DNA of 64,000 nt from assembly GCA_949152475.1 (NCBI GenBank), contig OX424559.1, positions 31,167,119 to 31,231,118 on the forward strand, given 5' to 3'. A program made the translations under genes and the position numbers. Origin of the DNA: Terebella lapidaria (lineage: Eukaryota > Annelida > Polychaeta > Terebellida > Terebellidae). The first letter of the stretch is position 1; each line of letters begins with the position of its first letter. Positions 1-64,000 of this stretch are shown here, piece after piece. Below the pieces are notes generated by a model that had not been told where the DNA came from, did not search any database, and worked only from the letters and a program-made list of their open reading frames with translations.

Positions 1-2372
1 TCATACAAAGTTTTCGACTTTCCAGCAAATATTCAAACATCCACAGTGCACTCAAATTTTAAAGTTTTGAGCTGTAATTATGAGGACCTATGTGAAATAT
101 TAATATACAGCCATATACCAAGTTTCAACGCGTTATGTTCAACGTCAATGACGTCATGACGTAAAACGTCAATTTTAAAAATGGAGCAATATCTCGGAAA
201 CTATTCGTCTTACAGAGAAGCGGATTGCGCCACTGGAAAGCTCGTTGAATTCTGGTTTAAGAGGGTACTATCCGATACTTTGCCGCTCTGATAGATTTTC
301 CGCTATGATAATACACAATTTTCGACTTTTCAGCAAACATTCAAACATCCACAATGCACTCAAAGTTGAAGTTTTTGAACTGTAATTATGAGAACCTATG
401 TGAATTATTAATATACAGCCATATACCAAGTTTCAACGCGCTACGTTCAACGTCAATGACGTCATGACGTAAAACGTCAATTTTAAAAATGGGGCTATAT
501 TTCTGAAAGTATTCGTCGCACAGAGAAGCGGATTGCACCACTCGAAAGCTCGTTGAATTCTGGTTTAGGAGGGTACTGTCCGATACTTTTCCGCCATGAT
601 AGATTTTTCGCTATGACGTCATAAACGTAAGGCCTGTCATACAAGTTTTTCGGCTTTTCAGCAAACTTTCAAACAACCACAGTGCACTCAATTTTGAAGG
701 TAATAGACTGTAATTATGAGAGCATATGTGGAACTTTATTACCCAGCCATACACCGAGTTTCAATACCCTACGTGCAACGTCAATGACGTCATGACGTAA
801 AACGTCAATTTTAACAATGGAGCTATATATCGATAGATATTTGTCGTACAGAAAAGCGGATTGCACCATTGGAAAGCTCGTTGAATTCTGGTTTAGGAGG
901 GTACTGTCCGATACTTTTCCGCCATGATAGATTTTCCGCTATGACGTCATAAACGTAAGGCCTGTCATACAAGTTTTTCGGCTTTTCAGCAAACTTTCAA
1001 ACAACCACAGTGCACTCAATTTTGAAGGTAATAGACTGTTATTATGAGAACGTATGTGGAACTTTATTACCCAGCCATATACCGAGTTTCAACATGCTAC
1101 AGGCAACGTCAATGACGTCATGACGTAAAACGTCAATTTTCACAATGGAGCTATATAGCAACAGATATTTGTCGTACATAAAAGCGGATTGCACCATTGG
1201 AAAGCACATTGAATTCTGGTTTTGGAGGGTACTGTCCGATACTTTTCTGCCATGATATATTTTCCGCTATGGCGTCATAAACGTAAGGCCTGTCATACAA
1301 GTTTTTCGACTTTTCAGCAAACTTTCAAACATCCACAGGGCACTCAAATTTAAGGTATTGAACTGTAATTATGAGAAACTATGTGAAATACTAATATACA
1401 GCCATATACCAAGTTTCAACGCGCTGCGTTCCACGTCAATGACGTCATGACGTAAAACGTCAATTTAAAAAAAAGGGCTATATATCTGAAAGTATTTGTT
1501 GCACAGAGAAGCGGATTGCACCACTCGGCAGCTCGTTGAATTCTGGTTTAGGAGGGTACTGTTCGATACATTTCCGCCCCGATAGATTTTCCGCTATGAC
1601 GTCATAAACGTAAGGCCTGTCATAAATTTTTTTCGACTTTTCAGCAATCTTTCAAATATCCACAGGGCACTCAAATTTAAAGGCATTGAACTGTGATTAT
1701 GAGAACCTATGTGAAATATTAATATACAGTGATATACCAAGATTCAACGCGCTACGTTCAACGTCAATGACGTCATGACGCAAAACGTCAATTTTCAAAA
1801 TGGAGCTATATATCGAGAAATATTTGTCGTACAGAAAAGCGGATTGCTTCATTGGAAAGCTCGTTGAATTCTGGTTTAGGAGGGTGCTGTCCGATACTTT
1901 TTCGTCATGATACATTTTCCGCTAGTACGTCATAAACGTAATGCCTGTCATACAAGTTTTTTTACTTTTCAGCAAACTTTCAAATATCCACAGTGCACTC
2001 AAATTTAAAGGTATTGAACTGTAATTATGAGAACCTATGTGAAATATTAATATACAGCCATATACCGAGTTTCAACGCGCTACGTTCAACGTCAATGACG
2101 TCATGACGTAAAACGTCAATTTTAAAAATGGGGTTATATATCTTAAAGTATTTGTCACACAGAGAAGCGGATTGCACCACTCGAAAGCTCGTTGAATTCT
2201 GGTTTAGGAGGATACTGTCCGATACGTTTCCGCCCTGATAGATTTTCCGCTATGACGTCATAAACGTAAGGCTAGTTATAAATGTTTTTTTCGACTTTTC
2301 AGCAAACTTTCAAATATCCACAGTGCACTCAAATTTAAAGGTACTGAACTGTAATTATGAGAACAATAATGC
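1..2372. repeat. 327-bp tandem satellite, about seven monomers
   Basis: The phrase AACGTCAATGACGTCATGAC recurs near 141, 449, 777, 1104, 1431, 1759 and 2088, giving a period of about 327 bp (the first interval is 308). Monomers differ by scattered substitutions. Each holds the palindrome TGACGTCA, and several hold a second copy as TATGACGTCATA. The array is already in mid-monomer at base 1, so it continues beyond the window. It fades after about 2,370 into unrelated AT-rich DNA. No long reading frame fits a protein here. Confidence 0.93.
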
Positions 2373-3687
2373 AAAAATGCAAAAACAAATGTTAAAACCT
2401 TCCTTTTAAATTATTTTTCAGTATGTTCATACACACTTTCAGAAAACTTTAAAAATAAAACTGTGAACGATGACGACGACGGACGCCAGGCGCAAAGACA
2501 TGGCAACATGTTATCGAACCAGGGATCCGGTAATCTACAACCATATCAGTTAAAAGTGGAACTGCCATTGACCAATGCAGGTCACATGATGGAAATACAC
2601 AAATGACTATCTTTACACCTACACAGACACATTTCTGCCAGGGTGGTAGCTCATTAGTTATGCATGATGTCATCGATTGGGTGCCATTTAACTAGATATT
2701 CATTGCTCTAATTGTAAGCACATTATTAGTGTTTGGGTGTGTTTTGTAAGTGCAATTAGGTAAATAATGCTAATAACCCACAAATCAGTACAAAAATTAT
2801 CGTTGCTATGGTAACCGTTCTCCTGCCTATGCCCATAGCAACCTGGTTGCTAAAAATGTTCACGATACAATATATACTCATCCTCTGCTGTGAAAGCTGA
2901 ATGCAACCAGTTGTGGATATGATTCTAACTTGCAGGCATAACTTGGGATGAACACACACGATTTCATGGATATTTCAAAAATTGAATATATAGCTTACAT
3001 GCCGCGGATATAATTATAATATGCAGGGACATTTGTTCATTTTGAATAAGTACACATAATGCGATGGATATTGCGATATTGGATATTGCTGCACATGTAA
3101 CTAATAATGGATATTATAGTGCCTATGGAATTGTTAGACCGGTACCCCAAGTAACTTGTGCCGCTCGTCCCTCCATAAAGAAAAATTAAAAAAGATGTGA
3201 GACGGATTAAATGTTATGTGTACAGCTCGAGTAGTATTTATTTATGGAGTAGTACGAGGTACCTGGCCTACGTATGCTTTGTGGGAGAAAAGTTCATGCA
3301 TGTCAAGTGCAATTTGTCAATTGGCAATACTGCACATACACATGCGTGTACACATGATTTGATCCCGTTGTTTTGCAATCAATGAAGAGAGCAAAACTCT
3401 CAATATTTCACAGTTGAGCTCAGTTCCAATACTACAAACATATCGCTCCAATATTCGCATGTAGCTCTCCATTACCTATTGGTAATGGAGAGAAAGAACA
3501 ATAGAGTGACGTCAAAGGTGGACTTTACAAACATGTAGCTAGTCAAATACAATAACCTGTTCCGCTCATCTCCAGGCATCTCGCCAATAGCCGAATACGA
3601 TCACCCTCCGCTGCGATTCCATATCTAACTAGGTCCTCTGCATTTAGTGAGGAGATTTCCTCGATGCTGATCTGGACACATTGACAC
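2373..3687. other. No gene seen; AT-rich spacer
   Basis: This stretch lies between the satellite and the first segmental-duplication copy. It has only short chance reading frames. A short GACGACGACGGACGC tract near 2,470 resembles the ends of the hairpin-ended repeat family found elsewhere in the window. Confidence 0.5.
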
Positions 3688-3997
3688 ATTACACAATCAC
3701 ACGTTTATAGTGTTCTATGATATGTATGTATACAGGGCAAGAAAAGGTAAATAAAAAGAATATATTACCAATGAAAAAAAAATAAATGTAATGTTAATAA
3801 CAGAAATGAGCAAGAATCCCCCCCCCCATCCCAGACGTACTACCCTCTCCCAAGATTTCTTCAGAATCGTCACTGTGTATATTGCTATTATCGCTCTCCT
3901 CATCCTCCCCCAAAGTACACACAAATAGCTCTATTTCATCCACTCGCCTATCAATCTCTCACTGCTTTTCTTCTTGTTCTTTGAAATGTCTTCACCA

Positions 3998-4240
3998 AGC
4001 CTGGGTTAGGTTTCTTTCTAATGTCTTTTCCCTCCCCTGCCTGAAGAGCTTGCCCAGTTTCCAGTTTGTCATCTTTTTTTGTTTGTTTTTTTTTGCCACG
4101 CGGGTTTTAGTGAACCCCCATGCTAATTCGATGCAGCTGAGGTGGCAGTATGGAGGCAAACTCATCACTGCCCACCCTGGAGCCAACTGGTTGCAAACAT
4201 AAGCAGTCTTTGGCTTGTTTGCCAGTGTCAATATCACAAG
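3998..4240 (-). pseudogene. DDE transposase-like C-terminal exon remnant, copy 1
   Basis: The minus-strand reading shows ANKPKTAYVCNQLA, then MSLPPYCHLSCIELAWGF. This resembles the C-terminal block of IS630-like/DDE_3 transposases, usually of the type RLPPYHCxLNPIELxWG-K, where the glutamate of the IEL motif is the third catalytic acid. Downstream, in shifted frames, comes an acidic tail (TLGEDEESD) also seen in copy 3. Reading frames are broken by stops and shifts, so it is a relic. It could instead be a domesticated transposase-derived gene that later decayed. Confidence 0.5.
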
Positions 4241-4494
4241 TTCAGGCTTTAAAGCCTTTGCATCGTATTCAACCCCTTAAACTTGAATAATGAGGGTAGA
4301 GTGGGCATAATGATAAGCATGATAATTGAATGTATTGCATGCTGTTACTTAATTTATCGACAGCACGTTATATCTAATATGACATATCTAAATTAGTAGA
4401 CTATATTATGACATTCTATTATGACATGTTAATATAAGGTCTAAAATTAACGTTGCTTTTTTCAAGTTACATTGGCTAAATTTCTAGTTCGGTA

Positions 4495-4790
4495 GGGTTT
4501 TATTTTATTATGGTTAATCAGACCTTTGATTGAATAAGCATGGCGTTGCATCCGTTGTACGTCGTCCACGGTTTCATTTTTAACGTTAAGGGTCAAATCT
4601 TTCTTAAATTTTGCACAAAAATACAACAACAAAATATTTCGAAAGAGAGGATTTCCTTTTTATTTTTCGATTTTCAGTTTTCTTCCAAAATAGCGGCCAT
4701 TTTTGTTGAAAAAATTCGTACTCTGGACTATATTCTGGCAATTTTCAGCAAACTATATTTTCAGCAAAATTCAAACATCTTCTCCGAGAC
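4495..4790 (+). repeat. Hairpin-ended repeat, degenerate end fragment
   Basis: The stretch carries the terminal block seen in the better copies: a GCGTTGCATCCGTTGTACGTCG-type segment, then TTTGCACAAAAATAC, then a run including AAAATAGCGGCCATTTTTGT. A matching fragment is at 44,065-44,345 in the third duplication copy, so it inserted before that duplication. The terminal palindrome is decayed. Confidence 0.6.
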
Positions 4791-5712
4791 ATACTAGTAA
4801 CCCGAAGCTCTATATGTTGATACTATGCATTAGTCCTCACGATCTGATCTTCTAACTAGTATTTTGACATATTTTTAGTATTTTAACTATTTGACACAAT
4901 GAAAAACGTAATTATGTCCTGTTATATTTCTAATGGTTTTAGGACAAAGCTCAATTTCAGCATTAGTATGTCAATTTCAGTATTGTTAAGTACGTACAGT
5001 GAGGGGGGATGGATTTGGTTTAATTTAGTGTGCCACGGTAGATGACAGTGCATATATTTTGCCAACTACCGGTATAAATGGGTATAGTAAACCGATTGTT
5101 TATTTTATTTTTGCAAAACTTTTTATACTGGATCTATATTGATTGTGTGTTTAGTCTAGTTCATTTCCCGCTCGTTAATGATACAAAATCTTTTCTACAT
5201 CTCTTCTATGATGCTGACGGATTCCCTGGATTCTGTGCGCAATATCATCTGGATGATTGATAACGGCTCGCTTCCGCTCCTACTTATGGTTGATGGCCTG
5301 TCGAATGATGGATGATCTCTGGAAAAAAGACAATAATAGCACAAGATCAATCACACATGTAGTGCAAAATATCAATTGGTGTGTTATTAATAATTGAGCA
5401 CAAGATACTTTCGAACAATGGAAGTGACTGGCGAATGTTGTGCCACTGTTGGTCATTTCATGCATTTCTCTCTCTCTCTCTCTCTCTCAGTTTGGTGCAT
5501 ATATAGGTATACGCTTTGTGATGTGCAAAGAAAAGCATCTGGAGGTAGATATGAAAATATTCATTACAACTGGTGTCCATGATCGCCATTATAGTTGATG
5601 GAGTAACTTTCTACTCTAGATCACTACAATAAAAAATACATATTATGGTAAACTTATTATGGGTGCTGAAGTCACAGAAATTGAGTCTAGAAATTGATAC
5701 TGTATATGTAGG

Positions 5713-6046
5713 TTTTGTCTTCCGGCAAGAAACTTTCCCGTGGACGTTGCCATGGACAAGGACTAGATGGATGCAGTTTCTGTAGGTACTTTTTCCAATG
5801 ATTTAACAGGACATAAGTTGTGTATTCTTCGGGCATACATACGGCCTCTCCAGTTGTTGAATCAGGATTAAATAAACCTTGTGATTTTTGTCGGCCTCAC
5901 CCGCATACTGTTGCACAAACCATCGTCCACTAGCAGCTGTGGACGCACGTTTGCGTTGGAACAAAACACTGTGTGTGATGTCATGTGTAGGGTGTATCTA
6001 CCCCTTCGCTCGAACCTTCGGTTGCATATGTTGCAGAGAAGCTGCC
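5713..6046 (-). pseudogene. C2H2 zinc-finger exon, copy 1 (truncated)
   Basis: Reading leftward from an acceptor (TTTTCAG) just above 6,046, the exon encodes LLCNICNRRFERRGRYTLHM then TSH. This is a C2H2 finger with spacing CX2CX12HX3H. A 1-base frame change follows shortly after the finger, compared with copy 3. The downstream coding block seen in copy 2 is cut at about 5,713, where homology to copy 2 stops. Function is unknown; the context is a decayed transposase-like gene. Confidence 0.6.
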
Positions 6047-6832
6047 CTGAAAATATAAATACATTTCAAATTGCACAATCAAAGGCTTGATGAGTTTTTA
6101 TTATCTCGGCCAAGATGCCGAATTCCACGCAGCAACTGCATAGTCAAAAGATATCGTCTCTATGATTTATTGTGCAGATTTGTGCATGCAGTCTGGTTGC
6201 CAGCAACTGCATACCCTATCACCAGTATACATGACCTTATAGCTTATGGACCGGTATTGATTATTCTTATATGGTCAAAACGGAGCGGAGCAAGGTACTA
6301 AGGAATATTATTTGAAAAACCACAGTTTCTGCCTAAAATGCAGATGTTACGATGTAGCAAGACTCTCTTTTAGTTTGTATTCTTGTAGGCCCACCATTTC
6401 CTTTCCTACATGTAAGTTTTCAAAATGAAATAAGCTTTCACTGTGCGGATGCACAACTGAGTAATTCAGCCCTGTTTTGTCGTTGTTTGTCGAGGTATTC
6501 GCCAGGTGTCAGTCAAGTGCTCATAGCGAACGCTCTATTCCTGGAACATATGCTGAATATTCAATATTTTAGAGGTTATATTCAAGGCTTTCACATACTA
6601 AATTCATTCAGAGATTGAAAAAAAAAATAACAAGTATTATCAAGCAAAACATTACAATGGAAGTGTATGTGATTCATAATGGTGACCTATATCTGCTGCC
6701 ACAAAAGTATTCCCCATATCTATATGATCAAGTGGCTATTTCCAGTTTCACTTACCCTTTTACTACACATGACCATCTGGGTCACTCAAGGTTAAAACTG
6801 GCCAGAAGGCCTATATCGACAGGCTAAAGCAA

Positions 6833-7070
6833 AAGTGGCCTAAGTCAAAAAAGGCGATTTTTCAGGAGAAACAAAAAACTGTCTTTGCATGTAGTTTTTA
6901 ATCCCAAGAGCAAAAACTTCCGCTATCATCTTTCTTGGCATGACCTTTAATCACGCATCTGATCCTATAATCATTATCTTCAAATATTTAGGAATAAAGT
7001 GACTTAGGCCACATTCGGACTAATCGACTGACTTAGGCCATTTTGTCTTTCGTGACTTAGGCCATTTTGT
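6833..7070. repeat. Left subterminal TGGCCTAAGTCA repeats
   Basis: One copy points inward next to the TIR. At least three (GTGACTTAGGCCA type) point the opposite way between about 7,005 and 7,065. Such clusters are typical transposase-binding sites near transposon ends; that role is inferred. Confidence 0.75.
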
Positions 7071-7205
7071 GCAACTGCGTGTTACTGAGGTCATATGCTG
7101 TTTGCAAGTGAATAATTGGTGCAATATGAATTGAAAGTACACAAACTGAGAACGAATTATCTGGTAACAGATTTACTAAACATCAAAGAATACCAACATT
7201 TGTTA

Positions 7206-8225
7206 TTTTTAGGTTACCGAACCTATGGTCCGATAACTTATTGTCGTCGTGTTGCGTCCGTCGTCCGTCTAGCCGTCCGTTCACAATTTTTATCTCTAAA
7301 GTGTATGGTCCCATCTTTCTGAAAATTTAAAATAATTCAAGAAGGAAGCATTTTTTCATTAATTTTCTGTACTTTTGTGACGTGTATAAGTTTTATTGTC
7401 CTTGAATTACTGGTCTCCGTGTGGCTTATTACTATCTTGTTATTATCCATTTTGGGCCATTTCCAGAGGAAAAAAATATTTTTCACCCTTTAAAACATTT
7501 TTGAAAATTTTCGGTATTTTTTTCCTTCACATTGGGAGCTGCTACCATTGTGCTTATAGAACGCTTGAAGAGAGAATAGATATTGACACTTTCAAATAGG
7601 AAGTCATGTATGGCGTTTTGTGAGGTGACCTTGAGTTTGACCTTCGATGACCTTGAAAGGTCAAAACACCCATTTTGGTGTCCAAAAATGCCCAAATTTG
7701 ATCTGCGAGTCGACCTCCGATGATCTTGAAAGGTCAAAACACCCAGTTTGGGGTCCAAAAATGCCCAAGTTTGCCTTTTAAGATGAAATTCTTGTAGATA
7801 GAGCTTAAGTTTGCATTATGAGCATATACGGAACAACTAATGATGACATTGAGCTTGATTTCGGATGACCTTGGGTGCTAAATGTCTGACGTGAAATGTG
7901 TAAATTGGCATCTGAGGCTTGAACACTTGCACATACAGGTTAGGATAGTGTGTAAGCTTATAAGAAGCCATGTATATATAGCACATATTTTGGCGACCTT
8001 GAACTTGAGCATAAACGGCCTTGAAGGCCAAACTCAAAATTTTGCCTGACCTGACAGGTGTAAACTGGCCTCTACAGACAAAATACTTGTTGATCGAGCT
8101 TATATGTTTGTATTATGAACATATATAAAGTCATATGCATCATACCTAATGGTGACATTGATGTTCACACAGATGACCTTGGTTGGTCAAGGTCGTATGT
8201 CACCTGCAATGCTTAAAACTAAAAT
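7206..8225 (+). repeat. Hairpin-ended (HINE-like) repeat nested in the TIR transposon
   Basis: It opens with TTTTTAGGTTACCGAACC, then ATGGTCCGATAAC, then GTCCGTC-rich DNA, the same terminal block as the elements at 61.9 and 42.9 kb. Several GACCTTGA/AAGGTCA segments follow (7,630-8,190) as degenerate internal repeats. The far end is not recognisable, so the right boundary is approximate. Confidence 0.65.
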
Positions 8226-10790
8226 CGTCTGGTAAATCTAACCCTTAGGTTAATTTTGACTCATTTATTTAAGGAATATGACAAAATCTCATTGTCAAAT
8301 ACACAATCGTGGAACACCTCTAATATATCATTATATCACGTACATCATGATATAGTGCATTGATACTTATGTATAGTAAAATATATAGTCAGTCATTTCA
8401 ATTGTTGCCTGAACCAGTTACCACTCGTCATGTCATGTCATGAATGTGTGTTTGTCACATTTCTGTATATTGCACTTCATTATCTGACACTTTTCTTATA
8501 AGGGTGTTTCACAACATGGTGACACTTATACCGTGGTGTTACATGAAAAAAACAATGGCACCGTGTCATTTAAAAGCCCCCAATCCCGGAGGCTCCAAGC
8601 ACTGTACATAAAAAGGTTAATACAATGTTGTATAAAATATTGAAAACATGGAGTAAAAGTATTATATGAATCATTATAACGAATGTATAATCTAGTTGTG
8701 GTACAGTTTAGAGTAAACTGTTTTCAAAGTTTTCTTGAAGAATGAGTTTGATGACAGTTCTCGGATGTTGGCCAGAAGTCGATTCCACAGTGACAGTGAC
8801 ATGGCCTGAATGCTCAGCCACCAACTAGCTTGTTGACAATTAAGGTGACTGATCAGTGACGTGGTATCAGACGCTGATCTGAGAGTGCGGCGAGGGGTGT
8901 ACGTGTCCAGGAGGAGTGGATTGGGTGTGTTTGGCTGAACCGGAGCTTGTGAAATCCATTGAATATCGATTGAGCATAGTCAAACGAAACTCACTTCACA
9001 TGTACAATTTGAAAGATAAACTCATGTAATTTCAGATGTAGGCCTACACTAACTTTTGCTTTTGGACTTCTTCAATGACGTTTGCAGGAGCATCTGGCCC
9101 CGAGTCATTGGAATATTTTTCGAGGCCAGCATTTTGCTGCCTCTGCAGACCAAACGTGAAAGTATTGGAAGTGTCCACAGTGGATTCTATCTGACAGAAT
9201 TTTGAGTTTTGCTCCCGAACAGAAGCTTTAAGACGAAATTATAAAATGCAGCACTTTCCGACTTGTCGGAAATATTTCGGACAGATCGGAAATAATTTTA
9301 AACGCATCGAAAATATTTTAAGACGCATCAAAAATGTTCTAGATGCATGCATTGGAGGCCGGACAGTTGATGTGTAGGGAAGCTTATTGGGGATATTCAA
9401 ATACTTCTTTTAATTTGATGTAAATAAGTGTGAGTAAATAATTTTTCAAAAAAAAACCTATATCCTAAATAAAAAAAATTACTGCCACTCACAAGCTCCT
9501 TTAAGGCCCGGTCAGACAGCTGAAAAAGCATGAATGACGTGAAAATTTGGTTAAGATTTGGTTGTGCGTGACCTTAAGTGGAGAATTCGACCATTTTTGC
9601 TGATTCACGTGATGAAAAATCACCGATGAACTGCGCAAGAACTACGGAAATGTCACGTACAAATCACTAATAAAGCATGCACTTCAGCGCAATAAAGGTT
9701 TTTTTAAGTGATTGTCAGTGATTTTAAGTGAAATATACGTGTTACTAGTGCAGACCATGCGTGATGTCTGTTATTCTTCAGTGAAAAGCCATCGATGAAC
9801 GCGATAGCGGCAACATTTTCGCGAACAATCACTTATATTCTACGCATATTTCGTGCATTGTCCACGAAGAACTACGCAACCTACGCAAAAATAACATAAA
9901 AACGGCTTAAAACTGCGAAAAGTCTTACGCGAAAAGATGTTTGAGATGCTCAAAACCCGGAATCGCGTAAAACGATGATCGGGCGTACATCCACATATAA
10001 CCACTGACGTTCCACGTCAGAAAAAATCCGTGTCCGTTGGCTGTCCCGACTGATTGCAGTAATATGAAATGTCCTGTAGTGATGTTCAGTTTTGAATAAG
10101 AGAAAACCAATTGATGCTACACGGTATCTTAAGTAGGCCTATGGCACATGGATGGTTAGATTTAGGTTTTATATTGTGGGTTTTGAACGCCATGTATGCT
10201 TATTTACCCTATGCTCCCTGAGATATTTTCAGAGCCACCCATGGGAATCTGAATTAATTGAGATTATTTAGATATCTACGAGTTTGGCATTTTCCAAAGA
10301 AAAGACGTTCTGAAACTTAACGAAGATTTTTGCTGCATGTAAATCAGGCATAGGGTTAATAATGGTGTCATTAACAATTTTGACTATCGGATAGACAATA
10401 ATCGATTCATACCATTTTCGATAGATCTTCTAGGCATAAACCTAGCTTCTACTTATTGTTTTGCCAGGCGTGAGATATGACATAGCCTAAATTGATTTAT
10501 TTGGCAAGGAAAAATCTTGCAATCGGACACATATTATCTGCATTATATCGCTCATGGCGACCACATATTCTGATGGCTATTATTGAATAATTACCGAGTC
10601 CCAACTGTTCAGCATACAAAAACAGGCACCAACCTTTAGCGCTCCGAGAAAACTTTCTTCAATAGACATACTGGTGATAAAATCAGTAGAAATGGGGAAA
10701 ATTTAAATGCCTTCACGAGTCCAGAGGACAGTTTGATAGAAAATACCCGCGCCATGAATACATGACAATCGGCCTGAGTCAAACATGACA
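8226..10790. other. Transposon interior, no gene seen
   Basis: This is AT-rich interior of the 4.3-kb TIR element. Reading frames are short and unremarkable, and no catalytic motif of a transposase was found. Confidence 0.5.
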
Positions 10791-10794
10791 CTAT

Positions 10795-11070
10795 GCAAAA
10801 TGGCCTAACTCAAATTTACCAAATGGCCTAAGTCTCTGCAGACAGACTGTAGTTGTGAGAAAATGGCCTAAGTCAAATGTGGGAAATTGGCCTAAGTCAT
10901 AACGAGTTAGGCCAAATAATTAACGTTAATTATAAATTATTTCCATGCATTTCTCCGCACATGTTTTATTTTTATTGAATGGCATTTCTCCGCACATGTT
11001 TTATTTTTATTGAATGGCGAAATGAACACTATGGAACAAAAATCTCATTTTGCGAAAAAAATGACTAAGC
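10795..11070. repeat. Right subterminal TGGCCTAAGTCA repeats
   Basis: About five motif copies (AAATGGCCTAAGTC and variants) lie between 10,797 and 10,915, plus one decayed copy in the TIR. The cluster mirrors the left end and supports the boundaries of the element. A short direct duplication (GCATTTCTCCGCACATGTTT) lies near 10,950-11,000. Confidence 0.75.
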
Positions 11071-11535
11071 CATTTTTGCTTTAGTCTGTCGATATATCAT
11101 GTATATTGTTTTTAAATTACCAACACATTCAACTGACAATGTTCTACGCAAAAACTGTATCATTAAGAATTCAGACCCTCAAGCCCTTGTGGTTTATTAA
11201 TTGCTCCCAGTATTAACCAACAATCTATGTTACACTGTTCAGCAGTTTTTGATTGATCATTCAAAATTATCAAAGATCAAATCAAACATCATCGATAGAA
11301 AGGTCATATGCGATCTCTTAACCATTAATGATTACGTCTCCCCGTAGAACAACTTATATGTTTGGTCAGTGTTTATATGTCAACCACTCTTTTATATGTA
11401 CGGTCAGTATTTATTTAGTTAGGTCAGTTGATTAATAACAGCATGGTGGCTGCAGGGGAAAAATGCATTTGTGCAACAGATTGCAGTTGATCAGAAACAA
11501 ATTTTGCTTAAACCATGAAGGCATCTCTCCCTCAC

Positions 11536-11694
11536 TTCATACACCAATGTTACCTTCCATGATGGTGTGTCCATGTCATCCTCAACGTGCACATCCTCCT
11601 CCACCTCTGCCTCAGGCTGGTCGTCAGACTTTCTCTCATCCACTCTGCTGATTTGGTCATCTTCCCGTGCTTTCACGGCCTTCCTCTTAAACAC
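11536..11694 (-). pseudogene. Acidic-exon copy 1 of the duplicated gene
   Basis: The exon starts at an ATG and encodes a short basic start (MFKRKAVKAREDDQ), then a strongly acidic stretch (EAEVEEDVHVEDDMD). It ends at a plausible donor (GAA then GTGAGG). The same exon occurs at 13.95-14.10 and 47.0-47.16 kb. Each lies about 1.3 kb upstream of a C2H2 exon once the transposon in copy 1 is discounted. The protein family was not recognised. It belongs to a gene whose other exons are damaged. Confidence 0.5.
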
Positions 11695-12327
11695 ATTCTA
11701 TAACATATTCAGCATCACTTGAGCATGTGTTGAGGTATTCTTAAGTTATCATTTGGCAGCAGAAAAGTGAAACATAAAATTCTCACACAAAACTTGAATA
11801 CCCTTCAGACAGTCATGTCATTCAAGGTATTATGTCTAATTACCATACCCTGCTATCCGAGTAATTCATCACTGATTTAAGGGATACAATGTTTGTCTTG
11901 AGGACAGTGACAGAAGAAAAATCTGGAAAGAATTATGTTGGATCCTAGACATGACAGTCGAACAAGATTATTGTCATGTCACCACTCTCATAACATACGT
12001 CTTGATATAACATCTTGATATCCTACCATGTTGTTTATGTCATGTCATGATAATGTCATGATAATTTTGATGGATCTTTGTGCTCTGCGGATGGTGATCC
12101 AGGCGCACATAATACTTTTAGCACAGAGGACCCAGGAAAAATTCAATCTGTTAAAGCGGCCGGTAAGCTAGGAGGCCGTCAAAAAAATTATTACCAGCTT
12201 CTCTGTCATTCACACAGCTCGACAATGTAACCTTCTGTTGTTATCAAATGTCAGTTTGTGTGACCAGAAACTGTGGTAAAAAAACCTATAATATATTAGA
12301 TTCAGTTGAGCTCGAATAGACAAATAC

Positions 12328-12735
12328 CTGCTTGGATATTTGGGGAATCATGGAAGCGAATATATTCTTTCCTAATGCACTCTTGCAATACCAGGTTTTG
12401 TCTTCCGGCAAGAAACTTTCCCGTGGACGTTGCCATGGACAAAGACTAGATGGATGCAGTTTCTGTAGGTACTTTTTCCAATGATTTAACAGGACATAAG
12501 TTGTGTATTCTTTGGGCATACATACGGCCCTCTCCAGTTGTTGAATCAGGATTAAATAAACCTTGTGATTTTTGTCGGCCTCACCCGCATACTGTTGCAC
12601 AAACCATCGTCCACTAGCAGCTGTTTGGATAACGCACTTTTCCGTTGGAACAAAACACCGTGTGTGATGTCATGTGTAGGGTGTATCCACCCCTTCGCTC
12701 GAACCTTTGGTTGCATATGTTGCAGAGAAGCTGCC
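12328..12735 (-). pseudogene. C2H2 exon with conserved downstream block, copy 2
   Basis: The exon runs from a TTTTCAG acceptor to a donor (AAGCAG then GTATTTG). It starts with a C2H2 finger (LLCNICNQRFERRGGYTLHM). A 1-base shift just after the finger moves the reading into VIQTAASGRWFVQQYAGEAD and then NHWKKYLQKLHPSSLCPWQR, ending near IPQISKQ. The downstream block is conserved in sense and composition among the copies, so it was once coding. The frameshift makes this copy a pseudogene. Confidence 0.55.
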
Positions 12736-13945
12736 CTGAAAATATAAATACATTTCAAATTGCACAATCAAAGGCTTGATGAGTTTTTATTTTCTCGGCC
12801 AAGATGCCGAATTCCACGCAGCAACTGCATAGTCAAAAGATATCGTCTCTTATGATTTATTGTGCAGATTTTTGCATGCAGTCTGGTTGCCAGCAACTGC
12901 ATACCCTATCACCAGTATACATGACCTTATAGCTTATGGACCGGTATTGATTATTCTTATATGGTCAAAACGGAGCGGAGCAAGGTACTAAGGAATATTA
13001 TTTGAAAAACCACAGTTTCTGCTTAAAATGCAGATGTTACGATGTAGCAAGACTCTCTTTTAGTTTGTATTCTTGTAGGCCCACCATTTCCTTTCCTACA
13101 TGTAAGTTTTCAAAATGAAATAAGCTTTCACTGTGCGGATGCACAACTGAGTAATTCAGCCCTGTTTTGTCGTTGGTTGTCGAGGTATTCGCCAGGTGTC
13201 AGTCAAGTGCTCATAGCGAACGCTCTATTCCTGGAACATATGCTGAATATTCAATATTTTAGAGGTTACATTCAAGGCTTTCACATACTAAATTCATTCA
13301 GAGATTGAAAAAAAAAATAACAAGTATTATCAAGCAAAACATTACAATGGAAGTGTATGTGATTCATAATGGTGACCTATATCTGCTGCCACAAAAGTAT
13401 TCCCCATATCTATATGATCAAGTGGCTATTTCCAGTTTCACTTACCCTTTTACTACACATGACCATCTGGGTCACTCAAGGTTAAAACTGGCCAGAAGGC
13501 CTATATATCATGTATATTGTTTTTAAATTACCAACACATTCAACTGACAATGTTCTACGCAAAAACTGTATCATTAAGAATTCAGACCCTCAAGCCCTTG
13601 TGGTTTATTAATTGCTCCCAGTATTAACCAACAATCTATGTTACACTGTTCAGCAGTTTTTGATTGATCATTCAAAATTATCAAAGATCAAATCAAACAT
13701 CATCGATAGAAAGGTCATATGCGATCTCTTAACCATTAATGATTACGTCTCCCCGTAGAACAACTTATATGTTTGGTCAGTGTTTATATGTCAACCACTC
13801 TTTTATATGTACGGTCAGTATTTATTTAGTTAGGTCAGTTGATTAATAATAGCATGGTGGCTGCAGGGGAAAATGCATTTGTGCAACAGATTGCAGTTGA
13901 TCAGAAACAAATTTTGCTTAAACCATGAAGGCATCTCTCCCTCAC

Positions 13946-14104
13946 TTCATACACCAATGTTACCTTGCATGATGGTGTGTCCATGTCATCCTCAACGTGC
14001 ACATCCTCCTCCACCTCTGCCTCAGGCTGGTCGTCAGACTTTCTCTCATCAACTATGCTGATTTGGTCATCTTCCCGTGCTGTCACGGCCTTCCTCTTAA
14101 ACAC
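13946..14104 (-). pseudogene. Acidic-exon copy 2
   Basis: It is nearly identical to the exon at 11,536-11,694, with a few substitutions, the same start and the same GTGAGG donor. It lies upstream, in gene order, of the C2H2 exon at 12.3-12.7 kb. The exon itself is open, but its gene is broken downstream. Confidence 0.5.
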
Positions 14105-14391
14105 ATTCTATAACATATTCGGCATCACTTGAGCATGTTGTTGAGGTATTCTTAAGTTATCATTTGGCAGCAGAAAAGTGAAACATAAAATTCTCACACA
14201 AAACTTGAATACCCTTCAGACAGTCATGTCATTCAAGGTATTATGTCTAATTACCATACCCTGCTATCCGAGTAATTCATCACTGATTTAAGGGATACAA
14301 AGTTTGTCTTGAGGACAGTGACAGAACAAAAATCTGAGAGAATTATGTTGGATCCTAGACATGACAGTCGAACAAGATTATTGTCATGTCA

Positions 14392-14779
14392 CCACTCTCA
14401 TAACATACGTCTTGATATAACATCTTGATATCCTACCATGTTGTTTATGTCATGTCATGATAATGTCATGATAATTTTGATTGATCTTTGTGCTCTGCGG
14501 ATGGTGATCCAGGCGCACATAATACTTTTAGCACAGAGGACCCAGGAAAAATTCAATCTGTTAAAGCGGCCGGTAAGCTAGGAGGCCACTCTCATAACAT
14601 GCGTCTTGATATAACATCTTGATATCCTACCATGTTGTTTATGTCATGTCATGATAATGTCATGATAATTTTGATGGATCTTTGTGCTCTGCGGATGGTG
14701 ATCCAGGCGCACATAATACTTTTAGCACAGAGGACCCAGGAAAAATTCAATCTGTTAAAGCGGCCGGTAAGCTAGGAGG
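14392..14779. repeat. 194-bp tandem duplication
   Basis: The block beginning CCACTCTCATAACAT at 14,392 and ending near GGCCGGTAAGCTAGGAGG restarts at 14,586 with one early substitution (ATACGTC to ATGCGTC). Copies 1 and 3 have the block only once, so the duplication is specific to copy 2. Confidence 0.85.
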
Positions 14780-15059
14780 CCGTCAAAAAAATTATTACCA
14801 GCTTCTCTGTCATTCACACAGCTCGACAATGTAACCTTCTGTTGTTATCAAATGTCAGTTTGTGTGACCAGAAACTGTGGTAAAAAAACTTATAATATAT
14901 TAGATACAGTTGAGATCTGTGCAAAAATAAAGCAATCAGAAGTTTGCATACAGCCCTGAAATTGTACCTCAGAGGTGCTGACTCTGGACTTGGCCCGATA
15001 CCATCCAGAAGAGTCCCGACCAGATGCCTTGGGTCCTGGCCGTCAGCAGAGTTGCTCTG

Positions 15060-15215
15060 TCAACTGCCTGGCTTGATTAGACTCATTTACTGCATCAGCG
15101 TTGTCAATAGCAACATCAGACTCAGAAACAGCATTGCCATCAGCAACATCAGAGTCAGTTACAGCATCAGCGTTGTCAACAGCAACATCAGACTCATTTA
15201 CTGCTTCATCAGAAC
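15060..15215 (-). pseudogene. Exon with repeated acidic peptide
   Basis: After an acceptor (TTTTGGCAG) the minus strand encodes tandem units of the type ESDVAVDNADAV, TDSDVADGNAV and ESDVAIDNADAV. About three and a half units are present, rich in aspartate, alanine and valine. The frame then meets a stop near LTEQLC. The flanking sequence to the left is the end of duplication copy 2, so this may be an upstream exon of the same decayed gene. Short low-complexity acidic repeats have no predictable function. Confidence 0.4.
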
Positions 15216-15257
15216 CTGCCAAAATATGCACATTCATTGTAAAACTTGAATACAAAT

Positions 15258-16250
15258 AGCCCAAGGGCTAAGAAAGGTTATTGTTTAACGATATCGTTTT
15301 GTCCCATGACCTTGATGATAGAGTCACTGGTAAAATTCAAGGTCATGCCTGAAAAAATTAATATTCTGTTTCTCGTCCTCCTATTTTTTCAAAACTGGGT
15401 AAGGAGTGACTTTTTATTTTGCAAAAAAATACCGTGCTCAGGTCAAGAGAAAGTTGGGTAGGAAGGCACTTTTTATTTTATTTTTTATTTTTTCCAAAAT
15501 AAATTTGATTGATTGATTGAAAAAAAAACTAAAGCCAAAAAGTGCCTCCCTACCCAATTTAAAGCCAAATAAAGAATTGAAATCATGTGTAACACATGAC
15601 TATAATGATTTCATTTCTGGGTGCTTGATTTATTTGGGGCTTGAAAGCTCTTGGCCGGGCACCTTGGCACTGCTTGTGTGCCATCATCCTAGCAGTCAGC
15701 ACAGACAGGATGATTCTGTGTACTAGTAGTATTATTATCAAAAACCGTCCGTTAATAATATATTTCAATGATGAGTAATTGTGGAGAACCGGTCTATCAG
15801 TTAATATGTCCATTGGAATATACATGAGGAAAAATAGTAAATCAATTCGTGTTCACACTTTTATATGTATTATTACATGCATGTACCCACATGGAGGAAC
15901 TGTTTTTGAAAACTGGTAGCGTCTTTGTCTCATTTGTCGGAGAGAAGACAAGGAGGACGGTTAAATATATACCTAAGTTGCATGCTGTGATTGTGTGTCT
16001 CGATTATTTGATATCCTCAAAATATGGGCGGGAACACTTTTTTATTTTTTATTTGAGAATCGCAAATAAAAAAATCCAGGAGGCTGCTTTTGAACCCAGG
16101 CGGGTGGGGACGAGAGACGGAAAATCAATTTTTTTTAGGCCTCACAGTTAATTGCTAAGCTGTAAATTCAATAATCACACAGATATTAGCAATTTTGTCC
16201 TGTGACCTTGAAAATGAAGTCAAGGTCCAATTGTAGGCCATGAGAAAATT
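15258..16250. repeat. Scattered fragments of the hairpin-ended repeat family
   Basis: AGCCCAAGGGCTAAGAAAGG at 15,258 is the hairpin end of the family, followed by one degenerate AAGGTCA monomer. A second degenerate monomer lies at 16,150-16,245 (GCAATTTTGTCCTGTGACC). The DNA between has no supportable gene. Confidence 0.6.
15454..15557. repeat. Small foldback (hairpin) repeat
   Basis: TTGGGTAGGAAGGCACTTTT at 15,454 is matched by AAAAGTGCCTCCCTACCCAA at 15,538-15,557 with one mismatch, leaving a roughly 65-bp AT-rich loop. It is probably a tiny inverted-repeat element. Confidence 0.7.
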
Positions 16251-19200
16251 CGGCAAACATTTGATAATACGTATTTCATGTGATAAACAATGGCAAACAA
16301 TGCCATGTGAGGCATTCCAGCGATGACAATTTTCTTCATCTTGGCATTTCGCCACTCACAATCATTCACCAGACACTCCAGTCTGCCGCAATAATAAATT
16401 ATATTATTGTATAATGTACATACATGTACATGTATAATCCATTACATTAGAATATATGTACCAGTAAAACATTTGAATTACCAATTTTCTTTTTTCTTCA
16501 TACATAAAAAATTAAGGGTACTTCCTCTGCTAAAGAAATGATTTCCACTCATGACAACTAGAAATTCATACATCCCTGGCATGATTAATGGTCAGCCTGA
16601 AAATGTGCCGTATGTCGAATCACCGGCGCCGTTGTTAAGGGTTGGCCTAGGATTGTGACTATCAATTTTCTTTACTGATTCATGTTTTATAGGCAGAGCC
16701 TACCTGTTTCCACGTTTAACTTCCTGTCGAAATGACCTTGATTTCCGGTGATCACGGTGGTCAGGTCCTACACACTCCCCAAGTTGAGAACAATAAATCC
16801 ATGGTTTTCTAATTTTGTGTGAAAACGGTCTAGAAAGATTCGAGCTAGTGTTTCATTCAACCACATGCTACTGTTGATAGTTGTTGATGATTCTTCAGAC
16901 CAAAATATCCGTACATTCAACATGCATTATAGGCCTACGTGTGTAACGAATGATGAATGCCTATGATATTTAATTGCTGATAGGTTTAACTCAGTAGCTT
17001 TTTGGCTTGTGATTAGGTACTTATGGACTTGGCATATATCTATTTAATGGGGTTAGTTTCGGATTTTCTAAATTATTTTCATAGGTTGTTGGGAAGTTGT
17101 ATACTAATTCCACCGGGTGTACAGTAGAAACAACTACATTAACCACACTGTCTGCCCCTGATGACGCCAGTGTGTCTTTTGATAAAGTATTTGGTTGGGC
17201 TTTGTTTCTATTGCAGTATGTTGTGTTTTACGTTTGTTATTGAGATCATCAAAATTTGGCTGTATAGGTGGTAATAGACTGCCCCTGATGACGCCAGTGT
17301 GTCTTTGGATAAACTGTTTGGTCGGGCTTTGTTTCCATTGCAAAATGTTGTATATTACGTTTGTTATTGGCATTATCAAAATCTGACTATCGGTGGTAAT
17401 AGGTTGATTCTTACTTACATTTAAAAACATTGAAAAATAAGTGAACTAAGCTAAACTACATTCTCATGGCATGTATATATGATAGCACACGGATGGTTTC
17501 AGAAGGTTTGTGTATGATATTCTTCCAGGTAACCCATTAGCTTTCTCGATATCCCGTCTTGTAGTGGGGCGGGTTGACTGCTGTGACAGGGGGCCGATGT
17601 AGATTCCCCACCTCCACCCCCTTATATCCGTTACTACTAGTGTCTGACCTCTGACCAGTTTCATACATTCAGAATGATACCACTCTGTTTTTTTTTTTTC
17701 AAAAAATAATTTGACAAATGATTATTCCATCAGTAACATTGTTATAGATGAGTCCTTTCTTACCCATAGCGGACAGTGTGGAACCAGAGGAGAAAAACTG
17801 ACAATCCCAAAGAAAAGGTACTAGTAGCAGGATTTAGTTATCCAAATTTATAATATATGGATATGTAAAGTATTGTCATAGTAAAATTAAAATGTTTTCA
17901 CGATTTTTAAATTCATTTATGTGGATTTTTTGTTCATAGATGTTCATGAGAGTGACAAAGCCACAATCACCAAAAAGAGAGATACAAGACGAAGTTTAAT
18001 TCAGAATGGAAAACTAAATATCCTTTTATTAGGAAACAGGACGATCATACTGCAATATTCACGATGTGCAGCTGTTCTTTCGGAATATGGAAAATGGGCG
18101 AGGGTGATCATGATCGGCACATAAACGAAAATTGCCACCAAATGAGAGCAGATTTGTGAAAAGCCAAACAGCTATTGTCTCTTTCATGAGTCCCAGTAAT
18201 TTGCAAGGAAAGGCGCTTCTCAGATAGCCGCTTACTAGTAATTCTAATTATTTGTTTATTATCAGCAATCACAGCAAATATATGTATATATACATGTGCA
18301 TATATACATGTACGTAATATACAAACTAGTTAAGCTTGTACTCTGCCTGCCACACGGCAATGAATATGAAGAGCGTGTCTTTTCGTTATGTACCAAACCA
18401 AGTTTCGTTGGTGTCTGTCAGCCAAAACGTTGAGCAGTTTGTTTTTGGCAGATTTTCATTTGCGTTTAAAATGTGTTTGCTACCAGTGGAATGCAGATAA
18501 GAAAATCGTGTCACAAGTGGAAAAGTCACTACATTGATTTAGTCGAGTTAATCCTTCATCAAAGGCATCACAGTGTACCAGTATTTCAACAAATTTCTAC
18601 GTATTTATCAGTGTCTTAATTGGTTCGTCTTTAAGTGGGTATGCATGAATATTGGTTCAACAATCCACTCAACAATAACATTATTAATGCTAAAAATATT
18701 CATTTGGTTATCAATTGTCGTGCACTATATCGTCTGGAAGATCTTATAACTCGTTGAATCTCAGATGTGGTGTTTATTGCTGTCCGGCAATTTTGCGAAG
18801 GTTTTCCTGGCCACTATTCCATAGTATTCAGACCATGGCACATCTAAACTCATCTGAAAGGAGGCATCCATCCATAATGTCACAAAAATATAATTATGTT
18901 TTATAATAATAAGTTAATAAAACACAACATGAATTTATCATATATCTCTCTAAATATTGAGTTCGTGTTATGATAGAAAAGTACACGCTTACTAAAGATT
19001 TTATAATGTTATCATTGCATAGATCATACACCAATTGAAATTGCATCTGTACTAGCGAAACTTAGGTGGCTCAAATATATTTAATTTATTCCAGTGAATT
19101 TTACTTAATACTACAAAGTGGTTGATTTTGTGATAACAGACCCCTTAAAAACGCAATCTTTGATATAATTCAAGCAAATTACAATATATACGATGCCTAT

Positions 19201-20324
19201 ATACACAGTTTTGTTAATTGAATATGTTTTCATTGCTAAATTATCATTCATGGCAGTGGTACATTTCTGTAGGGTTCTTGAAATTAGGCATACCATAATA
19301 ATGCATTACGGTACCCAAGGCAGGGATTACGTCAGGCTCTTTCATTTTCAGAGTAGATATCTCATGGAACATACGGCTCAGAACCTCTCTCTTAGACCCC
19401 CGCGAATGCTCAGAATCAACCACAGAGCGAGTAGACCTCGACATTATTTTGAGATTTATATATCAATGGCACACAAAAATTTGACTTGTGCCATCAATAA
19501 CACAGTAATGTCCTTTTAATACTGAAAATAGCATGCAATACCAGTCGCAGAAATGGAGGTAATAATAACCGTGTGATTCTGGGTGACCTGTCGAAATCCA
19601 ACGTTCGCCCAATCAGGAATAGAGAGGTCCATGAAAGGTACAGCACTATGATCGATCCCAAAATATGATTTCTATCCATGCCTCTCTCTCTATCAACAAA
19701 GACAAAAATGATAAGGAAATTACCTTTTGACTGGTTAGGTCAGCATTAAGATAGATCTCTGAACAATGTCTGTACAATCTATTGCTAGCACTGATGGCGG
19801 AGGCAGAATGTACACATTGTCTCACAAACTGTCAAAGTTTGATAGATCTATAACGTCAGCGAAGACACAGCAGTGACGTCTTGCAAATTGCCCATTAGAT
19901 TCAGCATATGAACCAAGAGTATTGGGAAGGTGTCAACGGCACATTAATCACCAATGACAGTCCATCACAGTGTTGCGGGGTTAAATGGGCCACGACACCC
20001 TGCCCTGCTCACCACTCAATCAAATCCCCTTTCCTGCCTCTAGTTAAGGCTGATGATTCATCAACTCCTCCTTCAGTGACATGTCGTATATTTCACATGA
20101 CACATAGATGTCTTGAAATGGAAACAGTTTAGATGCTGGAATCTGTCACGGTCGTTTATCTGTTTATACCAGTACCAAACACCTTGTTGAAAGACATGAT
20201 ATTTTGTTCAAGTCCTATTCATAAATAACATTACTTCCAGACACAGTATCACGGTGGTATGTATATATATATTGTAGTACATGAACCTGTAAAACTATAC
20301 AATGCTGTGCATGTATGTGTTTAC
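16251..20324. other. No supportable gene; contains a 126-bp tandem pair
   Basis: This is AT-rich DNA with short reading frames only. The sulfotransferase gene seems to have had a neighbouring copy starting at 20.5 kb, but no further exon of that copy was recognised here. The tandem pair at 17,152-17,402 is listed separately. Confidence 0.4.
17152..17402. repeat. 126-bp tandem pair, also found at 48.0 kb
   Basis: CTGCCCCTGATGACGCCAGT starts at 17,152 and again at 17,278, each followed by a TTTGTTTC...TTACGTTTGTTATTG block. A third, more diverged unit lies at about 48,033-48,150, directly beside the duplicated sulfotransferase exon. Confidence 0.8.
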
Positions 20325-20503
20325 AATACGTGAGCTGTCAATTATAATTCTGATACCATTGTCTCCGGAAATGCTGTTATTTTTTTTTGGGCACAGGATC
20401 CAGCACACTGTAAGTTCCAACGTATCCAATATAATATCCCGAAAAACACAGTTGTGATTCCAAGAGTGAAGAACAGAAAATGGTGCCGGGATATACCACT
20501 CAT
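20325..20503 (-). pseudogene. Relic of sulfotransferase exon 1
   Basis: It starts MSGISRHHFLFFTLGITTVF, closely matching the intact exon 1 at 36,733-36,915. It loses frame by one base after the membrane segment. In the shifted frame GYVGTYSVLDP again matches exon 1 (GYVGTYSLLDP). Homology extends into the DNA upstream of the ATG, so this arose by DNA-level duplication and not by retroposition. It lies just downstream of the last exon of the main gene, in the same direction, as expected for a head-to-tail array. Confidence 0.8.
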
Positions 20504-21117
20504 ATTGCCGCTTTTAGCCTCGGAATTGTGTGTGTCTGTTTGAAATGTCCAGGTGGCCGTAAAAATGTGATCTATTCATTTCCCAGTCATGATTCCCACG
20601 AAAAGTTCGATTGATGGAGGGCTAATTCAACCAAAAAAATAATTGAATTTGTCATAAGGTTTGCTTCATTGTTTAAATCGATCAAATAAAACGCGAACAC
20701 ATATAAAAAAAACATTTATAGCAACTGAATTGGCTACGATAACTTCACAAATTCAATACATGTAGCATAATATCTGATTAAATATTGATTTTGCTGGATT
20801 TGAATCTCTCCAATACACAACTGAAAATACAGCAGAAAAAAATATATTTCATTCAACCTGTTCAATTGAATTTTTTTCTTTCTGAATTCATGCTTACACA
20901 ACAGTTATAATTGTTATTATTTTGATTTGGATGTATTGGTTTTCGTACCTGTAGCCTGATATTTTAAACACACCCGAATAAAATAGCAATTTTTTCTTGG
21001 GAAATACTCGAACCGGCAGCAAAGTGATGCTTGTTGATAGGTAAATTATGACATACATTAAATTGTGAATATACAACCGAGAAGATGTCTGCAATAAAGT
21101 CCGCCCACACAAATAAC
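20504..21117. other. Intergenic; left part homologous to exon 1 upstream DNA
   Basis: Bases to about 20,700 resemble the region just upstream of exon 1 at 36.92-37.16 kb (for example GTAAAAATGTGA). The rest is AT-rich with no gene seen. Confidence 0.5.
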
Positions 21118-21298
21118 TCAAGTATTATCTTTCATGTGTTTGTATTCTAATATTTTCCTCGTCACCAAGTGAAACCTGTTTTTGACATGTCCATACAGTT
21201 CGATGTCTGGGGCCAAAACCTCCATCAATTTTCCAAGGCCTCATCACTTAATTCTTCCTCTCTGTAAGGATCTGGGGACCCGAAGTTGTACAGTCCAG
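21118..21298 (-). pseudogene. Sulfotransferase exon 7 (frameshifted last exon)
   Basis: The exon follows a GTTACAG acceptor and starts in the right phase with GLYNFGSPDPYREEELSDEA. It then meets TGA at 21,225-21,227. One base further the reading continues as LMEVLAPDIELYGHVKNRFH, matching the family C-terminus, and stops at 21,118. The copy at 48.2 kb has the missing G (GAAAAGTTG), so a 1-base deletion is the simplest explanation. A base-calling error cannot be excluded. Confidence 0.78.
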
Positions 21299-23418
21299 CT
21301 GTAACAGTAGGAATATTCATGTGATAATACTGTAATGTATTTCTTTGTAGGTGTTTGGGTTTAGGTGGTATTTGCGGTTATAGGATGATATATGATTTAC
21401 AAGCTACTCAATGGAAAAAAAACTCCACCTTAGTGCACACGGCTTGTGTGCATCAATTATATTCCACACAGTAACCAAATATCCAAAGTGACATTCAATA
21501 CTAATGTTAGCTAACGGCATGACTGTTTCTAAAAAATGGACCTTTTCATAGACTTTCCCGCCGAAATTTCCCGAATGCTGTAATTTTCCGACCAATCACA
21601 AGTGCTCGCATTCGAGTCATTTAACGGTCGTAAACAAAATCTTTGTGGCGGACATAAAGCCAATTTTCACATCAAAATGTGCAGAGTATGAAGTATTTTC
21701 TTAAATACAGTTATCATATTGACCATTTGTGTTTATTTTATCAATCTGAAACGAAAATAGTACGCATTTCGTGAGGCGAGTTTAAACAGCTGTTTGACAT
21801 AATGGGTGTGCTCGATTTCCCTGTTCCGAAAATGGAATTGGTACTAATTTACGTCACGAGTGTTCCGAAAAATCTATCGGACGCTGTTCTGCCTGTTCTA
21901 GTGAAAAGTAGGAGTAGGGCGCTGGAACAGGGAACAGGCCAAATGCGCGCGAAAAGATACCGCAGTTATCGATGTACTAGTACTTCCACCGTCGTATTAC
22001 CGTACTTCCACATATTACAGTGTTGTTATTTTCATAGAGATAAAAATGTTCTCGATACCAGCACGATTTCCACATGTTATAATTATCTGATAACCACTTA
22101 ATCACTGCCAATTAGACTGCTACACATGGGTACAGTGTATGTGTTTGTGATGTCTCGTAGGCCTACGTACAGATATTTGTTGCTATGGGCATAATATAGG
22201 CTATGCGGTAGTACGGTAGTCTGTTCTACTCCAAAGTAAAGTACTCCGCTCACTCGATTTCACAGGCATGGAACAGCTGTTCCAAGTTCTCGTTCTGATT
22301 TCGGAACAGAGAAATCGAGCACACTCAATGCTAAAACCACGTGCGCCTGGCGCGTCCAATCTTGAGAAGAAACTGGTCAACAGGCTATCCTCCGTGGAAC
22401 CCAGTTACCATAATGCAGCATCACGTACGGTCAACACGATATATATGCCTGACAAGTTATATATCGTAAGTTTAATACGAAGGAGCTAGTTCTTCACGTT
22501 AAAAATGCACAGTATTCCACCTGGCGTGAGACAGCGCATGTGAAGAGGTAACTATGGCAATGATCGAAGTTGGGTTGTACCACAGATTCATTCACGTTAT
22601 CATTACATAGATTCAGAAACCCATATCTTATGGGTTTCTGATAGATCTTTATCAGACATAAAATTTACCTACTTTAACATAGATAGGGTTTTCCAAGATA
22701 TTACAGTTAATGAATCAAGTGAATACACAATGGAATGAAAATATTCGCAAATAAATATTATAGTCTATTTATTTTTGCGAATTTGCTAGACAAATGAAGT
22801 AAATTTACGGCAACAGTGTACATAATTTTTCTGCCGTGTTTTCACGTCATTATTCACGAAAATGCACGAAGTACACGGAAATCAGAAGAACAAATAGGCT
22901 AGTATCAGGAAAAAATGTTAAATCTGCTGTGTAACAATGATTCGTAGCCTACTTTCCACACGTGAATAAATGCAAAGGCTATTCGAGGTTACGGAGCATT
23001 GTAGGGCTATATTTGTATTGAATGTTTTAAATTCAGTATCATTTGATTACTATTTGATTTTAACAAATTTTCATGCCAAAACATCTACCGCGCTATTTTG
23101 AATTATGTAATATATATGCCCACACACTACTAGTATAATGCACACAGGGTGGTCATAAGCCACGGAGTTTCACGAACGTGGTTTTAGGTTGCCATGACAC
23201 GCACGTGCGAGCGAGCAGTCTTCAGTGGTTAGTTTGAATTGACGAAATAACCCAACGATCGACGAATATTCATTGTCTCCGAGAGGCCTCTGTGAAAAGG
23301 TCAATTGCCTTGCAATAAACATATCAGCATTTTACCATCAACACCAAGAGACTTTGACGATGCCAATAACAAACCTAAAATGAAACGTTTTTAGCATAGA
23401 AAACTATAGTCTACTTAC
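21299..23418. other. Intron 6 of the sulfotransferase gene
   Basis: About 2.1 kb with no further exon seen. It holds the small TIR element at 21,804-22,326; the remainder is AT-rich. Confidence 0.6.
21804..22326. mobile_element. 523-bp MITE-like element with terminal inverted repeats
   Basis: The left end reads GGGTGTGCTCGATTTCCCTG and the right end, reversed, reads GAGTGTGCTCGATTTCTCTG, both followed by TTCCGAAA. Flanks are AAT on each side, a possible 3-bp duplication. Inside both ends are further GGAACAG/CTGTTCC inverted motifs. It has no coding capacity. Confidence 0.72.
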
Positions 23419-23567
23419 GCATTGCTAGGTAAGACTTCAGTGCTCCCTCGAAATACTGTGGCAGTAAAGTTTCCAGGGCGTCTATGAAAGTTGGTATATT
23501 CTCAGAGTAGCCAACAAGCAGGTAAATGTCATGCAAATTCCGATTTGCTTGCTCCAACAGATCTATC
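23419..23567 (-). CDS. Sulfotransferase exon 6
   Basis: This 149-base exon runs from an ACAAG acceptor to GTAAGT. With the two bases from exon 5 it reads WIDLLEQANRNLHDIYLLVG, then IDALETLLPQYFEGALKSYL. It matches the family block LLVGxxExxExxLxxLExxLPxYFxG closely. It ends with one base that pairs with exon 7. Confidence 0.85.
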
Positions 23568-23758
23568 CTTGTACTTTGTCAACACAAAATTCGGAATATA
23601 TAGTTCTGCATGTATGACTAGCAATGACAAACTCCTGTATGCTAGGATTGCCCAACAGAAATGTTAAAATGTAAATAATTTTTTCGTATATATACCCATG
23701 AAAATGCTCTGTGTTCACATATATTATCCAATGTATGAGCCAAAAACGAACACCTTAC

Positions 23759-23859
23759 CATCCATGGCACCCTCCGGCCAGGTATTGCAGATCCAGGTAG
23801 CCGCGAGCTATACACTGATCATTCAAGAAATTTTCCCCCATTATGTAGTCGTTAAGTGT
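23759..23859 (-). CDS. Sulfotransferase exon 5
   Basis: This 101-base exon lies between TTTTGCAG and GTAAGG. It encodes TLNDYIMGENFLNDQCIARG, then YLDLQYLAGGCHG. The YLxxQYLxGxC pattern matches the family segment that carries a conserved cysteine (IPYFCG in UST). Confidence 0.8.
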
Positions 23860-24579
23860 CTGCAAAACGATGGGGGAGGGATATATTCACTGACAGTGAG
23901 GTTCGCCATGGGAAATATATAATGGAACTATTTTCTGTAGCGCACTATCATAATCGATAGGAACCTAAAATAAAACACGTTAAGTGCGTCAAACACGTCA
24001 ATCAGTGAATTTCTCACTGAACAGTACTTCCGCTTTCCAGTGCTATTGGATTGAACTGATTCAGTGCTCGAATTATTTGTGCTAAAACATTTTACACACG
24101 AGAGAAAAAAAATCCCGTCATAATAAACGTACACATGTATTCATGTTATACCAGATATAATGGCATCATAGTCAAATCAGGTACTTCGGTTTTTTCTTCA
24201 TATACTGTATGTACACATTCACCGTCCGAATGACGCTAGTGTGAGTTAGGTAATACATTTTTCTGTTATAATTCTCTTCTAGCAAAAAGTTAGATAACAC
24301 ATAAATTTGATGGTCTGTCAAAATAGGCTGTAACAACATCAAACTGTACAAGCTGGTGGGTGTTAAATTTGTCTCGAAGATACATGGCAACTGATTGAAG
24401 TTTTTGGATTTTCTTAATTATTGTAGGCTTATTCAAACATTGAATTCACGCAGACTGTGTACTTCCAGATAGAGAAGTGTGAGCCGTGTGTTCGGCGAGA
24501 ACACACATGCGACACCCACTAAATTATATGATATTAATGGTTAACTGGTCCACAGACACGCTGTTAAGTGATTGCTTAC

Positions 24580-24721
24580 CAGATTGCAGAAATCCTTTGT
24601 ATTCATGATCTTAGTGTATTGACTTGGTCTGTTCCCATACTTGTGCATCTTGAAGATAGACACCGCGTGTGAGATCGGCTCCCTTACCACATTGAAGATT
24701 ACAGGTGGTTTAGACACTGGA
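24580..24721 (-). CDS. Sulfotransferase exon 4 (3'-phosphate site)
   Basis: This 142-base exon lies between CACACAG and GTAAGC. It encodes PVSKPPVIFNVVREPISHAV, then SIFKMHKYGNRPSQY. The VREPxxxxVS pattern is the 3'-phosphate-binding motif of Sulfotransfer_2 enzymes. It continues in phase from exon 3 and ends in phase 0. Confidence 0.83.
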
Positions 24722-25067
24722 CTGTGTGGATAGAAAAGATAAAATGAAAAATACATGTAATCAAATGTCAAAAACAGATGCTTCTCACTGAAGACTCATC
24801 ATTTTAATGGACTGTTTTTGTTGTCTCTACTATATGTTACCGAGCATTTATTTCTCATATTCGTCAATAGATTTCAGTTGATAATGAAGTGAAGGGTGCC
24901 AGCATTCTCTCTTAAATATTTATTCATATTTCTTCGTGGACGTAAGCTTAACATGTCTTTGTGAACGTAAATGAGATGAGGAAATTAGTGATCTTATATG
25001 ATTTCCACCAGGGCTTTCGAGAAATGAATATTTCTCGTGATATCCGGAGTAGTGTTTTTCCCCTTAC

Positions 25068-25147
25068 CTGATGAAATCTGTGGCATGATTGTGCTCTGTC
25101 ACCACAACTGGTTCTCGATTTTTTGTTCTGTTTTCAATGTAGTTTAT
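25068..25147 (-). CDS. Sulfotransferase exon 3
   Basis: This 80-base exon lies between an acceptor (TACCCAG) and a GTAAGG donor. It encodes INYIENRTKNREPVVVTEHN then HATDFI. It corresponds in position to the family segment ending in a histidine-containing YxHVxxLDF-type stretch, near the catalytic histidine. The residue assignment is tentative. Confidence 0.75.
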
Positions 25148-25273
25148 CTGGGTAGCATGCAAATGAACAATGTATGTTGTCAAAATAAATGTTCATAACT
25201 ATTTGTATTCTCATATAATTAGTCCTTTTATCATCAATTCACAGAAAGAACACCACGAATCGTGTATACTAAC

Positions 25274-25489
25274 ACGGTATTCAAGACCAGGCCCAGGCCT
25301 GCATCTATACAAAGGGCCCATTCTAGATTCAAAACAGTTCTCGTCTGCGACAATATCAAACACTCTGTGAATAGCTGAGGTTCCGGACCGTGGCGTCCTC
25401 AGAAACAACAAGACAATACAGCCCCGAAGCAAATCTACATCATCTTGTGTCAGCGGCTTCAGTGGATTAAACAGGACCTCGTTTACATG
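25274..25489 (-). CDS. Sulfotransferase exon 2, 3' part (PAPS loop)
   Basis: It encodes VNEVLFNPLKPLTQDDVDLL, then VLLFLRTPRSGTSAIHRVFD. LRTPRSGTSA is the 5'-phosphosulfate-binding loop that grips the PAPS donor. The exon ends in phase 0 at a GTTAGT donor. The donor is weaker than the others, but it is the only phase-0 choice that joins to exon 3. The upstream edge is the retrotransposon LTR. Confidence 0.8.
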
Positions 25490-26047
25490 TGTGACGTTTG
25501 GTAATGACTTGTTTTCGGTGTGGCCCAAAAAACCTGGTTTCTCTGATCGTATAGACTTTATGTAACTCCCGCTCGTTGTGATTCGAGAGCCGTCACTAAA
25601 TTGGTGTCCCCCAACGCTGGTGTATCATCACTCCGTAGCTCACCGGCTTCACTTAGGCAAGAAGCAACTCAGATGTAAATAAATTGAAGATTTATATACA
25701 TCAAATCAACTTACAATTGTATGGCTGGTCACCCACGTGACGTACAAATATGAAGTTCAGACATGGAGCACTGTATGATCACATTTCAAAAATAAATAGT
25801 GCACGAGGGCACAACTAAAAAGAGTTCTTGGCCGGCGGCGTCTCTCTGTCCCTTCCCGTTGAAGTTTCCCGTCCCGCTTAGTCGAATGGTTTCTCCAGGT
25901 AGTCGGTCTAAATCCCGGTTGACTCTAAGGCCCTGAAGAAGGAGTCGTCCGCACGGAGTTCGTCGAGTCCCTTGGCTGTGGCGGTGACGATCTCCCCACG
26001 GTCGATGTCGCTGTTGCAGTGCTCTCAGAGCGGCCGTCCGCTCTCCC

Positions 26048-26055
26048 TTATATAG
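26048..26055 (-). promoter_or_regulatory. LTR TATA box
   Basis: The minus strand reads GGCTATATAAGGGAG. It lies on the gene-proximal side of the motif array, as in a normal U3 promoter. The copy in the 5' LTR is at about 36,110-36,117 and would drive gag-pol. Confidence 0.7.
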
Positions 26056-26080
26056 CCAGGGTGGCTGCGCGCGCATCTTC

Positions 26081-26315
26081 GTCCGCGAACGTATCTTCCG
26101 CACTCTTCTCCACGTGGTGAAGACTGCGTCCGCGAACGGTTCTTCCGCGAAGGCTCCTCTTCCGCGAACGGTGCTTCCGCGACTGATGCTTCCGCTGACG
26201 ATGCTTCCGCAATCGTGCTTCCGCGAACGGTTCTTCCGCGAACGATGCTTCCGCTGATGATGCTTCCGCAATCGTGCTTCCGCGAACGGTTCTTCCGCGA
26301 ACGGTGTCTTCGCAA
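26081..26315 (-). promoter_or_regulatory. TTCCGCGAACG motif array in the LTR
   Basis: Seven exact CCGCGAACG copies and several variants (TTCCGCTGACG, TTCCGCAATCG) lie in 235 bp directly upstream of the LTR TATA box, in the transcription direction. The same array is at 36,143-36,377 in the other LTR. TTCCGCGAA fits the pattern TTCNNNGAA. Position suggests an enhancer or binding-site array; this is inferred. Confidence 0.75.
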
Positions 26316-26385
26316 GTGGACTTTGTAGATCACGTGACCGTTCCTAACGAACGTTTCAGCGCGGCAGTTGCATGGTTTTGTTACA

Positions 26386-26400
26386 ACTCCACCCTTTCTG
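26386..26400 (-). promoter_or_regulatory. Polypurine tract
   Basis: Immediately upstream of the 3' LTR the minus strand reads AGAAAGGGTGGAGT, a purine run that normally primes plus-strand DNA synthesis. Confidence 0.8.
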
Positions 26401-26505
26401 GAGATCAACGTCCCCGTTGATCCTTTCTCTCTCTTCTTTTCTCTTCTTCCTCCTTCTTCGTCTTTTCCTGCCTGTCTGATGTTTACAGGGCTCTCTCCCT
26501 CCACT

Positions 26506-27594
26506 TCACTGGCGATCCACCTCGCTTTCGGACGTCTCCGCCAGCCTGTCTCGAGTGTCTGTATATGCTCGGAGCTGTTCCCGGAGCAGCTTGGTCTCTC
26601 GGACGTGGGCTCGCAGCTCCTTCCGGTGGCTCTTCTCTCGTTGAGAGGCCTCCCCTCGCAGCTGCAGCACCTCGGCCTCGAGCTGTCTCTGCTCCTCCTT
26701 GGCTTGGAGCCGAGCCTCCGCTTGGGTGAGGTGGCGTCGTCCCATGGCTATCGTGGATGCCAGGTCCTCCAGGGCCTTCTCTCCGGCAGTGACCGCTCTG
26801 CCCAGGCCCTCCACATACGGTCGCAGTTGGTCCTCCTCCTCCGGAACGGGCTTGAGGTACCAACTCAGGTCTAGGGGCTTGTAGGTAGGGGCCGAGTCTC
26901 TGGGAACGGGGGGTCCGTCGTCCTCGGGGGTGGGGGCCTCCGGGGATTCCGCCTCTCTCCGCTCCTGCTGAGACTCCGGTTCCTCTTCGCTATTCGGGGG
27001 GTCGTCCTCGGGGTCTGGGGCGTCCTCTGACCTGGGGGCGTCCTCCCGGGGGCTTGACGGCGTGGAGCTGGTCGTCCCGCTGGCCGCAAAGCTGACAGTC
27101 TTCAGCTCAGGGGCAGACACAGTAGTCGGACCATCTCGGGGGTCGGACACGGGCGTGTCGGTCGTCGTCCTCCTCCGTCCTGGCTTGAGGGTGTTGCCGC
27201 TGGCATGCGACGTCTCATGCCGGTCTCTGTCAGCTCGGCGGGCGAATCGCTGGCTGCACATCTTGCAGAGGTGCCGCCCCTCCTTCTGCGTGTGTTTGGT
27301 CGCCACGTGTCGGCTAAAGTTGGATGCCGTCACGTGGATCCGGCAGGGGCTGCACCAGCGTCGCCCTCTCTCGGTGGACAACTTCCGGGCAGGGGACCGT
27401 CGACCTCCTCGGGGCTCCTCACGACGCTCCCGGCTCCTCGAGCGCTCCCGCTTCCGGTCAGGCTTGGTAGGTGGGTCGCTCATCTTGTCGACTTCAAGGG
27501 GCAGAAAGTCAGCCAAGTCGAAATCTGGAACGTCCCCGAAATCTTCGTCTGCAAATGCGGGTATCTCAATGATCTGCAGAGTTGGTGTGTTCAT
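26506..27594 (-). CDS. Third ORF: C2H2 zinc-finger and coiled-coil protein
   Basis: 362 residues in the position where retroviruses carry env. It has no signal peptide or membrane segment, so it is not an envelope protein. Residues 1-35 are acidic, and 44-70 are Arg/Ser-rich (KRERSRSRERREE), a likely nuclear signal. Two zinc fingers follow: C81-C84-H96-H101 (X2-X11-X4) and C110-C113-H126-H130 (the classic X2-X12-X3). Residues 185-240 are acidic and proline-rich, like an activation or interaction domain. Residues 260-345 are a long Gln/Glu/Leu heptad region, probably a coiled coil for dimerisation. A motif array and a TATA box precede it. It was not recognised as a known family; a DNA-binding regulator of the element is the best guess. 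Confidence 0.85.
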   Translation of the reverse strand: MNTPTLQIIEIPAFADEDFGDVPDFDLADFLPLEVDKMSDPPTKPDRKRERSRSRERREEPRGGRRSPARKLSTERGRRWCSPCRIHVTASNFSRHVATKHTQKEGRHLCKMCSQRFARRADRDRHETSHASGNTLKPGRRRTTTDTPVSDPRDGPTTVSAPELKTVSFAASGTTSSTPSSPREDAPRSEDAPDPEDDPPNSEEEPESQQERREAESPEAPTPEDDGPPVPRDSAPTYKPLDLSWYLKPVPEEEDQLRPYVEGLGRAVTAGEKALEDLASTIAMGRRHLTQAEARLQAKEEQRQLEAEVLQLRGEASQREKSHRKELRAHVRETKLLREQLRAYTDTRDRLAETSESEVDRQ

Positions 27595-27629
27595 GGTTGA
27601 AGTGATGACGGAATCGTAGGCCGGCCTGC

Positions 27630-27637
27630 TTATATAG
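27630..27637 (-). promoter_or_regulatory. Internal TATA box before the third ORF
   Basis: The minus strand reads TTTCTATATAAGCAGG, 36 bases before the ORF3 ATG. The motif array lies just upstream. Predicted transcripts would have a very short leader. The ATG context (CAACCATGA) is favourable, with A at -3. Confidence 0.55.
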
Positions 27638-27704
27638 AAAAGGCGCGGACCAGGGATCTGGGGGAAAAAGCATTGTCGTGGAACGAAATAACGTTTTTCG
27701 CTTG

Positions 27705-27820
27705 CTTCCGCGAACGGTTCTTCCGCGAACGCTGCTTCCGCGAACGTGCTTCCGCGAACGGTACTTCCGCGAACGCTGCTTCCGCGAACGCTGCTTCCGC
27801 GAACGGTTCTTCCGCGAACG
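27705..27820 (-). promoter_or_regulatory. Motif array upstream of the third ORF
   Basis: Eight exact CTTCCGCGAACG copies lie in 116 bp at 14-15-bp spacing, between the pol stop and the TATA-like box before ORF3. The arrangement repeats that of the LTR. Confidence 0.8.
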
Positions 27821-27833
27821 CTCCCGTCATCGT

Positions 27834-30800
27834 TTACATCGTTTGGACTGCATTCCCGCTGTTTTCCACTCGTCCCTCGTCATCACTGGGGGTCCGGACT
27901 GGGGTCACATCGTCCGGATTGGGTATCCAGGCGTCGGTTTCAGGGGTGAACCAGCACCTTTTTATATTGTCAATGTGGACATCTTTAATCTTGCCACCGG
28001 GTCGATCTTGTATGGACACCATCCATCCGAGATGAGACTTCACAACGAGATAAGGTCCCGTCCACCCTAGTCCTAGTTTTGGTCTAGCCTTTGGAGGGTA
28101 CCAATACATCACCCAGGTGCCCACCGGAAAATGTCGAGCGGCTGATTTTATGTCATGATGGCGCTTTTGTCGCACCGTAGCCGTCTTCAGGCACTCTCGG
28201 GCAGTCTCGTGAGCTTGTATGGTGGCTTCCTTCACCCATTCGACGTATTCGGACGCACACTCGGGGACTGGTCCTCCCAAATCGTCCGGTTTCGTCCGGT
28301 ACCTCAGGTCCAATGGGGTGGTTGCCTCCCGTCCCATCATCATTCGAAATGGTGTACACCCGGTGCTTTCGTGTACTGATGTTCTATAAGTCGCCATCAC
28401 GTAGGGCAGATGGTCGTCCCAGTCGTCATGGTTCTCGTCCACGACCACGGCCAGAAGGTTCAGCAGGGTCCGGTTGAATCGCTCGACCATCCCGTCTGAT
28501 TTGGCGTGATAAGGGGTCGTCCGAGTCTTCTCCCCTCCTAGGATCTTGATCATCTCAAGGAAAAGCTTACTCTCGAACTCTCGTCCCTGGTCGGTGTGTA
28601 TCTTGGCTGGCATTCCCAGGCGGCACACGAACTCAGTCACAAAGACGTCCGCCACCGTCTGAGCCTCATGGTTGGGTAGAGCGTAGGCCTCAGTCCACTT
28701 GGTGAAATAATCACCCACGACCAGTATATACCGGTTCCCAGAATTGGTGATCGTTCCAGGCTCCAAAATGTCCATGGCCACCCTTTCTAGCCGATCGCCT
28801 ACCGGTAGATTTCCCATGGGGTGGTACTTGGGCCCCGGTCGCGGCTTTCTCCCACTACACTTCAGGCACTCCCGGCACCAACGCTCCACGTCCTTCGTCA
28901 TACCCGGCCAGTACATTCTCGCTTTTAGTCGGTGGACTGTTTTGGTGATTCCCTGGTGGCTCATCAGCTTGCCGGTGTGGACCTCCTTCATGACGGCGCG
29001 TCTCAGGACCTGTGGAACGACCAGTTGATGGATTGGTGCGTTCTGGCAAGCCGCTTGGTACCGCCGGTACAGAAGCCCATCACGTAGCTCCAGCTGGTCC
29101 CACTGTTGCCACAGAGTCTTCATTTGCTGACTTTTTGTTCTGACTTCGGGCCATGCAGGTCTCTCAGTGAAAATATTCTTCCACCCGAGGATGCCTCCAA
29201 CTTCAGGGTCGGCTCGTTGAAGGGTCACTAGGTCCTCCTGGGAATAACCATTCAGGACCTGGGCCTCCGGGGCTCCCTCCATCGGATTCCGGCGTCCTCC
29301 CGTAGCCATAGCCCGCGTGACAGCTAGCATTTGTTTGTCTGGATCTCGGAGCACAGGGTTGGGGCATGGGTCCAGGAAGGGCTCCTCTCGGCAGCGCATC
29401 CACACGTCGGCCGTCGCGCCGATCGCTGCTCCGGCCACAACCTCCGGTCCCAAACCATGCAGTGCGAGGAGCATCATCAGGAGAAACCAAACCCAGGCAG
29501 AGGGGCGGAGCTGATGCAGGGTTCTGCAGACGCTCCTGGCTCCTTCCTCCGTCTGTGGGGGGCTCCGGTCAGGCAGGCATTCCTCGGTCGGCTGGGTAGT
29601 CGTCCTCGGGTCCTCCTGGCAGCGCACCTCCCAGATCTGGAATATCCCGACTCCATCTCCGCAATAGTAGTCCTCCGTCCAGGGCTCCACAGGGACCTCC
29701 CGCAAGATGTTAACTTGAGGTCCTCCGGGGCTCCATCCTTCTCCGCTGATCGGTGGAAGCAGATCCTCGTCAGAGAGGTCCTCCAGGGGTAGGGGACACT
29801 CCTCCTGAGTCGGACAGGCCTCCTCTTCTCCTTCGGGTCTTGTGGTGTGGCGAGGGGCGGGACAATCCGGTCTCCGGCACTGTCGGCATCTGGACATCCC
29901 GTCTGCATTCCCGTGTTGTACTCCCGGTCGGACCTCACACCTGAAGGCGTAGCTGGCGATGCGAGCTGCCCATCTAGCGATCATTCCTTCCGCATCCCGA
30001 AAGTTCAGTAGCCACTTGAGAGAGGCGTGGTCGGTTCGTAGTAAGAACGCTCTCCCCCACAAGAAATGTCTGAAATGGTGTATCATACTGACGACGGCCA
30101 GGAGCTCCCGCTTGGTGGTGCAGTAATTCCGCTGGGTGTCCCTCAGGGTTCTGGAAGCATAGGCGATCACCCGCTCTCGTCCGTCCTGCACTTGGGATAA
30201 GACGCCTCCCACTCCGTAGCCGCTAGCATCAGTATCTAAAATAAATTCTTGGTCCATGTCAGGGTACACCAGCAGGGGGTGCTCGGTCAGGGGTTGACGC
30301 AGCGCCTCGAACGCCTGCTGATGAGCCTCGCTCCAATGGTAGTTGACTTCCTTCTTTAACAGGTGGTTGAGGGGTCCCGCTCGGGTGGCAAAGTCAGGGA
30401 TGAATCTGCGGTAGTACCCCACGAACCCAAGGAAGCTCCTTAGTTCTGTCAAGGTGGTCGGAGGAACCATTTTTGTTACAGCTTCGACCTTGGCAGGGTC
30501 GCACTGGATGCCTCGGTCGGACACGACATGGCCCAGGAAGTTGACCTGTTGTCGAAACAGCTCACACTTGGCGGGTTTCAGCTTCAGCCCGGCAGCCTGC
30601 AGTCTCCGGAACACGTCCTCGAGGTTGTCCACGGCTTCTTGGAAAGTCTTTCCAAGACAGACGACATCGTCCAAATAAATTAGACAACGCTTCCATTGGA
30701 GTCCCCTCAGTGCCAGCTCCATTAGACGTTCAAAAGTAGCCGGGGCCGTCGCCAATCCAAACGGCATCACTTTAAATTGATAGAGTCCACTACGGGTAGT

Positions 30801-32906
30801 GAACGCCGTCTTCTCCTTGTCCCTGTCGTCCATCTCGACCTGCCAGTAACCACTAGCCAAGTCTAGCGTCGAAAAATATCGTCCTCCTGACAAGGTATCA
30901 AAACTCTCGTCGACTCGAGGCAGGGGGTACGCATCCTTCCGGGTGACATCATTTAGACGGCGGTAGTCGACGCAAAATCTCAGTGCACCATCCTTCTTTT
31001 TCACTAGCACGATGGGAGACGACCATGGACTGTCGCTTGGCTCCACAACGTCAGCTTTCAACATCTTGTCGACCTCGTCCTCGATCAGCTCTTGTTGGTA
31101 GTACGGGGCTCTCCTCAGAGGCTGCTTGATCGGGGGGTGATCTCCCGTGTCGATGACGTGTTTCGCCAGGGACGTCCGGCCCAACCTCCCATCTGGTCCC
31201 ATAAAGACCTGCTGGTGGCGTCGAAGGAGATCGCTGACGACCTCCACCTCCTTTTCCGTCAAGTTCGGATGCATTCCCTCCAGGAGCGGTTCTAAATGCT
31301 CCGGGCACTCTGGTGTCTTCGTCGACGATTCTGCGTGCATGGCGTGCACTCTGGTTTCGGGCTGCTCAGGCGTCCGGTTCCGCCACTTGGTGGAGTTTGG
31401 TGTAAGGGGCTCATGCTCCCTCCCGCTCTCCTCCCGGTACCACTGTTCCCTTTTAGGTTCATTCTGGGTTGTTTTCCCTCCATCGGGACGAAATCCCAGG
31501 TCGATCACGGCCTCTATTCCGTGAAGCTCGGCTAGGATGGTCCCCATCAGCACAGTGCAAGCTCCAGCGCCGGCGTTCAGAAGTACCACCGGTACCAGGC
31601 GTCCTCGGGGTCGTACCAGGGCTCGTCCCACTACGAGGGGGTCGTCCTCCAACGGCTCTCTTGCGGACTGCACGAGGCCGGCCTTCGGAACTCCTCCCTC
31701 ACTTCCTGTCAGCTTGAGGTCCACCATCATCTCTGAAAAGGGTGGCAAGACGACCGTCTCCTCCGTCACCAGTGTGTAGACGGCGCCCTCGTGGCCCGAG
31801 CTCATCACTACGGTAGTGTCGCCCACCTGCCACTCGCCCTTACGCAGATCCAGCTGTCCCCCAATCTGTTGAAGTACATCAAGCCCCAACACTCCCGGGA
31901 TCCCTAGTTTGGCTACCAGTACATCTGCCGACACGAGTCGTGTGCCCAGTAGAAGTTGAACTGTCATCTCTCCTTGAACCTGTAAGTAGTCTCCGGTTGC
32001 TGCCCGTAACCTTATTCTCGTCTGCCTTATCATTGCTTTATGTTCGTCATCCATTTGGTCGAAGAGACACTCGTCCAGAACGGTGGAAGAGGCACCCGTG
32101 TCCACCAACATACGAGTCGCCTTCCCCATAACGTGGCACGCCGCATACCACGCCAATGTGCCTCGGGCACCGGCTGACAGCGACACCACCTGGCCATTTC
32201 TGTCAATCTTAAGAGAGCTGCCACTCTCCTCAGGGACGCCGCCCTGGATAAGTACTGAGTCGTCCACCCACAGTGATGCACCACCCTGGTCCTCTCTGTC
32301 AGTCTTAAGGGAATCACTCCCCTCGGAACCGCCGCTCCGGATAAGTAATGAGTCGTCCACCAGCAATAGCTGCTGCGCTGGCCCCTTGGTCATTCCGCTC
32401 CACCGGCCCTCCGTCTCCTCTTTCACGGCCGCTTGTGGTTCAGTTGCATAGGGGGGTCCCTGCTGTTTCGCAGCCTCCAGCCTCAAGGTTGTAACCTGTT
32501 GGTTCTCCTTGCTGCTAGCAGAAACCTCGTTGATGTCTCCGTGGGTCCCCAGACGCTCCACGGCTCCATCGGTCTGCATTTCGTCGACGTCTCCGCGGGT
32601 CATTAGACGCTCCACGGCTCCATCGGTCTGCATTTCCTTGACGTCTCCGCGGGGCATTAGACGCTCCACGGCTCCATCGGTTTGCTGTACATTGGCACTC
32701 CCGTCTGTGTTGACAGGCTTGCCCTCCAAATAGTCGAGAATTCGATCCTCGAGCTCCTCCTGCGCCCATCCAGTTACTTCGGATGCACACCGGAAAAACC
32801 TATTAAAAATCTGTGAAACTAAAAATTCCCCCCTGGCAATGTGTTCTTCACGTCTTCGTCGAGCTTCTCGCCTGTGAAGCCGTGCACACACCTGCCAATG
32901 GCCCAT
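27834..32906 (-). CDS. pol: Pol polyprotein (protease, RT, RNase H, integrase)
   Basis: 1,690 residues from the first ATG; it is probably reached by -1 frameshift from gag. The N-terminus has three MQTDGAVERL-type repeats (76-120) and two VDDSxLI modules (183-221). The protease motif is LVDTGASS (D269). RT runs about 580-780 with catalytic D682 (LDLASGYWQ) and YLDD at 744-747. RNase H runs about 885-1005 with D891, E934 and D959. A roughly 200-residue linker holds a hydrophobic segment at 1136-1165. Integrase has an HHCC zinc site (about 1310-1350), D1379, D1439 (HTDQGREF) and E1475, D-D-35-E spacing, then a GPY/F module (GWTGPYLVV, 1614-1622). No chromodomain is visible. All catalytic residues are present, so it may be active. 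Confidence 0.95.
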   Translation of the reverse strand: MGHWQVCARLHRREARRRREEHIARGEFLVSQIFNRFFRCASEVTGWAQEELEDRILDYLEGKPVNTDGSANVQQTDGAVERLMPRGDVKEMQTDGAVERLMTRGDVDEMQTDGAVERLGTHGDINEVSASSKENQQVTTLRLEAAKQQGPPYATEPQAAVKEETEGRWSGMTKGPAQQLLLVDDSLLIRSGGSEGSDSLKTDREDQGGASLWVDDSVLIQGGVPEESGSSLKIDRNGQVVSLSAGARGTLAWYAACHVMGKATRMLVDTGASSTVLDECLFDQMDDEHKAMIRQTRIRLRAATGDYLQVQGEMTVQLLLGTRLVSADVLVAKLGIPGVLGLDVLQQIGGQLDLRKGEWQVGDTTVVMSSGHEGAVYTLVTEETVVLPPFSEMMVDLKLTGSEGGVPKAGLVQSAREPLEDDPLVVGRALVRPRGRLVPVVLLNAGAGACTVLMGTILAELHGIEAVIDLGFRPDGGKTTQNEPKREQWYREESGREHEPLTPNSTKWRNRTPEQPETRVHAMHAESSTKTPECPEHLEPLLEGMHPNLTEKEVEVVSDLLRRHQQVFMGPDGRLGRTSLAKHVIDTGDHPPIKQPLRRAPYYQQELIEDEVDKMLKADVVEPSDSPWSSPIVLVKKKDGALRFCVDYRRLNDVTRKDAYPLPRVDESFDTLSGGRYFSTLDLASGYWQVEMDDRDKEKTAFTTRSGLYQFKVMPFGLATAPATFERLMELALRGLQWKRCLIYLDDVVCLGKTFQEAVDNLEDVFRRLQAAGLKLKPAKCELFRQQVNFLGHVVSDRGIQCDPAKVEAVTKMVPPTTLTELRSFLGFVGYYRRFIPDFATRAGPLNHLLKKEVNYHWSEAHQQAFEALRQPLTEHPLLVYPDMDQEFILDTDASGYGVGGVLSQVQDGRERVIAYASRTLRDTQRNYCTTKRELLAVVSMIHHFRHFLWGRAFLLRTDHASLKWLLNFRDAEGMIARWAARIASYAFRCEVRPGVQHGNADGMSRCRQCRRPDCPAPRHTTRPEGEEEACPTQEECPLPLEDLSDEDLLPPISGEGWSPGGPQVNILREVPVEPWTEDYYCGDGVGIFQIWEVRCQEDPRTTTQPTEECLPDRSPPQTEEGARSVCRTLHQLRPSAWVWFLLMMLLALHGLGPEVVAGAAIGATADVWMRCREEPFLDPCPNPVLRDPDKQMLAVTRAMATGGRRNPMEGAPEAQVLNGYSQEDLVTLQRADPEVGGILGWKNIFTERPAWPEVRTKSQQMKTLWQQWDQLELRDGLLYRRYQAACQNAPIHQLVVPQVLRRAVMKEVHTGKLMSHQGITKTVHRLKARMYWPGMTKDVERWCRECLKCSGRKPRPGPKYHPMGNLPVGDRLERVAMDILEPGTITNSGNRYILVVGDYFTKWTEAYALPNHEAQTVADVFVTEFVCRLGMPAKIHTDQGREFESKLFLEMIKILGGEKTRTTPYHAKSDGMVERFNRTLLNLLAVVVDENHDDWDDHLPYVMATYRTSVHESTGCTPFRMMMGREATTPLDLRYRTKPDDLGGPVPECASEYVEWVKEATIQAHETARECLKTATVRQKRHHDIKSAARHFPVGTWVMYWYPPKARPKLGLGWTGPYLVVKSHLGWMVSIQDRPGGKIKDVHIDNIKRCWFTPETDAWIPNPDDVTPVRTPSDDEGRVENSGNAVQTM

Positions 32907-32929
32907 ACGGTTGGGGGCTGGTATGAGCC

Positions 32930-35488
32930 CTACTGGTTTTCCGACACCTCGTCTGTCAAACTGTTCCGCTCACCAATCTCCTCGATTAGTCGACTCAAGC
33001 GCTCCTCCTTGGTCCGAGGTGGCGGCCGATCTGGACACTGGTACTTCCGATGACCCGGCTTCCCACAGTACCAACAGTCATCTGGTCCCGGCCTAGCGCT
33101 TGGTCCCTTGTTCTCAGCAGTGGCGGCCCTCGGCTTGATGGATAGCACCTGCTCACACAGCTCGATTAGTCGATCCAGCTTCCTGTCTTGGCTCTCAAAG
33201 AGCCCCTTGAAGTAGGGAAGTCTGGGTAGACCCGCTACGTTCGGCTGGTTGCTCTGCTGCCCACTGGTGGTAATCTCGCCTCCCTGCTGGTTCTTCAACA
33301 GCTGTAGGACCCGTCCTAGAGCTGGCTCGGAGTCCTCCGACTCTATGGACATCACCGGCTTCCCAGGCTTGGGTTTGACACATTCGTACTGGGTCACGAA
33401 CGCTATGGCCTCCTCCATGGTCTTCATCTTCCTCATGAGCGCCATCACCTTCATGTCCCCATCTGGATGGCCCTTCCAGAAGTGGTCTAAGGCGATAGCC
33501 TCCTGAGCTGCGGAGTTCAGATCCGGATAACCACGGCCGGCCAGTCGCTGCAACTCATAGCCGTACTGCTGGGGTGTCTCTGCCTTCCTGCGGGTTCTCT
33601 GTCCCAAGGTCGCCTTGTAGGACTCCTCCTGACAGTCAGGGTCGAATCGTAGGGTCAGCTTGTCGGTCAGAACGTCGATGTCCCTCCGGTCTGCAGGACT
33701 CAGGCTGGTCAGCATTCGTCGCGCCTCTCCTGTCAAGCTCCCGGCTAAGTAGACGCCCTGTTCCCGCTTGCTCCATCCGTTGACCTCTGCGATGACGTCA
33801 AAGTGGGCCCGGTACACCGGCCACTCTATGGAAGTCCCATCGAACTTGTCAGGGGTCAGCATCTTCCGGTTCCTTCTGCCGTTCTGATTCCAGACTGTGC
33901 TGTCCTCGGACGACGAGTCCTCCTGCCTCCGTCTCGGCCTAGGGCTTCGTCGGTGCAGCGGCGGTCCCCGCCTCGGTGGTCTCCTCCCCCGTCCTGGGTA
34001 ACCATGGCTGCTGTCGGTCCCTCCATCAGATGAAGGCCCCTCATCGCCCGATGATGAGAAAGGGTGCTGTCTCCGGCCTCCCTGGGTGACTGAAATAGAA
34101 GCTGGATTTCTCCAGGAGGCTGGCTGTCTCGGTTGTCGACTGGGTGAAGACCTCCCTCTTCCGCGAACGCTGTCTTCCGCGAACCCTCCGCGAACACTGT
34201 CTTCCGCGAACCTTCCGCGAACGGACTCTTCCGCCAACAGCTCCCGAAGAAGTTCTTCCGCGAACAGGCCTCTTCCGCGAACGCCGTCTTCCGCGAGTCT
34301 TCCGCGAACGGGCTCGTCCGCCAAGATGTCTCGGAGACGTCCCTCCACAAAAGATGCACGTCCGCGAACGCCATCTTCCGCGAGTCTTCCGCGAACCGGC
34401 TCATCCGCGAATGGTCTTCCCCGTCTATTCTGAAAAACTGGAAAGGAAGATTGGTCGCCTGGATCACTCCTTTCGTCGAGCCGCCGTCTGGGTGAAGACT
34501 CCTCTCTTCCGCGAACACTCTCTTCCGCGAGTCGTCCTCGTCCGCGAACGTGGTCGTCCGCGAAGGGCCCTCCCCGGTCACAAGCGTCCTCGTCACCAAA
34601 GACTCCCCCTCGCCCACGAGCCCGTTCATCCACGAAGGATCCCCGGCTGCAAGCGTCCCTGTCGCCGAAGAATGCCTCTCGTCCGCGAATGTTCTCTTCC
34701 GCGAAAAGTCCTCTCCCTCTCGAGCTGCTCTCTTGGGTCGGAGCCCAAGTAACCCGTCCTCCAGTCACTCCCGTTTGTCGACTCGTCACACCCGACCGCT
34801 GCCCTGTTGCACCAGACTGCTGCTCTGTTGCACCAGACTGCTGCTGGGACTGGTCCCAAAGCCGTCTCAATGCTGCATTCTCTGGAGGTGCCACACTTGG
34901 ACTCTGCTCCGGTAGCTGTAGCCGATCCCTCCTCGCCCAGATTTCGCCGTCCTCCCCGTCCAGATTGACGTACTCCGGTCCCAGCACTCGTCGGAACTCG
35001 GGGCCCCTCCTAACGCTCTCAAGGTAGGTTGACCTCTCCCTGTCTCGATCGTGCTGCCACCCAGAGTCGTGTCTGAAAAGAAAACGGTTGTCGGGTGTCT
35101 GGCTCCGGGGTCTCTGTTGACTCGTCGACTGGCCCATGGAAGGTCTCGACCTCCCTGGTTGCTCCTCACTCGTCGAAACGTCCCGTCTACCCCTGGCTGT
35201 GAAGCTGCTCTTCCGCGAACGGTCGTCTTCCGCGAACGTTGTCTTCCGCGAACGGTCGTCGGCCTCTTCCGCCAAGGTCGTCTTCCGCGAACGGTTGTCG
35301 TCCGCGAACGTCTTCCGCGAACGGTCGTCTTCCGCGAACGTCTTCCGCGAACGGTCGTCTCCCTCTTCCGCAAAGGTCGGCTTCCGCGAACCGCTGTCTT
35401 CCTCGTCCGCAAGTGAGGCCGTCCGCGAAGAGTCTTCCTCTTCACCTCCTGTCTTCCCTGGGGCAGTTTCGTCGTTTTCGCCGGACAT
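32930..35488 (-). CDS. gag: Gag polyprotein
   Basis: 852 residues from ATG at 35,488; the frame is open further upstream into the LTR. Residues about 20-95 and 255-450 are repeats such as RSRKTTFAEDD and VRGRLAEDG, the translation of the CGTTCGCGGAAG nucleotide motif. An arginine-rich, low-complexity part follows. A capsid-like retrotrans_gag domain lies around residues 560-720 (TPDKFDGTSIEWPVYRAHFD, later RFDPDCQEESY). A CCHC zinc knuckle is at 805-818 (CWYCGKPGHRKYQC), which would bind genomic RNA. At 852 residues it is long for Gag because of the repeat-rich N-terminal half. It is followed by pol in the -1 frame. Confidence 0.9.
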   Translation of the reverse strand: MSGENDETAPGKTGGEEEDSSRTASLADEEDSGSRKPTFAEEGDDRSRKTFAEDDRSRKTFADDNRSRKTTLAEEADDRSRKTTFAEDDRSRKSSFTARGRRDVSTSEEQPGRSRPSMGQSTSQQRPRSQTPDNRFLFRHDSGWQHDRDRERSTYLESVRRGPEFRRVLGPEYVNLDGEDGEIWARRDRLQLPEQSPSVAPPENAALRRLWDQSQQQSGATEQQSGATGQRSGVTSRQTGVTGGRVTWAPTQESSSRGRGLFAEENIRGREAFFGDRDACSRGSFVDERARGRGGVFGDEDACDRGGPFADDHVRGRGRLAEESVRGREESSPRRRLDERSDPGDQSSFPVFQNRRGRPFADEPVRGRLAEDGVRGRASFVEGRLRDILADEPVRGRLAEDGVRGRGLFAEELLRELLAEESVRGRFAEDSVRGGFAEDSVRGRGRSSPSRQPRQPASWRNPASISVTQGGRRQHPFSSSGDEGPSSDGGTDSSHGYPGRGRRPPRRGPPLHRRSPRPRRRQEDSSSEDSTVWNQNGRRNRKMLTPDKFDGTSIEWPVYRAHFDVIAEVNGWSKREQGVYLAGSLTGEARRMLTSLSPADRRDIDVLTDKLTLRFDPDCQEESYKATLGQRTRRKAETPQQYGYELQRLAGRGYPDLNSAAQEAIALDHFWKGHPDGDMKVMALMRKMKTMEEAIAFVTQYECVKPKPGKPVMSIESEDSEPALGRVLQLLKNQQGGEITTSGQQSNQPNVAGLPRLPYFKGLFESQDRKLDRLIELCEQVLSIKPRAATAENKGPSARPGPDDCWYCGKPGHRKYQCPDRPPPRTKEERLSRLIEEIGERNSLTDEVSENQ
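32936..32942 (-). promoter_or_regulatory. Candidate -1 frameshift heptamer
   Basis: The minus strand reads G GAA AAC in the gag frame, two codons before the gag stop. The pol frame is -1 relative to gag and stays open from 32,969, giving a 40-base overlap around this site. GGAAAAC is not the strict XXXYYYZ form, but its AAAAC half is a strong slipping A-site. Confidence 0.55.
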
Positions 35489-35530
35489 GAGTGATGCTGA
35501 GGTTCGTTCCCTGGCAGTAGACCCTCGGGG

Positions 35531-35548
35531 ATCCTGGTCACGGCACCA
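35531..35548 (-). promoter_or_regulatory. Primer binding site, tRNA-His type
   Basis: Three bases after the 5' LTR the minus strand reads TGGTGCCGTGACCAGGAT. Animal tRNA-His ends in GTCACGGCACCA, so the first 12 bases pair exactly and most of the rest would too. This tRNA would prime minus-strand cDNA synthesis. Confidence 0.8.
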
Positions 35549-35551
35549 AGT

Positions 35552-36447
35552 TGTGACGTTTGGTAATGACTTGTTTTCGGTGTGGCCCAAAAAACCTGGT
35601 TTCTCTGATCGTATAGACTTTATGTAACTCCCGCTCGTTGTGATTCGAGAGCCGTCACTAAATTGGTGTCCCCCAACGCTGGTGTATCATCACTCCGTAG
35701 CTCACCGGCTTCACTTAGGCAAGAAGCAACTCAGATGTAAATAAATTGAAGATTTATATACATCAAATCAACTTACAATTGTATGGCTGGTCACCCACGT
35801 GACGTACAAATATGAAGTTCAGACATGGAGCACTGTATGATCACATTTCAAAAATAAATAGTGCACGAGGGCACAACTAAAAAGAGTTCTTGGCCGGCGG
35901 CGTCTCTCTGTCCCTTCCCGTTGAAGTTTCCCGTCCCGCTTAGTCGAATGGTTTCTCCAGGTAGTCGGTCTAAATCCCGGTTGACTCTAAGGCCCTGAAG
36001 AAGGAGTCGTCCGCACGGAGTTCGTCGAGTCCCTTGGCTGTGGCGGTGACGATCTCCCCACGGTCGATGTCGCTGTTGCAGTGCTCTCAGAGCGGCCGTC
36101 CGCTCTCCCTTATATAGCCAGGGTGGCTGCGCGCGCATCTTCGTCCGCGAACGTATCTTCCGCACTCTTCTCCACGTGGTGAAGACTGCGTCCGCGAACG
36201 GTTCTTCCGCGAAGGCTCCTCTTCCGCGAACGGTGCTTCCGCGACTGATGCTTCCGCTGACGATGCTTCCGCAATCGTGCTTCCGCGAACGGTTCTTCCG
36301 CGAACGATGCTTCCGCTGATGATGCTTCCGCAATCGTGCTTCCGCGAACGGTTCTTCCGCGAACGGTGTCTTCGCAAGTGGACTTTGTAGATCACGTGAC
36401 CGTTCCTAACGAACGTTTCAGCGCGGCAGTTGCATGGTTTTGTTACA
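35552..36447 (-). repeat. 5' LTR
   Basis: 896 bp. On the minus strand it begins TGTAACA and ends CGTCACA, the usual TG...CA. The motif array (36,143-36,377) is followed by a TATA box at about 36,110-36,117. It therefore holds the promoter of the element. Confidence 0.95.
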
Positions 36448-36493
36448 CATGTCTGACATCACAGGGGGCACCAAAGTCAAACCTATTCGAACA
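36448..36493 (-). CDS. Sulfotransferase exon 2, 5' part
   Basis: After an acceptor (GCGATTAG) the exon begins in phase 0 with CSNRFDFGAPCDV. It is then cut by the retrotransposon at the CATG duplication. With the 3' part at 25,274-25,489 and one CATG removed, the exon is 258 bases long, exactly 86 codons. This supports the model. Confidence 0.78.
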
Positions 36494-36732
36494 CTAATCG
36501 CAAAACACAAATACAGGCAATAAGAACATATGTTCACATCAAATTACACTCAATTAAGTCAATAGTGGTTCAATGTTTAGACATTATATCTTTAATGGTA
36601 ATGCCTTAGCAGTGTGAAAAATGTTTTCACTGGCTTGATTTACCGTGGTATACTGTTCGTTCTGGGTTTGAAAATACTTGTAACTGCTGATACTGTATGC
36701 ATGTAAAAACAATGCAATGCTTATGTGCTTAC

Positions 36733-36915
36733 ATTAATACGCGAGCTCTCATTATATTTACGATACCACTGTCCTTGGATATATCGGTTAAATTTCTTGT
36801 TCGCATCCGGATCCAGCAGACTGTAAGTTCCAACGTATCCAACATATAGGAGGAATGACACAACTGTGATTCCAAGAGTAACGAACAGAAAATGGTGCCG
36901 GGATATACCACTCAT
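36733..36915 (-). CDS. Sulfotransferase exon 1 (membrane anchor)
   Basis: It has 61 codons from ATG at 36,915 to a GTAAGC donor, ending in phase 0. A short basic/histidine N-terminus (MSGISRHH) is followed by a hydrophobic segment at residues 9-30 (FLFVTLGITVVSFLLYVGYV), a signal anchor of a type II Golgi protein. A polar stem follows. Another ATG frame overlapping it has no such pattern. Confidence 0.82.
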
Positions 36916-39585
36916 ATTATTGCGTTTGCACGAAATTGTGTATATCTGTCTGAAAGGCTCATATGGCGGTAAAAATGTGAACTACATATTTCCCGAACAA
37001 CCAAGTTTTAAAATAATATCGTTTTTTTAAAATTTGTCATGATTTTTGGTTCACTGTTGAAATCGATCATATAGAACACACCACACATTTGAGTTTTTTC
37101 GGAGATTGAATTGAATTGGCTTCGATAACTCTACAAAGTCAATATCTGTATCAATATCTCAACCACATGTCATATCCACTCACTACCATGCCATATTAAA
37201 AATAATTTGGGAAATATTGACGTATCGATATATTTTCATTTGGCGAAAACTCACATGATATTGATATATTATGTGAAGATTTTCACCACAGGCAGGAGAA
37301 CAACGATGCAGCAGTCAAATGAGTTCATCAGATTAAACTATGTCCAATCGAACCTTTGATACCACAAGAGGCTTTATATGGAGAATTGAATGGATTTGTC
37401 AAGAGAATTGCCTTGACCTGAATCATTTGTGTGTGGATATATAAATACATCAGCTCTGATAACCAACACCTTAGCCAGGTTGTTGCACATGTTCATAGAG
37501 CTACATTTTTCCGATCATAGGTAATCAGTAATCACTATGGTTAACAAAAGTCCAACATATTCATTTGACTCAATGTTTTCCTGCAGATTACATTTGCGCA
37601 CGTATTTTTTTTTTGGAAACTCACATTGAACGTGCCAGACACCAAGCCGCATCCAGATGTGTATTATATTATACTATTTCTTGAAACAACGCAAGTTTTA
37701 TGTGAGAAAAAAGCTATGGTCTATAACATTTATTACTGACTAAGAGAAAAGACTATTGTTGGGCAACATTTTGGGCGATAGGGTGGCCTGCAATCGGAAA
37801 TTGTCAAGCTATTTCATCACCATCTGATTCACAAAATGCAATTTCCATTTGGATTTTCTGTCACGTGATCCATTTTTCAGAGAGTGGAAGTGAAGAAAGA
37901 ACCATAAACACTGTGGCGAGACTGGATGCCTAACGATCCCGCAATGGTGGACAGTAAATACGGTGTTTTAGGTTCTTAAATTTATTTTAACAAATGACAG
38001 CGCCATTTGTTGTGAATAAATATATGGAAAGTAGCTTAGAGTTTTGGTCAAATTCCTGCCTAGTTATTTCAAGCAGATCACGTCTTTTCATTGATATATA
38101 ATGACAAAAGGAACTAATGATGAGATTCCCCAACGGTATATTATAAGAATAGAATAGACAACGAACAGTCGTAGGGTATGACGAATACAGAGTCAATCCT
38201 CGAGCTAGTGTAAAGTCATACCCTAGGCTGTGAGTTGTCTATTGTACTCGTACTACGGGTGTGTCTACGTGGAATAGACCACGGTCTTGCCTATTGTTGA
38301 AGGCATCAACCGTGGTACAAGTGTTACTATTGTTAGACTGGGTTCGTAACCCATTGTGAGGTTGTTTAGCACTCCGTAGAAGAACATGCGGCCCACTGCC
38401 CATCAACCTACGAAAATAATTCAGAAATCCGAAACAAACCCCATGGAATAGACACATGACAAGTACATAAGTACCTAATCACAAGTCAAAAGGCTACTGA
38501 TTTGATGGTATCCTCGGGGACAGATTTAACGTCCACCAGCGGTGACACCGGCTCAGTGTTATGAAGTATCAATCTATTACCACCAGTACAGCCAAATTTT
38601 GATGAGTCCAATAACAAACGAAAACAATGTTTGGGATGATAACGTTTTTTTGTCTCTTACCTGACGTTTTGCTTTACAACCACAGAAAGCCAGACGGGTT
38701 TTTCCTGTCACTGTTCTCATCATGGGACAATGCATGTAGAGTGTCAGAATTATATTTTTTATTAAAACACAGCCGCACATCTGACATGATCCCACACATC
38801 TATTTAGTTGGTAATCCATTAAAAGGTAATCATGTGAAAGTCAAGTATGTATTCGTATTTGAATACATTCCAAAGCTTCCGCTAAATGTTTGGTGATGGC
38901 TCCTTAAAGTGGAATAATCGGTTTCAGAAATTCGTTATCAATCAATTGGCTATCATATATTAGATGATATAGCACCTTTACAACCACCAAATTACGTTCG
39001 CATGACCCTGCATTGTAGTTTGAACATACTGAACGCACGATGTGAACCATGTAAGAGGATTGTTTACATCTGTGCTAACATAAACAAAGACAGGAATTTC
39101 CCTATATTCCATTATTTTGCAACACAAAAAGAATCGAACTGAATATTTGGGGTTCAATCACTATGATATACCATACATATAAAAGTTTCAATTGATAGGG
39201 TTGTATATTTTTGTACATTGTCAGGTATTTTTGTTAATTTTGCATCACTGCATGGGAACCGTTTCTTGAAAAATCCAATTTTCAATGTCAAATTTAGACA
39301 AATTGGTGTGCACATTGGAATTTTTGCATGGGTACAGCTGCTCTGAGAGCATTTATTGATCGCTTTCAATTGGTAAACCAAAAACCGCTTATTCCACTTC
39401 AAAGTAGGTGAATTACGCTATCATGGAATCTTGTATTCGGCCCCCAAGTAGCCAATGGTGCCTTCTATGGACATCACCATGCATGGCGCCAGACATGCAT
39501 AGCTTGATAGGATAAAATATATTCTACCTACTTTCTGAAATGTCAGCTCACCAAATCTCCAAAACTTTTATCTGGTGTGACAGAT
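36916..39585. other. Upstream of sulfotransferase; no gene seen
   Basis: AT-rich DNA with short frames. It should contain the promoter of the sulfotransferase gene, but no clear TATA box or initiator could be assigned. A hairpin lies at 38,153-38,243. Confidence 0.45.
38153..38243. repeat. Inverted repeat around 38.2 kb
   Basis: AATAGACAAC...GTAGGGTATGAC is answered by GTCATACCCTAGG...GTTGTCTATT about 35 bases later, an imperfect palindrome. Further AATAGAC/GGTCTATT copies follow to about 38,450, suggesting a decayed foldback element. Confidence 0.6.
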
Positions 39586-39802
39586 TGTGGAGTTACTCAC
39601 GTGGATGCAACGTGGCCGTAGGTTGGCATCCCACTCTCCACACCTGAACGAACTTGGCCCACTGCTGCCTGACGCTGGCGCTGCCGGGCGTGTACGACGT
39701 GGGAAAAAGATGAACACTTCGCAACTTCAGCATGATCTCTCCGTCGCTTCCAGCTGCAACATACGTCCTCGGCTTTGAACTATGAGCTCCTTGTACATCC
39801 AA
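39586..39802 (-). pseudogene. Degenerate THAP-domain-like exon
   Basis: The minus strand encodes RTYVAAGSDGE, then LRSVHLFPT and SVRQQWAKFVQVWRV. This follows the pattern of THAP zinc fingers (C-x-A-G-C ... LHxFPxxPxxRxxWxxFVQ). The two N-terminal zinc cysteines are replaced by Y and S, so metal binding is doubtful. The exon ends at a good donor (CAC then GTGAGTAA). A hairpin-ended repeat abuts its 5' side. THAP domains are common in P-element-derived transposases and host regulators. Confidence 0.4.
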
Positions 39803-42800
39803 AAAATTAGCCCAAGGGCTAAGATAGGTTACCGGACATATTTGGCTTTAAGCATTGCAAGTGACATATGACTTTGAGATTTACTAATCAAGGTCATCTT
39901 TGTGAACTGCAATATCACCATTAGGTATGCTGCATATGACTTCATATATGTTCGTAATACAAACATATAAGCTCTATCAACAAGTATTTTGTCTGTAGAG
40001 GCCAATTTACACATGTCAGGTCAGGCAAGGTTGTGAGATTTGGATTTCAAGGTCATATATAAGGTCAAATTCAAGGTCTCCAAGAGATGTGCTATAAATA
40101 CATGACTTCTTGTTAACTTATACACAATCCTAACCTGTATGTGCAAGTGTTTAAGCCTTGGCTAATATACATATTTCACATCAGACATTTAGCACTCAAA
40201 ATCATCTGAGGTCAAGGTCATCATCAGTTGTTCCATATATGACCTTCTATATGCTCATAATGCAAACTTTTAAAGCTCTATCTACAAGCATTTCATCTGT
40301 AGAGGCAAATCTGTGCCATTTTTTCTACCCCAAAATGGCTGTTTTGACCTTTCAAGGTCATCAAAGGTCAAATTCAAGGTCACCACACAAGTCGCCATAT
40401 ATGACTTCCCATTTGAAAGTGCCAATTTCTAAGCTCTATCTTCAAGTGTTCTATGAGTACAATCCGCGCAGTTCCCATTATGAAGGAAAAAAGTGCCGAA
40501 AATTTTCTAAGTCCAAAATTTTTTTCACAGGGTGAAAACATTTTTTTGTCTAGAAATGACCCTAAATGGATAGCAATGCGATTTGGGCCGAAAAATGTTT
40601 TTTTCGTCGACCCGTCGAAAATTCAAAATGGCAGCCATACGCAGACCGGCGATTCAAGGGCAACCAAACTTATACACATCACAGAGGTACATAACTAGAA
40701 TCTTTTGAAACAAAAATCTCAAATCTGATCAGACAGTTTTCGAGAAAAGACAGACAAGGTGCTAATTTGGACATTTTTCGACCAAAAAATGGCTGTTTTG
40801 ACCTTTCAAGGTCATCCAAGGTCAAATTCAAGGTCACCACACAAGTCGCCATATATGACTTTCCATTTGAAAGTGCCAATTTCTAGGGCCTGCACGATTA
40901 ATGGGTTAACCGCCGACGGCTAGCATTTTTTTAATAACCGTGTATAACCGGCTGTTAAATCTCCAAACGATTAACCGGTTAACCATCAAACACCGGTTAA
41001 CTGTCTTTTATAACCTTGATCAGTGATCACCAAACTGTCTGCTCATGCTCCTGAGGCATGCTTTTGAGGGCATTTAAACTCGTTAACTTTGTCGCCATGG
41101 GGCCATAAAGCGATCTGCGGTTTGTCGCGGTCGCGTGGATGCGTGCCACCTGCTAAAGGGATTATGTGTGTGCATCTTTAACAGATACACAGGCTCGCGG
41201 CTTTCTCTCATATTAATATCGAAATTAACGAAGTTAAATAGGGGAAATACAAGTTTTCCTAAATGAAACATAAAGACACCTACACACACATAGACATATA
41301 GCAATCAAAACCATTCGGGGACGTATTAAGAAGTGAACCCCAAACACTTCGCCTCAGGCTTAACTTCGGATGGTAAGGATTGTATATGTGAAAGAATGTG
41401 CAATGTCAGGTATAACGCAATCAGAACTGGAAAGAGCACATATATTCAGTAATATGCAAAATATGTACAGTTAATACAGTTTAGTTCATTGAGTTATACA
41501 TATATGTTGAGGTTATATTTCAATAGTTTCCAAATCTTCAGCAAGAAGTAAAAGATTTTAAAAAATGCGGTCAAAGGTCAAATTCAAGGTCATCAAAATA
41601 TTAGGCGTTTATCATTTCCTATATGCCCACAACTGATTCCTAAGCTACAAATTCGACCATAAGTGAGATATTAGCCATTTTGTGTTCTTGACCTTGAAAA
41701 TGAGGTCAGAGGTCAAATTCAAAGTCACAAGAATATTCAGCATATATCATATCCTACATGTCCACAAATGATCCCGAAGCTGTAAAATCGATAATAAGTG
41801 AGATATTAATCATTTTGTCCTGTGACCTTGAAAATGAGGTCAAAGGTCAAATTCAAGGTCATGACAATAATCTGCATATATCATTTCCTATATGTTCATA
41901 ATTGATTCCTAAGCTGTAAAGTCGATAAGAAGCGAGATATTAGCCATTTTGTCGTGACCTTGAAAATGAGGTCAAAGGTCAAGTTCAAGGTCATGACAAT
42001 AATCTGCATATATCATTTCCTATATGTTCATAATTGATTCCTAAGCTGTAAAGTCGATAATAAGTGAGATATTAGCCATTTTGCCCTGTGACCTTGAAAA
42101 TGAGGCCAAAGGTCAAATTCAAGGTCATGACAATAATCTGCATATATCATTTCCTATACGTCCACAATTGATTCCTAGGCTGTAAAGTCGATAATAAGCG
42201 AGATATTAGCCATTTTGTTCTCTGACCTTGAAACTGAGGTCAGAGGTCAAATTCAAGGTCACGATAATATTCAGCATATATTATTTTCTATATGTCTGCA
42301 ATTGATTCCTAAGCTGTAGAGTCGATAATAAGCGAGATATAAGCCATTTTGTGCTCTGACCTTGAAACTGAGGTCAGAGGTCAAATTCAAGGTCACGAGA
42401 ATATTCAGCATATATCATTTCCTATATGTCCACAATTGATTCCTAGTCTCTAATCTCAATATCAAGTGAGATATTAGGCATAATGTGTCACATTATAAAG
42501 CATAGGAGAATTTAACATGGGAAAGTCCCATTTGGGCCGAGTTTGGGCCAAAATGGCCCACTTCGAGCAATTCAAGCGCAACGAAATTTATAGACATCAT
42601 AGAAGTACATATGAGGAGTGTTATGTATCAAAAAGAAAAAAAGTTACTGAACAGATTTTGAGAAAATGGCCGCCAAAGTCGAAAATCAGGCCTTTTTCGT
42701 CGAAAACGGCCGCCATTTTGAAGAAAAAGCGAAAATCAAAAAACTAAAAAATACCTCTTGAATTATTTTTGAGTACTTTTCTGCAAAATTTCAGAAAAAT

Positions 42801-42919
42801 TCACCCGTAAACAAAAAAGATTAAAATGTGGACGACGACGACGACGACCGACGACAACGGACGACGGACGCAACGCCATGCCAATAGGTTATCGGACCAT
42901 AGGTCCGGTAACCTAAAAT
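39801..42919 (-). mobile_element. Hairpin-ended (HINE/pearl-like) element with tandem core
   Basis: One end is AAAAAATTAGCCCAAGGGCT, then AAGATAGGTTACCGG. The other is GGACCATAGGTCCGGTAACC then TAAAA. Thus GGTTACCGGAC is inverted at both ends and each end folds into a hairpin. Between lie two tandem sets of AAGGTCA-rich monomers (39.9-40.4 and 41.57-42.47 kb, about 134 bp each). The structure resembles non-autonomous Helentrons (HINE, such as bivalve pearl elements). The assignment is by architecture only. A hAT-like fragment is nested at 40.88 kb. Confidence 0.65.
40885..41560. mobile_element. Probable hAT-type fragment
   Basis: TAGGGCCTGCACGATTAATG at 40,885 resembles the common hAT terminus (CAGGGCTGCACGATTAAT). 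It is followed by GGTTAACC/TAACCGG repeats. The other end was not found; the monomer repeats resume near 41,565. Confidence 0.4.
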
Positions 42920-43039
42920 TGGAATAGAGCGGGTAAATTAAACCTAAACTAAACCTGACAATCACGTGTAAAAGGAAGTTCGCTCGAGCAGTGTTGACAG
43001 TTGGTTTCTCTCACTTGTTTTCTCTCACTTCGTATGCCT

Positions 43040-43133
43040 GATATGACTTTCTGTCCCCGGACTTTGAGATTGGATAACGGACCCTGTTTTGTTTGCTCGG
43101 AATACTTAATACTGGGTATTGATTCCAGGTCTA
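43040..43133. repeat. Dispersed repeat shared with 59.7 kb
   Basis: CCCTGTTTTGTTTGCTCGGA, then ATACTTAATACTGGGTATTG, also occurs at 59,716-59,812 with few changes. Nature unknown. Confidence 0.7.
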
Positions 43134-43426
43134 TTGGTTGCAAATGGCCACGAGATAGAGGGTTCTCGTTGTGACGTCACAGAATGCTTGCAGTCTTGCA
43201 TCAAAACGGCGGGATTTATTATCGATTAAATATATAAATATATTGATAGGTGGTTATTGACCCCACGTTTGCCACAATCACACGCTCATAGTGTTCTATG
43301 ATAAGTATGTATACAGGAAAAAGAAAGGTAGATAAAAAGAATATATTAACAATGAAAAATAAAAAAAAATAAATGTAATGTTAATAACAGAAATGAGCAA
43401 GAATTCCTCTCCCCCCATCCCAGACG

Positions 43427-43815
43427 TACTACCCTCTCCCAAGTTTTCTTCGGCACCGTTGCTGTCGGTACTGCTACTATCGCTCTCCTCGTCCTCCCCC
43501 AACGTAACCACAAATAGCTCTATCTCATCCGCTCGCCTATCAATCTCTCGCTGCTTTTTTTCTTGTTCTTTGAAATGTCCTCACCAAGCATGGGTTAGGT
43601 TTCTTTCTAATGTTTTTCCCTCCCATGCCTGAAGAGCTTGCCCACAGATCTCCAATTTGCCACGTGGGTTTCAATGAACCCCCATGCCAATTCGATGAAG
43701 TTAAAATGGCAGTGATATGGCAACCTCATCACTGCCCACCCTCGAGCCACAGCCAACTGGTTGCAAATATAAGCAGTCTTTGGCTTGTTTGCCAGTGCCA
43801 ATTTCACAAGTTCAG
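43427..43815 (-). pseudogene. DDE transposase-like C-terminal exon, copy 3
   Basis: Reading leftward it shows LANKPKTAYICNQLA, MRLPYHCHFNFIELAWGFIE then THVA, followed in other frames by VTLGEDEESDSSSTDSNGAE. The LPYHCxxNxIELxW block is the C-terminal catalytic motif of DDE_3-type transposases. Stops and shifts separate the pieces. Confidence 0.5.
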
Positions 43816-44064
43816 ACGTTATAGCCTTGCATCGTATTTAACCCCTTAAATTTTGATAATGATGGTATGTGGGCATAATGACAAGCATGACAGTTGAATG
43901 TATTGCTATTAATTAATACTTAATTTATCGACAGCACGTTATATCTAAAATGACAGATCTAAATTAGTTCACTATATTACGACATTCTATGACATGTTAA
44001 TATAAGGTCTGAAAATAATGTTGTTGTTTTTTCAAGTTAAATCGGCTAAATTTCTAGTTAGGTA

Positions 44065-44345
44065 GGGTTTTATTTTATTATGGGTAATCAGACCTTTGAT
44101 TGATTAAGCATGACGTTACATCCGTTGTGCGTCGTCCACACTTTTACTTTCAACGTATAGGGTCAATCCTTTCTTAAATTGTGCACAAAAATACAACAAA
44201 AAATATTTCGAAAGAGAGGATTTCTTTTTATTTTTCGATTCTCAGTTTTCTTTCAAAATAGCGGCCATTTTTGTTGAAAAATTTTGTACTTTGGACTATA
44301 TTCTGGCAATTTCCAAACTATATTTTCAGCAATATTCAAACACCT
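44065..44345 (+). repeat. Hairpin-ended repeat fragment (pair of 4.5 kb)
   Basis: It matches 4,495-4,790 in the other duplication copy, with GCATCCGTTGTGCG changed to ACATCCGTTGTGCG and a decayed end. It is a shared, older insertion. Confidence 0.6.
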
Positions 44346-45333
44346 CCGAGACATATCCCGGAGCTATATATGTTGATACTATGCAATAGTCCTCACGATC
44401 TGATCTATTAACTAGTATTTTGACATATTTTCTTAACTATTTGACACAATAAAAAACGTAATTATGTCCTGTTATATTTCTAATGGTTTTAGGACAAAGC
44501 TAAATTTCAGCATTAGTATGTCAATTTCAGTATTGTTAAGTACGTACAGTGAGGGGGGATGGATTTAGTTTAATTTAGTGTGCCACGGTAGATGACAGTG
44601 CATATAGTTTTTCCAACTACCGGTATAGTAAACCGATTGTTTATTTTTATTTTTGTTTCATGGCATTTTACAAAACATTTTATACTGGATTCATATTGAC
44701 TGTTTAGTGTTTAGTCTAGTTCATATCCCGCTCGTAAACGATACACGAACTTTTCCACATCTCTTCTATGATGCTGACGGATTCCCTGGCTTCCATGCGC
44801 AATGTCATCTGGACGATCGATAACGGCTCACTCCGCTTCTACTTCCGGTTGATGGCCTGTCGAATGATTGATGATCTCTTGAAAAAAGAAAATAATAACA
44901 CAAGATCATTCACACATGTAGTGCATAATATCAATTGAGTGTTATTGATAATTGAGCACAAAATACTTTCGAACAATGGAAGTGACTGGCGAATGTTGTG
45001 CCACTCTTGATCATTTCATGCATTTCTCTCTCAGTGTGGTGCGTATATAGGTATCCGCTTTGTGATGTGCAAAGAAAAGCATCTGGAGGTAGATATAGAT
45101 TATTCATTACAACTGGTGTCTATGATCGCCAATATAGTTGATGGGGTAACTTTCTACTCTAGATAACTACATATTATGTTTACTTTCTACTCTAGATAAC
45201 TACATTAAATACATATTGTGGTGAAACTTAGGAATGCTAAAGTCACAGAAATTGAGTCTAGACGTTGATACTGTATACTAGAAGACATATACACAGAACT
45301 ATTTAGAGAACTAAATATCAAATAGACAAATAC

Positions 45334-45742
45334 CTGCTTGGATATTTGGGGAATCATGGAAGCGAATATATCATTTCCAAATGCACTCTTGCAGTACTAG
45401 GTCTTGTCTTCCGGCAAGAAATTTTCCCGTGGACGTTGCCGTAGACAAAGACTAGATGGATGCATTTTCTATAGATATTTTTCCAATGATGTAACAGGAC
45501 ATAAGTTGTGTATTACTCGGACATACATACGACAGTCTCTAGTTGTTGATTCCGGATTATCATCAACCTTGTGATTCTTGTCTGCCTCACCCGCATACTG
45601 TTGCACAAACCATCGACCACTGTCAGCTGTTTGGATAACTCAGGTTTCCATTGGAACAAAAACAGTGTGTGATGTCATGTGTAGGGTGTATCCACCCTTT
45701 TGCTCGAACATTCGGTTGCATATGTTGCAGAGAAGCTGTCTT
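45334..45742 (-). pseudogene. C2H2 exon with downstream block, copy 3
   Basis: It encodes LLCNICNRMFEQKGGYTLHM then TSHTVFVPMET, followed by a TGA where copy 2 has a cysteine codon, and then VIQTADSGRWFVQQYAGEAD in the same frame. This copy keeps the frame that copy 2 lost but has a stop instead, and its acceptor AG has moved. The two copies therefore decayed independently. Confidence 0.55.
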
Positions 45743-47004
45743 GAAGATAGAAATACATCACAAATTGCACAATCAAAATCTGGATGAGTTTTTAATTTCT
45801 CGGCCAAGATGCCGAATCCCACGCAGCAACTGCATAGTCAAAAGATATCGTCTTCATGATTTATTGTGCAATTTTTTTCATGCAGTCTGCTTGCCTGCAA
45901 CTACATAGATGTATCCCCCGATCACCTGATACTGCATTTGCCCAGTATACATGGCCTTATAGGTTATGGACCGGTATTGATTTTTCTTATATGGTCAAAA
46001 CGGAGCATCAAGGTACTACGGCATATTGTTTGAAAAATCACAGTTTCTGCTTAAAATGCACATGTTATGATGTAGCAAGACTGTCTTTTAGTTTGTATGC
46101 TTGTAGGTCAACCATTTCCCTTCCTACATGTAAGTTTTCAAAATGAAATAAGCTTTCAATGTGCGGATGCACAACTGAGTAATTCAGCCCTTTATTTTGG
46201 CCTTTGTTTGTCGAGGTATTCGCCAGGCGTCAGTCAAGTGCTCATAGCGAACGCTCTATTCCTGAATATGCTGAATTTCCAATATTTTAGAGGTTATACT
46301 CGAGGCTTTCACTTACTAAATTCATTCAGAGATTGAAAAAACATAGCAAGTATTATCCAGCAAAACATTACAATGGAAGTGTATGTGATTCATGATGGTG
46401 ACCTATATCTGCTGCCACAAAAGTATTCCCCATATCCATATGATCAAGTGGCTATTTCCAGTTTCACTTACACTTTTATTAGACATGACCATCTGGGTCA
46501 CTCAAATTTAAAACTGGCCAGAAGGTCCTCATATCATGTATATTGTTTTTAAATTACCCACACATTCAACTGACAATGTTCTTAGCAAAAACTGTATCTT
46601 TAAGAATTCTGACCCTCAAGCCCATATGGTTCATTAGTTGCTCCCAGTATCAATCAACAATCTATGTTACACTTTTCAGCAGTTAAAAGATACACCTTGT
46701 TTTTGATTGATCATTCAAGGTTATCATTGATCAAATCAAACATCATCGATAGAAAGGCAATATGCGATCTCTTAACCATTATTGATTACGTTTCCCCTTA
46801 GAACAACTCATATGTTTGGTCAGTGTTTATATGTCAACCACTCTTTTATATGTACGGTCTGGTCAAAATTTATTTAGTTAGATCAGTTGATTCATAACAG
46901 CATGGTGGCTGCAGGAAAAAAGTGCATTTGTGCAACAGATTGCAGTTGATCAAAAACAATGTTCTACCAAAATGCCTTAATTAGTGCATCTCTGCCCAAT
47001 TCAT

Positions 47005-47158
47005 ACAACAATGCTACCTTGAATGATGGTGTCTCCATGTCATCCTCAACGTGCACATCCTCCTCCACCTCTGTCTCAGGCTGGTCGTCAGACTTTCCCT
47101 CGTTAGCTCTGCTGATTTGGTCATCTTTCCGTGCTTTCACCGCCTTCCTCTTTAACAT
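47005..47158 (-). pseudogene. Acidic exon, copy 3
   Basis: It encodes MLKRKAVKARKDDQ, then PETEVEEDVHVEDDMET. It is closely related to the exons at 11.6 and 14.0 kb, but the splice donor after LLYE has been lost. Confidence 0.45.
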
Positions 47159-48209
47159 ATTTGGCATCACTCGAGGTGTTCTTAAGTTATCATTTGGCAG
47201 CAGAAAAGTGAAACAAAAATTTTTCACACAAAACCTGAATGCCCTTCAGACAATCAGTCATGTCATTCAAGGCATTATGTCTAATTACCATACCATGCTA
47301 TTCAAGTAATTCAACACTGATTTGAGGGAAACAATGTTTTTCTTGAGGACAATGATAGAAAAAAAAATCTAGAAAGAATTATGTGGGATCCCAGACATGA
47401 CATGCGAAGAAGATTATTGTCATGTCACCGATATCATAACACATCTTGATCTTGATATGGAATGGCATCCTACCATGTTGTTTATGTCACGTCATGATAA
47501 TGTCATGATAATTTTGATGGATCTTTGTGCTCTGCGGATGGTGATCCAGGCGCACATAATACTTGGAGCACAGAAGATTCAATCTTTTAAAAATTCAATC
47601 TGTTAAAGTGACCGGTAGGCTAGAAAGCCTTCAAAAAATTATTACCAGCTTCTCTGTCATTCACACACCTCGACAATATAACATTCTGTTGTTATCAAAT
47701 GTCAGTTTGTGTGACTAGAAACTGTGGTACGAAAAGTTATAATATATTAGATACAGGTGAGATCTGTGCAAAAATAAAGCAATCAGAAGTTTGCATACAT
47801 CCCTGAAATTGTACCTCAGAGGTGCTGACTCTGGACTTGGCCCGATACCATCCAGAAGTGTCCCGACCAGATGCCTTGGGTCCCAGGCCATCAGCAGAGT
47901 TGCTCTGTCAACTGCCTGGCTTGATCTTGACCTAAAGGGTTAATGCGATACAAATTGTTTTAACACATTAAGTACATTTGAGATCTGTACTCAATGTGTT
48001 AAAACAGTTGAGTTTGACGACTACATTTCACACACTGTCTGCCCTGATGACGCCAGTATATCTTTGGATATCCTGTATAGTGGGCTCAGATTCTATTTCG
48101 AAATGTTATATTCTACGTTTGCTATTGTCATCATTAAAATCTAGTTGTATCAGTAGTAGGTTGATTACCGTTATACAGTATTATCACAGAATTATCTCTA
48201 GTTTCACAG

Positions 48210-48298
48210 CTGGACTGTACAACTTCGGATCCCCTGATCCTCACAGAGAGGAGGAATTAAGTGATGATGTCTTGGAAAAGTTGAAGGAGGTTTTTTAG
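48210..48298 (+). pseudogene. Copy of the sulfotransferase last exon
   Basis: After a TTTCACAG acceptor it encodes GLYNFGSPDPHREEELSDDV, then LEKLKEV. It then stops at TAG because of a 2-base insertion relative to the exon at 21.2 kb; the shifted frame resumes as LAPNIELDGYVEI. It is on the plus strand, opposite to the main gene. No other exon of this copy was recognised nearby. Confidence 0.75.
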
Positions 48299-51200
48299 CC
48301 CCAAATATCGAGTTGGATGGGTATGTCGAAATTGTTCTGCCAACATCAGAAATTTAGCTCAATATTTTTGTTGCTCTACTGTATGCGTATGTATTACAAA
48401 GCTCTTACATTATTTGCATTTATTCACAAGATCAAAATGTAAAACCTCATGGAAACAATCAGAAATATTATTTCTGAATGTGATGTGATACTTTGGTTGA
48501 GACTACTATATTCAGCAAATGATAGCAGGGCCCTCCGTGGGCCTGTTTTTACCCAAACTTAGAAAACCAGCGCGACGCGCTGGCCAATGACATGGGGCTT
48601 GGCTGTATGCATTATGATGTACGAAAACCCTCGGACATCTATGTGAGCTTCATGATGTGAAACTCCCGGAAAACAGAAATGCATGAAGTGTGCCCAATGT
48701 TCACACCTTTTACGCCCATCAGAATTCGATGGTAACATTTTGTCAATATTCATATACATTGTATATCTATCAATATTATTAAATACACATTTATTTCACA
48801 CACAAAGCCAGATACCAGTCATGTCAATATATAACATTACTAATAATCACCAGGTGGCAGCACTCATACTATCACACACGGCCACTCATTTGGTGCTAGT
48901 ATTCCCCCAACAGCCAGTAAACGACCTATCCGTGACAAGTGGAGTTGGGCGGTTTCTTCATAGACCTTTTATATACACTAAACAATAAGTAATACACTCA
49001 TTTTTTCAGGCTGGTTTAGTGAGGATATTTTTTTTATTCAGAATATGTTTTGGGGGAAAATGTCTTGAATATGTAATCCCAACTCGTGTCCTTTCGGCCC
49101 AAGTATCATATCCTGCGTCTTTCACTTTATTCAATAAGGATTAAAAAGGTGCGAGACGGATTGATTGGTATGTTTTCAGTGGACGAGTAGTATTAAGGAG
49201 CAGTGTACGGTACTTGGGCACCAGTGAGCACCAGTGAGAGGTTCCTAGCTAGGTTGAGACGATCGATAGAGCCGCCCGCCACTGAGAGACAGAGAACAAA
49301 GCAAGAGTCTATCGGAACCCCCTTTCCGCCACCCCCCCCCCCCCCCACACACACACACACTAGTTTTTAGTTGAGTATGGGTTTTTTTCTTTTCATAACG
49401 TGTCAGCCCTGTTCTTAAAATAAGCAATTTTGTGTCAACATTTTTTTACTATTCAAATTGCTCATTTCAATTTTGGCTTGTATGTGGAGGGTTCCAGAAA
49501 CATTAGCCACACGTAGATTACTTGCTGAGATATTTGGAAAACTACTGACACACGGGATGTGACACGCAGAGTGAAATTCACACGCCTCCCCAGACAAAAA
49601 AATCAAAGCATTTACCCTGACATTACAGGCTGCAGTGAATGAGTCATGAGCGAAACAGGAATGTAATGCTTTTTACATAACAACATTCTTGTCTGCAATA
49701 ATTTAGTGGTTGCCTTTTCAAATAGGCAAAATAAAAGTTGAATACGTGTGTATCAGCCAGACAGGTCGCGGTCTTGTAACGGTCTAGTTACGCGCACTAC
49801 CAACTCTCAAGGTGTGGCAGCTTGTGTGATGTTGGAGACGTTAACTTTGGTTTCTCCAAGCAGCCAGAGCATCACGCTCTTCATTCATATATTAACAGGC
49901 AATGTTGTTCCTTTTGATGACATCTCAAATAATCATGATGAAGAGGATGTCGTAAAACACCATTTTCTGCTGAATAAAAATATGTCCAGGTCTTATCAAC
50001 TGGAGGTTCTCATATACGATAGAATTTTCTGCATCAAGGCTTGATGTTTTTTTTTTGTTTCATGTGGAACGATCATCCTAAATTCTCGTTACCATGTGGC
50101 AAACAAACCAAAACAATTGATCAAACTATAAACGTGAAATTATCCAGTTGATCACATGAAAATATCTGAATGTTAGTAATAACCAAACATACAAGAATTG
50201 TATTTGGAAGTAAACATCATTGTTCACGTGATTAATGCAACGTTCCTTTGTAGATGCTCATTGAACACCAAAATGCTTTGAAAACTTAGCTTCGAGTTTT
50301 TTTTATCCTTTCCAATTTTCACAGTATTATTTTTTGTTCAATGATCATGGTTTCAATAGAAAATTTGAAGACGCCTTTCAACTTTTTACATTCCGTAACA
50401 TGTGTACCCACACAGACACAAAATAGCAGACCTAGAAAAATATAAAGGAATGTGGGGCGATAACATAAAGACCGGTTTCAATTGACAAAAATCTCTCTCT
50501 CTCCTTCACCAATGCAAATAAATAAACCCCCCTTATAGTATTGTTTTATATCGTAGCAATGCAGCGGTAAAAAAATGAATATTTTATGGTTACAATTAAA
50601 GTAAGGGTCTAGTTGCCCGCACTAATGACTCTGAAAAGGCCCGTGTGGAGTGAAATATTATCTTCCAAATAGTTTGATGCTTGCATAGATATTTCTCTTT
50701 CAAAACACAACAAGTTCTTGTATACTTTTGATAAATCACTTTAGATGTATCAATGTCGCCTCTCAGCAATGGGTAGCATGACTTCAGCTGTGGGGCAAAC
50801 AAAATGTCAAGATTTACTGAGTAATAAATACACAATTATTACTGTGTAAATATATATCAGTAGTGACATTTTTTATTGGTATGCACATTGGAGGTTTTCA
50901 TATTAAATTACAAGGCATAGGTGCAAGTTAGTTATGATAACACATTCGCGGATAACCCTGAAATTCATAGTTCTTCAGAATTATTCAAAGTGTAATTTTA
51001 GTTATTCCATTTAATAGATTGATACCTACATTCTTAATTGTTTTTCTTACCACATTGACGAACTTCATCTTTCGGATCAATGCTTGAGCAATGAACACAA
51101 CATTGTTCAAATCACGGATTGGGAATTCCCTGAGATCACTCATTAATTGGTTAAAACTCTAAATTGAACTGAGCTGTGAATAGCCCCATATGCCGTTTTA

Positions 51201-51649
51201 ATTGTATTCAAAATGTCCATTAGGAGGTGAAATCAGGTGTTCCGGGAAGAGTGAGCATTTTCTGCCCCTTGTGTGAAGTTTCTGTGTGAATTTACCTGTT
51301 GTACACTGTGGGAGTTCCTGTGTGAACTGAAATGCATGTTGTACACACAGTTCTACTGTCCACACTTGTGAGACGTTACAACACATTATATGAACCTCAC
51401 CATGATCAGGTTGATAAATATTATGTATCTTTTTAATAAAATGATGATAAGCTCTAGTGTGAATCGATGTCCAGACTCGACTATAACCTGCTGATCAAGG
51501 TCCCATATAAATCAATGTAAACCGGACCCTCTTATCTCTATGAGAGTGGAAAGAAATCAATATGTTGTTTATTGTTTCTGAGGGCTTGACATCACATGAC
51601 AGTACTATAAAATTGAATCCATCATATGTTCACATGTGATTTTGTCCAT
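48299..51649. other. No gene seen; contains a dispersed-repeat copy
   Basis: Segments at 49,430-49,830 and 50,600-50,830 match parts of the inverted-duplication arms at 58-64 kb (for example AACGGTCTAGTTACGCGCA; TGTCGCCTCTCAGCAATG). A C-run followed by a CA repeat lies at 49,331-49,366. Confidence 0.5.
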
Positions 51650-51897
51650 ATTAAAAAATCAACAGATTTTGTCGGTCCTGGCATGTCGAAAACAGCCGCC
51701 ACTTTAAGAAATGCGAAAATCAAAAAACTAAAAAATACCTCAATCTGAAAATATTTTTAGGGATTTTTGTGCAAAATTTCAGAAACATTCAACTGTAAAC
51801 TTTGAAGATAAAGCAGACGGCTGGACAGACGACAGACGGACGACGGACGCAACACCATGCCAATAGGTTATTGGACCAATGGTCCAGTAACCTAAAA
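51650..51897 (-). repeat. Truncated hairpin-ended element
   Basis: Only the terminal block is present, ending GGTTATTGGACC, then AATGGTCCAGTAACCTAAAA. It abuts the next element directly, so one of them inserted at the tip of the other. Confidence 0.7.
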
Positions 51898-54655
51898 ATT
51901 AGCCCAATGGGCTAGAAAGGTTACCGGAGAAATATACAGAGTTAAGCCGAGAAAGTTCAAGGTCAAATTCAAGGTGACCACTGAAATCGCCATATCTCTA
52001 ACCTTGAAAATGGGATCAAAGGTTAAATTCTAGATCACCAAACTATTCAGCATACATCATTTCCTATATGTTCACTATGGACCCCTAAGCTGTAATTTGA
52101 TAATAAGCGAGATATAAGCCATTTTGTAATCTGACTTCGTAAATAAAATGACTGACCTTGAAATTTAGGTCAAAGGTCAAATTCAATATCATTAAAATAT
52201 TCAGAATATATCATTTCCTATATGTTCACAATTGATTCCTAAGCTGTAAAGTCGATAATAGGCAAGATATTAGCCATTTTGTCCTGTTGACCTTGAAAAT
52301 GAGGTCAAAAGTCAAATTCAAGGTCACCAGAATTTTCAGCATATATCATTTCCTATATGTTCACAGTTGATTCCTAAGCTGCAAAGTCGCTAATAAGCAA
52401 TATATTGGCCATTTTGTCCTGTGACCTTGAAAATGAGGTCAAAGGTCAAATTCAAGGTCACGAGAATATTCAGCATATATCATTTCCTATATGTTCACAA
52501 CTGATTCCTAAGCTGTAAAATGGATAATAAGTGACATATTAGCAATTTTGTCCTGTGACCTTGGAAATGAGGTCAAAGGTCAAAGGTCAAATTCAAGGTC
52601 ATGAGAATATTCAGCATACATCATTTCCTATATGCTCACAATTGATTCCTAAGCTGTAAAGTCGATAATAAGCGAGATACTAGCCATTTTGTCATGTGAT
52701 CTTGAAAATGAGGTCAAAGGTCAAATTCAAGGTCATGAGAATTTTCAGCATATATCATTTCCTATATGTTCACAATTGATTCCTAAGCTGTAAAGTCGCT
52801 AATAAGCAAGATATTGGCCATTTTGTCCTGTGACCTTGAAAATGAGGTCAAAGGTCAAACTCAAGGTCACGAGAATTTTCAGCATATAACGTTTCCTATA
52901 TGTTCACAATTGATTCCTAAGCTGTAAAGTCGCTAATAAGCAAGATATTGGCCATTTTGTCATGTGACCTTGAAAATGAGGTCAAAGGTCAAATTCAAGG
53001 TCACGAGAATATCCAGCATATATCATTTCCTATATGTTCACAATTGATTCCTAAGCTGTAAAGTCGATAATAAGCGAGATATTAGCAATTTTGTCCCGTG
53101 ACCTTGGAAATGAGGTCAAAGGTCAAATTCAGGGTCACGCAAATATTCAGCATATATCATTTCCTATATGTTCACAATTGATTTCTAAACTGTAAAGTCG
53201 ATAATAAGCGAGATATTAGCCATTTTGTCATGTGACCTTGAAAATGAGGTCGAAGGTCAAATTCAAAGTCACAAGAATATTCAGCATATATCAATTTCTA
53301 TATGTTCACAATTGATTCCTAAGCTGTAAAGTCTATAATAAGCGAGATATTAGCCATTTTGTCCTGTGACCTTGAAAATGAGGTCAAAAGTCAAATTCAA
53401 GGTCACGAGAATATTCAGCATATATCATTTTCTATATGTACACAATTCATTCCTAGTCTCTAATTTCAATATTAAGTGAGATATTAGGCTTAATGTGTCC
53501 CATTATAAAGCATAGGAAAATTTAACATGGGAAAGTCACATTTGGGACGAGTTTGGGCCCAAAATGGCCCACTTCAAGCGATTCAAGGGCAACAACATTT
53601 ATACATGTCACAGGGGTACATATGAGGAGTGTTTTTCATCAATAAGAAAAAAAAGTTACTCAACAGATTTTGAGAAAACGACCGTCAAAGTCCAAAATTG
53701 GCCATTTTTCGACGAAAACGGCCGCTCTGACCTTGAAACCAAGGTCAGAGGTCAAATTCAAGGTCATGACAATATTCAGCATATATCATTTCCTATATGA
53801 CCACAATTGATTCCTAGTCTCTAATCTCAATATTAAGTGAGATATTAGGCTTTAATGTGTCCCATTATAAAGCATAGGATAATTTAACATGGGAAAGTCC
53901 CATTTGGGCCGAGTTTGGGCCCAAAATGGCCCACTTCGAGCGATTCAAGGGCAACGAAATTTATACATGTCACAGGGGTACATATGAGGAGTGTTTTTCA
54001 TCAATAAGAAAAGAAAGTTACTGAACAGATTTTGAGAAAACGACCGTCAAAGTCCAAAATTGGCCATTTTTCGACGAAAACGGCCGCTCTGACCTTGAAA
54101 CCAAGGTCAGAGGTCAAATTCAAGGTCACGACAATATTCAGCTTATATCATTTCCTATATGCCCACAATTGATTCCTAGTCTCTAATCTCAATATTAAGT
54201 GAGATATTAGGCTTTAATGTGTCCCATTATAAAGCATAGGATAATTTAACATGGGAAAGTCCCATTTGGGCCGAGTTTGGGCCCAAAATGGCCCACTTCG
54301 AGCGATTCAAGGGCAACGAAATTTATACATGTCACAGGGGTACATATGAGGAGTGTTATGCATCAATAAAAAAAAAGTTACTGAACAGATTTTGAGAAAA
54401 TGGCCGCCAAAATCCAAAATTGACCGTTTTTCGATGAAAACGGCTGCCATTTTGAATAAATTGCGAAAATCAAAAAAACTAAAAAATACCTCCCTCTCGA
54501 AATATTTTTAGGCATTTTTGTGCAAAATTTCAGAAAAATTCGATCGTAAACTTTAAAGATAAAATTGTTGACGGACGACGACGCCGGACGACGACGACGC
54601 CGGACGCATCGCCATGCCAATAGGTTACGGACCATAGGTCCGGTAACCTAAAAAA
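51895..54655 (-). mobile_element. HINE-like element with the longest tandem core
   Basis: It starts AAATTAGCCCAATGGGCTAG, then AAAGGTTACCGG, and ends ATAGGTCCGGTAACCTAAAA. Tandem monomers of 133-134 bp fill about 52,150-53,450; landmarks are at 52289, 52423, 52557, 52699, 52832, 52966, 53100, 53234 and 53368. A longer repeat of about 360 bp (53.5-54.3 kb) then carries the unique flank in two to three copies. No protein is encoded. Confidence 0.75.
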
Positions 54656-55455
54656 ACCTTCTCTCAATACGTTCACTCCATTAAAATTTATCCAATATCC
54701 CAAATAGTAGGCAATACGTTCATTCGATCCATGAACAGTATAATCTGGAACAGTGCTCTGGTAGTGAACAGGCCATTGGCCATTTTTCGACGAAAACGGC
54801 CGCTCTGACCTTGAAACCAAGGTCAGAGGTCAAATTCAAGGTCACGACAATATTCAGCTTATATCATTTCCTATATGCCCACAATTGATTCCTAGTCTCT
54901 AATCTCAATATTAAGTGAGATATTAGGCTTTAATGTGTCCCATTATAAAGCATAGGATAATTTAACATGGGAAAGTCCCATTTGGGCCGAGTTTGGGCCC
55001 AAAATGGCCCACTTCGAGCGATTCAAGGGCAACGAAATTTATACATGTCACAGGGGTACATATGAGGAGTGTTATGCATCAATAAAAAAAAAGTTACTGA
55101 ACAGATTTTGAGAAAATGGCCGCCAAAATCCAAAATTGACCGTTTTTCGATGAAAACGGCTGCCATTTTGAATAAATTGCGAAAATCAAAAAAACTAAAA
55201 AATACCTCCCTCTCGAAATATTTTTAGGCATTTTTGTGCAAAATTTCAGAAAAATTCGATCGTAAACTTTAAAGATAAAATTGTTGACGGACGACGACGA
55301 CGAACGCCATAGGTCCGGTAACCTAAAAAAACCTTCTCTCAATACGTTCACTCCATTAAAATTTATCCAATATCCCAAATAGTAGGCAATACGTTCATTC
55401 GATCCATGAACAGTATAATCTGGAACAGTGCTCTGGTAGTGAACAGGCCATTGGG
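54076..55455. repeat. Tandem duplication of about 700 bp
   Basis: The block from GACGAAAACGGCCGCTCTG near 54,076 through the element end and its flank (AAAAAACCTTCTCTCAATAC...GTGAACAGGCCATTGG) is repeated at 54,794-55,455. The second copy lacks about 45 bp of the GACGACG tract. The flanking host DNA is included, so this is a local segmental duplication and not transposition. Confidence 0.85.
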
Positions 55456-58154
55456 GGACCGCAGAGTCGGAATTCTCTGGGATTTCTCATCGAAGAGAAA
55501 ACATCAAAATCATGATTAGCCAATCAACAAGCGCTAAACTAACTCATGACATATCATTGTGGCATATTTTTTTTTTTAGGGGGGGGAAGGGTGTTAGATG
55601 TCCAGATTAGTATATATTCCTCTTGAAGAATACAGTCTTGGAGGTACAATGGCGAGATTTGCAAGGCAATATCTTGATGGAATAATGCTTGGAGAATGAA
55701 AAATTCAAATAGGTATAGAGGAATCATCACTATCAACATATCGTGGTATTTTGAGGCCTGGTCGGTTCAGGTCATAATAGCAAAAAAAATCCCTTGCGTC
55801 AAGCTATTCATTGATACTCATCCAGCAATGCCTAAAATGTCTTTTATCAAACATTACAATGGATAAGCCAGAATCTACGGAGCCAATGAAATGGATAAGC
55901 TAGAATCTACGGAGCCAATGAAATGTATTTATGGAGTCGTTAAGTTTGTACAGGTGTCAGGAGCTACGAATTTATCACCAGCGTTCCATTTTAGATAAAT
56001 TGAGGTCGGCCCCATTCTGCAGCCGGCGCCTGTCATATGTTCGTAGACGCCAATAACAACGGGTTACATCATAGCTCCTTAAAGACGGAGATTTGAAACC
56101 GGGTGGTTTTGTGGGAGGGGCCTAATTGCATATTGCTGTCCCGGAGATTTGAGTGACTGGAGTGGGATTTAAAATAACCCAGCAGTCAGACTGACAGTGA
56201 ACGAGGCAGCTCTGTCCAAGGCTGGATCTGCTATCTGCCTGACAGCGTACAACAAAGTGGTACAACGTTGTTGTACGGGGAATATTTCAAGGAATATTTC
56301 ACACAAACCTGGATATTTTCATATACGTGCTTCCGGTGAATAAATAACTGTTCCAAGAACTGTTTTTCAAACAGCTTGGTAAGCTCACAAATATAACGTG
56401 TTCATAATGAAAAATAAATATCTAAACTTTTCATAGACATTCTCCCAATGAAAATTTATCACAATTGACGTGTACACGTTTAATACCCTTTAATTATTTA
56501 TTGGATTATTTATTGCGTGAATTATCGGATTTGACACCACAAATTTCTGAATAAAAACTGTTCTCAATCGGATATTTTGCAAAAGAATTCTCTCAAAAAT
56601 TGGCGAATTACATGGAATGTCTTATATAAATTGAAAGAATGTTTATTCGGTGTTGATCGGATAGTTTCTAACAGAATACCGTTTGAACAAACTAGTCACA
56701 TACTACTACCGCCAGCACCGATAGCATTCCTAGCATGTGGTTCTGTTTATAAACAAGTTTCAACCAGGCTGGCTGATGCCTTGTAGGAATCTGATTGGCT
56801 GAGTGTATAAACCCATCATCAGGTACCGGGTTTGAATTCTCTGCAGCTTCAAATTTTTATGATCTATTTTCACCACGAATAGAGAGTGGATGTTCTGAAC
56901 AAAAACAAATTTGAGATTGTTGACCCAAACTGAGATACCTTGCACAAATGTAACCATGAATTTGTCCTATGTAAAGAGTTATTCGCCAAACATTGTTCTG
57001 CCTGTTCACTGCATCTCTGAGCCACAGATTCTGGACGGTGCACAGTGCAGCTCTCTCCCTTTTATACCGGAACTCCCCCTTTAATATTTGTGACTCTCTA
57101 AACGAATTATTAGTATTTCATTACGTTCCCTGTGAATTCTAAATGTAGGCCTAATATTGAATTTTATGTCAGCCCTGTTTTTGTTTTCTTTTCAACTTGG
57201 CAAATTTCAATTTAAATTCGCCAGCATGATCGAGTACACCCTACCAAAATAGCGAGGTTTTCATGAAGTTCAGCAATGTGCCCAAAAAACGTTTCCAATG
57301 TGCCCAAAATTCAGTATGATCGTAAAGTTGATCTTGGTCAAGATTGTACACATAGATGATAATCTATGTCCATATGAGAAATATCTACAGAGTTTGACTA
57401 TATCAGAATAGTTATATAAGCCACGAAATCTCACTGTGGAAGTCAGTAAGAAGTGGGACTTTTGTAGATTGTCAACGAACGATACCCTGGTTCTCAGATT
57501 CCGTGCCCTACGATTGACGTAGTTGCTTGTCGTGGGAGATCTGATTATTAAAAGTAACGATGCCGTCAATAAATGAAACAAAACAAATGTGATGAAATTC
57601 CTGCCCTCAAAATGGGAAATTAAGCACTGACCTATACATACTCTTCCAAAGCAGATTTTTTTCCACATGATCGAAAATTATCCCTCCTTGAATATTCAGG
57701 AAACGTTCTCAAAAACAAGTTTCCCCAGAGGTTTACAAAAATGTACTTGTCGTTTGATGAGGGAGGTGGCACATTCTAATACAGTTGAAACAGCACATGA
57801 GGCTATGAACGGCTCCGATAACTTCCGTTTTGTTATTTCACATAGGGTTTTGCATTTGATTAGTGTGAAAATAACCCCACAAGAATAAGATTTCGATATT
57901 TTTAAAATGATGAGTGACCTCACTCACATGGTGGCATGTTTATTGCTCAACCATTGTTCAGAAAGATACCGTTGATGGATAAATAATGAGAAGCATTTCA
58001 TGTATATATAAAGATACCATTATAAAAGTGTACAGGAACGAATATTGGGGCTATCTACGCGATTCATGCATGAATATCTTGTATAACATGTACCGTGACA
58101 TGATATCAAAATCTCGAACGTATGCGCCAACTCGAAACCATGTCACGGAATGCG
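55456..58154. other. No supportable gene
   Basis: AT-rich with short frames. The longest open frame (minus, 57,270-57,668) has no motif or homology that could be recognised. A 32-bp direct repeat (GGATAAGCYAGAATCTACGG) lies near 55,860-55,925. Confidence 0.4.
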
Positions 58155-59475
58155 AAGAGGCGACACATTTCTTGTCGTTGTCTGGTACATGTACATTTTA
58201 GAATGTACATTTTAGAAATGCCACATAGGTTGTTTTGTTGTGAATGAGATTTTTTTGCGTTAGCAGTAAACTATAGGGAACATGTTATTTCATGCCACAG
58301 GAACCATGCGCAACTAGACCGTTACACTCATTGTACCCTTTTGATAGGCACATACTTGATGCGAAATGTGCCCTGGGCAACTTGTCAGACAAGTAGAGTC
58401 TATCCAATGCATCACTAGAAAATGAAAGAACACTGTAAGACCGAGATGTTTTACAGGGGTGATGAAGAAAGATTTATTCAATTGATATCAATCCTCACTT
58501 CACTGCCCAACAATCTGTAGGTTTGTAACTATGTATACGCATTATATGGTTTCTTGTGAATACAAATGTTCGCAAATTTAAAGGTCTCTTTACATTTTAA
58601 CATTGAGACCATGATCTTTGAAGAAAAATAAATATTATTGTAAAAAACAGAGAACAGGATTATGTTTTAGAGCTTTCAGAGAACTTCTACAGTTGACGTT
58701 GATGAGAATAACATTTGCATTAGTGATTCCAAATGAAATTACATTTTTGCCCAGTATGAACTTTCAAGTTTACATATAGGCAACTAGATATATTGAGAAT
58801 TCGAATTCAACATTTATGATCTCCAAAGAATTGCCACAATGAAAATACTCAAATCAATTGTTTTAGTTTGAATAGCATTTTCAAGCATTTTCACCACATT
58901 TCAACTTTAATTTGTGATGAAACTTTGACAAATACACCATGAGCTGTGACCCGGTGCGTGTTATCTCGTGCAGTTAATGAGTAACTAGTAGTCACATTTA
59001 TATTTAGCACAAAATATAGCTTCTGTTTCTACAACATTCACGTCACCATGATATTAAAATTAACACTAACGTGAATGTGAATAGAGGAGGACAATTTTCG
59101 TTTAATTATATCATTGATTAACATGATGCACTAGCTGCCAACATAATCCAAAGTGAAAATTAAAACGTCAAACAGCCACGCGTTGGAAGTGGGCACACGC
59201 AGTATACTTATTTAATTTCTAGTTTGCCTCTATGAAATGAAATCCGCTAAATTATGGAGACAAGAATGTAGATGGTAAAAAGCATTACATTTATATTTCT
59301 GTTTCGTTCATGGATCGTTCTCTGCCGCCTGTAATGCCGGGGAGTTGATTTTAGTCGGGGGGGGGGGGGGGTGGGGGGGAGGGGGAGTGGAAATTCGGTT
59401 CTGTGCACAACGAACGTCCTATGTCCCAATAGCCTTCCAAGTGATTCAGCAAGTAACTAGTATGTGGCTGCATAT
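58155..59475. repeat. Inverted duplication, left arm
   Basis: It matches, in reverse orientation, 61,085-63,770 without the element at 61,886-63,460. Anchors include GAGGCGACACATTTCTTGTC, ACCTACAGATTGTTGGGC and the AAGTAACTAGTATGTGGCTG end. Divergence is substantial (many small indels). A G-run of about 36 bp lies at 59,357-59,392. Confidence 0.8.
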
Positions 59476-59715
59476 ATCATCGTAATTATTGAGAGAATGT
59501 TTATTCGGTGTTATGCATTGTTGATCGGATAGCTTCTGACAGAATGCCGTTTGAACAAACTAGCCCTTGTAGCTCTTAAACCGTTGGTTTAAACACCACG
59601 CTATCCGTGAACAATGTTATGTCAGGGTTTTTCTCAAAACGGCTATTGTTATTGCTTAAATATATAACCAATGCACTAATAAACGGCATGACAAGTGATG
59701 ACCTGCTATATAATT

Positions 59716-59812
59716 GAAATGACTTCCTGTCCCCGGACTATGAGATTGGATATCGGACCCTGTTTTGTTTGCTCGGAATACTTAATACTGGGTATTGATT
59801 ATCACGTCTATT
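59716..59812. repeat. Dispersed repeat shared with 43.0 kb
   Basis: It matches 43,040-43,133 (CTGTCCCCGGACTATGAGAT and onward). It lies in the spacer of the inverted duplication, next to the LINE fragment. Confidence 0.7.
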
Positions 59813-59968
59813 CAATACATAGACCACAAACGGTTGTTCGGACAATTCACTCACTATGGACGAAACTCATTCGTCCGCCTTGGCATTAATAAGAAGAAGC
59901 CTGTATTCCATTTTAGCTTCACCATCCCAAACCCCGACCACCAGCCATAGAAGGACAGCCAGGCCCAT

Positions 59969-60347
59969 GGAAATTAATCCAGATACATTTTTGTGTTTAC
60001 TTTTCAGGTTTAATTTGTTACAGCGCATTCAGTATAAGACGATATTCCTGATCTACAAGGCCCTTCACGATTCAGCCCCAGTGTACTTCTCGAACTTATT
60101 TCAGGTCAAAGTGACAGCGCGGTCCCGTCGGTCACGTGCTGGTGTAAATTTTGTGGTACCGACTACCAGAAGACGAATACACGAGTAGCGGCCGTTTTTC
60201 GTTTCTGGACCGACACTATGGAACAGCATACCAGTTAACATCACAGAGTGCATTAACATTAACTGTTTTGAATCACACTTAGAAACTACCTTTTTAAACA
60301 AACTTTCAATTAATATTCTCTCATACTCAGTTGAAAGTATGATTTAG
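59969..60347 (+). pseudogene. 3' fragment of a non-LTR retrotransposon (LINE) ORF2
   Basis: The frame reads LLQRIQYKTIFLIYKALHDS, then APVYFSNLF and, after one TAG at 60,186, SGPTLWNSIPVNITECININ, then CFESHLETTFL. This is the well-known C-terminal tail of CR1/Jockey-group LINE ORF2 proteins (RIxYKxxxLVYKALHxxAPxYLxxL ... LWNSLPxxIR ... FKxxLKTxLF). The reverse transcriptase core is absent, as in a 5'-truncated insertion, and the internal stop marks it inactive. No poly-A tail was evident. Confidence 0.82.
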
Positions 60348-61084
60348 TGAAAATATTTGAATCTTCTTTTAACTTTTACTATTGGTTCCATCATAACGGT
60401 ATGATATAATTTGTGATCGGTTCATACTAACTACATTCCAACGACATTCCAACGACTTTTGTGGCTTGAACGTTTAAATTCATCACCCGTAAGAGGCCTT
60501 CAGTCGGGTTGCGTCGATCGATAGAGCAGCCATCCACGAGAGACAGTGATACATTTCTAGTATATAATTGTTGGCGTGCCTGGTGGCAATGGTGTGTGAT
60601 TTACAAAGCGACACGTCTATCATGTACCCTAACACACTCATTTCCAGTGATGTATCACCTACCAATATTGTGTCCAATGAAAGGGTATTTAATGTGTACT
60701 TGTCAATTGTGATAAGTTTCCATGATGAGAATGTCCATAAAGTGTTTGGATATTTGTTCTTCATTATGAACACATTGTGTTTGAGAGCTTACCAAGCTGA
60801 TTGAGAATGGTGAAATCAGTTCCTGGCACAATTATTTATTCACCAGAAACATGTACATGTATATGAAAATATTTTACCATACTCTTCTAGGTTTGTGTGA
60901 ATCGTTCCTTTTAACTCCCCAAACAACAATTTTGTACCACTTTAAATGGAGCATGCATGTTTGCATACAACATATATTTTTTTTTACCAGCGTTTAACAC
61001 TATTTTCAAAGTAAATAGTTTACTTTGTCCCACAAGATTGGCTCATTGAACAATTTTTTTGCCTTGTTAATTTAGCCTCCCAGA
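60348..61084. other. Spacer of the inverted duplication, no gene seen
   Basis: AT-rich. Bases 60,480-60,560 (CGATCGATAGAGCAGCC) resemble 49,245-49,300. Nothing else was recognised. Confidence 0.45.
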
Positions 61085-63770
61085 AGAATAATTACGATGA
61101 CATATGCAGCCACATACTAGTTACTTGCTGAATCACTTGGAAAACTATTGGGACCTGGGACGTTCGTTGTGCACAGAACCAAATTTACACACCGCCCAGA
61201 CTAAAATCAACGCCCCGACATTACAGGTCGCCTGGAATGATTCATGAGCGAAACAGAAGTGTAATGCTTTTTACCATCTACATACTTGTCGCCATAGTTT
61301 AATGTTTTTTTTTTCATATAGACAAACTAGAAGTTGGGTAAGTATAGTATATGTGCCAGCCAAACAAGTAGTAGTGGTGTAACGGTCTAGTGACGCGCAT
61401 CACCCACTCTCAGGGTGTGGCAGCTTGATGTTTTAGACTTTCTCTTTACATTTTCTTCGCAGATTGTGCACCATGTTAGTCAATAATATAATACCACGTA
61501 ACTTTTCCATCTCTATTCACATTCATAATACTGATGATTATAATATTTTGGAAATGTGAATGTTGTAAGAATACGTGCTAACATTATTGTGCATAAATAT
61601 GACTAATTGTTACTCATTAACGACATCAGATAACACGCTTTGTCTTTTATTAGGTTGTTTTAGTCGAAAGTTAATCACAAATTCATGTTGAAACGAGGTG
61701 AAAATGCATAGAAAAGCGATTCAAACCAATAAAATTCTGATTTTATTTTTATGGACATCATAGTGGACATCCAAGTAATGCATACACAGAGTTACAAACC
61801 TACAGATTGTTGGGCGGTGAAATGAAGATTGATATCAATTGAATGCATCTTTCTTCATCACTCCTGTGAAAACATCTTACGGTGTTTTTAGGTTACCGGA
61901 CCTTTGGTCCGATAACCTATTGCCGTGGCGTTGCGTCCGTCGTCCGTCGTCGTCGTCCGTCGTCGTCCGTCGTCGTCCGTCTACATTTTTATCTTTAAAT
62001 TTTACAATCGAATCTTTCTGAAATTTTGCACAAAAATGCCTAAAAATATTTCGAGAGGGAGGTATTTTTTATTTTTTTGATTTTCGCAATTATTTCAAAA
62101 TGGCGGCTGTTTTCGTCGAAAAATGGCCAATTTTGGACTTTGGCTGTCGTTTTCTCAAAATCTGTTCAGTAACTTTTTTTCTTATTCATGCATAACACTC
62201 CTCATATGTACCTCTGTGACATGTATAAATTTCGTTGCCCTTGAATCGCTCGAAGTGGGCCATTTTGGGCCCAAACTCGGCCCAAATGGGACTTTCCCAT
62301 GTTAAATTCTCCTATGCTTTATAATGGGACACATTAAGCCTAATATCTCACTTAATATTGAGATTAGAGACTAGGAATCAATTGTGGACATATAGGAAAT
62401 GATATATGCTGAATATTGTCGTGACCTTGAATTTGACCTCTGACCTCATTTTCAAGGTCACAGGACAAAATGGCTAATATCTCGCTTATTATCGACTTTA
62501 CAGCTTAGAATTCAATTGTGAACATATAGGAAATGATATATGCTGAATATTCTCATGACCTTGAATTTGACCTTTGAACTCATTTTCAAGGTCACATGAC
62601 AAAATGGCTAATATCTCGCTTATTATCGACTTTACAGCTTAGGAATACATTGTGAACATATAGGAAATGATATATGCTGAATTTTCTCGTGACCTCGAAT
62701 TTGACCTTGACCTCATTTCCAAGGTCACAGGACAAAATTGCTAATATCTCGCTTATTATCGACTTTACAGCTTAGGAATCAATTGTGAACATATAGGAAA
62801 TGATATATGCTGAATATTTTTGTGACCTTGAATTTGACCTTTGACCTCATTTTCAAGGTCACAGGACAAAATGGCAAATATCTTGCTTATTATCAACTTT
62901 ACAGCTTAGGAATCAATTGTGAACATATAGGAAATTATATATTCTGAATATTCTCATGACCTTGAATTTGACCTTTGACCTAAATTTCAAGGCGAGTAAT
63001 TTTATTTTCAAGGTCAGAATACAAAATGGTTTATATCTCTCTTATTATCAAATTCACATCTTAGGGGTCCGTAGTGAACATATAGGAAATGATGTATGCT
63101 GAATATTTTGGTGATCTAGAATTTGACCTTTGATCCAATTTTCAAGGTCAGAGGACAAAATGGCTAATATGTCGCTTATTATCATCTTTACAGCTTAGGA
63201 ATCAATTGCGAATATAGGGGAATAATATATACTGAATCTTTTCATGAACTTGAACTTTGACCTCATTTTCTAGGTCACATCACTGATCATAGAATGGCTA
63301 ATATCTCACTTATTATCGACTTTACAGCTTAGGAATTTATTGTGGACATACTAGAAGTGATATATTTGTTGAAAAATTATTTTCAAGGTCACTGGACAAA
63401 AGGCTAATATCTAAAATGTATATTGTCCGGTAACCTTTCTTAGCCCTTGGGCTAATTTTTCATTTTCTGGCGATGCTTTGGTGAGGCTCTACTTGTCTAG
63501 CAAGTTGTTTCAGGGCACATTTCACATCCAGTGAGTGCCTATTACAAAGGTACAATGGGTGTAACGGTCTAGTTGCCTACACTTGTTATAAAGCGAGCGG
63601 GGAGGGGGGGGGGGGTCGTACGACATTGGAAGGAAAGCGTTAAAATAACATGCCCCCTATAGTTTACTGCTTACACCAAAAAAATTCTCATCCAAAATTA
63701 AACAGGTTTGTGTAGTTTTACTCAAATCTTATATGTACATGTACAGATGAACGACAAGAAATGTGTCGCC
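61085..63770. repeat. Inverted duplication, right arm (interrupted)
   Basis: This is the reverse-orientation partner of 58,155-59,475. It is split by a hairpin-ended element at 61,886-63,460; the left arm keeps the empty site (reading TGTTCTTTCATTTTC in this orientation). A G-rich run lies at 63,600-63,616. Confidence 0.8.
61886..63460 (+). mobile_element. HINE-like element, forward copy
   Basis: It starts TTTTTAGGTTACCGGACC, then TTTGGTCCGATAACC (a hairpin), followed by repeated GTCGTCC. It ends TTGTCCGGTAACC, then TTAGCCCTTGGGCTAATTTT (a second hairpin). About seven to eight monomers of the 134-bp unit lie at 62,400-63,420 in the reverse sense to those at 52 kb. Insertion is into a T-rich site (GTGTTTT / TTTTCATTTTC), with a short TTT-type duplication possible. 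It has no coding capacity. Confidence 0.75.
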
Positions 63771-64000
63771 TCTCAGCAATGCGTGGCATGATATCGATGT
63801 GGTACATACGTGTAGATCGGGGATATTTATGTTATTCATTGTATAGATGATTGAGCAGTATACCGAGTCAGATGGCTTTGATTTTTTCGCCGTTTATATA
63901 TTCCTGGGCTCAAGTATTATTTTACTAGTGTCAGATAAACCTGATCATAATCGTAACGAATCTATAATCAAACCCAATTATTGAAGCTTTGATAAAATAA

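Follow-up and report, generated by a model that had tools for sequence, protein, structure and literature searches.

The array of zinc-finger sites within the Drosophila gypsy element is bound by Su(Hw), a host-encoded protein with an insulator role, while the transposon En/Spm encodes its own protein, TnpA, which binds a short motif repeated many times close to the element's promoter. The nearest known logic to that of the locus described here appears to be the Tas circuit of the foamy viruses (Spumaretrovirinae), a parallel that the first-pass annotation of this DNA did not name. Tas, a DNA-binding transactivator that the virus itself encodes, is expressed from an internal promoter; in the available portions of two reviews it acts first on that promoter and then on the LTR, generating positive feedback (PMC3798896, PMC3185809). 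The combination of an internal promoter with a self-encoded transactivator is presented, in the accessible part of one of them, as unique to foamy viruses among retroviruses (PMC3798896). A second comparison is offered by the VANC proteins of VANDAL elements, element-encoded proteins whose targets, according to excerpts of the primary report, are dense same-orientation arrays in the element's own non-coding DNA (PMC5735166).

We analysed a window of 64,000 nucleotides from the polychaete Terebella lapidaria (contig OX424559.1, positions 31,167,119 to 31,231,118), and we put the probability that an LTR element within it encodes its own activator of the LTR and of an internal promoter, with positive feedback, at about two in three. 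The parts of the element are as follows.

25490..36447, minus strand: complete-looking Ty3/gypsy-type element with LTRs, gag, pol and ORF3
35552..36447, minus strand: 5' LTR, 896 bp, TG...CA, identical to the 3' LTR (0 differences in 896)
25490..26385, minus strand: 3' LTR, 896 bp, pair of the 5' LTR
35531..35548, minus strand: TGGTGCCGTGACCAGGAT, probable primer-binding site by sequence, 3 nt beyond the LTR
32930..35488, minus strand: gag with CCHC knuckle, from the first in-frame ATG
27834..32906, minus strand: pol, with protease, reverse transcriptase (RT), RNase H, integrase zinc domain and integrase core (Pfam)
26506..27594, minus strand: ORF3, 362 amino acids

Both outer flanks of the element carry CATG, a 4-bp target duplication; the norm for Ty3/gypsy elements is 4–6 bp in the part of the source available (PMC12440569). 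With its TG...CA ends, a pol of the order protease, RT, RNase H and integrase, and a gag CCHC knuckle that scores 18.6 bits, slightly under the Pfam cut-off of 20.8, the element has the features of Ty3/gypsy elements (Metaviridae), and both the type and the coordinates first assigned to it were right. Membership of Troyka was considered and rejected, since those elements, in the partial description available, have CG...CG ends and 3-bp duplications. Gag, pol and ORF3 are the only sense open reading frames above 300 amino acids; a Pfam scan of the element's proteins found no env-like match, and AATAAA is absent from the element. GC content per kilobase is 54–61% between 26001 and 36000 and 33–42% in the host stretch.

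A short motif (GTTCGCGGAAG on the sense strand) is arrayed, always in one orientation, in both LTRs, in the gap between pol and ORF3 and in the N-terminal half of gag, and nowhere else in the element.

36143..36365, minus strand: motif array of the 5' LTR, preceding its TATA box
26081..26303, minus strand: motif array of the 3' LTR
27706..27820, minus strand: gap motif array, eight perfect copies spaced 14–15 bp
35211..35392, minus strand: gag motif array A, in reading frames 0 and 2 (AED / SRK)
34159..34707, minus strand: gag motif array B, in reading frames 0 and 1 (AED / RGR)

Allowing up to two mismatches, TTCCGCGAACG matched 64 times in the window against 9.07 expected (maximum of 18 in 100 shuffles); 60 of these matches lie inside the element's arrays and four are scattered outside the element. 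The sense core GCGGAA occurs 12 times per LTR, where the array comprises 12 GCGGAA and two GCGGAC units at a spacing of mostly 14–17 bp, 24 times in the N-terminal half of gag and eight times in the 239-bp gap, the shuffle means for these regions being 0.2–0.9. Lone copies outside any array stand in the C-terminal half of gag and in ORF3 (one each), and the four in the 5,073 bp of pol are not arrayed and are within chance (shuffle mean 1.57, maximum 6). No antisense core is present inside the element. On the plus strand of the remaining 53,043 bp of the window we counted no GCGGAA and 16 TTCCGC, ten of them at 298–2245, the site of a 328-bp tandem array. The core counts agree with the distribution first noticed, in which the motif was limited to the LTR before its TATA box, the gap before ORF3 and the first half of gag; its reported absence from pol and ORF3 likewise holds for arrays, with lone cores as the sole occurrences there.

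Downstream of the non-coding arrays the element repeats a TATA-like sequence. CTATATAAG occurs three times, once per LTR after its array and once after the gap array, and we assign TATA boxes on sequence grounds alone.

36109..36117, minus strand: LTR TATA box CTATATAAG; 3' LTR copy at 26047-26055
27629..27637, minus strand: internal TATA box CTATATAAG, in the order gap array, TATA box, ORF3

An extra TATATAA, without an array, is found in the LTR at 25698 and 35760.

The internal TATA box sits 34 bp before the ATG of ORF3. This layout recurs in the genome: all 34 ORF3 loci that we read carry seven to nine GCGGAAG units and TATATAAG within 245 bp upstream of ORF3 (of the 36 loci that we looked at, L025 and L026 are hand-picked LTR stretches). 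Because the gap array, TATA box and ORF3 start repeat the layout of the LTR, we infer that ORF3 has its own internal promoter. A search of 5.8 billion sequences at E values up to 0.01, blind to longer fused proteins, returned one separate ORF3 homologue, P0004, which equals ORF3 except for a three-residue insertion. One idea is that P0004, encoded on an ENA contig of 1767 nt, derives from a transcript of the internal promoter, with which its length is compatible.

The family seems to be young and to have been highly active in recent times. Exact matches to the 11-mer number 13,434 in the genome (761.6 Mb), compared with 73 for its reversed control, and at least 113 ORF3 copies, the best-scoring of 1713 first-look candidates, were reported as 100% identical and free of stop codons. 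Thirty ORF3 loci were chosen by best protein score, so the absence of amino-acid change among them is a selection effect, and a claim on dN/dS was dropped for this reason. Three copies that we read have an ORF3 of 365 amino acids, a length equal to that of P0004, and in one copy (C1:4610258-4617666) parts of pol are missing but the gap array and ORF3 remain. The size of the arrays differs among copies, with seven, 12 and 15 GCGGAA in three LTRs and seven to nine in the gap.

Such variable lengths speak for arrays that are a neutral minisatellite, grown by slippage and template switching, in which case ORF3 would bind another target or serve as an accessory or integration-targeting protein. We consider this highly improbable in view of gag, where the core is retained across three frames and through synonymous codons even as the flanks vary. 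The 24 cores in its N-terminal half split 12/6/6 over the three reading frames (a tally of 12/7/6 covers the same frames plus the lone core of the C-terminal half) and translate, by frame, as Ala-Glu, Ser-Arg-Lys or Arg-Gly-Arg. Every Ala-Glu pair in this half (12 of 12) is written GCG GAA, compared with two of ten elsewhere in the element, where the probability by codon use is 0.047; Ser-Arg-Lys is written TCG CGG AAG in six of six cases and Arg-Gly is written CGC GGA in ten of 22. Resampling the synonymous codons of gag gave a mean of 1.31 GCGGAA and a maximum of five in 1000 runs, against the 24 observed. Preservation of the motif across all three frames and through the choice among synonymous codons shows that the constraint acts on DNA. 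Growth of a repeat can carry a motif along with its codons, yet does not readily place it in three frames. Among six gag relatives (P0005–P0010; 31–49% identical), five lack AE(D/E), RSRK and VRG in their first half, and the sixth, P0008, has two AE(D/E) and one VRG there. Also weighing against neutral arrays, their conserved block is the predicted target of ORF3. Targeting of integration to the motif finds no echo at the insertion site, where neither GCGGAA nor TTCCGC lies within 1.4 kb, although this is one insertion.

The ORF3 protein combines two putative zinc fingers with a long C-terminal helix and an acidic N terminus.

27292..27354, minus strand: ORF3 finger 1 CSPCRIHVTASNFSRHVATKH, with T at −7, N at −4 and R at −1, predicted to read GAn
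27205..27267, minus strand: ORF3 finger 2 CKMCSQRFARRADRDRHETSH, with R at −7, D at −4 and R at −1, predicted to read GCG
26512..26835, minus strand: long C-terminal helix, probable coiled coil (AlphaFold2, single sequence)
27475..27594, minus strand: residues 1-40, acidic and F/L-rich, candidate activation domain

Finger 2 has the canonical C2H2 spacing (C-X2-4-C-X12-H-X3-5-H) as C-X2-C-X12-H-X3-H; finger 1, with C-X2-C-X11-H-X4-H, is one residue below the usual 12. The Pfam C2H2 matches score under curated cut-offs, and the fingers folded poorly when modelled alone (mean pLDDT 57.9); in the full-length model, the block means over residues 81-120 were 71–78. AlphaFold2 placed residues 254-361 in a helix with pLDDT mostly at 95–97, for which the best heptad register has 52% hydrophobic residues at the a and d positions, a moderate value. 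The earlier description of ORF3, two C2H2 fingers plus a coiled coil, holds with the X11 of finger 1 noted, the fingers taken as C2H2-like and the coiled coil as probable. At the N terminus, the tile of residues 2-40 has a charge of −10 and a W+F+Y+L count of eight, missing a strict activation-domain rule (rule 1) by one unit and conforming to a relaxed one (rule 2), as these are given in the available part of the source (PMC10550315). On its own the rule says little, because 24 of 128 other proteins match its strict form.

By sequence, both fingers match those of Tramtrack, with an SNFxRH helix in finger 1; the Tramtrack structure 2drp matches the ORF3 finger piece with E=0.0015, and two longer zinc-finger proteins score better. 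The residues of finger 2 differ, being R/D/R in ORF3, so the predicted target differs as well. Tramtrack is a host regulator and a repressor, and the resemblance, together with binding evidence that would be the same, lends something to a reading of ORF3 as an autorepressor or insulator-type protein that controls copy number or blocks the spread of silencing and the action of enhancers. We think this very unlikely: the N terminus is acidic and F/L-rich, if borderline, and the 113 or more near-identical ORF3 copies do not suggest tight self-repression.

The target of ORF3 can be predicted from the zinc-finger code. In the available part of a 2024 review, the 5', central and 3' bases are recognised, in turn, by the residues at −1, −4 and −7, counted back from the first zinc histidine, with Arg reading G, Asn reading A and Asp reading unmodified C; in ZF3 of TFIIIA, which has K/N/T, the Thr at −7 is too short for its base (PMC12264921). 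With the fingers taken as antiparallel to the DNA strand, R/N/T in finger 1 and R/D/R in finger 2 of ORF3 predict 5'-GCG GAn-3'. Among all 1024 five-mers, GCGGA gave the best fit to the motif matrix, level with its own reverse complement, the matrix being built from sites taken at a position-neutral threshold of at least nine or at least eight matches to the 12 consensus positions (n=55 and n=64). The code was read with the motif already known and so not blind, by rules that were published and fixed. We then measured conservation by leave-one-out, judging each position on sites picked by the other eleven, and obtained G.96, C.88, G.98, G.96 and A.96 for the predicted bases, A.73 for the free base,.95 for the G that follows, and.71,.69,.83,.88 and.76 for the CGTTC flank. 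The base that the finger code leaves free is the least conserved of the core, and in the window's LTR it is A in 12 of the 14 GCGGA units and C in two. The C of the core (.88) is kept no better than the best flank base, T (.88), and a pair of fingers accounts for neither the conserved GTTC flank nor the G that follows the core. The finger code nonetheless makes a strong case that ORF3 would bind the motif: what had first been suggested is now predicted by an independent code, in which GCGGA ranks first of 1024.

Relatives of the element provide a further comparison. Among 120 listed of 1773 pol relatives, a pattern scan and reading identified two with a two-finger domain after the integrase. 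The first, P0016 (RT 72% identical), shares the X11 spacing in its first finger and has an 8-residue linker; read by eye, its finger 2 has the same R/D/R, with Ala at −5, and a stretch farther on resembles a coiled coil. Between integrase and fingers, P0016 has 14 Ala-Glu pairs in 115 residues against 0.86 expected, 11 of them in succession at exactly 7 residues, or 21 bp. Its fingers predict GCG GA(c), and GCGGA(A/G) encodes Ala-Glu, a correspondence known from the protein alone; by a rough count, about one random dipeptide in 20 would fit in one frame or another. We take the repeat as support for the match of fingers and array, not as proof. The second, P0071 (RT 57%), has its two-finger domain joined to pol, with no evident array in the protein, which counts against a strict pairing; its fingers at the pol C terminus would also suit the accessory or integration-targeting role considered above. 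Repeats of short period also follow the integrase in P0012, P0014, P0015 and, at a greater distance from our element, P0113, with no ORF3 visible in the protein. A two-finger domain and repeats behind pol thus recur in this lineage, and the proposed check, that arrays occur only with ORF3, has a partial answer: P0016 would pair the two, and P0071, P0012, P0014 and P0015 do not in their proteins.

For the integrase piece, the best-scoring named relative comes from the pseudoscorpion Cordylochernes scorpioides (42% identical); Mytilus, Pinctada and Pecten supply other named pol relatives, and a sea cucumber supplies one of gag. The satellites that flank the element also seem molluscan in character. 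Searches of viral contigs with ORF3, the RT piece or the RT alignment found no DNA of relatives, and the double motif had no match there. Against bacterial assemblies, the RT alignment gave 12 loci, apparently host contamination, that are 35–46% identical except for a 98-residue piece at 61%; the 11-mer GTTCGCGGAAG is in none of the 12. A tandem-repeat scan of three of them found none in L012, one 12-bp repeat in L001 and, in L008, among others a 16/31-bp repeat of the GGGGCGAACGGG type that lies 7.8 kb away from the RT match; the motif is not among the repeats of L001 and L008.

We propose the following mechanism. ORF3 would be made from the internal promoter directly upstream and would bind 5'-GCGGA(A/C)G-3', with finger 2 on GCG and finger 1 on GAn. 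Its C-terminal coiled coil could multimerise the protein on close-set sites, leading to cooperative binding. Acting on the internal promoter, ORF3 would raise its own production in a positive feedback loop; acting on the LTR promoter, it would raise genomic RNA and gag-pol. The gag arrays might constitute a downstream enhancer held at the DNA level within coding sequence; Tas of simian foamy virus 1, too, binds an enhancer in gag. The internal promoter, activation and feedback follow less firmly than binding. Of the three roles first suggested for ORF3, namely to activate, insulate or de-silence the element, activation would fit best, because both non-coding arrays precede a TATA box and because the N terminus is acidic and F/L-rich, if borderline.

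The main rival is that ORF3 binds the arrays for anti-silencing, as VANC does, removing or blocking methylation and chromatin silencing so that promoter activity follows. The arrays targeted by VANC are dense, same-orientation and subject to tandem-repeat turnover in the excerpts of the report (PMC5735166), and the variation among copies noted above, with seven to nine gap units and seven, 12 or 15 LTR units, indicates a similar turnover here. The gag arrays lie far from a promoter, and the motif contains CpGs that would face an Asp, at −4, listed for unmodified cytosine. This same Asp cuts both ways, since a reader that relies on it would bind unmethylated sites and so might maintain an open state but could scarcely initiate one, and both non-coding arrays stand before TATA boxes, so we judge anti-silencing unlikely, and activation remains our preferred reading. 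Binding of ORF3 may depend on unmethylated arrays, because the core includes a CpG and the code gives Asp as the reader of unmodified cytosine; the circuit would then be a switch. A tentative extension, possible yet with the odds against it, is a methylation-gated, self-reinforcing switch in which ORF3 reads unmethylated GCGGA, is made internally, and opens the LTR once it reaches a sufficient level, with sites written through three gag frames. On this extension, fingers and arrays would co-evolve across a P0016-like lineage of animal elements, and the thousands of dispersed sites could make ORF3 a genome-wide regulator of the host.

Set beside the systems with which we began, the element would resemble foamy viruses in its proposed internal promoter before a self-encoded, predicted DNA-binding factor. 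It differs in being of Ty3/gypsy type, in that no env was found and in having a two-finger C2H2 protein in place of Tas; moreover, foamy virus response elements are described, in the available part of the source, as lacking obvious sequence conservation among viruses (PMC3798896), whereas the element has short, regular arrays. With VANDAL it shares same-orientation tandem arrays in its own DNA, the predicted target of ORF3, and the VANC parallel drawn in the first-pass annotation is fair as regards the self-encoded reading of arrays. VANDAL elements, however, are Mutator-type DNA transposons in a plant, for which the excerpts report a VANC21 motif of YAGTATTAY and a loss of methylation (PMC5735166), and the present element is an LTR retroelement with an RT whose arrays stand also inside gag and before TATA boxes. 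The parallel with Su(Hw), drawn alongside it, is weak, Su(Hw) being a host protein, and En/Spm is a DNA transposon with an unrelated protein. The element, of Ty3/gypsy type, would follow foamy viruses in its control, yet it is not a foamy virus. In the open-access literature that we searched, no LTR retrotransposon is described with such a circuit, which is weak evidence of absence.

The gag arrays present a clear case of DNA-level constraint setting both the amino acids and the codons of a structural protein. If our reading is true, the layout of foamy viruses would have evolved independently, from unrelated parts, in Ty3/gypsy, and this would be a retrotransposon whose factor and target are both legible from sequence. 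With contacts, sites and promoters named, the contest between the element's control and host silencing becomes directly testable.

A hydrophobic, membrane-like stretch of pol, WVWFLLMMLLALHGLG, spans residues 1138-1153 (window 29448-29495), with RNase H on one side and integrase on the other; on the same scale, pol residues 437-458 reach a slightly higher value. Direct repeats encoding MQTDGAVERLM-type units occur near the pol start, and the host flanks carry large tandem arrays:

32527-32688: three direct repeats of 54 bp each, near the start of pol
11-2364, 41562-42481, 52153-53487 and 62340-62992: large tandem arrays in the host flanks, with units of 328 bp and 134 bp

Another copy of the element in the same genome (G000, C1:4610258-4617666; loci L021 and L057) is a deletion derivative from which parts of pol are gone. 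The gap array, which comprises the motif copies between pol and ORF3, is still present in this derivative, and its ORF3 is open, at 365 aa.

Gypsy-type pol sequences were also found within contigs filed as bacterial genomes (L001-L012), a Bathymodiolus symbiont assembly being among their sources, and probably reflect host contamination of the bacterial assemblies. L008 additionally contains a tandem repeat of 16/31 bp, at 118-233.

Among the pol relatives found by protein search, P0071 has two C2H2 fingers behind integrase, fused to pol, for which the published zinc-finger recognition code, as read here, predicts a target of roughly AAn-GAn. In the close relatives P0012, P0014 and P0015, the end of pol carries peptide units repeated in tandem, with a best period of 12 aa in P0012 and P0014 and of 5 aa, equivalent to 15 bp, in P0015. 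These peptide repeats are possibly the DNA arrays of other families, read as protein.
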